DNA of 64,000 nt from Gamsiella multidivaricata. Lineage: Eukaryota; Mortierellomycota; Mortierellomycetes; Mortierellales; Mortierellaceae. Of this stretch, positions 1-64,000 are shown in pieces; position 1 is the first letter of the stretch, and every line of letters starts with the position of its first letter. The stretch is taken from NCBI RefSeq assembly GCF_025024155.1, contig NW_026251742.1, positions 306,266 through 370,265 on the forward strand. Reading direction: 5' to 3'. The position numbers and the translations under genes were made by a program. Below the pieces are notes generated by a model. It ran no database searches. It worked only from the letters and a program-made list of their open reading frames with translations, and was not told the DNA's origin.

Positions 1-3000
1 ATCCATTCAGGTCATCCTGCTGGGGCCAATTAGCCGCGTAGTGAGACTGCGCTCCTTGCTTTTTATCCTGAGGATCTTCCAACAGGAACTTGTTGACCAG
101 CTCTGCAAACAACACGCCCTGTCTACCGATCAAGATGGCGATCTCCTTCCTGAGTTCTCGGCGCGCCAGGATTGGCCAGAGTAGTGAGTTCATGATTACC
201 GAGATAATAATTCCGATAATAACTGTGATTGCACGCTTGTAGCAGACCTGATAAATCGTCTCGGTGGTATGGCCTTCATACATAATGAACGTAATTGACG
301 AGTACGAGAGCAACATAATGATCCCCAGTTTTGGATGTGCTGATTCCAAGATCAAAAAGACGCCGGCGAACGCTACGATCACACATAGTAAAGACATCAG
401 ATCAGATCCCAGCCAACCACAACAAGCATTAGTTGACCAGACCAGATATCGATTTTACTTACCAATGACAAGCATCATGGCACAAATCACATATGGATTC
501 TTGGGTAACGCCAAAAATGTCAATAGCGCCCAAAGGGTTCCAATCAAGGTTCCAGCGATACGCATCGCGCAGACACTGAACGTTGCGCCCACGGTAGGCG
601 ACAGAACCGCCATTACCGTTATCATGGCCCACTGTCCACGGTCTGTCGCCAGGGCCACGCTGTTCCATTGTAGCCACGACCACAGTCCAATGAACGTGAG
701 TGCGACTGCCATCTTGAAACCAAACTTGAAGTCCTCCGACTTGAACGGCTGCAAAAACTCCCAGAAACGGTAACGCAAAGTCTTGGGCTTGTTTACGCTC
801 ACGAAGGTCGTCCTTGCCGGCTTTATAGGTTCTGAAGCTGGATGGAGTTGTCGCTGTCGCTGCTTGGGCGTATTTTTGGAACCCTCGTTCGAGGTACTGC
901 AGCTAAAAGGCGAAAAGACGCCACGAAACCGCGATTTGCCCGCCTTCGCGTCCTTACCGTAGCGACCGCGGCGGTGATGATCTTTGGCAGAACCACCGCT
1001 TTCAGTAGAGCTCCTTCTGTCGTTGTGATCATCCGTGCGGTCGTTCAAGATGTGTGCGCGTAAGCCGGTGCCGTGGCTATCTACAAATGTTGAGTCTGAT
1101 TCGTGGTGGCCAGGTAATAATGACGGGGGGGTGCTGCAGGCAAAGGATGGGTAACGATCCTGGTGAGTCGAAGAAGGTGCTGATAATATGACATTACGAG
1201 GGCTCCTACTTCCACTCGTCTGCTGATGCGATTTCTTAGATTTACTATGCTTGGCAATATCCAACTCTGGCGGTGCGGTGTTGCGGAGCTTGAGGCCATT
1301 GACGCGTGGCATAAGATCGATCACATTAACGTCCTCAAAATGCTTCAAATCCTGATCGTCCCTGAGCTGCAGAGATTTAAAGTCTGGGATCTCCACTACG
1401 GTATACTGCTCGGCCCGCTTAGATCTGGACTTCGTGCTCGCTAATGATTCGGGGATTGTTCTTGACGGCGAGCCAGCCTCTTCTTCCCCAAACTCGTTAT
1501 CCAATACCTCTTTGCCCCTAAGGATGCTAGGATCACCAAGATCAGTCTCGTTATGGGTCCATTGCTTGGGGCTCCCATAATGTTGGGGCACTTCGCAATG
1601 TCGTGACCAGGCGGTACTGGATCGGAAGGGTGAATTGGACCTTGACCTGAGCCCTTGCAAGTGCCCGTGTGCACTGCGCCTGAATCGACGATTCTCGTCC
1701 TGATGATCGTCCTCCACTGGACCCAGTTCTAAGTCGGGCTCAGAGGTCTTGCGATGAACAAAAGCCGACAGAGTAATTGCTCGACGCAATGGTGGCAGGT
1801 CCCACATCTCCGAGTGTCGTCTCCGTCGATGCTCGGCTTTCCTTTCGGCAACGGCCTTTGCGGATGCTTCAGCAGCTGCTCTTTCGGCTACAGCCTTGGC
1901 AGTCTTGGCTTCAACCAATGCCTTCTCCTCCTCGATGGTCCTGGGCTGTCGATGCTCCAGATTCTTTGTCGTGTTCAAGACCAGAGCGTTGTGGCCTTCA
2001 CTGGTCTTGACCTGGGTATAACTGCCCCATGCGAACCAGTGCCAAAAGTTACCGAAAACTTTCGGCCACCACAGCTGTTTCCTACGCTTTGTCCGGCCAT
2101 CTTCCTCCATTTTTCTACGCTCCCGCTCCTCTATCTCCTCCATATGTTTGCCAAGGCGTAGCAGCTCGCGAGCGATCTCACGCAATGCGAACAAGAAAAA
2201 GAAGATCAAGAAGAGTTCTTCGCGTGGGCCAACATCAAGGGTCGGATGCGTGGCAATGAAGTCCCTGAGACCCTCCGCCTCTGCTTTGTCGAATATCTCC
2301 AGCTCCTGTGACAAGTACTGCACATAAGACATGTCCGGTGGCAACATGAGCTCGTCTTCGTCATCGTCGTCAATACCGGAGCACGTCGCGTTACGCTGGG
2401 CATCTTGCTGCAAAAATTTGTTTGGATGGACGGTGTCGGCTGCTACACCATTCTTTGACGGCTTGACATTTTTCTCCTTGTCCTTCACCATCCCTGACTT
2501 GAGCGCCCCTACATACTCTAGGTCCCCCTTTGTCATATGACTGGGCTTGATCCCGACCAAAGCTCGGATGCGATCCAAAACGGAGGTGTTGACAAAGCCT
2601 CGCTTTTTGGTAAGCTCACGCTCTGCTGCAGTCGTTCCAGCAGCATCCGTATATGTGGTAGTCCCGTTGACCCCAGCCTTCCCTTCTTCGGTCATTTTTG
2701 CTTCTGCAGCTCGAATGGTATTTACGCGCTGCGCGTTGCGTCGCCTGATACGCTCCAGTCGATCTTGCTCTACATTGAGTCCCGCGACCAACTCCCGCTC
2801 CATAGCAACCATGACTCTGGAACAAGAGTCACTCAAGCGCTGCAAAGGGTTGTGAACAATATCCAAAAACGACATGAATAGCTTGCGGTCACCAAAAGCA
2901 ACTTCCTTGGGTGGTACCGCCCGAGCTGCTGCTTCCGCCTGCCGCTGCTTTTCAGCTCGCTGCTGCTCGGCCTTGACCTCTCGTTCTGCCAGCTTTCGCT

Positions 3001-6000
3001 GTCGTGCGGCCTCCTTCTCTCGCTGTTTCCTGAAAGACTCTGCAGCCTTCTTGATTTGATGGTCGGTCAAAGACGTCTGGAACAAAAGCCCATTGCGCGA
3101 CGTATAGTGGTTAGAACAACCCAATGCACCATTCTCTGGAACCGTGGCATAGTGCATGTCCTCTAGTGGTATCCTTGGCGATCCTTCTTCGGATTTGTCC
3201 TTGCGCCTCTTTCCTTGACTCAACTTAAATCCAGCCTTCAGCGATGCAGGCCGATTGGGCTTGAACTTCGAAGCCGACTTGATGGAGAACAGCGACTTGA
3301 AGCTCTTGATCGTTTCCAGATTCTGCTCTTCGTAAATCGAGTTGGGCTTTGAGGAATTTGGCGTCGAGATATTAGAGGGAGTGGTACTGAGGTATTGGCG
3401 AGGAGTGTCGGTAGAAGGGTCATTATCTGCTCGGGTTGGGGTTAAGGTCCTTGAGCGGTGTGCTTGATGATGTCCAAACACATTAAAGACACCCCGTCCT
3501 CCCGGTGTTGGCGGCGCTGTTACGGTTCCATCACGACCGAACTGGAACGGCTGCTGCAAAGCGTCCTTCTGGAGGCGTTCCTGGTGTCGCTGCCTGGCTT
3601 TCATCGTTGCCTGGGTCGAGTTCTCTGCTCTCTGCAATAGTTGTCGGATGCGTCTTAGTTCGGCCGCACTGCCTCTCCTTTGAACTCTCTTCCGCGGCGT
3701 GCTATGACCGTCCTCGCTCGTGGGGCTTTCGGCCAACTGGTCATTGTGACGGCCATGGCGACTGCGACGACTAGTTCGCTGCTCAGCACCTTCCGCGATT
3801 GCATCGCCAAAGTAGTCACTCTGGTGATGTATCTTTTCACCCGAATCGTTGTTATTGGTAGTTCCAGAAGAAGGATGATCGGCTTCGCTTTCAGAGGCAC
3901 CGTCATCACTCTCAGTATCGCTGGCACTGCTGGGATAACTCAATTCACTTCCGCTCTGAGATACCAGATCCTGATCGTCGCGATCCGGGTGCCCTAGCAT
4001 CAGCAGTCGCTCGTTTTGTACGACCAAACTCATGGATCCGAGATGTCTCATCAACGCCGAGATGATCAAGCGGACTTCCTTGTAATCGGCGGGATTAGTC
4101 ATCGAGTAAGTGACCTCGTAGCGAGCTTCTCTGTAGGCACTGAATAGTTTTTTCTGCGCTGTTCGGACTTCCGCTTGGGCCTTCTCGATAGCCGATTTTG
4201 GGAGTGCGATGGTATTATGGTTTAGCAAGAAGAAGCGGGTGCTGAGAGTGAGTAGGGCACGAGATGTATCCAGAGACTCATTCAAGGCACGTCTACAATG
4301 AGTTGTGTTTCGAAACTGTTAAGTTCACAACTAATGAAAACGCAGCGAGTAGTAGTCGAAAGAAAGGACACTTACCCAAGCCCTTCGCTGGCGGTCTCTG
4401 GCCAAAGTAAAATACTGACGACCAGACAAATGCCGACTCCTAGCATCATAGGTCCCATAAGGCCCCAGAAGTCGTGGAAATCAAAATGCATGCTCGTATG
4501 GTTCCTGGTCAGGGCAAAGATGCCTGCGATGGTGTAAATGATGAAGGAGCAATTCAGCTTCGCGTATCTGGCCTTGTACGAAGTCATGATCCAGACGCCG
4601 ACAAAGAACCAGGCAGCATCGATGGCCCAGGCAGAGTTATTTCCATCCGGTAGGTACTTTTGGTTGAATGCCGCAGTAGCTACTTGACAGGGCAGGATCC
4701 AGACCGCGGCCAGGACGCCTCCGATGACGCTAAAGATGGTGACCTCGAGCTGCGAGCCAACTGTGCGAGAGGGATGCATGAAGACGACGGCGACGTTGGC
4801 CATGTAGGGCGAGGTTCCGAGGGCACGGGAGATGGAGGGGACGAGGGCCATGGCTGAGGATATGTAGAGGGCGACGATGAACTTGATGTGTCGCTTGACG
4901 ACTCTATGAGAGAAATGGCTCGTGAATTGCTTCCAGACGGAGGGAGGCGGAGGCGGCGGGGGCGCAAATGGAACCGAGTTTGCGCTGTTGATGGATTCGA
5001 TGGAGGGAGGACGCGAGACGGGGACGCGGCGGCTCTGGCCGTCGTGGTCGATGGAGGCGCGCGCACTCCTAGGCAGGTGCTCGGGGGCGGGGTCGAAGAT
5101 GGCCATGTCGAAGAAGCTAGAAATTACACGGGGTGTGCCGTTGGGCGAAGTCGTTAGTATGAATGAGCGGTTGGACCAAAAGCACTGGCTGTCGCAGCTG
5201 CAGTCTGTGTGTGCTGCCCCTGGAATCCCTCCATATTTCTGTGAAACATGGACAGGGTCCAATAGGCGGCAACTGGCGGCGCATGGGCTCGACAGGAGTC
5301 ACCAATTGTCAATCGTGTGGGTGCTGTTGGCTAAACAGGGTTTAGCCGCAAAAATAAAGGTTGCGGTAATTTCATGGCTGTCGAGTCATAACAAGAGACA
5401 AAAAGGTAAAAGAAATGGGTGCAACGGCCAAAACAACAGCGCCTGAGCTACATATAAACAGGCAGAGCGAAGAAAGGAGCTGTTGATGTGCATATCTACC
5501 AATAGGGGTATGTATGCACATTGAAATGAGCGACGAATAGACGCGTGGAAAGGGAAGGGGGGCCGATGAAGAAAAAAATAATAAAAAAAGCAGAGTTGTT
5601 CGCATACCCTCCTGGTTTTTGCATTCGGCCTGATGCAGTAGTACTTGGCTCATATACGTGCGACAGGCTCGATCGTCGAGAATGGGTCATCGAGAGAGGA
5701 AAAGTCGAGCGGGGTGCATGATGATGGGTATGATGGTGATCGTATCCCCCTGCATGGGCTGCAGCTGGTACTGGCCCTATTCCTGGAGTAGTGGGGTTCG
5801 ATGAAGGTCTGGAGTTTGGGGCCGACCTCGGGGTGCTGCTGCTGCTGTGGCTGTTCATGCGAACTAAGGGCGTGAAGGAAAGGGACGGGGGCACAGTTGA
5901 GGTCGAGGAATCGGACTGAGGGTGAAGTTGCTTTGGACGAAGATTAGTCATTGTGCTCTTTGACTTTGGCCGCGGGCGACTGATGCTGATGTCGCTGTCG

Positions 6001-6416
6001 CTGTTGTCGCGGACAGAGGCATGTTGACCAAGGCTGGGTCGAGGCGTGCGGGCGCTTTTGGTGCTGCTGCTGGTCGAGCCAGCTCCTCCACTGGTGGTGG
6101 CAGTGGTGCTGGTGGCGGCATTTGCCCCGGAGGGTAGGAGCGAGAAGTAGAGCGAAGGCGGCGGGGGCATGGGGATGGACAGGGCCTGGTGGCCGTTGCC
6201 GCGGGGGATGGGGCTGGATCGAGTGGTAGGTTTGTAGACATTGGTGCTGGAGTCGAGTGCGTGTCTCCTTGGGTTGGCGGGGAGGTTGGAGGAGCTGCCG
6301 CTGGGACTGGGGCTCGCACTGGAGGGGCTCCGTCTGAGGGCGAGGGTTGAGGAGGATGGGACAGGGACAGAGGATGGGGACGGGTCTTTTTTCCGCCTGA
6401 AGGTGGGAAGGCGCAT
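1..6416 (-). CDS. BRE4-like / aromatic acid exporter family (FUSC-type) membrane protein, 3' end outside window
   Basis: Four coding exons: 6416-5608, 5116-4376, 4292-463 and 372 to beyond position 1, about 1,917 residues so far. Start ATG is at 6416 (MRLPTFRRKKD). Phase closes at all three introns (490, 83 and 90 nt); intron 1 has donor GTATGC and branch site ACTAACG. Residues 1-270 are Ser/Pro-rich and disordered, followed by a poly-Pro run. A block of about six membrane helices (roughly 320-515) has the character of the Pfam ArAE_2_N putative ER transporter domain. A long charged linker follows, then a second helix block matching the FUSC/ArAE core (WAMITVMAVLSPTVGATFSV). That architecture is known from fungal BRE4-type proteins linked to brefeldin A sensitivity and organic-acid export; the substrate here is unknown. 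An ATG at 5106 would allow a shorter form lacking exon 1. Confidence 0.8.
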
Positions 6417-8073
6417 TGGAGGAGGAGGAGGAGGAGTGTGCGAAGGTGTGGGTGTGGGTGTGTGAGTGTACGACGGTGTGACTGTGCGAGTGCGAGTGTG
6501 CTGGTGTGGGTGTGGTGGGTGTGGGCGTGTTGCGGTCTACAAGGGGGGAAGAGGGCGGGGTCGATGGAGAATGAGGAATGACATTCTGTCCGCAGAAGGT
6601 GAAGGGAGGATCAAACGAGGAGAGAGAGAAACAGGCTGCATAAATCCCCACTGGGATGAGTGAGGTCATAGCTGATATTCCCATTGGGCAACCTGGTCCC
6701 CTGGCAGCACCGGTCGCAATTGGCAGTGGTTTGGTCACATATAGTCCATGCATGCCATGGCCGGCCTTAATATTTCGATCTCCTCCGCTCAGGAATACTC
6801 AGCTACCTCGATAAATCACAGTTCATTAGGCGACATCGGATGCTCTCAGTCTAGTGTAAATCCAATGCAGACTCCGATATGCCAACATGAACGCCGACAT
6901 GAAGCTTTTTCTAGATCACGGTTGTTGTCGGCGCTGATCCACAAAAGCGCGCTGTTTCCATCCTTGTCTGGACCCTCGATGCGCACAGAGATCCTTTAGG
7001 TCGCCCTGGGATTGATCTTCTTGACACCATAGCGCACCCGGAACTTGATAGGAGAGCAATGGCTAAATAGGTCTAACAGAGTAATCTAGGTCGCAATCGT
7101 CTTCGAAGGCACATCTCGCAGCGATACACCCTGGGATCGGACAAGATCTAATCACAGTGCCATACCCTATCTATATACAATCAAATGCAGAACTAGCCTC
7201 TTTTACACATGGAGAGTCAAGCCCTTCTAGGTCTTCCCTCTTATCCGTCTTTTCAAGGCGGGCCGGTCAGCCACAAGGGGAAGCGCTTCTGGGCCAGCAC
7301 AGGTTCTTTTGTCGCGAATGACCTCGCCCTGAAAGTCGACGCCTATGACGCCCGCTTTCCGGCGGCATTCCTGGCAGGAGGTCCCTCAAGTCACTAACCA
7401 CGGTTCCACGATTGGAAGCGATCAGAAGTAAGGGTACGCCGCATATTCAGGGCCATGTCCAGGCTAGGGTAACCAGTTGAAGGCGATCGGCGTCAACATC
7501 GGGAGCGGCACCTTTGAGTTCACGCGAGGCTGCCTGTCTCTTCACATAGCCATGGCCCGATTCATCGCCAAGCAGGCATGTTAACAACTATTTCGCATAT
7601 ATTAATACTGCACCGCATTTGACGCGTCTTCTGTTTCCAACTTTGTTACCTCGCGTGCTTGGAATCATTGTCTGTCAGCTCAACGAGGCGACACAAACAG
7701 TGTATGTCCCCGCTGCGATTTACTAACTGTTAAGATAAGCAAGCTCGCCTGCACAGCCTGCCACCGCACCCTTCACAGGGACTCTTGCGGCGCATACAAC
7801 ATCGCACGGGTGGAAAACGTCATAAAAGTACATATATACTATACCTTCAGGGTCCATTTATCACCGCCACCTCCATGGAGGATTTGACGACGAATGAATC
7901 ATGATTTCGCTGTTGTGCACGAGCAATGGCCAACAGACAGTGCGATTCAAAAGATATGTGATATGTGTGACCGATGTGATTGACTGATATGCAAGGCCTT
8001 ATAATAATGTTGTTTCTATTCCATGCTATGTGCGTACTCCTTCCTTTACTCTCTCTCTCTCTGCAGAATCCGT
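6417..8073. other. Intergenic region between two minus-strand genes; nothing recognised
   Basis: About 1.66 kb between the BRE4-like start and the fibrillarin stop. Only short ORFs are present, the largest being 62 and 83 codons. None shows a family motif or a plausible splice chain, and I see no tRNA-like TΨC arm. The first 300 bases carry GT/GA-rich simple sequence. The region should hold the BRE4-like promoter and the fibrillarin 3' UTR. A CT run lies just downstream of the fibrillarin stop, at about 8050-8062. Confidence 0.5.
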
Positions 8074-9875
8074 TTACTTAGAGCGAACGTACTTGCCGAC
8101 AACCAGGGCGTGGTCCCTCTCGAATGGCTCCAGCGTCAACTGCTCCTGGGGCTTGATGCGCTGCTCCTGAAGCTTGGGAATCTCACCGGCGAAAACAGTG
8201 GCAGCATCCACAGTCGAATCGATACAGTTGGCTTTGATCGAGATTACAATGTGTCCGTTGTTTTTCAAGAAGTGATGGGCGTTGATTCCAATAATACGGG
8301 ACTGATCGGGCTGAGCAACATCGGCGAAAATAACGTCAACCATGCCGACCAACATGCGGTACTTGTGAGGATGGCGAGCATCCTCAATGATAGGAATGAC
8401 GTTCGTACGCTTCTTGGCCATGTTAATCAAATCGCGTCCGGAGCGGTGAGAGAACTCAACAGCATAAACAAGACCCTCAGGTCCGACAATATCAGCAACG
8501 TGAGAGACCGTGGTTCCAGAGGCGGCTCCGAGGTACAGCACCTTCTTGCCGGGAGCAATGTGAATGTTGTCGACACCTCCGAGGACACCAGCAGCGACCT
8601 TGGAGCGGAAAGGGTTCCAGACTCTGTATTCAACCTTGGTACCATCAGCACCCTAATTATTAAACGAAAAGGAAGACGCTAATGAGCACCCATACTGTTC
8701 CTGCCACAGAAAATCGACAAAAAAAATCCATGTGCCGAGCACTCCACCTCAATGGCAATTCTCTTTTCGCCGTAGACTGACTCGCCAGGGACCAAATTCT
8801 TGGTCAAGAGATAATCTTCCTTGCCGTGGGCAACAAAGATACCCTCGTGTCTGTGAGGCTCGACCGTAACCTTGGCACCACCCCTGGCCCCACCACGAGC
8901 ACCGCCACGAGTACCGCCACGACCACCACGGGCACCACCACGGGCAGGACCACCGCGCTTAGCGACACCTACGATCCATGACACATGCGCATAGAATAAA
9001 GTCGTGTGTGAAGGAAGGAAGTGCAAATATTGTTAACAACTTGCTTGTTGAACAGTGAGCACGATCCAGCAACAGAGAGCTCAAAAACGATCGAATGCAA
9101 ATGACGGGCTATCAGAAGCAATAAGAGAACAAGGCAGAAAAATAGTGAAATACGCATGCGGACCACATCATTGAAACCGCCATGGTATACAAGTACAGTT
9201 GCAATAACAAAATATTCTTTCTAATTGTTCTCCAATATGCATTCAGGACAGATCATAAATGCTCGATGTTTTAAGATCCGAAGCTAGATCGCGCTTTCAC
9301 TTTGATCAGATTATGAGTCTGGGGAGATGAAAACCAAAAAACTATTTGATGGTAACTGGCAATCATCCTCCATAATCATATTCCGGGAAGACATAAAAAG
9401 CACTTTCATGAGAAGAACGATATTGGAATGCCCAAGGCGATCCCTGATCTGTTGCAGCTCTTTTTGATAACGTGTCTTTTAGGCGTCTTCGCAGAGAATT
9501 TCTGACCTAGATCATAAAGCACTGCACTTACCACCGCGTCCGCCACCACGGCCACCGCGATCACCACCGAAACCACCGCGTCCACTGCCACGTCCGCCTC
9601 CACGAGCAGCACCACCACGGCTACCACGACCGCCACGATCACCTATGGAAAGACAAGGAATGTTAGAGATGCCATGAATAGCTTGAGGGGCAAAAAACAA
9701 CAACAACATCATATGCAACGGCCTCAAGGCTGGGATATGAAGGCAAGGATGTAGTCATTAATCCATGCAAATTGAAGGTCAAGATCATGAGTGTAGGGGG
9801 ATCGTGATTGTAAATCAAACTGATCAAACCACGTTCAGCAGCGAGTGAGAGCTGAAACAACCTACCAAATCCCAT
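8074..9875 (-). CDS. NOP1: Fibrillarin, box C/D snoRNP 2'-O-methyltransferase
   Basis: Exons 9875-9866, 9642-9532, 8968-8748 and 8652-8074 give 306 residues, a normal fibrillarin length. The first coding exon is only 10 nt (ATG GGA TTT G). The N-terminal GAR domain is built from RGG repeats spread over exons 2 and 3. The SAM-binding Rossmann methyltransferase domain follows, with [20 protein letters not shown] and the acidic [12 protein letters not shown] strand. Fibrillarin methylates rRNA ribose in the nucleolus, guided by box C/D snoRNAs. Introns 1 (223 nt), 2 (563 nt) and 3 (95 nt) are GT-AG. The third donor (GTGGAG) is weak but is the only one that keeps frame with the acceptor at 8653. 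Intron 2 is long for this window and contains a possible snoRNA. Confidence 0.95.
9101..9183 (-). ncRNA. Candidate intronic box C/D snoRNA in fibrillarin intron 2
   Basis: Read on the gene strand, box C-like ATGATGT (9171-9165) and box D CTGA (9115-9112) lie about 50 nt apart. They are flanked by a possible 7-bp terminal stem, ATGGCGG (9183-9177) with CCGTCAT (9107-9101), one pair being G.U. Spacing and host gene suit an intronic C/D snoRNA. However, box C has one mismatch, the stem is separated from the boxes by 4-5 unpaired bases, and I found no convincing C'/D' pair or rRNA-complementary guide. This is weak and may be chance. Confidence 0.2.
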
Positions 9876-10197
9876 TTTTATATGTACAAAAGGGAGAGAG
9901 GGGTTGAATGAAGGAATAAAGGATGGAGAGGTTTTTTATTGCTTGTGATCAAAAAAAGAAAAAGATAGCAGGAATAGATGCAAAAGAGCGAGTTCTTTTT
10001 TTTTTTTTTTGGAGTGTTTACACCAGTCGAAAAGCAAGTCAACTATTCTGGGAATTAAGTCAGCTGCCGGAAATAATGACTGAACTCTGGCACCCTCAGG
10101 AAAACATATCTTAGCACATTACCAATAGTTCAACTATGGGTTGTAGGACTGTCGTGATGCCGCCTCTTGGCCTTGATATCCTCGGTCTCGACAAATT

Positions 10198-10473
10198 TCC
10201 TAGTGTTCCTGACATCCCAACCATGGAGGGGATGGGGAAGATACCCTTCTTGTAACAAGGAGTTTTCAGCTTTTAACACACTGATGAGGTGTGCGCAGGC
10301 CTTAGGGGCAGGCCCGAGGAATGTGACCTGTCAACTGGCGACTGTGGATCGGTTCCGCTTTGGTGGTGAGGACAACGATAGTAGATCTTTGCTAGTTAGT
10401 CTGATAGATTCGCAGAGTCAATTGACTCGAGAAACAAGTTGTTATAAAAAAAATCCTAGTGTTCCTGACATCC
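10198..10473. repeat. 20-nt direct repeat pair within the transposase relic
   Basis: The sequence TCCTAGTGTTCCTGACATCC occurs at 10198-10217 and again at 10454-10473, 256 nt apart. The second copy lies in the relic reading frame. The pair probably marks an internal duplication or the join between two fragments of the same element. Confidence 0.7.
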
Positions 10474-10892
10474 TGGTAACGGTTAAAAAGGACTCTATGG
10501 TTAACAGCTTGCCCCTTGGTGCTCATTTCCGTTGCGATTCGTCGAAGGCCTGAAGCAAACGACCGAATGTGATGGTTGCATGGATGCTTGAATTGAGCGT
10601 CTCCGTTATCCTTTCTCAACACGATATTCTTGACGGTATTGAATGTGTAAGAGGCCGTTCGTAGAAAAAGATTCGATGTCGTAACAAGTTTTGCGTTCTC
10701 TTTTTCTTCCTTGCAAAACTCGTAGCAATGAAGTACTGTTCTACGCTCCTCTACAGACACTTTTTTTCCTGAAGGCTGTTTATGCTGTTTGACTGAAACG
10801 AACGTATTGCTGGGAGGTGGGACTTTCCGCAATTCTCTGATCTGGCTCTGCAATAGCTTGGCCTTCTTCTGAAGCTTTTCAATCATCTCCAA
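10392..10892 (-). pseudogene. Decayed N-terminal fragment of a DDE-type (IS630/Tc1-like) transposase
   Basis: An open stretch of about 166 codons begins with a coiled, Lys/Gln-rich segment. It contains VSVEERRTVLHCYEFCKEEK, typical of the helix-turn-helix N-terminus of DDE superfamily transposases common in fungal genomes. The frame then loses family character, and no DDE catalytic core follows within 500 bp. A 20-nt piece of the same frame (encoding a QDVRNTR-like stretch) is repeated at 10198-10217 and 10454-10473, so the 3' part has been rearranged. The family call rests on remembered motif character only. Confidence 0.4.
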
Positions 10893-11676
10893 GATCTCCT
10901 AGGCTATTGGCTCTTCCTCCGTTGGACAGAGTTTCAAAAAGAGGATCAAGGTGGGGCGTTTTCTTGGGAAAAACGCTCGCGGCTAGTGTAAGCAAATTAG
11001 TGCTTGATGAAGAATCCTCCAAAACAAACGATAGAAACGCGCTGTATGGCCCTGCCATCTGAACTCAATAGAGTCCTCAGTGACGTTGTAGAGTCGAAGG
11101 GACAGCATTCGTATTGGGGGAGCGTTTTTTTGCCATGCTCTCCCGAGTCAACGTACAGGTGGGTGCATAATGCACTGAGCACGCATATAAAAGACGAGGG
11201 ATATCCTGCCTTCATCCACCTTGACATTCCCGCTTTCACTCGCTTCTAAGTAAGACGCCTACAATCCTCACCGTTATCAAAACTAATTTCGTGCACCATT
11301 GCTGACCCTATTAAGCATTTTGATGGTAGATAAAAAAACAGTTCCGATCGTCCTTGTCTCGATGCTCGCCAGTATTCATAGTTATAAATAAATTGAGGGG
11401 CCTTTGCCTGTGAATGGTCGATAGTTCATGAGGTAAGACTTGGCGAACAGAATGTGCACCAAAAATTTGCATTCGGCCGGTTTCAGCTCTCCAACGACGA
11501 CCATCTCCTTGCTCGCCCATCCACTCATAAATATATACCAAATTGCCTTCCTCACTGAAATACTCCCTGTCCCCATTACCCACCCCCCGCCATTGAACTT
11601 CCATAAGGTCCCTGGCAGCAACACGCAGTAAAAACACAAAAGAACGGACGATAAGAAGCGCATACGATACCTCAAA

Positions 11677-14600
11677 ATGATCAACAAAATCACCATGTCC
11701 GACGAAGAATCTAGGCCAACAGTCAACATAGGGCCGTATATATCAAAGCAAGTGTAGCTCTGGTCGCATGTGAAGTCGTAATGGCATACTTTACATCCTC
11801 AGCATGCTGTAAAGCTCCTCTGACGCATGGGCCTGCCTTACCTTATTTCATTACTCTTAATCTGTAGATTCGTGCGGTGTCTCCACGTCGAGGAGGACCA
11901 TCCTGCGATTGCCATGCCATTTTCATACACGCAGTTTGGCGCGGTTCTGATGGTCGACATCGTTGGCTTTAGTCAGGTCTGTTTCCCAGTCGAGATTGGT
12001 GACATCGTTCGCGGCAACAAGAGCATGTTCATGTCTATTGACGCAGATAATATACGTATCGCATTGCGCACTAGATGACAAGCATCGCCTCGTCGAAAGG
12101 AGATGTCGGGGCGGAAATGCTCTCCTCCCAGATTGGAGCCTACTTTGACTTGGCGATCCGTATCATCGAGTATCATGGCGGAGACGTCGTGAAGGTAGTC
12201 ATGACGGAATCACAATTAACTTTAATGGCCACTGGCAGTCCAAACATCCTTGTCACTCATGTAACTCCTGGTGAATCCATACCACCGCTAGTTCCTGGGA
12301 GATGCCCTCTTAGTCGTATTCCAAGCAGACCCTTCTGCAGAGCGAATCTGCGGCTCTGACTCCAATCACTTCACCACTACAGACTACAGCCTTAATCCAC
12401 TCGATACAGTGGAAGACGATCCTGCGGCTGTCTCGCGGCGTAACAAGGTCGTTGTCCGACGAGCCGTTGAATGCAGTCTAGAGTTATTAGCGCGACTTTC
12501 GGATTACAGGATATATCTATCCGAGCGTGAATTCGCAAGAAAATTTTCAAGCGCACCGAGCATTGTGGATGATAGCAATTACAATGAGGATGACAGGAGC
12601 AGTAACCACGGCGGTGGCCTTAAACTCGTAACAAACGGCGTTCAAGGCAACGGGCCTTCTTGGAATAGTCTGGGCCTTCTAAGCAACGGGCGCGGCCATA
12701 ACTTTCTCCATTCTAAAGCAAACGTGCGTCGGGGCTCATCTTCTGCAGAGTCAACGGGAAAATCCTCCTCGCGTCGCTCTTCAGTTAGCGATTCAGCTGA
12801 TGTTGGACATGATCACCCATTCAGCCATGCGACTGGGTCTCTCCCGCATCCCCGCCAAGATCCACCCGTGGAAGAATCCTCAACCCGTTTACTAGCTAGA
12901 CCCAGACCCGGGCCAGGAGATATTCCTTCATTCAACATCGTCCCGCCTACCGCGCCATCCCCTGAGCGTATTCACATATCCACACCGAATGCGACTCTTT
13001 CCACCCCGGGCAGTCTCTTAGGGTTTCGAAAGCGGGAGGGATCCGAAAGCTCGTCGACAAGGCCAGGATCGATGCGTTCAAGAGCGCGGAGTCGATTTTT
13101 GTCAAACGCAAAGAATTTATTCACGCACTCTAATTTCAACGAACAAGGCGCTTCAGGACAGGCTTTACTTGACAATGCCTATGTGTCAGAGGAAGCGCAT
13201 GAGCTGCAGCTGCACATGGCGCTTTCTGCTGGCGATATCTGTAAGCAGCTTTTTATTACTTCCTCACCTTTGATACACTGTCGCAAAATGTACGTTCTTT
13301 GTGCACTGAAATGCATCTTCACATGTTGATCTGCGCCAAAGCGAACATCATTATTGGAGACGTCGGTGACAACAAGGGACTGGACTCCTTGCTGGTTCAA
13401 GACACGGGACGCCTGGAATATGCCATCTGTGGAGAGCAGATGTCGGCCCTAGATTACGCACTCAACCTGGCGCGTGCAGGAGAGGTCACCGTCACGAAAA
13501 GCGCATGGAAATATGTCGACTCGGATGCGTACCGACGAAGCGAGCCTAGAAGAAACTGTGTCATCTTGAAATCGATACCATCGTCAAGAAGAGAGGATCT
13601 ACCGCTAATGAGACGTATCAGAAACGATCGAGTCTTCAAGGCTAACATGCAGAGCAATCCGCACTACTTCAAGTATGCATCGGAACAGGGATTCTTAAAT
13701 TGAAAGTTTCGTTTTGGATACGTGGAAATATGTCTGATACTTTGTTATTGTTTTCTGGCCCCGTGAGTAGATATGTAAATAAGTCGGCAATCCATCGCTT
13801 GATTCTTTATCCAAATGGCGATTTCCCAGCGCAATTCAGAAACGCCACCATTCTCTTTGTTAGCCTGGGAGACGTCAAGCCCTGGACCCCTGATGGCCTT
13901 GCTCTTTGTCAGAACGCGTTCCTTGTTGTGCATAAAGTGACATCCGCGTATGCAGGTACATGCTAAAACATCTACGCTAACACCCTTACCTCACCTAAAA
14001 CAATACGATGGATGGCTGATGACTATCTCTCTCTAATGCAGGATTTATTCAACAGTTCGCTGTCGATGACAAAGGCGCCACCATCCTGTGCGCATTCGGC
14101 CTTCCATACCCACACTCCCACGAGAAAGAGGCGATTTTTGCAGCCAAATCTGCATGGCTAATCCGACAACGACTCCTTGACGAAGATGTTCGGGGTTTCA
14201 AAATATCGCTGGCGACGGGCGTCATTTTCACGAGCACGATTGGTAACGAGTTCCGTCGCGACCCTGCCATTGTAGGAGACACGATTGTTATCGCTGTCAG
14301 GATTCTGAAATTTGAGTATGCGACAAATTCAATTGTCTGCGACGACGCCACTATGGTTGCTTGCACCAGTGACCACGATGACCTGTGTGATTTTGAAGAC
14401 ATGGGCGAAGAGTACGTCAAAGGCAAGCTATACCCTCTGCGAATCTGGCGACTAGTCCACTTTGGCGCCAAGAATCAGGCTCATCAATCAGACGATACAT
14501 TAGAGGACGACATTGTCGGATACGAGTCCGAGCGGGAGAAGGTCACTAAGTGTCTAGAGGGTTGGGCACAGGCTCCTGACCGAAATACCCTCCTGGTGAT

Positions 14601-17600
14601 GGGCCCAAGGGGATCTGGTAAGAGCATGTTCCATCAGCAGATATTTCATGCTGCCGACAAGAATGGATTCCGGATTTGCTCTGCACCTTCTGCAGAGGTC
14701 GAGCAGAATACCGAGTACTATCCGATAAAGTTTCTGCTACTGGACCTGTTTGATATCATGCACAAACACGATATCCCCTATTCTGCCAAGACGGATCCGG
14801 CGAATGCTCCACCGAGGGCGAATACGGACATCCACGACATTAACAAGACTGATCTCGAGATGGTGCCTCCGATAGCGTTTGCGAACAGCAAGGATTCTTC
14901 CGGATGTACTTCAATGCATACCACCGACACTATCATGTCAACAGGGGCAGCTAAAAGTCAGTTGACCTCCGTACAGGACTCTGGATCAACCATGCACTCA
15001 GATGGGCTGCTCCAGTTGCCAGCTGCAAGCAATAGGCCTTGGCACAGCTCCTTCGGTTCCTCCGAGGATGTGCCTTTCAGTCCAGAGATCAATCAGTACG
15101 ATAGACCCAGTGGACCTAACTCAACGAGCCGGACAAAACTAGAGGCTCTTATCAACATTTGTCTGGACAAGCTGGGTAGCAATAAGCGCAACCTGACCAC
15201 GCCCGTGTTGTACGATATCATTGCAGGCATATCATCAGATGATCCGACACCTGTCATCGATCCAGAAGAAGATCACATTCTGTCAGAGTTCATTGTCCGT
15301 ACCCTGAACTATGCGTGTCGCTACGTCAAGACCATAGTCATGTTCCGGGACATCCAATGTGAGTTAACTCGCACAGCAGTTTTCGCTTTCTTTGAAGTAC
15401 TTTGCTGTTGCTGTCACCAAATGAACTTACAAAGGCGAGCGCGGCATGGATTAATTTTTAAACGCCAACTTTGTATTTGTGCCCATAGGGTGCGACTACA
15501 AGTCTCTTAATATCATTCAAGCCATCCACGAGCGCTGCCCCTCAGTCCTGATTGTTCTCTTCTCGCGTCCACTGCGAGATTATGGGGATAGTAATACTCT
15601 GAAGGCCATCAGCAATCATCCTAGTCATCTGGAAATCACGTTGGAGGGCCTCAGGCGCCGCGAAATCGAGCAGGCGCTTCTGCGAGCGTTTCAAGACAAG
15701 GGCGTCACCCGTATCAGTCCCGAGATTATGGACCTGGTACAAGAGCGAACGAAAGGCAACCCAAAGTTCGTTAAGAGCATGTCTTTTTTGCTACAAGAGT
15801 TCTGTCATTTCAGTGTAGTCGATGGCGAACTTTTGACGACGGGCAAGGAAACCGCCACTGGCCCTTCCTCCAAGTCCGTGGAGGAGATGCTGCAGAAACA
15901 GGATCGTAAAAAGGTTACTCTGATGCAGTACGATCGCCTCCGTCCCAAGTTTCAAGAGTTCTTAAAGGTTGCCAGCTGTCTAGGAGAGACATTCACACTG
16001 GCTGAGATTGCCGCCATCAAGCCGCTTGAGAGCCTTTTGGGAGCGCCTGATCAAAAGAAATCATACTCGACGGCGATCATTGACCTCGACACGTACCGGT
16101 TTCTGTCTCTGGCGACCAACCAGCAAACCAATATTCAATTCTCGAGAAACGCAGTTCTACAGACCATCTACACTTTTACCTCTCCCTCGACTGCCGGCGA
16201 TATCTATGAATCGATTCCGTATGAAGAGCGCGTCGGTTATCATCTCAAGCTGGCTCAATTTTACGAATCGTTTCTGGAGCAGGCAGGACACAACGAGGAT
16301 CCCACGAAGCAGCCGCTAAACTGCCAAGATTTGCTACCTAAGATCACGTATCACTACATGAAGACGGACCATACGGAAAAGAAGATCAAATACCTCAAAG
16401 CCCTGGCAGCGTTTCATCTCAAGGGCAACATGCTGACAGACGCCACCGACAACCTCAATGAGCTGATCCGAATCATGGATACAGAACGCGGCGCGAGAGA
16501 GATGGTCAGTGAGGAGGACCTAGCGGATATCTATGGCATGAAAGGCGAATCACTTTCCAAACGAATGCGCATCGAGGAAGCAGAACCTGCACTTTTGGAT
16601 AGCCTAGCCAAGTACGGCATCTTTTGGCCTTCAAGCAGGAGTCAATGGAGGCGAGTGTTGATGATAGAGGGACTCAAGTTCAAGTATTGTTACAACCTTG
16701 GCCTTAGTCCTGTCGTACAAAAGCCAGGGAAGAGAGTACCGAAGCCCAGGGTCGACCACAAGGGACAAAGACGGCTCACACGAATCATCCGTGTCCTCTC
16801 ATGCCTTCAAAACGTCTACTTTTGGCGAACGGAGCCCGACGGAGCCACGCTATCCTGTTTCTACACGCTTAAGTGCTCACGCAAGTTAGGTATCCCGAGT
16901 GGAGATCAAACGACTTCTCTAGCCCGCATCGCGATCATTAACTACTATCAGGGCAACAAACATGATTGTGAGAAGTACATGGACGATGCGCGACGCAGTA
17001 ACGAAACCGACGGAGCTACATTTGGAATGTTCTCCGCCATGGACGCGTACACTGAATACAGCGAGGGGCATCTGGAAAAGGCGCATCGCCTTCTGGACGA
17101 AGCCATTAGCGAGAGCAAGACATTTGGAGTTGTCACACATCTGGCAACGTTCTACAGAGCAGTGACCTCAAAAATCGCCTACAGGATGTGGGAGGGCTCC
17201 TATAACGTTCACCCAAAGGATTGTCAGCTTTTACGAACCCTGTCCGCTGTGGCTATCCAGAATGGCGACTCTGAAGGCGAAATACTGTTCGCGATCCCCA
17301 CGTTGGCCAACCTTCTTATTCACGATCGTCTTCGGGATGCAGAGTCGTGGGTAGGGTTGATTGAGAGATATATCATGCCCAAGGCTCGACTTATGAACCT
17401 GCTGATCGTCCATGGAATCCTGTCGTTTTACTACGCCAAGACGGGAAACTATGAAAAATCTCGCATCTACATTGAGTTGCTTGGGCAGAATATCCAGAAA
17501 CAAGGTGTCGGCGCGCATCCGTTCCCTTTGATGAGTTGCATGTTTGCGCTGATGGCCATGTATGAGATGCACGACCATGTACGTACATTCCCCAAGAATG

Positions 17601-18328
17601 ATACCCTCGAGATCAGTCGGTCCTGCCCATTCCACGCCGACGCAAATTTGAGCTATTTCATTGCTTATCTCAAAACCGAACCCATGAAACTCGTGGCCGA
17701 GCCCTATATCTGTCTCGCAGACACAATGCGTAGTTTGATTGTGCCTGGCCATGAGAGAGAGGCGTCTCAGAAACTGGTGCAGGGATATCGGGAGCTAAGT
17801 CCTGCACTCGAGGGACTCGACTTTGTCATGGCCTACTTCCTAACTCAGGTTGGGCGGTATTCCGAACCAGAACTCAAGGGCCCGTGTTACCAAAGAGCTC
17901 ACGACTTATTTAGATCGATGTCTATGAATCCTTTGATATGGCTGACGGACCCAACGTCGGGCTGGCTCCCCCCAACAGTGGCGGACGAGAACCGGGCCGA
18001 CTTTATCATGGGAAGCATACCATTACCTGCCAATACGGAAGCCCTGAAGGAAGGGTCGTTGGGTTGGGCTGCTGCAAAGGCTGCGTCATCTAGCGTCGCA
18101 GATTTGTCGACTTCACCACTTGTGGTGACAGCAATATCCACCCCGCTACAGATACCGAGGTATCAGGACGAGGGCGCGTCTGCTAGCATGGACCTAGTCA
18201 TGAGCCAAGAGGTCCAGTTGGATGAGTCGTCTTTCCATAGGGAATTGGCAAGGGCGTCTATCTCATCAGCGCCAATTCTACACGACATGGAAGCCGGTTT
18301 GGATCGATCTTCCATCGAGACCATGTAG
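11677..18328 (+). CDS. Soluble adenylyl cyclase-like (ADCY10-type) protein: two class III cyclase domains, P-loop NTPase and helical repeats
   Basis: Eight exons: 11677-11747, 11868-11976, 12075-12194, 12292-13240, 13342-13672, 13771-13955, 14042-15358 and 15489-18328, giving 1,973 residues. Cyclase domain 1 has FGAVLMVDIVGFS (metal Asp54) and FLGDALLVVF (Asp104). A Ser-rich insert of about 200 residues follows, then SAGDISNIIIGDVGDNKG. Domain 2 (residues about 470-690) has DKGATILCAFGLPYPHSHEK, but Ser replaces the first metal Asp (FVSLGD). This is the arrangement known in ADCY10, where domain 2 is degenerate. Walker A GPRGSGKS (about 776-783) starts a STAND-like NTPase, followed by TPR-like helices to the end. 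The likely reaction is ATP to cAMP, possibly bicarbonate-sensitive as in ADCY10; cGMP is not excluded. Intron 1 appears to be GC-AG (GCAAGT donor) and intron 2 has a rare GTCTGT donor. ATG 11695 (CACCATG) is an alternative start. Confidence 0.87.
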
Positions 18329-18422
18329 AACCAAATGAAGGAATAAATCCGATTAAATGGCGAGGCTCGCGTTTTTTTGGTGATTTTTTATGCTGAGCGT
18401 CATTAATCGTGCATTTGACTTT

Positions 18423-19111
18423 CTACTCTTGTGATACTGACAGACTATTCGGGACTACAGCATTAGTTGCCGCAACAGCACTGGCCGATGTAGAGGTTGA
18501 TAGTGGTGGTCTGGAGACCTCTGTTCCTAGGTTTGTCGTCGAGCTGTCCTGGTTCACAGACCTAGCCCTTGAAGAACCCGCCGTAGGCGTTCCTGAGGAT
18601 GCTTCTGAGGACGAGCCGTGGTCGCGAGACAAAATTCTAGCGGTGGGTGAGGAAGTGGCTGTAAAAGTTGATCCAGCCACGCGAATTGCAGCCGCAGCGA
18701 CAGAAGCCACGTTGTCCGATACTATAGTAGCCGCACTGGCAGATGGAGTTACAGTCTTGATAGAGAACAGCTTGACCCCGGTCTCATACCATGCTCCCAT
18801 GCCCTGACGTCCAAGACGACCACCGCCTCCAATATAAATCTGACTCCAAAGCAACCCCTGGAACCAGGTCGCAAGTTCACCCCACACAAACTTGCGAATG
18901 ATGATCGGCGGGCGACCAGATTCGGGCAGACTTTGCTGGAGCTTGGGGACAACGTTGATCCGGATGTATTCGAGCACCTGGTTGTCATTTATCGCATGGA
19001 TCGACTCGATCTCGGGGATAGCACACCGCAACATGACTAGCAGAGGCTCAAAGCGTAGTGTTTTCATCCAACTCTGGACCTATTTTTTTTTAATTGTGTT
19101 AGTATGCGGAC

Positions 19112-19145
<34 letters not shown>

Positions 19146-22100
19146 TGTCAACTGACCCATTCTTCTGTGGGAACAAACCCGTTTTGGCCAACATCATAGA
19201 CTGTCGTAGATTGTTCCTGGCGATGATTAGAGGCTCGAGATAAGAGAGGTGGCTTCCGGTTTGACGCTGCAGATTTTAAATGGAGGGCTGAGCGTTTCGT
19301 TTCTCCATTTTCCAGTTCATCCCGCTCAAGTTCACAGCTTGACTCTTCCCGTGCCAGAAGTGAAGATTGGTTCTGATGACCTTTTTCTGGCAATTTTCCC
19401 CGGGCCTTTTCTGACATTGCATAGACCGGTCGCTCTTTGAGACTTTTGGGTACGGTTGAGGGGCCTCCTTCGTCCTCTACATCGCCATCATGCCCTCCAC
19501 CATCACTGGGGGTTATCAAAATCGAGTCAGAGCTGTCAGGCCGCATTAGCACAGGTAGTACCATAGGCCTCTCCTCTGCTTGAAAATCTTTCGCTTGTCT
19601 AGAAAATGAGACTGAAGATGAGGACGTTGAGCACGATGAGACTGCTGGTTTAGAGAGTGAAGATGTTCCGATTGGAGATATTTCCAGTATTGTCGAGCTC
19701 CCACGTCTGGGCAGATGAGGTCTCCTCGAGTGATTTTGTGATGATTCTCCGTGGTAGGACTGTTGCCTTGAAGTCGTGGGTCGACGAGGGCGGCCATCTG
19801 CAGCTTTGGGAACGCTGCTCTCGCTTGCGGACCGCAATGAATTAAACGACTCTGCTCTTTGATAGCGGAGCTTATGAATGTCACCCAGCCCACGCTTCAA
19901 AGTGAACTGAGCCATAGTCTGGATCTTGGGCTCATACTGAACCAAGGCGTAAATTAGATGTGCGTTTTCTATACGTTTATGGACATCAGCTGCTTAGTAC
20001 ATGACGTCGCTACACGTTGTCGGATGTCCAAGGAAAAGTTTCAGAAAGTTTGAAGAAGTGGGACATACCAGGTGCTTGATAATAAAGAATACTGCAGAGA
20101 GTATCCAACAAAATGCCCAACAGCTCATGGTTGGATTCCTCTGTGAGCAAGAATGACGGAGAAGCAAAGGATGTGGTGAGCTGTATAAGCCGGCATGAGG
20201 CAAGGGGCGAAAGGTTTTTGATATAAGGAGACACGTTGGAGAGGGTCGAGATCAATGCAGGGTAGAGGGATCTGAGAGTCCGCTTTGTTGTGGCAATTAA
20301 GTGGTGTACAGACTGGTGAGATGCGATTGACAGAAGACAAGAGGATCAGATATCATTGGAGCAGTCTTTCCGCGCACAAATTGCCATGCAAAGACCCTGC
20401 GAGGGTAGAATGCACATACACAGATGAGATAGTCTCCATAAGTCCCATGGAAGTTCGGTATCCTGACGTTGGCGGGCAAGGAGGCGTGTCCATCGAACGG
20501 CTTGTTCAAGCACTTGCCCAACGCTTTGTCTTTAGATAATGTTTGCAATATGCAAGCGCACATCCTGACAAGACCAATATGCGCTAGAGACACAAGCAAC
20601 GATAACAGTAAAGGCATTAGGCATCAACACCTCCTTCGAACGAGCATTCAGGAGGAACTGCGCAGGGAATGCATATGCCTGATGGCCTACATGTTTCTTG
20701 CTTGTATTCGAGCGAGAAATATAGCAGGATCACCACGATATCGAGTACTCTATTGGTTTCCAAAAGATAGTTGCGGAAACGCTGTGTCGTCGAGTAGTTT
20801 GACAATTCAATCCAACGAAAACGTCCGAAGTCAGCTCCACGCATTATACCACCAACATCTATCATCAGCATAAGAACATGCGCTTGATTTGAATACAAAC
20901 CTTGTTCAATTCAAGGGTCTTCCAACAGAGCATCAAAGTCTCCTGATGGCATTTGACTTGCTTTGTAGATCCTGGCAAATACGTACTGCTGGCCTACAAA
21001 AATCAATGGATGTAAGAAATATAAGTGAATTAGACAAATTCAATAAAAAAGCACATGATTACAAACAGGCGCTGGAAAGACTTACTGCCATTGGGTTGCT
21101 CAGAATACGATACATGCCATCGGTCAAAAACATAAAGTCCTGATCCCGGTGCAAACGCGAGAGGTAGTATTGAAATTGATTCTTGTTTGCAGGTGGCAAC
21201 GATGTCGCTGAAGATGTAAACTCCAAAGGCCCTGCCGAATCTGTTGGGTCTCCTGACCACTGCCCTGCGTCCGATCTTTTCTGGTCGTCAATACAGACTC
21301 CTGGTGGGATACCGGACGAATTGTGTGGCCGTTCGATGACTTGGTAGTCGAGTAGCACGACGATAACTTGCAGAGATAGCATTACCAAGAGCTCTCTCTG
21401 GTCGCTGAACATAACATGGTTGTAGGGTAGGCCCCATCCCGATGGATTGTACTTGAGTGCCGAATTGATTAAACTGCAGAGTATCGCCAACGTAGTTTGA
21501 CGGTCTGATCCAGTCATGACAGTATCGATCCAGCGGTTTTCTGTAGATGTGATGGCTATGGGGGAAATGTACATGGACCTGGAGAACAGGACAAGAAGTA
21601 GCCGTAAAATCTCCGTCCTGTTGTCGTCCAGCTCCTTTGAAGTACCGATCGGCTTTGATGAACCCACACCAGTCTCCCTACGGCAGCAAGGAGATTGGGT
21701 CAGGATGAATAATCATGGTCATGTCCATTACCGAGAATCCGAGTAGGGAGGCAGCATACCAAATGACATAGCTCACTCGGCTTTTAGTCTCCAGGGCGGT
21801 AGGAAGTGTGAACCCAGATGTAAATAGCAGATCCAGTAGCACCTTGATTAAGCGCTGCCCATGTGATGGTAACGGTTCCTCCTCGAGCTCTAGGAACTGG
21901 AAAGTAAGGTTGTGTTCAAAGCGTGAGCATACTCTCCTGGAAAATGACAGATCGAGCACGATCACGATCGACAGTCAATCACCTACTTCTATCTTTGGTA
22001 GAGGATGTGAGCGGTGGTATTCTGACTCACTGGATGGTGAAGTAAGTCTAACTTCCGACTCCGTTGTGGGCCTATTAGAAGGAGCGGCCAGTTGTTCAAT

Positions 22101-22891
22101 AGAGCTGGGGTGCTTCCTTTTAACGGTGCGCGAAGTCCAGAAGTAGCGTTCCTCCCAGTCCATAAAATCATCTGATTCAAAGACAAAGGGGAATATACGC
22201 GTCAGGACACGCACGCAATTGAGCACTTGGAGAGCATGTGCCTGAGGCGTCAGGAACTCGGGAGATTCGCAAAGCCAAAATAGATGGCCGAGGATCTATG
22301 ACGCCCAGATAGAAATGCCTGGCGCGATTTAGTTACGACGGTTTCCAATTACCCGTCCTACGCTGTGGCTATCCAAGGACGTACCTTTTCAATAAGACAC
22401 TCCAGATTCTCACGCGCCTCGTCGCGCACACGTCGAATATCTTGCGAGCCCACTAGCAGGAAGACATCGTCTGCACACTCGGGCAGGGTCCAAAACTATA
22501 ACGGATAGTTAGTGCATGAGGAAATCAAGCACAGGTAGAGCAAGGAATCGGCCGCGATTATTAGAGTATTACCTGCTCCCAATAGTCGTCTGCGGCAGAA
22601 GGAATGCTCTAGAGGAGAAAACATGCGAGCAGTGGCGACAAGTGCCCGCAAAATAAAAAAGGAAGGGAAGCAGTCGTTGCAAGGGAAGTAAGCGAGGTTA
22701 GATGTGTTACTTTGCCGAGAAAAGAGTCATTCTTGAGTCATTCTTGAGTCGAAGAGCATGGATTGCTGAGACGCGTCCTGGCTGGTTTTCATTGCTGGAA
22801 TGCTGGGATGCGGGCGAGATGGGCTTACCCGTTCTTCAAAGAGTCGAAAGACACCCTTTTTGAATGCCAGCTTCGAGTCGGCGGCACCCAT
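18423..22891 (-). CDS. HID1: HID1 orthologue, Golgi/trans-Golgi secretory sorting protein
   Basis: Twelve exons: 22891-22829, 22608-22573, 22495-22385, 22295-22031, 21889-21760, 21677-21086, 20993-20901, 20781-20691, 20583-20420, 20312-20069, 19968-19157 and 19079-18423, 1,085 residues. Every junction keeps phase. The N-terminus MGAADSKLAFKKGVFRLFEE carries the MG N-myristoylation signal typical of HID1. Family landmarks occur in order: LNRTEILRLLL-like DDNRTEILRLLLVLFSR, LNKPF, NVSPYIKNLSPLAS, EEWVQSW and AWYETGVKLFSI. Animal HID1 acts at medial/trans-Golgi in dense-core vesicle biogenesis; a fission yeast relative is known. An inserted Ser-rich region (exon 11) and the C-terminal tail are low complexity. 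Exon 2 is only 36 nt. The last intron (77 nt) contains a 31-nt T run and a TACTAAC branch site. Stop codons of HID1 and the cyclase are 94 bp apart, tail to tail. Confidence 0.9.
19113..19143. repeat. 31-nt A/T homopolymer in the last HID1 intron
   Basis: An uninterrupted run of 31 A on the plus strand (T on the gene strand) fills 40% of the 77-nt intron at 19080-19156. It lies between donor GTCAGT and a branch site reading ATACTAACA. Length variation is expected, and the exact count may be a sequencing artefact. Confidence 0.9.
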
Positions 22892-23352
22892 GTTGCGCTT
22901 CTCTGTGGATAGAAGGCGAAGAAAGAGGGGCGAGAGGAGGCTGCGAGGCGATAAAGCGCAGTAGCGGTTAGACAGGGGATATACCTGCACCAAGATTCGA
23001 AGGCAAGCAGGCGGAGAAGAGGGCGCCTGAGGATGATGTGCTGCAGAGGAATGAACTCTCCTCTTGAAAGCAGACCAACCAGCTCGTTACCCCAAAAAGC
23101 AGTGAAAGTGCGCGACTTGCCCAAGAGTGGGCGAGACCCATTCTGTACGTGATATTGTGCACGTACATTGGATAGTCCTCTCCTGATACACAGTCTCTTT
23201 TGTTTTTCTTTTTGTTTTTTATACTTTTTTTTTTTTGTTGTTGTTGTGCTGTAAAACAAGGGACTCCTCAACGCTTTCACCTGCAAAGACACCGCAATCG
23301 TACTCTCGACAACCTTGTAATCAGCAAGACACTCGCTTTCGACTCGCCCCCA
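22892..23352. promoter_or_regulatory. Shared upstream region of the divergent HID1 and FCF2 genes
   Basis: 461 bp separate the HID1 start codon (minus) from the FCF2 start codon (plus), so both promoters must lie here or overlap neighbouring exons. The FCF2-proximal part (23199-23260) is T/GTT-rich, a pyrimidine tract often found at fungal promoters and 5' UTRs. I see no clear TATA box. That it is one bidirectional promoter is inferred from the arrangement. Confidence 0.4.
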
Positions 23353-24635
23353 ATGGTTACTACGCGCAACAGAAGCAGAAAGGGCCTTACATCGCCCGAA
23401 CCACTGGAGCTGTCCTTGCCAACCCGGGCACGCCGCACTCGACAAACCAAGACCAAGGCCGATTTCGCCTTAGAGGAAGAAGAATCGGAGACTGTCGAGA
23501 GCTCATCACCAACATCGACAATAGAATCCAGTAGTCCACCACGGGAACTAAACGAAGTGTTATTTGATGGAAAAAGTGCCGCAGGACTCCATGAACCGGA
23601 GGTGATATCGCACAGTAATAACGTCCATTTGAAACAGGAAGAGGACACGCACGATGAAACAGATCAGGAGGAGTACAGGAACGATGTTGAAGGAGAGCAA
23701 GAGAATGGGTATGAGGATGAGGAATCCGAAAAGGACCAGGGATTGGAGGAAGGTGAGGAGTCGGAGGAAGAAGACAGAATGGGTACAGAAGACTCAAATG
23801 ATGAGGATCTGGATCAACTTCTTGTCAAGGCACAGGAATCATTCAAGAGAAAAGCCATGCTTGGGGGGGGAAAGGAAGAACCGCGATTCAGCTTCCCCAG
23901 GCTGGAGACCGGACTAGATACCAAAAATGTGTATATTAAACAGGATGGAACGAGGGCCAAGGTCGACATGAGCACAATTATTGTGGTGGAGAAGGGCGCA
24001 GCGGGGTCAAACCCCTCCGGTGGCCAAGCAACTCTGGAGACATGCGAGGTCAACATGAACGCGCACAACATTCACATTAGCAAGAAGCAGAGGAAGGAGG
24101 TAGGACCTGAAGCCATGACCATTCTCTTTTGGCCTTCTGTGTGGTCTATGTGACCAGTGCAATCAGTGCCCATTTCAAGTTGTTCATTTTAACCATACCT
24201 ATGACTAATGCGACTCCATTTTACGACTGGTCTTTGTATTTTTAGGACAGAGAGAAGACAGCAGGAAAGAGCTGGTTCGATCTTCCTCAGCAGACGCTAA
24301 CACCGGAGCTGAAGCGTGATCTCCAGATACTGAAGCTGCGTAATGTACTGGATCCCAAGCGGTTCTATAAGAGAGAAGAGAAGGGCAAGCCTAAGTTTCC
24401 GAAGTACTTCCAGGTGGGCACGATCATCGAAGGCAACACGGAGTTCTATTCGTCTCGTCTGACGAAGAAGGAGCGGGCGACGACGATCACGGGCGAGGTG
24501 ATGAAGGACCTTGCCGGACGCGATTACTACAAGCGCAAGTTCAACGAGATCCAGGAGACGAAGCAGAGTGGTGGCAAACGGTTCTACAAGAAGGGCAATG
24601 GCAAGCAGAGCAAGGGCTGGCGAGCAGGCAAATAA
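23353..24635 (+). CDS. FCF2: rRNA-processing protein FCF2 (DNTTIP2/TdIF2 family)
   Basis: Two exons, 23353-24099 and 24246-24635, separated by a 146-nt intron (donor GTAGGA, acceptor TTTTAG), give 378 residues. The N-terminal two thirds are disordered and strongly acidic (repeated EEE/EDEE around 100-170), with basic patches near the start. The conserved Fcf2 domain is C-terminal, about residues 250-370: SWFDLPQQTLTPELKRDL, LRNVLDPKRFYK and PKYFQVGTIIEG, ending in a Lys/Gly-rich basic tail. Yeast Fcf2 is a nucleolar SSU-processome factor needed for early pre-rRNA cleavages and 18S production. This gene diverges from HID1. Confidence 0.92.
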
Positions 24636-24899
24636 AGATCTATTGTCTTATGTGGATGGCAGGTCTCCGTGTCCGTCTGCCGGATGTTACTTGTACACTA
24701 ATATGAACATTGGCATAGAAGACTTGCCATGGTCAAAGACTTGCGATGCAAGCCCACGCAGGGTGGGCGTACCATTTGTAAGTGGGCTCAAATCAACTGT
24801 CGCAGGGAGGTTGTGCACTCAAGTGGACACAAGATGCAGAGAAGAGGGCCCTTGTTCCTCGTCTTCATCATCATCATCTTCATCTTCATCATCTTCATC

Positions 24900-24933
<34 letters not shown>

Positions 24934-25442
24934 CCACTATCATCATCCTTATCCCTCCTCTGTTCTTGCTACGACCGACCACCACCTTCATTCGCTTAAA
25001 AAAGGTAGTAAATTTTTTTCCATGTTTCTCATTCATGAGCGAGAGATAGCCCCCTCCGCCCCTTGATCGTGTGTCTCTCTTTTCTTTTTTCATAAACAGA
25101 ACAGAGCAGCCTCGCCATTGGGCCCCATGCCCAGTCAGCTTGGGCCCCAGGACTGCAGTACCCGTTGCCATTGCCATGATCATCCTCATGCCACAAGACG
25201 CTTTCCTGTTTTAAAAATTAGAGGTTGCTTCTTGTACCTCTTCCAATCCTTGTTTGCGTCGAGCGAGCCGCGGGGATCCCAGCCCTATCCTGTACTCATC
25301 ATCCTCTTTTGAGGTCCCATCACTCTCCATCACTCTCCATCATCCCCGCCCTCAGTCTCTCATCCCTTCAACCAGTACCGCGCACTCACGTACTCTTGCT
25401 CTCGCTCTCACCCTAGCACTCACCTGCACTCAAACTCGTTCG
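24636..25442. other. Intergenic region with TCA/TCT microsatellite
   Basis: About 800 bp between the FCF2 stop and the coiled-coil gene start, both on the plus strand. Apart from the trinucleotide repeat at 24862-24948, no gene or RNA is recognised. The 120 bp before 25443 are CT/CAC-rich, fitting a pyrimidine-rich promoter or 5' UTR. Confidence 0.5.
24862..24948. repeat. (TCA)n/(TCT)n trinucleotide microsatellite
   Basis: About 85 bp of TCATCA and TCTTCA units, ending with a pure TCA run near 24900-24932. It lies in the 3' flank of FCF2. Long Ser, His or Ile ORFs through it are products of the repeat. Confidence 0.9.
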
Positions 25443-28400
25443 ATGGCACAGCCCAGGACCCATCGTTTCTCGAATCAGTATCCAGGGACACCCCGCTCCC
25501 AGTCCTCCCCCTCCCTGGCTTCTGCTTCGCCCCTCATCCGTCCACGCCGCATCAACATCAACCTGCCGAAACACGCTGCCACTGCAGCAGCCTTCCAACC
25601 TTCAGCAGCAGCAGTTAGGTCTTTGGATAGAATCCAGGAGGACCGTGTCCGATACTCGGAATCAGTTCTGAAGCATGCAGCCTCAGAGGTAAGCTAGTCC
25701 TCCCGCTTATAGCCCCGTCTTTTTTTCTTTTTCTTTCTCTCTCTCTCTCGTTAAGGCTCTGGATATCTTTCCTCACACCTGACTCTTACCACTGCCTTGT
25801 CTCCACCCTTTACTCGCGTTAGGCTCTGATGAAAATGCCCAATATCGCAACAAAATCACGTTCCGTGGATGATATCTTTGAACTTCAATCAACAGCAGTC
25901 TCCTGCAAGCTTCCCTCCACCGCTCCTACACCCCACTCGAACTTGAAGGTTTCGATGGACAGCGTCGGCTGCCTCAGTTCGTTGTCCCCAAGCTTCACTA
26001 GTCAGGTAATGGGCTGATTTACCATGCATGCAGTATGAGACTGCAGCTGATACGTGCTTTGACACATATTGCTGCAGGGCGGGGAATTCTCTGCATGGAT
26101 TTTTTTTTCTTCGCTCCAACCACGCACTCAATTGTTCCATCAAAGAGGATGGAGCCGGGCACCTTTGTCCCTACTTGACTACCATGAGATTCCTTTGATA
26201 TTGCCCCTCATACACATGCTTCCTACTCTTTATGTATTGGGTTTTCACCTCTCTACCCGTCACCACCACACAGCAAAAAACAAAATGGAAAAATGGCCCC
26301 TTAGTTTTGCTAGGACCATAAGAATGATGCCAATGGTTGTTGTATATAGCCATCCACAAAACGAGACAAAAAAGACGCCACAGGGCCCACGGTCCCCAAT
26401 ATACGAACGAATGACATAGTCTCACCCTCTTATCCTTCCTGATGGTATGCCTGGTAGCGTCCTGGCATGGATCGCAAGCAGTCAAGTCACCGTGCTGGCG
26501 CGCTTGGCCACACGAACAGTCGCACCATGGCCGCCGGTATGTATAATGGCTAGCAAGTAGTGCCATTTCCTTCAACCTCCATGTACATTATCCGCTTTGC
26601 TCTTTTTCTCTTTACTTTGAGAGTCGTACCGAGCTTCCTTTGCCTTTTCACACATACATCAGAACCACCTTCGCCCTTTTTTTTTGGCTCCCACTTCCTT
26701 ACTTTTGTCTACTCGTCCTTCACCCGCTCCAGTAGTACAGCCGCTGTCTATGGGATCAACTCTGTCTATAGCGCTAACTTCTAATTTCTCTCAATTGGAT
26801 TATGGGCTCTTCGCTTCTGTCAACGTAGATTCTGACAAGGACGAGGCGGACGCGAAACGAAGCAATATGAACCCCTTGGCTGCTACTTTCACCCCCACAT
26901 TTCCCAAACCTACACTCTCGGACTGCGCGCCCTCGGACCATGGTGGCGAGACAAGATGCGGTACTACTGACTTTAGGGTAAGCAAGCTGGATAGTATTTT
27001 CTCAATTGTTACCCTACTTACTTTTCCGTCTCTAGACGTACATGTGTGCCTTTAAGCTGATCTTACAAATCTGCACTAGGACCCTCTGATTGCGGGACTC
27101 GGGATTTCCTCCCCTGGCATGGAATACTTCCCTCATCAACGATACCAGTATCAGAATCAACAGCACCAAGCGCTAAATACGGAAACATTCTCGTCTTTCA
27201 GCTCCAGTTCCACGCGTCAGGATAGCTCAACTATTGTAAAAGCGTTGCCTACGACCATTTCTTCAGCGACAGTGACAGCAATACCGACTTCAAGTACGAC
27301 AACAACGGCAGTCGAATTTGATCCTGAGGAATTCAGGATAAGTCTGATGCGCCAGATCACAGACAAACTGGAGACCGGATTGGACCGCCATTTTAGCCAG
27401 CTTGTGTCCGCCACCACGTCCCTTCCACTGTCACCCACACATCTGGATCAGGTTGCCGGAAGTTCCGCATCTATGAGTACGGTCGGCAGCAGTGCACCGG
27501 CCAATTATCCAGCGGATGAGACTACCGTTCTATATCTAAAGAAGCTACTGCGCAACGCGAACGCAGAGTTAGAGCGACTCAAAGACAAAAACCAAGAGCT
27601 GCGCGAGACCAACCACAAACTGGAACTGCAGCACCTTGAGATAGCCCATCAAGTGACAAGATTGCAAGATTTTGAGCTGAACAACCAGTTTTTGCTCTCA
27701 AGACTCAAAGAACTCGAGGGCTCGTCAAATTCGTCCTTGGAATCCGCCTTGGAGACAGCATCCATGAATGGATACCGCCAGCGTGCAAGCTATATTTACC
27801 AGGGTAACAACTTCGCGCAACAGAACCAACAAATCCAGAATCTGATGGCGGAGATTACTGCTCTCACTCAGGAACGGGATGCATTCAAGATCCGATCCTG
27901 GGAGCTCGAGAAGAAGCCATTTTCTCAACAACATCAACAAGATATTCGGTCGGCACACTTTATTGATCTTGAAAATGAACGGAACCGACTCATCGAAGAA
28001 CTGGGCCAAAAGACTGTGGCTATGGAGGATCTCTGGAACAAGAACGAGGCCTTGATGGTACGCGCTAAAGAGTACGAGAAGCGTGTCTGGGAGCTAGAGG
28101 GTCAGGTTGCCACATTGGAGGCAGAATGTGCTTCATTGCCAAGGATCCGATTAGAGTTAGTCGAGATGGAGGCGCGAGCAGATGCCGCCGACGCCCTCCT
28201 AGGTAAACTCCAAGATATGGAGGGACAGGTATCCCTCGTAAAGAGTTTACAGGAGCGGATTCATGAGCTGGAAACTACAAATGCGGAACTGGATCACTCC
28301 AACTGGGATCTTTCAGAAAAACTTAATATTGCCAATAATCAGCATACGCTCTTAACCAAGGAGTTTGAGTCGTTCCGATCAAAGGATAAGGACGACCGGC

Positions 28401-29416
28401 GCCTTGAGTTTTTGGCGAACAGGAACCGAGAGCTGGAGGCTCTTTTAGCGGAGCAGGCTAAGGGCTCGCCCGACTACAAGGAAGAGTACGAGCGTGTATC
28501 ATTGGAACTCGAGAAACTCAAGATCCGAATGCCACAACTGGAGGGTCAGGCGAAGCAGGTTACGCTCTTGCGGTCTAAAACACAGCAGCTAGAGAAACAA
28601 ATCAAGGCTATGGAGGGTCTTGAACCAAGACTTGGGGAAATGCAGCAGTTGCATGAACGCAATATGTTTTTGGAGAGCGAGCTCGGAGAGCTGGAGCAAT
28701 TGAGGGCGCGCGAGATGGAGTTGGAGCATGAACTTGAGGAGTCTAAGGCAAGGCTGGCTCAGTTGGAGACGAATAAGACAAGAATGAACTCGTTCTCGGC
28801 CTTTAGGCAACTGCAGACTCGGGCGCGGTCCGGGAGTGTGGCCCAGCACAGTGTGCCGTTTATACCTCTGCAACCACAACAACCCCAGCAACCACAACAA
28901 GCACAAGGACTACAACAACGCGACAATGATGAGAGCGGCGGCAATGGGGGCGATTTGCGAGTCAGAACGACTGGAGGCATGCCCCACAGTCGGCCGTCCC
29001 AGTCGATCAGCTCGGTAGATGCGATGTTATCGCCCCGGTCTCCGAAACGCGAGTTCCTTCCGGCGACAATGATGTCTGTAAGCACGCCGACAACAGCGAC
29101 GTGGCCCTCAGGTCGTTCGAGCATGAGCATGAGCAACGCATCTAATCGAATGAGTACGAGCTCGAGTACAAGTACGGCCCTGAGCAGTGGTAGCGGTAGT
29201 AGTGCCTCTATCCAGCAGCTGAGGGTGCTACAACAAACATGTTCGGTCCCTGTTAGCCCTGAGGAGTCGTCGGACGAGGTGGATGAGGCAGATGATAATG
29301 CGAAGGAGACACAGACAGCAAAGTTGACGGAGATGAGCGTGGAGCCTGAGTCGTTTCTGATCGACGCGGCCAAAGTTAGCATTGTAAGCGATGTGATGCT
29401 TGGTGTTGTTGCATAA
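25443..29416 (+). CDS. Coiled-coil protein of unknown function
   Basis: Five exons, 25443-25688, 25823-26005, 26458-26536, 26733-26977 and 27080-29416, give 1,029 residues with matching phases. Start ATG 25443 (MAQPRTHRFSNQ). Residues 1-250 are Ser/Thr/Pro-rich and disordered. Around residue 325 a short segment, FDPEEFRISLMRQI, precedes a long heptad-rich coiled coil (about 390-810), with many Glu/Leu/Arg repeats such as LEKLKIRMPQLEGQAKQV. The tail (about 810-1029) is Gln/Ser-rich, with short PQQPQQ repeats. The 79-nt exon 3 is inferred from phase and is the least certain part. Architecture suggests a scaffold or cytoskeleton/membrane tether, but I recognise no family. Confidence 0.75.
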
Positions 29417-30090
29417 GAGGCCATTGCGCGTAATTATCGGACGTGGAAGGTGTGTCGTCCGTCTAGATCTCGACGGGACTTTCTCGATGAAATAAAAGCA
29501 GATAAGGCCGAACAAAAACAGAGTACATCCATATACTTTTGCTCATCGGAGATAGGAGTGCTTGCAAGGCATGGTCATGCGCCTACGACAGAAAGAAAGG
29601 TGGAGCCCTGTGGAAAGGTAAGGGCAAGGGCAAGGGAAGGATATCCCTGATGTGTGCCAAGGTTGTTAGGGGCGACGACCGATTACTTTCACTAGGAAAG
29701 CACCGATTGGATACACACGCGCCCAGGGAGGGGATGAACGCACGAATCATTTTCATCCCTCGATCCCTGGTACTTTTACACCCATATTCCACGCCCATTG
29801 TTTTTTTTTTTTTTTTTTTTGCCTTGGACCAGAGTCATCGCATGCATATATCAGCATGCAGGCAAGCCGACAAGAAATGAAAAGAAGAACCACATAAAGC
29901 CTTTTTTCGCTGGCCTCGCCCATCCGTCCCAGATCCATCCAGTTGTGATACATGTAACGCTGCAACGTGCCCGATTTATTCTCCCTGGTCTTCCCTGCCC
30001 TATTTATTGTCCCTGGCTTTCCTTGCTCGTCTTCCTTTTCCTCTCCTCTCCTATCTTTCACCCCGCACCCAGTTAGTCGCCTAGACCGCC
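29417..30090. other. Intergenic region; nothing recognised
   Basis: About 670 bp between two plus-strand genes. It contains an 18-19 nt T run at about 29802-29820 and, just before 30091, a CT-rich stretch typical of a fungal promoter or 5' UTR. Short ORFs here lack family motifs. Confidence 0.5.
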
Positions 30091-31798
30091 ATGGACTCCC
30101 GGACACTGGCTTTTCTTCCCAATCACCTCATGTACTCTGCTCTGGTGACATCGCTCACTTCGCTCTCTATCGGATACGTTATTGGATCGCCCAATATCCT
30201 AGAGGCTGCCATCAGAGGCGAAGATGGCAGCTGCGGCGCTTTTCCCTTTACCATCCAAGGCGGGTTTCCTAACTGCTTAAAATTTTCTGACCTCATTTGG
30301 GTACTGTACTTACATATGCCCTGTAGTGTTTTCGCTGTCTGTCAGGCAAGGCTGTTGTAAGTGATAACAGCACCGAACTTACTCTTGTATATACATGATC
30401 CGTCACTGTATCTGATGTTCACATTAGGGGTTCGCAGTGGGCTCTTTCTGTCTCGGTGCTTGCGTAGGAGGCCTGGTCGCAGGCGGGATCCAGAACAAAG
30501 TCGGCCGCATCAGGACTATGCTAATCAGCAACTTTATCTTTATCCTTGGCTCCCTCATCCTCAGCCTGACCTATCATCAAGCCCAATTTGTACTAGGCCG
30601 CATCGTCCTTGGACTCGCTTGTGGGCTCGGCGGCGTGGTCGCCCCAACATTCCTGGGCGAGATTACGACTGTTCAGGCCAGAGGCACCCTAGGAACGTTT
30701 CATCAACTCTTTATCGTCGTCGGACTCGTCACTTCTAACATAGCGAGTCTTGCCTGGAGTCACCCGCCTGGATGGCGCGTGGTCTTTGCAGTGAATGTCG
30801 TCCCGCCCTTGCTCCAATGCCTGCTTCTACCCACTATGGTCGAAAGTCCCCGATACCTTGTTTCGCAGCGGCGCTTAAAGGAGGCTTATAGCTCACTGCA
30901 GAAGCTCAGGGGACCCGAGAATGAGATTGATGTACACAAAGAACTGGATGAGATGGTGCTCCTACTTCTTGGAGAGCAACACTTCGAGATCCTAAATCAT
31001 GGTGCACATCAGTTGGCTGTGCCTGAACAATTGCAGACCATCACGCCTATTCAGCAGGGTGGCTCCTTAACGACGATGAAGAGCGATTCCACAGATGCGC
31101 ATCCTAGCAACATCCTCAAATACGGCGGCAAAGGCGGCACAGACAATCAGGAGCCCTATGGGATCTTGGAGCTCTTTCGATCAGAGTGCCGTGGACTGGC
31201 AACGATTGGAGTTCTAGTTCATTTTCTTCAGCAGGCCTCAGGGATCAATGGTCTTGTCTATTACTCGACCTCCTTTCTATCTGACGTCTTTGGATCTGAC
31301 AACTCGCGTTACATCACCTTCGGTGTCTCCTGCTGCAGCTTGATTTCCACCATACTTTCCGTCTATCTAATCAATCGCTTTAATCGCAGGACCCTACTGA
31401 TGGCCTCTTTTGCTGGGATTAGCTTATCGGCCGCTCTCTTGATCACCGGCGCGTACTGCAATGTTGGCCACTTGGTTGCTGTGGCCGTGTTTCTGTACAT
31501 TGTCTCCTTTGCTTTTGCTTTAGGCCCAATCCCTTGGCTTCTACTCTCGGAAATGCTGCCCACCTATGCAGTATCACCAGCCTCGAGCGTAGCTACTGGT
31601 GTAAACTGGGGCACCAATTTTATTATAGGACTAGTATTCCCATCCATGACCAAGACTCTAGGCAGTGGGACCTTCATCCTCTTTGGTGCGTTCAATATCT
31701 TTGGGATCATTTATATCTGGCACTGGGTGCCCGAGACCAGGGGTCGATCCATCGAACAGGTTATGGGCGAGAAAGGCGTCCCTCTACGATCTGCCTAG
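30091..31798 (+). CDS. Major facilitator superfamily hexose transporter (SLC2/GLUT-like)
   Basis: Exons 30091-30300 and 30428-31798 give 526 residues. The short first exon supplies the first membrane helix (YSALVTSLTSLSIGYVIGSP). SLC2 signatures appear in order: VLGRIVLGLACGLGGVVAP, GEITTVQARGTLGTFHQ, VESPRYL, QQASGINGLVYYST in helix 7, GPIPWLLLSEMLP in helix 10, and PETRGRSIEQV at the end. These fit twelve helices and a proton-coupled or facilitative sugar carrier at the plasma membrane; the hexose cannot be told from sequence alone. A central loop of about 90 residues lies between helices 6 and 7. The 127-nt intron has donor GTACTG and acceptor ATTAG. Confidence 0.92.
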
Positions 31799-32036
31799 CA
31801 ATTACACGGTTGTAAAATAGCGAACTGGTCCTTATTTCTACACCAGCTCATGCTGATAAAATAATTAAACGTATGCCGATCCATTTATATTTGTTAACGA
31901 TTTTATTTTGGTGCATGGCAAAGCAGAGAGAGAGCGTGAGGAAGGAGGAAGGAGGAGTGAAGAGTAAGTTTTTTTTTTTTGGGGGGGGGAGTTTTTTTTC
32001 CTTTGGTAATAATGGCATCTGCTTGTTTCCTCTAGT

Positions 32037-32841
32037 CTAGTTATAAATGGTGTTCTCGCGAAGATGAATAGGAGTGTCAGCTGCTCCAGGGATAACCTTC
32101 TCGAGTTTCTGGCCATAATAAAAAATAAAACATGTTTAGTAACTTGGCATATACAATATCAACAGTTTTCAATCTCCTCTACTTGATGAAATGCAACCTA
32201 CCAGTTTGGAAAACACGCACTCATTGAAGGTCCTCTCGGGCTTACGGCAGGCGTAGTATTCCTGGTTGTGCTTCTCCAAGCACTTATAGTGGGCTTCCCA
32301 TTCCTTTTCGCAATTCTCCCTGAGCTTGACAATCCTATAGAGAAGAGAAAGCCCCCATGAAAGAATGCAAGAATACAATGCAAAATTAGATTCAGACGTG
32401 GTAAAAAAAAGGCTACAATCCTTTGTAGTCCTCCGCTTGGTGTCTTTTTGACCGTATATTCTCTCTATGTGTTTGTTGTGTTCATCCTCACGCCAACTGA
32501 CAAAACAGGTCTGATGTCTTCCAACAAGGCAAGCAATCCTGCTGTGTCGATACCACGATTGATATCCTTTTTTCCGTATCCGTTCATTATACGTACAGGT
32601 CCATGGCGCAACGTGTAACCTTGCGTCCTTCCTTCAAACAGCGGGCGGGATCGTTGTTCTCATCTTTGCAGAGCATGAAATCCTCATTGTAATCCTTGCA
32701 GTAAGACCCGATAAAGAACGCAGCTGACTTAAGAGGCGCAGAGGTCGCGCCGACTTCAGGATGGGCGGTCTCGGGGGAAGCAGGGGTCGGATCGACAAAC
32801 TTGCCCGTAGAGAGAAACGAGGCCTCGCGGTGAGTAGCCAT
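32037..32841 (-). CDS. NDUFA8: NADH:ubiquinone oxidoreductase subunit NDUFA8 (PGIV / 20.8 kDa) homologue
   Basis: Exons 32841-32597, 32334-32202 and 32108-32037 give 149 residues. Four CX9C motifs mark the two CHCH folds: CKDYNEDFMLC, CLKEGRKVTRC, CEKEWEAHYKC and CRKPERTFNEC. This is the arrangement of NDUFA8, an accessory subunit on the intermembrane-space side of mitochondrial complex I, imported and oxidised by the MIA40 route. DP.RCL.EG and FNECVFSKL match the family. The protein ends TIYN, shorter than animal NDUFA8. Introns are 262 and 93 nt. Its presence indicates a respiratory fungus with complex I. Confidence 0.93.
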
Positions 32842-33306
32842 TATAAGGTTCTATGTGGAAAGGAAGAGCCATATAAAGAGAGAAACGTGTAGTGAGTAAG
32901 GTCGGATGTATACCTGGGATAGGAAGTAAAATCCGGGTCGCCGAAGATCCTATCCATGCGAGGCGGCGCGTGAATTTAGGCACTCTGGGTGTAGATCTGG
33001 ACGCCATCCTGCGTACTGGAGAAACACGTACAAAAGGACAAGAGTCGTCGATAGATTGGAAAGGGCCGTGCTGCTTGCTGCTGCCTGTTGCTACTGTGCG
33101 CGCGATCCTTGTGCCTTGGAGGATTGAATCGCAGGGAGGGCGGGTTGAAATGGATGAGGCAGATGTGATCCCCTCTCCCTGATCAGGTTCGGAGCAACAC
33201 ACCGATTTATGTGCTTGCGAATGCGATAAATTCGCGTTCTAAACGACAATAGACCGATAAGGACGATTAGCTGAAGGGAAATAAGGCATCATTTATTGAG
33301 CAGGAC
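32842..33306. other. Upstream region of NDUFA8; nothing else recognised
   Basis: 465 bp with overlapping ORFs on both strands (32892-33182 plus, 32756-33202 minus). Neither shows a domain, and both use unremarkable start contexts, so I treat them as chance. The region should contain the NDUFA8 promoter and the 3' end of the uncertain gene that follows. Confidence 0.4.
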
Positions 33307-33770
33307 TCAAAGTTGATGCACCAAATCCTTGGAGGAGGCCACTGCAGCCTGCAGGTCCTCCAAGCTGCCTGTCTTGGACTTTTTATTCATCAGCTCGACA
33401 ATCATGCGCCCATTGTTACAGAGCTCTTCCTCTGCTCCTTCCGCCGGTGCCTTTCTTCCTCCTCCCTCCTGGCCCTCTCGTATTCGAGTTGGGTGTAAAC
33501 TTTTGGGTTAAGCACTGCTAGTTGGTCTCTGAGTGGGTCTTGCTCGAAGATGCCCGTGTCATTATTGTTGCGCATGTTATCATTGTTAATGTTGTCGTTG
33601 GGACCATCGTTGAAGTCGACTGTCCGGTCCTCGATGATATCGGCCGATACAGACGGGCGAAGAAAGCGACTGAGCCGAAGGTCATGAAACACACGCTCAG
33701 CAAGAAAAATGTGCTTGCACAGAAGGGGTTCACGCTTGATGAAGTCGAGGCGCGAACATGAGAGGAGTTG
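33307..33770 (-). CDS. Possible small protein gene, structure unresolved
   Basis: Several frames look protein-like but could not be joined with confidence. The best 3' exon ends at 33307 and encodes EEELCNNGRMIVELMN followed by SLEDLQAAVASSKDLVHQL. Upstream on the same strand, one frame reads KHIFLAERVFHDLRLSRFLR then FEQDPLRDQLAVLNPKVYTQ. Another frame is hydrophobic (FCASTFFLLSVCFMTFGSVA) and could be a membrane helix. The plus strand at 33600-33761 also has a plausible stretch (KHTLSKKNVLAQKGFTLDEV). I recognise no family. This may be a two-exon gene, a broken gene, or sequence disrupted by the neighbouring mobile element. Confidence 0.3.
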
Positions 33771-33826
33771 CCCAGATCTGACGATGACAACAAGGATATA
33801 ATACGTGTCTGGAGTGTCGGGGTCAA

Positions 33827-35552
33827 ATGACTGAATGGAGATCTACACAAGAAGGGGAAGTTAAAGTATACCCCACTGTAAGTAACATTTGGCTAAGGCA
33901 GGCGAACTTGGAACGGTGCTCGAACGCACAATGGTTGGTGAAGCCCGAAGATATCCGTGCGCATATTAACACCCTTCGCCGTGACGGTTTCGATTCCCGA
34001 AATTGCCAGGAAAAGGGCTATTTCTTGCGCGGCTCGATCAAGACGGATGGCTATAGCTTGCAGCTTCTCGCATACAAGGTCCGCGAGCTGAAATCAGTCA
34101 AGTTCAAGCGATACAAGGCCGATGTTTTGGCAGATCGTCTGCTCACCACCGCCGCCGGCATGAATGACTATCTGACCGAGGTGCGCAATGTCTTCAAGTC
34201 CGCGGCCGATGTCGAGCGCCTCCTTGGCTGCACCCCTGACGACACTGACAAGGTGTCATACTTGGGTCTCGACCTAGGCCAAGCGTTCGTTATCGGAGCG
34301 TACGGCCATATGCCAAAGGACAAGAGCCCCAAGATTGGCAAGCGACGCCGCCACCGGCGACAGAAGAAGCGCGGCAGCCGGGGTCGTCGCAAAAGAGGTA
34401 GCGGCAAGGGCAGGAAGAAGAGCGTATGTCGAACCCGAGGCGAGCGGCACATTAACTTAGCTGCCAAGCAGAAAGCTGTTGCGCAACCCACTCACAGCCA
34501 CAGGACTTGGATGAATCGGCAGAAGGGCGCCGACTTGAAGATACACTCCAGCCCGTCGACCACCAACACCGAGTCAATAGCACCATCAACGGTCAACCAG
34601 CCCTCAACCAGCAGCACGGAGGCAGCAACAACCGAGTCTCTCTCTATCTGCACGATCGAGTCGTCACTCCCACCCCTCCGCGGTTCCGCCGCCGACTTCG
34701 TTGCTCACGTGCAGGGACGCAAAATGCACAAGGTCCATCTGGACAAGTTTTACAACGGCCGCCGATTCAGGTTCAAGAAGTTCAAGCGGATGTCGCAGCA
34801 GGCTAGGCAGCGCGAGTTCGAACGCCTGGCGGACTCGCTCCTGCGGATGATCGGCGACTCCATTGGCGAGAAGAAGAAGGAGGAGGACAAGGTTGTGATT
34901 GGGATCGGCATGGGGCGATTCACCTCCAGTTCGGGATTATCATCCTTGCATGGGACGTTCGAGGCTTACTTCATCCAGAAGGTAACTATTTGTCTGTTTA
35001 TTGTGGGTTGTTTGCAGTGCTCCAATCTAGCTACTGTTGCTAACTGACATATCCCTCGCGCTCTCTGTTATTCCATCGCGTAGGCGCGGTCGCTCGGATA
35101 TCTCGTTGTTGGCGTGCACGAGTATTACACCTCAAAGAAGTGCCCAAAGTGCGAGCAGTTTGTCGGCCAGACCGAGAGCATTCGCCGCCTCCACTGCTCC
35201 CATTGCAAAAAGTATATGCACCGCGACGTGATGGCAGGACACAATATCATCAACATTCTGCGCGGCCATGTCGAGCAGCAGCAGCGACCACTCTATCTGC
35301 ATCCGGTCGACAAGGACGGCCACTACCCCTGGCTGGAGCTACTCAAGGACGCCACAGATTCGTTGCAGCAAGTAAGCAGCCAATGGTTGTCGTGCTAGTC
35401 GTGCAGGTCGTGCTGGTTGCAAGCGCCAGGCAGAGGGGGATGGCGATGCCAAGGAGACCGGTGGCAAGTGCACCAAAACAACCATGGCCAAGCAAAAGGC
35501 AGCGACCACCAAGAACAAGGCGGCAGCGGCCAAGCAATTGGCAGGTCGATAG
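33827..35552 (+). CDS. Fanzor: eukaryotic TnpB-type RNA-guided RuvC nuclease
   Basis: Exons 33827-34981, 35084-35371 and 35430-35552 give 521 residues; both introns (102 and 58 nt) keep phase. The C-terminal half is a RuvC fold interrupted by a zinc finger: SYLGLDLGQAFVIGA with Asp149, VGVHEYYTSKKCPKC with Glu398 just before the finger, Cys405/408/423/426 (CPKC and CSHC), and MHRDVMAGHN with Asp433. Catalytic Glu beside the zinc finger is characteristic of Fanzor rather than bacterial TnpB. An Arg/Lys-rich stretch at about 170-195 looks like a nuclear localisation signal, and the last exon is Lys/Ala-rich. Fanzors cut DNA guided by an RNA from the 3' end of their own locus; here hairpins begin at the stop codon. 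A related copy (54.2-55.9 kb) carries an extra N-terminal region of at least 66 residues that is not found here, so the true start or intactness is uncertain. Confidence 0.85.
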
Positions 35553-35667
35553 CTAGACTAGCTTTTTTTTTTTCACTTCGAGGTGCTCGCAAGCACCCTT
35601 GTCTACCTTCGGGTGGATTTAGATAGCTGCGCAGGCCGATGATTTCACCTTTTCGGTGGCGTCATCG
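35551..35667 (+). ncRNA. Candidate Fanzor guide-RNA scaffold (ωRNA/fRNA): tandem hairpins at the element right end
   Basis: Beginning at the Fanzor stop codon: inverted repeat AGCTAG-A-CTAGCT (35551-35563), an 11-nt T run, hairpin 1 GGTGCT/AGCACC (35582-35597, loop CGCA), hairpin 2 TCTACC/GGTGGA (35602-35617, loop TTCG), and hairpin 3 with a 13-bp stem (35637-35649 with 35655-35667; one mismatch, two G.U). Position and stacked hairpins are what TnpB/Fanzor loci are known to use. In those, the guide is read from sequence just past the element's right end, here near 35668. The motif around CTAGCTTTTT and the core TTCGGTGRCGT recur at the broken second copy. The role is inferred; the RNA ends are unknown. 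Confidence 0.5.
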
Positions 35668-35713
35668 TAGTCCGTTGCGCGGATGTCGACTGATAAACTT
35701 TATTTTTATACAA

Positions 35714-37069
35714 CTAAAAGTCCAGCCATTTGGAGTAGTAGCTGCAGCCTGCTGCATTGACGGGCCCATTCTCGGTGCAGAACTCGGCAACAGGACAGAC
35801 GCCGCAGGGACAGTCCTGCCACGCCGACTCAGCCTTCTTGTCCCTGACAGCCTTGTACACCCAGTCGGACTCCGTGTCCATATCCTCGTCATCCCAGTCA
35901 TCGTCCACTTGTGCGATAAACCGTTCGACCTTGCCGTCGTACACCAGCACATCCAGCAGCATCGTGATGTCTGCTACGCTCAGGTCAACCTGGCTGATCC
36001 TCTTTTCCATGATATACTTACGCACTGCTGCAGCTGAAGGATAGGCATTATGAGACGACGTGAAAATGCAGCTGGCATCCCTAGGGAATGACTACAAAAA
36101 AAACAGGGAGTCCGCAGTTGTCGGTATCTGTTAGCAGCAATTTCTCTTACATCAGGTACCTGGAAGTATAACATATGCACGGCACGCTCGCCAGCTGAGT
36201 TCCCACCTTCATGAGTATATACTTGTAACATTGGTTCGTCAGTTGCTCCACGAAGTCGACATCCAGCTCTTGATCAGTGAACCAAGGTCCTCCTGTAACC
36301 TCGACTGAAGGCGTCAGCTCCATTAGCATGTACAGCTTCCTTGTCGGGTGTTTGACTGACTTGATGGCCTTAACCAGTGCCTTTTGTTCAAGGGCTCTCA
36401 GACATCTCTTAATAACGGCCTCATGAAGATTCGTTTTTGATTTCAAGTGCTTCGTCCAGATACCCTCGTTTCCGGATGATCGAATCGTGTTGTACACCAC
36501 TTGCTCTTCTCCATGCAACGCTCCAGCTCTATACATGAAAAATGTTGCAGCGTTAGATCAATGACCGATCCTCTCAAAAGTATATTTTATAGCACATAAA
36601 CAATTCAGCGACTCGCTTCATCATCGCCTTCTAAGCATACTTTCCCACGTCCTCCTTCTTTAGTGCCTTGTAGATCAGTTCGCCTCTGACTTGAAAAACC
36701 TCAATGTAGCCCTGCAATTCAATATCAATATACATAATATTAGCATAATAAACCGAGAACCAATTGAAAATCTTTAGAATGTGCGGAGCAAAGTGCCTAC
36801 TTTTGTCAGCAAAGCATTCATAGCCAGGGCTGTGTCCTTTGGATCACATTGTGCATGAAGCGTCAAAAAGTCGGTTGTGGTCAACCCCTGTTATAAGTCA
36901 ACAGATAACATACAATGAAAACTTTCTTTAGCATACAGAAAAGCGCGGGAATGCAACAGAATGCAGCATCGAATGCCATGGAGCATTTTGGCGGCAGGCG
37001 ACCTACGTTGGCACCGGCTTTGGAGCACTCTTCATAAAAGAGATCTTCCAGTGATTTAGCTTCTGCCAT
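35714..37069 (-). CDS. RPC34: RNA polymerase III subunit RPC34 (RPC6/POLR3F)
   Basis: Exons 37069-37007, 36887-36801, 36711-36641, 36528-36207 and 36091-35714 give 306 residues, the usual length. Two winged-helix domains cover the first half, with NEGIWTKHLKSKTNLHEAVI and ALVKAIKSVKHPTRKLYML, then EVTGGPWFTDQELD. The C-terminus has the cysteine set (CPCGVCPVAEFC, then GCSYY) that binds an iron-sulphur cluster in human POLR3F. With RPC82 and RPC31 it forms the Pol III subcomplex that contacts TFIIIB and opens the promoter. Donor GTGGGA of intron 4 is unusual. The stop codon is only about 50 bp from the candidate Fanzor RNA, so the mobile element sits against this gene's 3' UTR. Confidence 0.95.
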
Positions 37070-37317
37070 TGTGCCCTATGCGATGTAATGGCTGAGAGAA
37101 AGAAGATGGGGATGCAGAGAGGACAAAGGCTTCTACCGTGAAAGGTGGTTGTAAGCGTGAGCTGTGAAGGCAAATAAGCTGCGTGTACTGTAGACCAGGC
37201 CAGGAAGTCCTTTTGTGCCTCAAAAAAAGGGGGATGAGGGCAATAGTGGCTTTGCTTCTGTGCGTTTATTTTTCTTCAGCAATCCCTGAACCCCGCTGAC
37301 GGTCGTGCATCGGCGTT

Positions 37318-38694
37318 CTACTTTGGAGTCTCCTTGCTGCTTTTAGGGTCCTTCGAATCCTTCAAGTCCTTCGCATCTTTGTGAGAGGCATCTCCTTCGA
37401 CTGTTTCCTGCTTTACATCTCTATCGATACCATCCAGCTCTTCCTCCGCCCTCTTGTTCTCGATTTTGTTGTTGATCAGGTTATGCAGCGCGATCACCGA
37501 CCTGATCAGTGAGGACAAGTAGATCACCAACAGCTGGTCGTTGGTCTTGACAGAGAAACTCTTGATCGTGTCTGGATCTTCGAGATTTGGTAGACGGTTA
37601 AAGATATCCTGTAGATTGTAAATGATCTGGTGGTTGATCGGTAACGAGCCTGCAACGACCTTGCCCAAGTACTCCTGAATCTCCTCCAGTCTTTGTTGCA
37701 AACCCTTCAACGAGCGCAACTGGTCGCCCACGCGGGTGGAAAGCGTGCCTACAACGTTATCCTTGATATCCCGAAGAAGGTGCTCCACGCCAATCTCTTC
37801 TGCCTCCTCAGCCTCGATTTCTGAAGGAACGTGAACAAATGTCTTTGTTGTTGCGGTTCCATCCTAGCGTTGACATCAAATAATCATCACTTAGACCACA
37901 GACACTCGAAGAAAAAAAAACTGTCGAGCAGGAGGAAACAAAATGTCGCTTCTTTTTTTTTCGTAATGGCTCCTTACATCGCGAATCTCTTCGACGGCAA
38001 AGTAGGCGTCTGTTGGAATCTCCAAATCCGTAGGTTTAACATCAATGATAACCAATGCCGGGTTCGGTGTATACTTCTTGAATAGCTCGTTGATCTCAAG
38101 ATCCGAGGCACGCAACTTGGGGCCGCTGTGGTACCAGCCAACCATGCGCTCTTTCGCTATGAGCCGCCAATTTGCAAATGAACAAGAGTTCATGGCTGTC
38201 AAAACGTGTATCTATTCCATGCTGATATCATTCTTATAAAACGACTCTCGATAGATAAATCATTACCGTTGACCTTGCGGAACATGTCGTTCATGGCTTC
38301 GACGTAATTGTGGTCCAAGAACCAGACTGATGGGTCTTTCTCATCCTCCTCGAACGGCACTAGGAGTAGAGACAAAGAAATAAAACTATAAGTAACATTG
38401 GTCAAACAAGTCCTGCATAGTTATAAACGGCTATTATGGCGATGTGTATTTCTCAAACTCAAGGAAGTCCCCTAATTGTTCTGCAGTAGAGGGCGAATGG
38501 CAGGTCTTACCTGCGAAACTGTTGGCGACATTGACCTTGTTTCCATGAGCTTGACCCAGAAGCACACCTAAGGCGCGCTTTTTTGTGTTCTTGGCAACAC
38601 GGTTATAGTGATCGACAACGGAGAGTAATACCAAAGGGTGGACAGTAACCAATGAGCTTTGAACGACGGTGACTGGTATGTTAGTAGGTGACAT
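37318..38694 (-). CDS. RPN8: 26S proteasome regulatory subunit RPN8 (PSMD7)
   Basis: Exons 38694-38511, 38359-38267, 38156-37978 and 37863-37318 give 333 residues. The MPN domain occupies the first about 180 residues: [59 protein letters not shown] and NPALVIIDV. The JAMM zinc ligands are absent, as expected for RPN8, which is catalytically dead and dimerises with RPN11 in the lid. The C-terminal helices include [15 protein letters not shown] and [10 protein letters not shown]. The tail is Lys/Asp/Ser-rich. It is a cytosolic/nuclear part of the 19S particle. Confidence 0.96.
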
Positions 38695-39735
38695 GGCGGA
38701 CGTCGTTTGTATTCTTTTATTGGCCTTGGTGTGCTGCCGAGAGATGGTTTCTGTTGCCGATGAATTGGAGGGAGAGTCTTAGCGCGTTGTTGTTAGTGAA
38801 GGGAGCGAGCATACGCGTTCTTCAGCGTTGGTTTCTCGCCTGCATGACGCATTCGCAAAATGGCTTTCATATTTACGTCACCGTAAATTATTTACGGCTG
38901 ACAGTCCAAGCCTCGGCTTGGACAATGCAGCCTAGTGTCAGTAAAAAAAAACGTTTTTTTTCAACGCCGGGCTGTTTAAAGGTTAACGCGACATAGATTA
39001 GCGTCGACCTACTACTAGCGCTTAGAAGGCTCGTGTATTTCTGCGGTCGGAACAACGATTATTATTCTATGAGGACCATCGTCGAGTCCATCTATGTCCA
39101 CCTCGAACTTCTCGGACGCTCTATCGTACACGTCTACGGTATGTTGCGCGTTACTTCAGTAGAGGGCTCACGCTGCAGTACTCCCTTATGAGCCGACATG
39201 GAGAGGGCCTTCTCTAGCTCGGCTGGGTCAAAATCATTCGCAGCATCCTCGGACACACCCCACAGCTAAACTTCCTCCTGCAATTGTTGCCGTTGGTCTT
39301 CTTTCTCAGTGCTCTTCTTTTAGTACGAGCTCTGGCTACAAAGGAGAAACCCGGACCTGACTAAAGGACTTTGCTCACTTGTAGTGACAATTTATTCCAC
39401 TCATTGATTTAATGCAGCAGTTCTAATTGATGGCATAGGAATGGTGGTTTAAAAGCGCTTAAAAGTGCGCTGCAAAGAAACCCGTTGTAACTGACCTAAG
39501 GTAACCGGGTCTGCTGAGTAAGAAAAACGTGGCAGAAGAGATGGTTTGCTTAGAGAAATGTATGTTTCCGGAATGAAAAGTGTGAATTGAACAGATTTCA
39601 AAGCGATGTAGATCGAGCTTTTTGTTATTGTAATTGGGTGTTAAGGCGTAACGTCTCCGTACATGTGAGAATGTAATGGGCATATCATTGTTATTGGAAG
39701 TCGCATTTAAACGGATAGCATTGGCTCCCCTACGT
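38695..39735. other. Intergenic region with a possible coding relic
   Basis: About 1 kb between the RPN8 start and the stop of the large membrane protein gene. It holds the RPN8 promoter and, at 39015-39350 on the minus strand, protein-like but broken frames (separate entry). The rest is AT-rich with no recognised feature. Confidence 0.4.
39015..39350 (-). pseudogene. Broken coding relic with a ubiquitin-interacting-motif-like segment
   Basis: Two consecutive frames on the minus strand read as protein but are separated by a frameshift. The upstream part gives EDAANDFDPAELEKALSMSA, whose DPAELEKALSMS resembles a UIM. The downstream part reads FEVDIDGLDDGPHRIIIVV, then PTAEIHEPSKR and a double stop at 39012-39017. 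No start or splice chain links them, so this looks like the 3' remnant of a gene, perhaps from a mobile element. Confidence 0.25.
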
Positions 39736-42700
39736 TTACCAGTAGTCCTCCGAGCTCATACTGGTGATGCTCATAGCATCACTGGCCATATCAGGGTCGT
39801 CATCCATTGAGTGTGGGCCTCTCTCGGCGCCCTGCACAACCACCCCTTTCTCTTCCACACTCTGTTCGGTCTGCGCTTGCTTGTAAGGCGTGCTTTGCTT
39901 GGAAAACTGCCTAAAGTTCAGCGGTGCGAGTTCTTCGCGTCGGCTTCCGTCCGTCATTGATTGATCGCCCAAAGTTGACTTTGAAGTCCAGGATTCTCGG
40001 CAGCTCGACCCCTTTCTCTGTGACTGGAGGCGCCGTTGGTACTCTGATGAAGGGACAAATTGGTTCTGTAATAAATTCTCCTGCTCCGCTTTCATGTTGT
40101 CGATGTCGCTCTTTGTTCGAACGATGTTTGGGCTGAAGGCCTGTTCGAGTTTGCTGCGTGAACCCGCACTCCCTGATACCATGAGGGTCTCTATGGAACT
40201 CATCGAACTCTTTCTGCGCTTTTGTACCGGCTTCTCGCACTCGTCAAGGTCGTCCTCCGCATCCGACTCACTGATCATATCTTCTGGTCGGCCACCAATC
40301 AACAGCGAGGTAAACTGACTGGCCTTCTGTTGCCACGTCTGAGGAATAATATACCCTGGGGAATAGTGTTCCAATCGAGGATGCGATGGCTGTCTTCGTA
40401 AACGACTAGGCGTGATGCTCTCAAACCAACCCTTCTTGCTGGTCCTGCTTACCCTCCGTCCAGGTACCCCGTTCGACGTCCTTGTGCCTAGGCCTTGACC
40501 GTTTGTCTCAAGGTCCACATCCTTGTACTGCTCTAGAGGTGGCATCCGCTTGTAAGTACCATCGACCTGGATCCGGGCCTTTGTAACAAGGAATAGTTGC
40601 TCAAGTCGCTGTCGTTCGATCGTTGATAATTCGAGCTGCTTTTGCCTCTGCTCTCCCGTCATTTTCCCGAACACGAGCTCATTGAGGAAGGTGTACATCC
40701 TGTTGAGGACTCCAGTATGCATGAAGCCTGCTCGCCCATCCTTCAACCAACACCCGTGCTTTTCTAGAAATTTCTCCAGGTCAGGTCTGGACATGGGTCG
40801 ATAGCAGATAGATCCTGGAAAAGCCGGCGAGAACACCTTGGGGACTAGCTGAGGAATCTCCTCGTGGTTTTTTCGGAAGAGATCATCCCAAAAGAGATAC
40901 CACCATTGGTGACATCGAGTCCGATTCACTGCCGCCATGCGCTCGTACAGGCAATTGATAGCCAAACAAACCTCTGGAGAGGGATGGCAAACCTTTACAT
41001 TCTCCTCTGTTGCCAGCAGAAGAGGCTCAAGCTCCTTCCGCTTGAGGGTAGGGTTGTCATAGACGTTGATGAAGAAGTCATACGAAAGTGTCGCGTCTTT
41101 TCTGTGGGCCTCCTCTCGATAATGAGCCTGATAGGCCTGCATGACCTTCTTGACCTTTTTGACGCCTCGAGACACGAGGGCGTGGTTATCACGGAGCAAA
41201 CGCGCCAAAGCTGGAGTGAGTTGGAAGTCGCGGGTGATACCGATAACATCGTGTCCAATCGTGGTTTCGTGAAGTAGCTGGGACGATCCCTCCGGGTCCT
41301 GTGCCTCGCCATCCGAGTAGGTGATTGTGACAGAAAAGCCGGGATTCATATTATGTCCTTGCCAACTCGACATTTTCTTGCGGTGGATTGTGAATAGTCC
41401 TCGTTTATAACTCACTGGCGCGTTGACAAGCGACATCTGAAGGACACCGTGATAAAAATGGAAGTTTAGAAAATGTTACCCTAGTCTCTGCCAATAGCCG
41501 ACCTTGAACCCCTCCCCCCTTTAAGACTTACCTCCATTGTGCCATTGGATTCTCTACCCCTCTGAATACCTCTGCTCTCCACAAACGGCCGTACGACAAA
41601 TTTTCCGTCCAAGGCCCGAAGCTGGTATCTGAGCTCCCGACGCCTTTGAATCTCGGGGTCTTGATTCTGTTGAATGTAACGATCCAAATCATACTCCTTG
41701 ACGAGTGTAACCACAACGGAGGACTCGTCGTAGACAAAGACCACTGAGAAAGGAAACGGGACCACATACGCCTTTCCGAAGTAAGTCTTGATATTCGAGG
41801 CCATGAACTCCGGTGCATAGTACATGTCGGGACCCACGAACTTTCTCAAAATCAATGCCCGCTTGCGCACTATGGTTGGCGTGAGGAACTGGCATGCCTG
41901 AGAATACGACCGAAGACCAATCTGCCGCACAATCCGCAGATTCTCAACATGACGCTCTGCCACAGTGCCCGTGAAATTAAGGAGGTATGGAGGACGATGT
42001 GGTGACTGGCTGTATGCGACGACCTTGCCTGGGGGCATCTTGAACGAATCCTCCACCAGCAGCGTTGTGGTCCAAGTCTCCTGCCAAATGCGTCGCTTGA
42101 TATGCTTGAAGTAATTAAGCCGCGGATTGAAGATTTCGAGAGAAAAGTCGAGGCGCTGCTGGATCTGCTTGAGCATTACTTGGAACTTTTGAGTCTGCCG
42201 GATGACGAACCATATCACAATGATGCACATCAAGACGTATGTCGACACCAGCATAATACCGAGGGCATTGACCGAAAGAGGCCCAACCTTCAGGACAATA
42301 AACAGTCCAATAACGCTTGTGGCAACTGTACACGCCCTGGACCAGTACTCACTCAGGTTCTGGGATGCATACAGAAAAGGCTGCGTTCGGTAATGTCTGT
42401 AGATCAAGCTGACAGTGAACACAATCTGAAGTCCTGCTCGCGTCGCCTCGATCGTCCTACGCTCGTAGCCTCGAAAGAGGCAGTTATCTTTGGAGAAGAG
42501 TACAACAATGATTACGGCGAGAAGCTTGTAGAACATGATTACGACTTTGTATGTTCCATGTTCTCTTCGATAACCTTTAGATGAAATGAACGGATAGAAT
42601 TGTCAGCGATCATACCAGAGACCTCTGTGCCCTCCTTTGATTAGCGGACAATGCTCCACAAAAAAGGGAGGACGTACCATTGTATAGGAAATTGTAAGGG

Positions 42701-45700
42701 CAGTTATCCGAGTTCGTCAGACGCTTGTACTCTTCATCCGGATCCAGTCGCCGCTCGCCTTGCTCCGTGTACTTGTCAATCCGGGGCAGGTTTAGGACTA
42801 CCAGCCGACGGATAGCCAGAGGGAAGTAAAATGTGTTCGCACAGAGTGTGAAGATAGCCAGTGGAATAATGGCGTAGGCAAAGTTGAGGTCCTGGATCTT
42901 CATCGACGTCACGTAGCAAAAATCGGACGGATCCCGGTAGATACCGCTGGGACCGAGGGGCTCGAGCGCAGGGAAATCCGTATTAGTGTATGGGTTGGCA
43001 ATTGGCCACATAGTATCGGACCAGACCAATGCGTCGAATGACAACTTGGCCAGCGGGAGATATAGTGTCGTGAGTACAAACACAATCGAGATGGTCTCGA
43101 TGCGCTGCTTCTTGGATCGCAGGCTCCAAGATGACACTTCCAGGCCCTAGGTGTCAGCCAGAGCGGTTCAAAGCAAAGTTAGGGACTAAATTTGAGGCAA
43201 GAAATGGGAAAGGAGGGTGCCCTGCAAAAGTCTTAGTCTCACCTCTATGTCGTCATTCGGATCCGTCCTAGTCATGATCTTGAACGTGTAGAGGGCAATA
43301 AAGCAGATCAGCCCGAAGAGGATCAAGAAAACCATTCCATAACCGACCGCACGAGGTAAGTCCAGGGACAGTAAGGCAGGTATAATATTGACGGTCGCGT
43401 ATAGCCATCTCTGATTGACGAATGTGTTTCCGGACACAGAGAGATATAGTGCCACGAACTGCAGAAAGTCACGGATGATCTCCAGTCGCATCCAGGATAT
43501 TCCAATGTTGGACGCCTCACCGCTCATAATTCCATCTACGGCAGAGGACAGCATCACGTTTTGAAGTTCCTGATCAAAAAATCCTGGGGGCTTTGTTACG
43601 TTGACCTTGAGCTCGTCCAGCGTTACCCCTATAGGCACCTTTCCTAAAGGCGGAAACATACCCTCTCTGGGATCAACCTCTGGTGCCTTTTTTGACTTGG
43701 ATCTCGGCGTGGCAGCTGATGGCTTGTCGGAGTCGACGGTGAGTTTCGGTGTTAAAGGTGTTGTGGGGACGTCGGAGAACGAGGCTGGCTTCAATGACGA
43801 CAAATATGCATCCAAGGCAGGGTAAGTGACCAAAGGGGCGGTGGGTTGAAACAGAGCGTCCGTACTATCTAAAATGGGGCGATTTGGTGAGCTTTCCGAC
43901 TTCTTGGTTCCCAACGGAGTGCCTCCAGCATATTTTTGAGGCATTTGTAGCATCCTCTGGACCTCTGCCAACGCCGGATTCTTAGGGCTGGGCGCTGAAT
44001 CTGACCCAAACTTCTCCGCTGCAAAGTTCTCGCCTTTCTTCGCGACAACCGAGTGACGATGCTCTGCCTTTCTCAGTAAGCTGGTCTCCTCCTTACTGTT
44101 CCTGTCATCAAAGTTGCCTGGCTGGTCATCCTGGGCGTCGCCATCGAGCGTGCTTGAAAAACTGGCGAGGCTTTGAAGAGATTCTCGTCTTGTCTGATCC
44201 AGTGATTCCCATTCATCCATATTCGAGTGCAAAAGCGCCTGCTGGCTCTCCCCCTCGCCATTCTTGTGGTCATTCTTCCTGCGAACCAGACTGAAATCCC
44301 TACTGCCGCTGCTGATATCTCCATGACGTCCCTGGAGACCATGATGAACAATCACTGTCCCTGAACCACTGGCACCAATCAGTTTCGGGATTGCCGGTTT
44401 GGTAGGCATTTCTTTGACAACTGCGTAAATGATTTTTGGTTCCCTGCACTTGCTGTCTTCCATAATTTCGGGAGCTATATCCTCCTTGCTATCAACGTTG
44501 TTTCCTGCTCGCTGTGGATTTTGAGGTACATGTGAGGAATCAAGAGCTGAGTTTGACATTGTTTTCAAGGCTTGACCTTGCGCCAGAATACCCTTGGCGT
44601 CGTCGCCAGTTTTCCTGCGATCCTCATGTTTGTGCTGCAATCGATCCTGGTCTACAGGCTTTTGCCTATCCAACCGTTGACCGTCATGGATCATCTGGAG
44701 CTCGTTTCCAGTAGACGATGACTTGCTGCTGGCCTCAGGGGATATTCGGCCAAGCTCAAGGGCTGCGAGCGATAAATTTGATTCAGAGTTGGCCTTGACT
44801 ATCGTCGAAACATTAGCATATACAACAAAAGTAAGGGCTGATGAGTGGTGTAACACCTTGCATGGAAAATATAAATAACCGTAGACAGCTGCATTCATCA
44901 CGTACCCAACGGCAGCAGGGCATCGATTGGCCGTTCAATTGGCTCCGAGCTAGGTGCCAGTGGGTGACTCCTGGCTAGATGGTGATGATGTATTGAAGTG
45001 TCGTCCTTGCTCTGAGCTGGCGGTACAACTGCCAGCTTTACGATACCTCCGTTGATCCTCGAGGGAGCTGCTGAAGATCTGGGCATAATCGATGGCAAGG
45101 GTCTAGTCTGCGATTGAAGAATCGCAGAGGATCTGGCGCTCGTGCTTGCAGGTAGAGAATGACCATGATCACCTGCTTTAGTCGCATTCGAAGACCGCGG
45201 CGACAAAGGAATGGCTATAGCGTGCGGGTCTGTAAAGATACGGCAAGGTCTTGTGTGATGAGTTGCTCTTGGTTCTGTGCTCTTGAAAGGTTGCACTGGT
45301 GGGGTGCTGAGTGGTTGTGCTTGGATGGTATCAAGAGCATGTCTTTGAGTGCCGAAAACGCGAGATTGCAAAGGGGCAACCGATCTCAGAGGAAATATTG
45401 GTGTAGACTCTTCTGGTGAAAGCGTAGAATTTGACGTTTTGGATGGCGAATGAGGCAAGGACGGAGGGTCTGTGGAGGGTGAAGTGGCGTGCTGGGGCTT
45501 GCCAAGATCAGATCTAGAGAAAGACGTGGTAGCGGACGAGGATAGAGACGATAATATTGCTGGAGAGGATCCGTCATTGGGCCGAAATGTATTAGATGCT
45601 GATGGTGGTCGTGCGGTGTTAAGACAAGACTGTAGCCCTCGTGACGGAGCTAGGACTGGTGCTCTCGTCTGCGCTGGAGCCGGCGCCTCTAGGTCGCTCC

Positions 45701-45755
45701 AAAATGAGATGAGGTTGTTGACACTGGGCGGTTTTTGGGGTGTTCTGTCTGCCAT
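39736..45755 (-). CDS. Large multispanning membrane protein of unknown function (1,872 residues)
   Basis: Exons 45755-44906, 44798-43243, 43146-42678, 42574-41532 and 41436-39736; every junction keeps phase, and introns are 95-107 nt. Residues 1-700 are disordered (Ser/Pro then charged). A central block (about 700-1,050) has several hydrophobic helices: VALYLSVSG, PRAVGYGMVFLILFGLICFI, TISIVFVLTTLYLPL, AYAIIPLAIFTLCANTFYF, VIMFYKLLAVIIVVL and LGIMLVSTYVLMCIIVIWFV. A soluble conserved-looking segment follows (WWYLFWDDLFRKN). The C-terminus is disordered and Ser-rich. Start ATG 45755 reads MADRTPQKPPSVNN. I do not recognise the family; the layout suggests a membrane-anchored regulator or channel-like protein. 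The join between exon 1 and the membrane part rests on phase and a CTAAT branch site. Confidence 0.7.
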
Positions 45756-46276
45756 GATATTACTGTAGTGTATGAGACGAAATGTGTGCAATGTGGGTGC
45801 CAAAATGGTGGTGTGTATCTGGCTGGCGTAGAATGAGGACACGGAATAGTAAAGGGGAGTAACGGGAGAGTCCGAAAGGTGGCAAAAGCTAGACAAGATC
45901 GCGAGGAGAAGGAGGAAGAGGAGAAAAAGAAGAAGAGATAGTGAGGACGGAGAGAGAGGAATGAAAGAAAGAGATACGAGGACAGTGTTGCAACTGACGG
46001 GACGCTACTACGCCCATGATGTATGGATGAGGCGACTGTTCATGTACTTGGCCCGTTGAGTGCAAAAATAGGGGTACAAAACTCAGGTTCAGGCACAAGG
46101 CACGGACACGGGCCGAATGTCAGTAAGATATAATAATAGGGGGTGGATGCTCAACACATGCGCGCCATCTGACCAAGCAACGCGCTCCTTTATTTATCGA
46201 TAAACAAACAATCACAGAAAAAGTACACCCCATCTTGTTTGCCTACCTCCTTTCTATTTTACTACGCATTATTTTT
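45756..46276. other. Intergenic region; nothing recognised
   Basis: About 520 bp between two minus-strand genes. It should contain the promoter of the multispanning protein gene and the 3' UTR of the giant coiled-coil gene. A purine-rich stretch at 45900-45975 (AGGAGAAGG, GAGAGAG) is a pyrimidine tract on the gene strand. Confidence 0.5.
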
Positions 46277-49200
46277 TCAGGCCCGTGGTTTGAGCTTTCC
46301 CAACTCTGCCTTCAGCACTTTCATGTCCTGTCTTGTAAACTCGTGCTCTCTTTGTGCAGTCTTCAACTGCCGTGTTAACTCCAAGTGTTCCTCCTCCAGC
46401 TCCCGAATCCGCTCCAGATGCTCGCTTGACATGTCTGGGCTCGTCCGCTCTGTCCTCGCCCGCAACTGCTGGTTCTCTTTCTCTAGTTGCGACAGCAGTG
46501 CATCGTTTTCTTTCTGAGATAGCTCATAGCGATGTCGCAGATCTAGAAGTGTTCTCTCCAGTTCTGACTTTTGCTGCCGCAACGGCTCCAAGGCTAGGAT
46601 GGCCTCGTGGTGAATACGCTCCGTGCCCATGAACATCTTGTCTGTCAAGGCAACATCGATGGCATCCTGCCACATCTTGGGGAGATATGGCTGCTCCTGA
46701 CGGGGACTTTGAAAAGGACCCTTATCCTGCAGCAGTGTTGGCGACTGAGGCATAAGTAAAAACGCTCCTTGCGTCGGTGTCGATGGGTTGGTGGGCCGCG
46801 AAAGAAGCATCGCCTGTGCCTTGGCCAGCTGAGCACGCGCCTGCGCGACCTCCGTATCCGAATTCTCTAGACGTTGCTCCAATTCATAAAGGGCTGCCTT
46901 CTTCTCGTTCTGAAACTCCTGAAGAAACTGCTGCAGCCTGCTAATACCCTGTTCCGCTCTGGCCAGGTCCCGCTTCAAATTTTCGACTTCAGCGTCACGA
47001 TCACGGTCCCCATCCAATAGCGCCTCTCTGGGGCGGCTGTCTTGCGAAGATGGCCCCAATATGGGTTTGATATGCCTCAGCTGAAGCAGCTCTGCCTCCA
47101 ACTCGTGTATGCGATTTGCATTGTTGACCTCAGCTTTCTGCAGCTCGATTAATCGAGCACCCACTCGTGGCAACAATGGAGCTGACACTCCTAAAAGCTC
47201 GATTTCGGTCAACATAGAAACAGCGGTATTCTCCAACGCCGCAATCTCCTCGGGCTCGTCTGGAATATCAAGCAATTTTCCAAACAGGTCCACGATCAGT
47301 TCTAGCTCCACCTCTGCCTGTCTGTAACTGTCCTGCAAGGTCATCACCTGGTTCTCTACTTCTGTTACTCGAGCCCTCGAACTTTCTGCCTCTTGCTGCA
47401 TTGTACGCATCTTCGCGGTCGTTAATGCCAGGTCCTGCTCCAGCGTGCAGACTTCTCTTTGTAGGATGTCGTTCTGCTCAACGTGTGCCGTTATTGAACC
47501 AGTTAAGGTGCGTACCTGCTCTTCCGCCCGCTGTTTTTCCCTCTCCAAAGTTGATAATGCGGTATTCAGACTAGCCTCTTTTTCTGAAATCTCCTGCATG
47601 AACGAGAAGTACTTGCTGGTAATGTCGTCCAGTTGAGTCTGCAATAATGTAGCTGTCTCAGTAGCATTCCCCGTAAGATCTTGCTCGACGCTCTGGCGTT
47701 CCTTGAAAATGGAAAGGTCTCCCTCAGCTTTGGATAGTCTATATATCATATCGTTCAGCTCAAGAGATGTCTTCTCCACTTCCGCCTGCCTCTCAAGCAG
47801 CAATACTTGTGCTCTGCGGAGCTGCTTGTCAAGTCCATCAACTTGCTCGCTGTGCACCTTCCTCTCCTCCTCCAAAAGCTGATGCAGACTTTGATTGCCG
47901 TGGTCGTATACTTCCAGTTTTGCTGCATCCTCTACGCCTCGAGTTGTCTCCAACGCTTGCTTGAGTCGAAGGTTTTCTGATTGCAAATGTTCGAGCTGCT
48001 GAACTCTAATCGACAAGGTCTCCGAGGCTCTATCTCGATCCCTTAGCTCGCCCTTCAGTCGCATAATCTCTTTCTTGGTTTCAGTCGCCTCCTGTTCAAG
48101 GTCTTGCTGCGCCCATTCTGTCGTTGGTGTCTCAGCTGCTGCTCTGATACTGGCCTCCAGTTGGTCAATCTCGATTTTGGCTGCCATGAACTCCATGTTA
48201 ACGCGCTGAAGTTGATCCTCGACACGCATCTTTTCTTCCTGGGCTTCAAGGCAGTCCTCCCGCCACTGGGATGCGCGCTCAGCTAGCCGACTGTATTCTA
48301 TTTGTTGCAGGATATTGTTCTGCTCAGAGTTCTCGCTGCCAGAGACGAGAATATCCTTATTGATAGCCTGCGATGTTATTTCGAGTTCCCTCTTGAATTC
48401 TGCCTCCTGCTCTAGCGAACGGCCAGGTTCACTCGCGAGTGATGCCAAGGTCGTCGACTGATCCACAGCACCAGCATCCATCTCCACGAGTCTATGGGAA
48501 TGAAACATGACATTGGCTGTCAACTCTCGTCGCATAGATTCCATGCATTCCTCTGAGGACGCTACAGTCCATCGCACATCCTGCTCGTTCGTTCTCGCTT
48601 CCTTTGCTTCGACCTGCAAAGACACTACTTGTGCCCTGAGGCTAGCTTCCAGTGCCGCTGCTGCGGCAAGTTCCGTCTCCAATTGAGCTACATGCTCCTG
48701 CAAAGCCACAACACTCTGACATCCTTCTAGCTGCTCATCAATAGTCGACTGCCGCAAGGTTGTCTGCGTCGCCCCTCTGTCATTTTTGTCTTGCTCCGCT
48801 CTAACAGCCTGTAACTCATCTTGCAGAAGATTGAAACGATGCTCCAGCTTGACTAACTTGAAGGTCTCCTCGTCCATGTACTGGGCCTTCTCTTCGTCAA
48901 ATGAAGCAACGAGCCTCTCCTGTATAACTTTGTAAGCCTCGTCCTTCATGGCTTGGTGACTCTTCAGTTCGTTTCTATATCAAAACAATAAACCAAAGCG
49001 AGACATGTTCAGCATCTACATTAAAGCGAGTTTATTATTTTGACCAATCAAGACATTCAACAAGCAACAAGCGATATGCGCTGAGCTAATGTGCCTTACC
49101 GATGCTTTTCGGCATCTGCGAGAGAGCGCTCTAGATATTCAATCCTTGAGACAAGGTCCCGCTTCTCTGCTTCAGAACGCCTGACTGTGTATTGCAGCTC

Positions 49201-52200
49201 CTTCATCTCTACTCGCTGCCCTTTGAGTTGACGCCGCAGAAGCTCAGCCTCTCTGGCAAGTTGTTCTGCGAAGTGCGTTTCCCTATCGGAAGTGATGCTC
49301 AGCGGGATGCTCTCGGGTACATGCTCCTTAGGCTGTTGCTGAGTAGGTTGGGGATTCTGTTGAAGATTTTCATTTTCCGCCAGAGTGTCGGATAACTGTT
49401 CCGGTTCAATTGGACCTGCAGCTTGGTATCGCCGATGGACATTCTGAGCCTGCTGAAGTGCCTGTTGCAAATGCTGGATTTGGATCAACATATCTGCGTG
49501 AACACTCTGGCTTTTAGTTTCGCCCTGAGAGAGGGCCAACTCAACACGAAGTCGCTGGTTTTCGGTTATCAAGTCATTAAGTTGCTGAGAATGGTCCGAG
49601 GATAATCTCAGAAGAGTTGTCTGTTCCATTTGCATATCCAGATGCATGTCGTCAATTAGGTCGCGCGATTTCTGTAGCTGTATTTTCGGATTCGCAGCGC
49701 TGTCTCGTTCCATTTCCAGTGCCTTAATTTTGGCCAAAAGTGTTGCGATTTCCTGCTTGAGTTGATCATTTTCAGTCAAGTAAGGGTTTGTCGGAATGCG
49801 GCAATGATGGGACGCCCCGTCAAGACTTAGAACGGTGCTCGGAGAATCCAGCTGAGAAGAGTCACCAATCTCCTGTGAGATGGACGTGAACACTGGCGAA
49901 AGAAAGGAATGGCGATTATTCTGACTGCGACCCAGGTCAAGTGAGATGCGATTGTCCTCTGTTGGGTGCGCGACTGTTGGTAATGGCTCCTCTGCGTTCA
50001 TTCCTGGCTCTGCTGCAGCAAAAGTGTTCATAATGACCCGCGATCGCATGACAAGGGGTGGTGAGTGATGACTTGATTTTTGCTGGCGCTTTTCGAGCAG
50101 TTCGCGCGCCTTTTCCAACAGCTTGATTTTTTTGTCGGTGTTAGATCGACCTCCGCCGCCTCCTACTCGCTCCACTAAAAACGCCGACACCGCCACTTGC
50201 CTTCGGGTCAGCGCCTCTTGGCCCAGGACACTGGGGTTGGATGATTGCTGATGCGGCAGGTCATCGGGTGTCATAGATTTGATGTTTGTGGAAGAGAAAG
50301 GCTGAAGCGAATGGATCCTAAGGCCCTCAAAATCCCCTGGCAGCTGCTCCAAGGATGACTGTGACGTATGGTCTAACACTTCCTCTGCTGTCGCATCTGA
50401 CGTCCTCACAGCTCCACCCGTTGTCTGATCTAGGGTAATTGCATTGCCTTCCGGTCGCTTCCAGCCATTTTTACAGAAAGCGTCTCGGGTTTGCTCCTGG
50501 GCTTCCACTAACATTGCAGCAACACCTTCCGTGCTGAAGTGTTCATGAACACTTCCGCCTAAAGTGACGAGTATAGGATGAATAAAGGTTAGAGAAATAT
50601 AAGCATAACATTTTTCTCTGCACAGCGTTGATTGGGACGCGCTTACTCGTGTCATTGAAACTTGCTGCAATAAAGGAATCGGGCTCAGTGGGATCAGGAT
50701 CTAGAGTAGCAGCCTCTGCCGAAGTATAAGCAAATAGCTCCTCAAACGGAGCGACTTGCTTGTGAGCCCAGTCGTATGTTGCTGGCTGCGATGATAAAGG
50801 CTGCGGACTAGAGGATATCCCAGGACTATGTGGCCGTGCATCAGGAAACTGTCGCCGAGAAGCTTTGGGTGGTGGTGGTGGTGGTGGTGGTATGGTCTCC
50901 AGTGGTAAATTCTGGATGGATGTGACAGCCTCGTGGTGCTCAGCGGCTTTAGATTGCAGAAGAGATGGTACGGATGTACTACTCTCGATCCCAGTAATGA
51001 ATTGAGTGGGCGCTACAGTCACAGGGGAACTGCTCGTGGGACGCATGTCGTCGTCTAAAGCCACTGCCCGATTGTTTGAAGGTTCCTCTTCCTGTCCTTG
51101 TACATTTAAAGGTGCTTTTGACTGGGAATGCGTGAGAGGTGAAGTAAAGATCGACGTCGCGCTGCTCTTGACGCCTTTGAAAAGTCGTGACATGCCTCTT
51201 TCGAAGGCCGCTGATTTCGGCATATTCAAGAGGTCTTCCACTGCACTTAATGTCGAGGGATCCAGCAGAGACGCAAGGCCACGCTCTTTAGAAGGAGGAC
51301 TCGTAGCTGAGATAGCTTCTGCTGTGGACGCTGTTGGAGCTGAAATATCCTCAGTTAGAGATACCTGGTCGAAAGCAGATGCCTCTGATTCCACCTGTTG
51401 TGTGCTCCACCACTGTGTATTCGATGATTTGAATGCTGCCTGTCCAGTATGACCATCGTAAAGAAGGGGGGACTGCCTAGTCCGGGGAAAGTAAGGTGCC
51501 TGTGCCAGTTCACTGCCAAGTTCTAGGATAGAGTAGCTGCCGGACTGTCTTGTCATCACGCTTTCATGGGCTGTCATCACGTCGCGATCAAAGGCGGGGC
51601 TATCAGAGTCAGCTAGACTGTTGTTAAATGGCATAGGCTGCTCGCTGTAGGTCTGGCTTGGCAGATGAACGCGAGGCTGGGGCGGAAGTATGTATGATGG
51701 ACTAACAGCACTCTGTACGTTCGTTGCCGTTCTCTCTTGATTGAGAGCCTGATGAAGGGGCTCTGTGTCCGACACCAGTAAAGACAGCCCTGGCTGCATA
51801 GGCTTCGGAGGTTGGGATGTGCTGATGGAAGTTTGGTCCACACGTGACAGCAACGTCGATTCATCCTTGACATGGGTTACTGATACCAGTGGATGCTGAT
51901 GAGTGTCAATGGCCGATGGATAAGCACTCTGAACATGAGTATTCTCTAAGTGACCATGATGTTGGCTATCGCTGGTCTGGGGGTGCTCTTGATGCTGGTA
52001 AAATTTTGAATGGGGTTCCTGGTCCTCCAAGGATCTTTGCTGAGGCCACTGGGATTGATCCGAATGCTCAGGGAAGGACTTCAGGGGTGAGGATAAACAT
52101 ACTACGGCAGGCTCCGGGTGTCTTTGTCCGGGCTGCTTAAAAACAGGAGAAAAGGACGTATGGTGGTTAAATTTAAAAAAAAAAAATCGCCAAGCATATC

Positions 52201-54035
52201 GGTGTTGGACTTTTAGGCGTACTTTCTTGTTCCATACCTGCACAAGATCCTGACTCCCAAAAGTTTTGTTATAAATCAGATCTAATCTCATATGGTGTTC
52301 AGGAATAGCCGGCGAGGGATATGAGGACTCTATGGACCTCTGAGAAACTTTGGGTGTGGGTCTAAGCACGTTGTTAACGTGAGAGCTGAGTCCCTGGTCC
52401 TCAACATTGGCTATGAGACCAACGTCGCGAGTCGCAAGATCAGGCTTTGAAGAACCTGCGATGCCTTGATTGATAGCTAATGCGTCTTCTCTTTGCTCCT
52501 CCCGAAAGACCGTATCGATCGAGTTCTGGGATGTCGGTATGGACTCCTCAGTAAAACTTGAAAGATCTTTAGAAATATCCATTGACGCATGTATGTTCAT
52601 AGCAGGTGTGGGAGAAGGGACGATTGTGCTGACAACGAACTCTGTTAAAGGCTGCTGGGATAAGTCTGTGAAGAAGGCATACGAGTCCACAGCTGAAGAA
52701 CCAGAAAAGAGCTTGGATGTGTCCGTGTCTGGGGATACTGCAAACAATCGAGGCGAGTCAGAGTCCTGCGCTGTTTCAGACAGCTGTTGTTGACTGCTGC
52801 AATCGTTCTGACTGTAAACAACATCTAGGTGGGTATCGTGTGAGGGCGAGCTGTCCCGGATATCTGTCCTGACCTTCCCCATCGTTGCGGCCTGCGTGAT
52901 GCTACCGGATGTGCAAGGATGTTCCAGTGAGCTCTGTACAGGGGCATATGGAAGCGACACGGCTGCAATTTCTGGAAGCATTCTCGATTCTTCTGGGCTC
53001 GTATGAATTTCGGAATTAGCGGGTAATATATGGTCTGGTGCCATGGTTGGCGACGGAGGGGAAGTACTGGTATTCAACACGCTCATGAGATGCCACCGAC
53101 CGGTATCATGCGGGTTGTGCGGTTGTTGCTGTCCTGTTGACAGTGTAGGCGAATGTAATTGCGAATGCTTCCACGACGATGGCAGTTGAGATGGCGGTAT
53201 TACTGGCTGGAAAAGTTCAATAGCTGGTGGACCACCAAAGAGAACATCCGCAGAAGGGAGGATATCTTTGGTAGACTTGTACGCTGTTGTGTGCGCTGAT
53301 GTTGTAGTGTCTGCAGGCGAAACAGATACAACCTGCGACAAATCCCTCCACCTTCCTGGAGAAGTTGCTTTTGATGGTGAGTGCTGTTCAGCGCATTGTG
53401 GCACCGGTGGACTCCATTGTGCATGGCAAGGATTGAGAGCTGGAGAACGCCCTGAGCTTTCTTCTGGCCGTTGTTGTAGGGGTGGTATATGTCCCTGAGG
53501 TGGAGTGTACTGCCCTCTATGCGGTCGCGGAAGATTATACTGATGTAGATGCTGTTGCTGCTGCTGCTGGTTGTGGTGTAAGTGCGATTCTTGCTGCTGT
53601 TGGTCCAGATGTACTTGCGGCTGCTGAAGTCGGCCGGGACTATGTTGAGGCACAGGCAGGGGGCGGACTTGATATTGAAGATGGGGCCTGACAGAAGGCC
53701 GGATCAGGGACTGGATGGGAGAGTGACTGGGACCAGGAGCTGAGTGCTGGAAATTGGCTGAGACAGACGAAACGGCTGTGACTTCGTGGACCGGCTTTGC
53801 CATCCCATCAGGGATCGGTCTCCTGGCGAGGTTAGAGAGAAACGGGGCATTGTTTCCAAAGAGGCTGTCTGCAGTCGGTAAGTCATCTTGAAAGATGCGG
53901 CCGCGGCCAAACGAGTTTACGGGTGCCTGCTCTTGCTGTGGATGCTACCAGGTGGGTTGTCAGTGGCAAGAGAGTTAGCCATCTATTTTCAACGCGCGTG
54001 CACAGAAAGAGAGGGACTCTTAGGCTTACCGGCAT
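46277..54035 (-). CDS. Giant coiled-coil protein of unknown function (2,452 residues)
   Basis: Exons 54035-54030 (six bases, ATG CCG), 53944-52238, 52135-50647, 50558-49100 and 48974-46277. Intron 1 (85 nt) has a GGCTAACTC branch site; the 102-nt intron at 52136-52237 is stop-free and a multiple of three. Residues 1-1,070 are disordered and rich in Pro, Gln, His and Ser, with repeated short motifs of the kind LPTADSLFG and LPSADVLFGG. Short coiled coils appear around 1,300-1,550, and the last about 890 residues are almost continuous coiled coil (for example LEKENQQLRARTE), ending LKPRA. No GRIP domain or other known C-terminal domain is visible. The build resembles golgins or vesicle-tethering scaffolds, but that is inference only. 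Exon 1 is the weakest part; an ATG at 53803 would give a shorter protein. Confidence 0.72.
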
Positions 54036-54188
54036 ATGGTTTTGTATAGCACAATATATTTTTGAGGAAGGGTGGTCCAAGTGGTCCGGATAGGATGCCA
54101 GGTGGCGTGTGTTCGACGCGGGTCAGGGGATGAGGACTGATCGATGAGGGGAAAAGGGAAGGCGAAGGACATTTCAGAGCTGAAAATA

Positions 54189-55910
54189 CGTCACCGAAGA
54201 CGATCTTCCCGCGAGGATGTGCCACTAAACTAAAAAGCTAGACTAACTACTATTTGGCAAACTCGCTTACGGCGGGCATCTTGTATGGACGCTGTTCACT
54301 TGCGTCCACCGCCAACTCGCCCTTGCCCTTGCTCCACCGCGCTACTGCTGCCGCTGCTGCCGGCCTCTGCGTGCGATCTTGCATTCTGCATCCAAGGGTA
54401 GCGCCCATTTTTATCCACCGGTTGAAGATAGAGAGAGCCTTATTGATTGACCAAATGGCTACGAATCGCATTGGCAATGTTGTGCCTCGCCATGATATCG
54501 CAATGCATGTAAGGTTTGCAAGTCGAGCAGTACAGCCTGTGGATCTCCACCTCCCTAGCAAACTGCTCGCAGGTTGGACACTTCTTGGACGTGTAACATT
54601 CGTTCACTCCAATCACGATGTATCCAAGCGACCTGGCCTATATGAGCATAAAAAACCATCAATAATATCAGCGTGCAATAAGGAAAGCCTAGTCTTTGCT
54701 GAGAACTTACCCAGGCCGACTCCGATAACAATCTTGTTGGTTCCATTCCTTTTTCTGCCGATGTTTTCTCCAATTGCCCTGAGAAGACTCTCTGTAATGA
54801 GTCCGAATTCGGTATCTCGCGCTCTTCTTGCGTCCCACCTGTGCTTCTTGAAGTGATTGTTGCCGCTTTAGAACTCATGTAGTCGCTCTTTCACTTTCTA
54901 CAGCTCTACGGCATGGTTCGTGAAGCTGGCACCCTGACCGCGCAACGGTGGAAGCCTTGTCTCTACGCAGCAAATGGATTCGATTCCATCGCTTAGCACG
55001 ATATTCTTCTGCTCCTCCATCCATCTCCGATGCTTGAATGCAGGCTGGTAGACAGCCTTTTGCTTGACTGCGAGATTGTGAAAAGCAACAGGGACCTGAG
55101 GCTGAGAGGTGTCTCCGGAAAGGCTGGCCATATCCACATCATCGCATTTTTCTCCAGTCACTGTCGTCGCACTGCCGGGGTCATGGTTTCTGGGCAGCAG
55201 CACGCTGGCACCCACGACACACGCTTGGTCTAGATCGATACTCCTTGATCTGATCGGGCGCACAACCTTAAAGGTCGATGACATCCTGCCTGCTCTTCAC
55301 AATGTTTCGGATCGTAGTCAAGAAATAATCTATCCTACTAAGTGTGGAGGTCAATCAATAAGGTAGGATATTCTCTGTATTTGACCGAATATAGTTCCTT
55401 CATCTTGAAAGCTGGCAGCTGCAGATGAAACCCGTCTGTATGAATGGAGCCTCGAAGGACATAGCCGCGTTCGGTGTAATTCCTTGGATCAGAGTTGGCC
55501 TGCCGAATGGATTGAATGTACTCTCGCATCGTCGCCAAGTCTATCATAGAAGTTGAGTCCTTAAAACTCCTGGACCCTTTGCGTGGTCCTGCCCTGCCGA
55601 CGTTCGAGAGTAGCTTTGAAATGATGGTGCCGGCAGGCTTTGACTGAAGCCGCAAGATTACATCCGACTGGGACAAAGGCGTGTTCGTGCTTGGGAAATC
55701 CTCCCGTATCAATTCTCGAAGATATGTCTGCAGAATTATGTTCTGCCAGAACAAAATGCAGAGTTCTCTCTCGAAAAAAGACATGAAAGACTTTTCTGGT
55801 CCCGTAAATGGAGCCGTCTTGCGGTAGCTCTGACTAGAGTGGTTCAAGAACATGAAATTCTCAACCGCCTGAAGGCTCAGTTCAACTTCGGTACGAGTTC
55901 CTTTTGCTAC
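54189..55910 (-). pseudogene. Broken second Fanzor copy, including right-end sequence
   Basis: Segments match the 33.8-kb Fanzor in order: TERGYVLRGSIHTDGFHLQL, SIDLDQACVVGAS (RuvC-I), ETRLPPLRG, KIVIGVGLGKFS, GVNECYTSKKCPTCEQF (Glu plus first zinc-finger pair), and MHCDIMARHNIANA (RuvC-III Asp). It is disrupted: an in-frame TAA in the stretch before RuvC-I (VIDL-stop-GCAPDQ), a frame change between that stretch and SIDLDQ, a 1-nt shift plus TAG before the zinc finger, and TAA at 54440-54442. The first intron of the intact copy is absent at the equivalent place. The N-terminal region (ELSLQAVENFMFLNHSS) is longer than in the other copy. Downstream, the CTAGCTTTTT and TTCGGTGACGT motifs (54189-54250) match the intact copy's right end. 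It sits upstream of the giant coiled-coil gene. Confidence 0.8.
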
Positions 55911-56219
55911 TAGGCCTTTCGCCTTTTTGGCTTACAACTATTATGAATATTATGAACATGCCGTTGACGTTAGTGTTGTGGTTCCTTCTAGTATCTTCAA
56001 TGGTTCCCACATGTACAGCTAGAAATGTTTACTGTACCTTTTTCTGTATATCTTCTTGATCTCGACGAATAATTGCTGCAGCAAAACAAGGCACTGGCCG
56101 GATATGGCATCCTGGCCCTGATCTCAGATCTACTATTTCATGTCTGCAGCAAACCGAACTGCTCCGCCCGACGGACAAATCTCAGAACACGTTCGCCTAC
56201 CGCACCGCTCGCACTGCTC

Positions 56220-57560
56220 CGTGAGTAGAGATATGAAAGCAGTGTTGTATGAAACTGGAGGCGCTCAGAGTGTCACTACCAACACCTTCATCATCATCAT
56301 CTCTATTGGTATCACCATCCTCACCATCGCCTTCTCGTTATCATGATCATCATACTCGCCGCCGTCGTCGTCAACTGCAGCATCTTCATCGAGCTCCTCC
56401 GAGCCATCCTTGGTCTTTTCCAGTTCATGTTGACTGCCTGCGTCAACAGCTTTCTCGGCTTATTAGGCGGCAAACATGGACAAAGACTTCGCAGGATATC
56501 TCTGCCTGATTCCTCGGGCATGTCTTGGGCAAAAATACACTCAATGAACCGCCTGATAAGTCACTGGCTCCATCTCTTGGTGTCTAACGCGATGTCGACA
56601 ACCTACTGCAGACAGCCCTGGATTGCTGACTGGTACCAATTCCGACTCTCCAAGAGCTCGCTGTAGATTCGCAGCGACGGTTCCAACATCGAGGGTCACT
56701 GTGGGGTGCTCCCACTCCATTGCTCTAATCAATCCGGCTTTGTCTGTCTTATTGGTCACTGGCGGAAGCCCTTCTTTTTTGCATTCGTTGTCTCTCCTAC
56801 CTTCTTCTTGCCCTTATTTTTTTTTTGTCCTTCTCGTCTTCTCCTTCTTGACAATGTTAGCGGCAGGGCTCAAAGGATATTCCGGCACCTTAATCCAAGG
56901 TTTCCATGTATATTGTTTGAATACTTCCGGCGTCTCATACTGCTTGAGTCGAGTGCGCTCTTTAAAAAAGCACCGCGGGCAATGACATGGTATCCTAGAC
57001 CGAGGCAATGGCGGGTGCCCTTTAACTGTGTCAGTTGACTGGTGTAGAGCAGACGGCAGCAGCAATGAAGATTGCTCCTGTAGTGAACGATTGCATCGAC
57101 TCAGGGGTGGCAGCGGAAGCTTGGACGGATTCTTCGGCGGAGGTGGGCCGATTGTGCGGTACCTGTTGAACTGTTGTGAGGACTTGTGCCGCCGCTAAAA
57201 GTTGAAAATAATTGGTTTTTTTATTTGATCAAAGCCATATACGAGTACCCTCTCTATGCTAACCGCGCCTCTTCAAGCTCGATCCGGATTTGAGAGTAGC
57301 ACTTGCAAAGGATGTCGAATCGCTGTCGAATACTATCGCGGGTTATACTGCCCTCGTCTGTGGAGATCGGACTTGACTAAACTGCACAGGCGTCTGTAGT
57401 AGTTGCACAAACACTCTGTGAGGCGCCGAACGATTCTTTGGCAGTGTTCATTCGAGAGACTTGAGGATGGGCCAAGTAGTGCTTGACCATTTTCGCAACG
57501 TCTAAAGTAAGGCGTCAGAATTGGAGATATATTCTCTTGCTCAGGCATTCAGTCAACTGT
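56220..57560 (-). pseudogene. Decayed mobile-element ORF with Cys/His cluster
   Basis: Successive minus-strand frames read as one eroded protein. From upstream: ENGQALLGPSSSLSNEHCQ, NYYRRLCSLVKSDLHRRG, FDILCKCYSQIRIELEEA, PCHCPRCFFKERTRLKQYET followed by FKQYTWKPW, DKAGLIRAMEWEHPTVTLDV, VTYQAVHECIFAQDMPEESG, and an acidic end, SEELDEDAAVDDDGGEYDD. Stops and frame changes separate the blocks, although some could be introns. CHCPRC followed by a KPW motif resembles zinc-binding N-termini of fungal DNA-transposon ORFs of the KDZ type, as far as I remember them. It lies directly upstream of the broken Fanzor on the same strand, so the two may be parts of one dead element. Confidence 0.4.
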
Positions 57561-58083
57561 CAATCATTACCTTATCCCCTCAGTCTTCGGAGGGTGATGT
57601 ATTCGAGCTGAATTCAAGCTGTTACCCTGTCCCTCTCCCAGCGCCAGTATTCTTTGCTCTGCCGACAAGTTTCTGTCACTCCTACCATCTACGACCCTAC
57701 TGAACCAAGCAGGTACCGGAGAAAAGGCTCGGTTTCCAAGCACCACAGGTGCTCTCCTTATCGAGACAAGCAACTTGCCGACCGGTCTTGGGGCACCGAC
57801 TAATGCTCCTCTTTCGTATCATGGAATTAGGTGGTAGAGTTCCACGCATAAAATAAGAGACGACCGGTTGGCTGGAGAAGGCAAATCACGTTGCAGAAAT
57901 CTGCAATTTTTATTTCGCCTTAAAGGCGTCTTCGTCTCTTTCTTGAGTCTGAGGTGGTTTTTTCGCGTTCCTTCACATCCACATCGCCTTCCTGGTGAAT
58001 GGTTGCTTTCAATTGGGATGGAATAGATACCTTTTATATTCTTTGTGTGAGGAAGAGATGATGGAATGAGTGAGGGTGAGGAA

Positions 58084-58182
<99 letters not shown>

Positions 58183-58395
58183 GTAGATCCAAGAAAGACA
58201 AGATATACGATTGCAATTATGAATTAATGCAATGTCAACAGCGATTGGAACTCTACCACTGAGAGCCGCTGAACCCAAAACGAGCTCCCCCTGTTTTCAA
58301 GTCGAGAACCTCATTTCCTTACCTTGCCTGCAACTTTGTCCTGATCGTTCTGCACCTTGACTGTTGGATTCGCCAGTAACAGAACGAACAGAACG
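57561..58395. other. Intergenic/5' region of the LIM-binding gene, with microsatellite
   Basis: About 835 bp with no recognised coding. It includes the (AG)n tract at 58086-58179 and about 215 bp leading to the start codon at 58396. Minus-strand ORFs reading SLSLSL are products of the repeat. Confidence 0.5.
58086..58179. repeat. (AG)47 dinucleotide microsatellite
   Basis: About 94 bp of uninterrupted AG, starting about 310 bp before the LIM-binding protein start codon. On the minus strand it reads (CT)n. It probably lies in the promoter or 5' UTR and is likely polymorphic. Confidence 0.95.
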
Positions 58396-61300
58396 ATGTT
58401 CAGCCCCAGTAACACCAACGTCAACATCAACTCCAACAACAACGCCAATAACGTTTTGCCCATAGGCGCTCATCAGAATGTCTCCACTCACCCGATGCAA
58501 AATGCAAGCACTGGAGCTGCAAATGCATTTGTAATCCAGGATGGCAGTTTGGCGCCGCTGCGAAGTGCTGTTCTTATGCGACCCTCGGGTACATTGATGG
58601 CACAAGGATTAATGAATGGTCAGCCGCAGACCTTTCAGCAGGCGCACGCTCAACAGCTTCAGTCGCAGCAGTTTCAACTTCAGCTTCAGCAACAACAGAG
58701 ACACCAACACCAACACCAACAGCAACAGCAACAGCAACAGCAACAACAGCAGCCCATCCAGCAAGGCCCTTCATCAGCGCAACAATTTCAGCAAACTCAG
58801 TTGCCTATTCAATTGATCCAGGCACAGGCGATACCCGCTACACCTCTGAACTTTTCGTACCAAGTTCCCTCGCAAACGCCAGTCTACCAACCAGACCAAT
58901 TGAGCGCGGTTCAATTGCAGCAACAGAGGCAGCTACAATTTCAGCAACAACAGCTGCAGCAGCAACACCAACGAGTACCACCACAAATCCACCAGCAACA
59001 GCAGCTTCAGCAGGCACAGCAGCAGCAGCAGCAGCACCTCCAGCTGCAGCTTCAACAACAACAGCAACAACAACGTCAACAGCAGGCACTACAGCTGCAG
59101 ATGCAGCAACTGCAACAGCAGCAAGCTCCACAGCAGCTGGAGCAAAAGCACCAGGAACCGCAACAACAACCGGAACAACCAAAGACTCAGATGCAGCAAC
59201 ATCAAAAGCAACAGCAACAACAGCAATTATTGCACCTAAATTCGCAATCCCAAGTTCAACCACAGCACCCGCAGCCTATATCGGAACCTCAGCCGCAGTC
59301 GCATCAACATCAGCCTCTTCAGGCACAGGCTCCATGGCAAGATGGCGATGCCATTCAATTAAAGTAAGTCAAGTGCGTGTAGCGCTATGTATTGGGTATG
59401 TGCATTGTATAATAACGAATCATTGTCCTTTCTTTTCGAATTAGCAACGCATCAAGTATTGATTTCACACAAGATGAGCAGGAAGGAAAGGCAATACTAC
59501 GGCTAATGGAATTCTGCCGAAGCCTTAGTAATCATGAAGAGGTATTTTGACCTAAGTATCGGTCTACAAACTCATCAGCTGAAATAACGAACTATATGCT
59601 GAAATATCCACGCCCTCATATTGCAAACAACAAATATCTTTTAGAATCAGACGATCGAGTTTTGGCAAGGGTTCGTAAACCAGTTTTATGCGACCGAAGG
59701 TAGACAAAAGTATACACTGGTTAATTCTATGGACAAAGGAATCAAAGTGTTCGGTAAGACTGATGGAGACGACTTAATGTCACACATGTAGTATGCTTGT
59801 CTTTTTTCGGTTGTACGAGTCATCTTATTGACCCATGGAGTAATGATTGTCAACCTTAGAGCTCCCTGTTTCGTCTCTTGCCAAGTTCTACCACGTCAAC
59901 TGCGTATCAGGTGTCAAAGAAATGAGGATGACGCTGGATAGAGTCGTAGGGCTCGTTTCGAAGGCACCTCTGACAGTTGAATGTTCCAAGGTGTCCTTAC
60001 TTTCAGATTACACCAATGGGACCAAGGTTAGCTTCTTGCACCAGACACTACTCTCTGCAAAGGCACGAGTGATTGTTTCATTAACACTTTTTCCAATACG
60101 TAATATCAGGTTATCATGAATGGCACTGTGAAGGTTGTGTTCACGCAGGCATATAAAATCGAGAGGCTGGACTTTACAGCGTCAGATTATGTGGAACTCA
60201 TACCTCGCCCAAAGGAGGATCTATCAACGAGTCCGACTCTGGATCCGAAAGCAGATACGAAAAAAAGGCCGACTTCTAAGCGCGCGGGTGCGTCTAACAA
60301 AGAGGCGTCTCAAAGCGTTCCAGAACGCGTCGTCAATGAATTTGGTGTCACTAACAAAACTATGCGGAATCTCGAGGTAATCGAGCGTACCAATCCTGGA
60401 ATTGATATCTCAGATGAAGGAGTAGCTAGGACCATTATTCTTGCTAATAACCACGATGATTGCATCCCTGATACGCTCTAGATTTCTGATCTGCGCTCCA
60501 GGATGCCGGAGTTGATGCAGTCGACTGCAAGCAATATGAAGCTATCACCAGGTTAGGACTACTACAAGCACTCAAAGTCGGAGGGGGAGGGTCACTGCGT
60601 CATGTTACTGGATGCGCACACTCAACATTTTTTTCTCCTTCCCGCAAAATGAAAGACACAATTCACCCGCATCAGCAGGCTTTGCATGGTACTCAGCCAA
60701 CAGGGAACATAGATATCTCTCACACCCAATTCATGTCGTCCATGGCAATGCCTCCACCAAGCCAAGCGCCACATGTCACTATTTATGGAAACGTAGTTCA
60801 TAACGACCTTACGCAAGTACACTCAGGACTGATGACATCCTCTGGAGGAATGAAGCGGAGATTTTCCACAGGTGCTGCAACTGGAGGTGCAGGTGCCGTA
60901 GGGCCCATGGCTACGCGGTCCCCTTTGCTACAAACCTCCCGTATCAGCACTGAGAATGGTTCAGGGACATCGATCATGGGGTATTCCGCGATGGGAGATT
61001 CGACACCTCACACTGCCCAAAGTCTAACAGGGCTCCCCACAGTATCTGGGATGGCAAGGTCTTCAGTTCCGCTAGCATCGCCCTCTATAACCTCACCTGT
61101 GCTGGTAGCGTCTACCCTTACTACTGGCAATGCAACCTCAACGTCAGTTGCTAAAGGCGGTAAAAGGGCTCGAAACTCCTCCGCCTTATCGGTGGCGGTA
61201 TCAAATAGCGCGAGCAAAGCCTCTGCTGTAGGTGGCACATCCTCAAATGGTACGGTGCGAAATCGCAAAGGAACAGGAAAGAAGGAGAGCAGCTCTAAGC

Positions 61301-61950
61301 GGAAGGACAGCGTGATAGAAGAGAATGGGTCATTGATACCTGCATCTACAAGCATCTCTGCTGTAATGAGCGGCGCCTCGAATTCAGAGAACGCAGAGGG
61401 TGTAGGATCCGCCACCCCCGCTAAAGCTCGTATGGGCAAGATGACAGGATCGCCTGTTTCTGCTCCATCACCGACTACATCGCCTGCAGCCGGCTCCTTT
61501 GGCGACTCAAGTTCTCAGGGCGAATCGAGTGAGACGCCCTCTGGAGGAATCCAACTTTCCCGTTTGAGACAACCACGCGTATTCGAAAATATTTCAGCCA
61601 ACTTTTACTCAAACTTGATCTCTAATCAATCGATACTGGCTCCATCTGGAGGTGTCCACGGGCTGGACATGGATGGTGGGCTTCAGATGCCTCCCAGCAA
61701 CTATATCCAATCAAGTGAAGCACCAGCAGGGACCAGTACAGAGGAAAGTGAAAGTTGGGCAGGCTCGATGGACTTTATGGGAGAATCGAGAGGGCTGGAT
61801 ATTGGCGAGTTCATCTTTGATCCAGGTTACGACGCACAGGACGCTGACTCGATATCTGCACAAGGGGTCAGGATATCAGTCAACGGCAGCGCCTTACCAC
61901 CCAACTCCACAACTCTGACGACCATTGGCATGAACGGTGCTGCCGTATAG
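58396..61950 (+). CDS. LIM-domain-binding protein family transcriptional regulator (LDB1 / PtaB / Mfg1-like)
   Basis: Exons 58396-59363, 59445-59541, 59651-59753, 59860-60026, 60110-60376, 60482-60551 and 60656-61950 give 988 residues, all phases closing. Start ATG 58396 (MFSPSNTNVNINSNNN). Residues 60-320 are poly-Gln-rich. The LIM_bind domain (about 325-570) reads ILRLMEFCRSLSNHEE, TIEFWQGFVNQFYATEGRQK, VFELPVSSLAKFYHVNCVSG and MRMTLDRVVGLVS, then NEFGVTNKTMRNLEISDLRS. The rest is Ser/Thr/Gly-rich with a basic patch (KKESSSKRKD) and an acidic C-terminal region. In Dikarya, proteins with this domain (PtaB, Mfg1) partner LisH or Flo8-type factors in adhesion, filamentation and development; in animals LDB1 bridges LIM factors. 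The last acceptor (GAAAG) is atypical but keeps phase. It is presumably nuclear. Confidence 0.88.
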
Positions 61951-63297
61951 GAGACTATGACCAACAAAAACCTGTAAATATACTTTTATTCGGCCATCAA
62001 CTCTATACCATACAATATACAGGTTGACCTACGCTCATACCTTTGCTGACCTATATTATTATAAAACTTACAGAGCGCTAGATCAGTGCTTTGTGTGCGC
62101 AATAACGCGGCTGAGTATGGCGCCTCCTTATTTCCTCACCACGGGGAATCCGATTTTTAGAACAAAACTGGGCGCACAAAACCTGTTCCTTGGACCTAAA
62201 TGCATGAGAAAATAAAAAAAGTGGCGCTTATTTTTAATTGTGCTAGAATAGCCTGCGTCAAACCAGACTGTGCGTTTTTGAAAAGTAAAACGAACACCCT
62301 CACGACAAGGCAAAACACACAACGCACATTTTCCATGTAAGGCAAAACGAACCGCACGCGTTCAAACCTGAAAAAAACAGTTTGTTTCCCCGCACAGAAT
62401 CATCATGGGCCAATTGCTTGGCCTACAGACTTGCGCGAGTGGTGGGGTGTAACAGCAGCAGAGTCAGGGGATCAAGGGCAGTGGTCAAGTGGGAATGCGT
62501 AGCAATGAATGCTGTTTAATGATCATAAGTAGGGTCTATATATACATGCCTGGGGCCTATTGTACAGTGTCGTAGTGGTGTTGTCATGATGCCGGGCTCC
62601 CATCCTGGCTCTGTGTGTCGTAGCCGTGCAGCTTGGTAACCGAGTGGTAATCCTGTTGCATGGGGGTAGTGGCATTAGATGGATATTGGTAGCTTTTCTT
62701 ACAGTAGGATCGGATGGCGCCAGGCTGGGTACTGACAGCACAGAGTAAGAAATAAAAATGAACAGTCGTATCACGGCGCGAATGCGTCGGTGCCAACATA
62801 CATGCGTTTATCGATAAAAGAAACCACGGCATGGTCCTGCATGCAATAAAATAAGGTTTTATCAGTGGAAATAAGTAACGAGACAAGAGAGGGATCTTTA
62901 ATGGCCCCGCCAGGATGGCTTTTTTATAGCTGCCCTGGCGGGTTATCAAGATGTACATGTCTTGCTAAACTTAATTATGTACGTATGTCCAAATATGGCA
63001 CACTGCATCCTCCGCCATAGTGTGTCAATAAAGAAGGCAAACGCGATCTTTGTCTTCCTCATCATGACCTGAACATTCATACCGAAAATTTCTGAGCGCC
63101 AGCAAGCTCTCAAGAAAGCAGAGGATTACTGCTATTGATTACGACTCGGAAATGGAGGATGAGGCCATCATTTGTTACGCTTTGATTGCTGAATCCCACT
63201 ATTTTGACAGACCAGTGCATCACCGGAAACGCGACGATTATTTCTTCACAACCAAGTTTTACGCTCTCACCGCTAATGAATTCACTACAAATATATC
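61951..63297. other. Intergenic region; nothing recognised
   Basis: About 1.35 kb downstream of the LIM-binding gene. AT-rich with short ORFs on both strands and no domain, tRNA or rRNA signature. Short A-rich stretches near 62210-62240 and 62760-62850 might belong to 3' UTRs or element tails. Confidence 0.45.
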
Positions 63298-63640
63298 TTG
63301 TCAGGGGATTTCAATGTCACCATGTCACCAAGCATCGACAGAAATAACAACAATGGGAGTCACCGACTGGACACGCCCTTTTTGCAGTGGGCATCGGAGC
63401 AACCATTGACGGATGCGTACAGATCGATATTCCCGCTCGAGCCCGGCTTCACCTTCGAGGATGTCAGTCGCATAGACATGGCTTCCTATGTCCAGGAATT
63501 TCACTCCGTCTCTTCGACGCGGAGGTGATCGATGTACAGGACCATGTTAAATCGGATCACCAAGCCCTGGTAGTGTCCCTAAATCTATACGCGACATCGC
63601 TCCTTGGAGACACATCGGCCAGCAAAATACAGGAAACCTC
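63298..63640 (+). pseudogene. LINE-type retrotransposon endonuclease fragment, frameshifted
   Basis: The frame starting near 63298 reads LSGDFNVTMSPSIDR, then TPFLQWASEQPLTDAYRSI and FTFEDVSRIDM. GDFN and the YTF...SRID stretch are hallmarks of the apurinic-like endonuclease of non-LTR retrotransposons. After a frame change the last endonuclease motif appears as SDHQALVVSL (about 63557-63590). The upstream part of the endonuclease is unclear and no reverse transcriptase follows before the window ends at 64000, so this is a short dead fragment. Confidence 0.65.
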
Positions 63641-64000
63641 AAGGCTTGCGGTTTTGTTTCCGTGAGACATCGAAGGAGGAGTGGACGAACTATGCAGAAG
63701 TGTAAACCAAATGTGCAGTCACGTGCAGTCATTTACGCGACAGTACGCGCCGAGTACTTCAACGCGTCCTGACCGCGATGTACGTTTTCTGTACATTAGG
63801 TTTAGATCGGATTTGCTCCGCGCAATGTACTAAGTACCAGGCTGGCCCTGTTACCAGGTACATTGCAATGAGGCATTTCTTCTACCTTTACATTTTATTA
63901 CTTATTTTCTACGTAGCTTCTTTCAGTATCATTCAGTATAAAACGGAGTGCGTTCACCTCCAAAATCAGTAGTTCTTTATTGAATAAATCCACTCTTCAA

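What the first reader, a model, noticed from the sequence alone, without database searches (positions are those of the whole stretch)
33827..35667. Fanzor nuclease with intact catalytic residues and an adjacent structured RNA element
The gene keeps Asp149, Glu398, Asp433 and the CPKC/CSHC zinc finger, has spliceosomal introns and an NLS-like basic tract, and is followed without a gap by three hairpins. This is the layout of a eukaryotic RNA-guided nuclease locus. Fanzors are known from fungi, but this copy and its RNA are, as far as I can judge, not individually described. It lies in the short space between host genes, only about 50 bp from the RPC34 stop.
Basis: partly seen in the sequence, partly recalled or inferred. 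Interest (0 to 1): 0.9.

Follow-up and report, generated by a model that had tools for sequence, protein, structure and literature searches.

The report
Broken copy of two-nuclease Fanzor transposon
In what is likely a mortierellid fungus, this stretch is a 2.4-kb broken copy of a larger jumping element whose full-length relatives join a FEN1/XPG-type nuclease domain to a Fanzor (a predicted RNA-guided DNA cutter) in one protein; the broken copy has lost most of that gene but keeps the hairpin-rich end, which would likely make guide RNA for enzymes from other copies.

Summary
A real Fanzor sequence, but not an intact gene. Window 33261-35687 is an internally deleted 2,427-bp copy of an inverted-repeat element (4.8-10.3 kb in three other copies of this genome) with a 9-bp target-site duplication. 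Its ORF matches only residues 815-1257 of a 1,312-aa relative: the first 36 residues are unrelated DNA, the REC lobe is gone, and an extra base ends the frame early. D149, E398, D433, the zinc finger, one intron and three hairpins are confirmed.

The new result lies in the relatives. In Mortierellaceae, single annotated proteins of about 1,170-1,330 aa carry an N-terminal XPG/FEN1-family domain with its catalytic acids, then a Fanzor. In this genome 54 of 88 XPG pieces lie within 6 kb upstream of a same-strand Fanzor domain, and 17 of 21 transposase pieces lie divergently upstream. The right end is a terminal hairpin with a core shared by about nine families and found at 24 sites without a detected Fanzor domain nearby (about 3 expected by chance).

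Best reading: a dead Fanzor copy with a kept guide-RNA end, from a likely Mutator-like element with a predicted two-nuclease Fanzor. No activity was tested; I found no paper pairing Fanzor with XPG.

The parts
33252..33260 (.). left copy of the 9-bp target-site duplication, GACCGATAA
   Evidence: 8 of 9 identical to 35688-35696; about 1e-4 by chance for one random pair of 9-mers
33261..35687 (+). whole element copy, 2,427 bp; internally deleted relative of elements of 10,285, 7,551 and 4,828 bp on contigs C159, C93 and C145
33261..33290 (+). damaged left terminal inverted repeat (GGACGATTAGCT...; C93 and C145 have GGATCGCGTGAATCGGACTACGAYTAGCT)
33402..33842 (-). remnant of the last part of the element's transposase (SWIM-like zinc finger region)
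   Evidence: ORF; matching ORF in C159 and C93; PF04434 SWIM 17.3 bits, below the 19.6 cut-off, in C93
33935..33945 (.). deletion junction (short overlap of two parts that are kilobases apart in three other copies; the overlap starts at 33929 for C93 and C145)
34982..35083 (+). spliceosomal-type intron, GT-AG, 102 bp; the relative's protein runs on across the same point
35084..35398 (+). exon 2: E398, CPKC/CSHC zinc finger, D433 (PF07282); premature stop 35399 after a 1-bp insertion near 35377-35382
35399..35552 (+). former C-terminal coding sequence, out of frame here; the TAG at 35550-35552 is the stop read in C159
35582..35597 (+). hairpin 1 of the predicted guide-RNA region
35601..35618 (+). 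hairpin 2 of the predicted guide-RNA region
35622..35687 (+). terminal hairpin with the conserved core, ending exactly at the element's right end (predicted fRNA/omega-RNA scaffold, overlaps the right inverted repeat)
35688..35696 (.). right copy of the 9-bp target-site duplication, GACTGATAA
35688..35716 (+). predicted guide (flanking host DNA after the right end, with or without the duplication); reaches the RPC34 stop codon at 35714-35716
   Evidence: inference from position

Best explanation
Window 33261-35687 is an internally deleted copy of a likely Mutator-like transposon whose full-length relatives carry an XPG/FEN1-family nuclease domain fused to a Fanzor; the copy's own enzyme is most likely dead, while its right-end hairpin RNA would likely still be loaded by full-length proteins made elsewhere and guide them to the matching empty site beside RPC34. 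Shown: boundaries, 9-bp duplication, deletion of the XPG and REC parts, frameshift, fusion of XPG and Fanzor in annotated relatives, conserved right-end hairpin, sites with the hairpin core but no detected Fanzor domain. Inferred: the carrier is Mutator-like; the RNA is transcribed and processed at 35687; in full-length members the RuvC site cuts the guided target and the XPG-type domain then trims the 5' ends or flaps of the break, which would favour repair by copying from the chromosome that carries the element, so the element is kept or spread. Untested: any transcription, RNA binding, cutting or transposition.
Confidence: 0.72

Rival explanations
1. The copy is wholly dead: an old transposon fragment whose right-end hairpin is only the transposase's binding site (inverted repeat), with no guide RNA made.
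For: The hairpin overlaps the right inverted repeat; the copy's frame and left repeat are broken; no transcript evidence.
Against: The hairpin is on the Fanzor side only: left ends of three copies fold weakly (-6.6 to -9.3 kcal/mol for 80 nt). The core motif lies downstream of the Fanzor domain in families with different repeats, and several copies without a detected Fanzor domain keep it.
Confidence: 0.35
2. One reading: a working, stand-alone Fanzor nuclease with its own guide RNA at this locus.
For: RuvC acids and zinc finger are kept; 84% identity to a relative over the kept part.
Against: REC lobe and everything N-terminal are missing, the start codon lies in unrelated DNA, and the C-terminus is frameshifted.
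Confidence: 0.02
3. XPG and Fanzor are two neighbouring genes of the element, wrongly joined by gene prediction.
For: Relatives P0018-P0028 are annotated as shorter proteins, 447-668 aa, some marked partial; my gene finder's models were imperfect.
Against: Annotations in several species join them (P0001, P0002, P0003, P0009, P0012); intron-bridged frames lead from XPG towards RuvC-I in my models of C146 and C108.
Confidence: 0.1
4. The carrier is not a Mutator-like element but another inverted-repeat transposon with 9-bp duplications.
For: No Pfam MULE match in the transposase pieces; no overlap with the genome's PF10551 hits.
Against: 9-bp duplication in 3 of 4 copies, sub-threshold SWIM-like finger, and published MuDr elements with Fanzor1 and 9-bp duplications in three mucoromycete fungi.
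Confidence: 0.2

Closest known systems
Fanzor1 of Spizellomyces punctatus (SpuFz1) and its partial and 'ghost' loci (PMC10432273, passages seen)
   Same: Fungal, RuvC plus zinc finger, guide-RNA scaffold between the gene's stop codon and the right end, multiple partial copies, and loci that keep the RNA end without the gene.
   Different: SpuFz1 sits in a ~2.1-kb locus and no transposase was found between its repeats; here the larger copies carry transposase pieces and the Fanzor has an extra N-terminal XPG-type domain.
[quoted passage not shown]
   Same: Fanzor1 in early-diverging fungi, inverted repeats and 9-bp duplications.
   Different: Those were reported not to encode the MuDR transposase; the word XPG does not occur in that paper's main text.
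Parasitella parasitica Fanzor PpFz (9cf0/9cf1)
   Different: About 10% sequence identity; 726 residues in the solved chain against about 1,170-1,330 aa with an XPG domain here.
XPG/Rad2/FEN1/EXO1 nucleases
   Same: N-terminal domain: sequence profile, catalytic acids and fold.
   Different: The matched solved proteins are repair and replication enzymes (recalled), not RNA-guided nucleases.

Membership tests
Fanzor/TnpB family (window copy) | TNB zinc-finger domain PF07282 | tested here: met
   47.4 bits, cut-off 26.3
Fanzor/TnpB family (window copy) | RuvC D-E-D with the glutamate six residues before the zinc finger (E_alt) | tested here: met
   E398 and C405, D149, D433; definition from passages of PMC10711439
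Fanzor/TnpB family (window copy) | DPG motif at RuvC-I, near-exclusive to Fanzors | tested here: inconclusive
   The window has DLG, not DPG; among 17 close relatives with a RuvC-I, 5 have DPG, 11 DLG and 1 DHG, so the motif varies within the family
Functional Fanzor (window copy) | REC lobe and an open reading frame | tested here: not met
   Homology starts after the REC lobe; frameshift. The copy is therefore filed as a Fanzor fragment, not as a working Fanzor
Fanzor1 (full-length relatives) | Fanzor fold of the REC lobe | tested here: met
Fanzor1 (full-length relatives) | carried by a eukaryotic DNA transposon | tested here: met
   Right and left ends, duplication, divergent transposase pieces, tested in this genome
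Fanzor1 (full-length relatives) | RNA-guided DNA cutting | not testable with these tools
   needs expression and assay
XPG/Rad2/FEN1 nuclease family (N-terminal domain of relatives) | XPG_I domain or profile match | tested here: met
   PF00867 25.0 and 26.7 bits against 24.9 in C159 and P0016, below the cut-off in P0001, P0002 and P0012; profile against PDB best E 8e-10
XPG/Rad2/FEN1 nuclease family (N-terminal domain of relatives) | catalytic acidic residues | tested here: met
   E.D, DxD and NDY line up with RAD2 and FEN1 in the printed alignments; which residues are catalytic is recalled
XPG/Rad2/FEN1 nuclease family (N-terminal domain of relatives) | fold | tested here: met
   Foldseek EXO1 E 1.5e-8; residues 1-300 of the model mostly at pLDDT 70-93
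Mutator-like elements (MULE/MuDR) | 9-bp target-site duplication | tested here: met
   3 of 4 copies; for C159 and C93 lengths 6-12 were tried and only 9 fits
Mutator-like elements (MULE/MuDR) | terminal inverted repeats | tested here: met
   Imperfect, shared CGGACTACGA core (by eye) in three copies; damaged in the window
Mutator-like elements (MULE/MuDR) | MULE transposase domain PF10551 | tested here: inconclusive
   Five broken pieces of C93, no match at E up to 1
Fanzor ghost locus | right-end RNA scaffold kept without a working Fanzor gene | tested here: met
   The window's right end is nearly identical to those of four sister copies beside a broken gene; that an RNA is made was not tested

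The most novel reading that the evidence does not exclude
Mortierellaceae harbour a large, transposon-borne class of two-nuclease Fanzors: an RNA-guided RuvC cutter with a built-in FEN1/EXO1-type 5' nuclease, so that one protein both breaks the guided site and resects or trims the break to force copying of the transposon, with dozens of ghost loci (this one among them) supplying extra guides in trans.
Probability: 0.35. Interest if true: 0.9.

Novelty: new variant of a known kind. Interest (0 to 1): 0.68.

Why it matters
Fanzors' role in their hosts is open. A family that keeps transposase, guide-RNA end and a fused 5'-nuclease-type domain in one element would make the 'cut the empty site, repair by copying' idea directly testable in a eukaryote, and a natural cutter-plus-resection fusion would be of interest for homology-directed genome editing. 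It also shows that a Fanzor called from RuvC residues alone can be a NUC-lobe fragment.

Tried and rejected
Rfam: no match in the window at gathering thresholds or at E up to 1 in 35300-35760. No covariance model was built: MAFFT aligned the core of the families but not the arms, so arm-swapping was used instead. Thirteen F9-type segments were aligned, and at least 4 have an unrelated 5' arm (one search used wrong coordinates for minus-strand rows and was repeated). Gene models from my own splice finder were imperfect and served only to show intron-bridged joins. The long open frame on C32 proved to be a run of N. Foldseek alone gave no Fanzor match below E 0.001 for the second model (best SpuFz, 4.2e-3). 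A TAM was not determined: CA stands at positions -5/-4 before the duplication in C159, C93 and the window (3 of 3), too few to claim. PDB profile search matched the Fanzor half only weakly, LaTranC E 0.07. 'Not in print' rests over an open-licence library only; the single papers listed in 108 and 109 were not opened. I recall another large 2023 survey of Fanzors, which I did not look for. The report was checked once against the calls before this filing; counts of sites without a Fanzor domain were remade.

Full report
What was checked. The zinc-finger domain is PF07282 at 47.4 bits, cut-off 26.3. The glutamate sits six residues before the zinc finger, as published for Fanzors (E_alt; passages of PMC10711439). 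RuvC-I reads DLG rather than the usual Fanzor DPG; among 17 close relatives with RuvC-I, 5 have DPG, 11 DLG and 1 DHG.

The copy is truncated. A search of the window's own genome (37.5 Mb, 180 contigs) found the core at three other places almost complete (C159 98%, C93 93%, C145 94%), at C151 in part (95%), and in more distant relatives; in those three copies the left flank of the window's gene lies kilobases away from the core. All five right ends agree up to ...ATGTC and then diverge. The window element is 2,427 bp (33261-35687); the others are 10,285, 7,551 and 4,828 bp. A duplication of exactly 9 bp flanks C93 (9 of 9), C159 (8 of 9) and the window (8 of 9), not C145. The window's left inverted repeat has lost bases. 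The frame is broken by one extra base near 35377-35382 relative to C159, C145 and C151, so it stops at 35399; the stop read in C159 corresponds to 35550-35552.

What was lost. The window protein's residues 37-484 match residues 815-1257 of P0001 at 84% identity; the first 36 residues match nothing in it. On P0011 the homology begins at residue 426, at the end of the segment that matches the REC lobe of solved Fanzors. So only RuvC and the zinc finger remain, out of frame at the end.

Architecture across the genome. There are 109 PF07282 matches, 88 XPG-piece matches and 21 matches to a transposase piece; the tool calls such counts lower bounds. Of 88 XPG pieces 54 have a same-strand PF07282 match within 6 kb downstream, 46 of them at 2.5-3.4 kb; 10 have one upstream or on the other strand; about 0.8 would be expected in the right place by chance. 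Of 109 PF07282 matches 52 have an XPG piece upstream. Of 21 transposase pieces 17 lie divergently upstream of an XPG or Fanzor part (which was given 17 of the 82 pre-RuvC matches; with all 82 the other four still have none). The transposase is called Mutator-like on the 9-bp duplication, the inverted repeats and a sub-threshold SWIM finger; no MULE domain match was found, so this label is inferred. Bao and Jurka reported Fanzor1 in MuDr elements of three mucoromycete fungi with 9-bp duplications but no encoded transposase (passages of PMC3627910).

The RNA end. The window's 35551-35687 folds into three main hairpins and a small one (z -3.7; 0 of 200 shuffles as stable), and the last, 35622-35687, ends at the element's last base. 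Right ends of nine families (15 sequences; family grouping is mine) were folded: 14 of 15 have negative z (-0.7 to -4.8) and one, L001, has +1.2; of 15 upstream control stretches one is below -1.1. In 10 right ends the 3' end pairs on the whole better with its own 5' arm than with arms of other families (cognate mean -13.9, others -9.5 kcal/mol; 1 of 20,000 permutations as low), though F1 and its C131 relative are not independent and F2 and F4 do not follow. Left ends of three copies fold weakly. The core CTTCGGTGACGTAGT, with up to 2 mismatches, occurs 86 times; the reversed control pattern 105 times, so the count alone shows nothing. But 18 of the 86 lie 201-533 nt downstream of a same-strand PF07282 match against 1 on a wrong side; by my arithmetic 0.13 would be expected. 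With 0-1 mismatch there are 37 sites (about 3 expected, my arithmetic), of which 26 have no PF07282 match within 1 kb on the Fanzor side; two of these (on C118 and C2) have an upstream Fanzor piece within 5 kb, leaving 24. I fetched 20 stretches, 19 of which hold 20 of the 26 sites; several fold like the Fanzor-side hairpins, and at least 4 of 13 F9-type segments aligned have an unrelated 5' arm. These resemble the ghost loci of Spizellomyces, whose RNAs worked with SpuFz1 protein in human cells (passages of PMC10432273).

How it most likely works. Shown: a broken Fanzor copy with a conserved right-end hairpin, in an inverted-repeat element family whose full genes fuse XPG-type and Fanzor domains. 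Inferred: the right-end RNA, running into 35688-35716, guides proteins from other copies to the empty site beside RPC34; the RuvC site cuts; the XPG-type domain trims 5' ends or flaps, favouring repair by copying from the element-bearing chromosome. Published work on other Fanzor1s predicts the inverted repeat and the duplication to be part of the RNA scaffold and saw RNAs extending about 15 nt beyond the duplication (passages of PMC10711439), so the guide may start at 35697. Against it: the larger copies of this subfamily that I read are all broken, and nothing was assayed.

Novelty. Ghost and partial Fanzor loci and MuDr-borne Fanzor1 are known. I found no paper pairing Fanzor with XPG, and the other searches listed nothing closer; the library is limited to open licences. 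Hence: new variant of a known kind, with the window copy itself most likely a dead derivative.

Noticed in passing
window ~54195-55871, minus strand: A second Fanzor relative in the window: zinc-finger match at 54476-54637, pre-RuvC match at 55356-55871, and the right-end core motif with one mismatch at 54195; by eye its reading frame carries a stop.
   Followed up: partly
L039:2842-4353 and upstream (C159 copy): The 10.3-kb C159 element has extra DNA with a DDE_1 transposase (PF03184, 63.3 bits) inside its transposase half, not aligned in C93 and C145.
   Followed up: partly
L019-L029, L031, L033, L035: At least 12 closely similar copies (mostly 93-99% over the shared part) of one XPG-Fanzor family with different right flanks: a recent burst, each copy with a different predicted guide.
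   Followed up: partly
L086 (C77:17017 and 17128): Two core motifs in opposite orientation about 110 bp apart, as in a small inverted-repeat element.
   Followed up: no
L083, L084 (C139, C108): A more divergent XPG-Fanzor branch with RuvC-I DPG, about 30% identical to the query in the XPG piece.
   Followed up: no
window 35553-35572 and other right ends: A short sequence (GACTAG followed by a T run) recurs, by eye, between the Fanzor stop codon and the hairpins in several families; meaning unknown, perhaps the start of the RNA.
   Followed up: no
L045 (C166:24536): A lone right end like that of the window's own family with no Fanzor domain nearby; no clear 9-bp duplication was found.
   Followed up: partly
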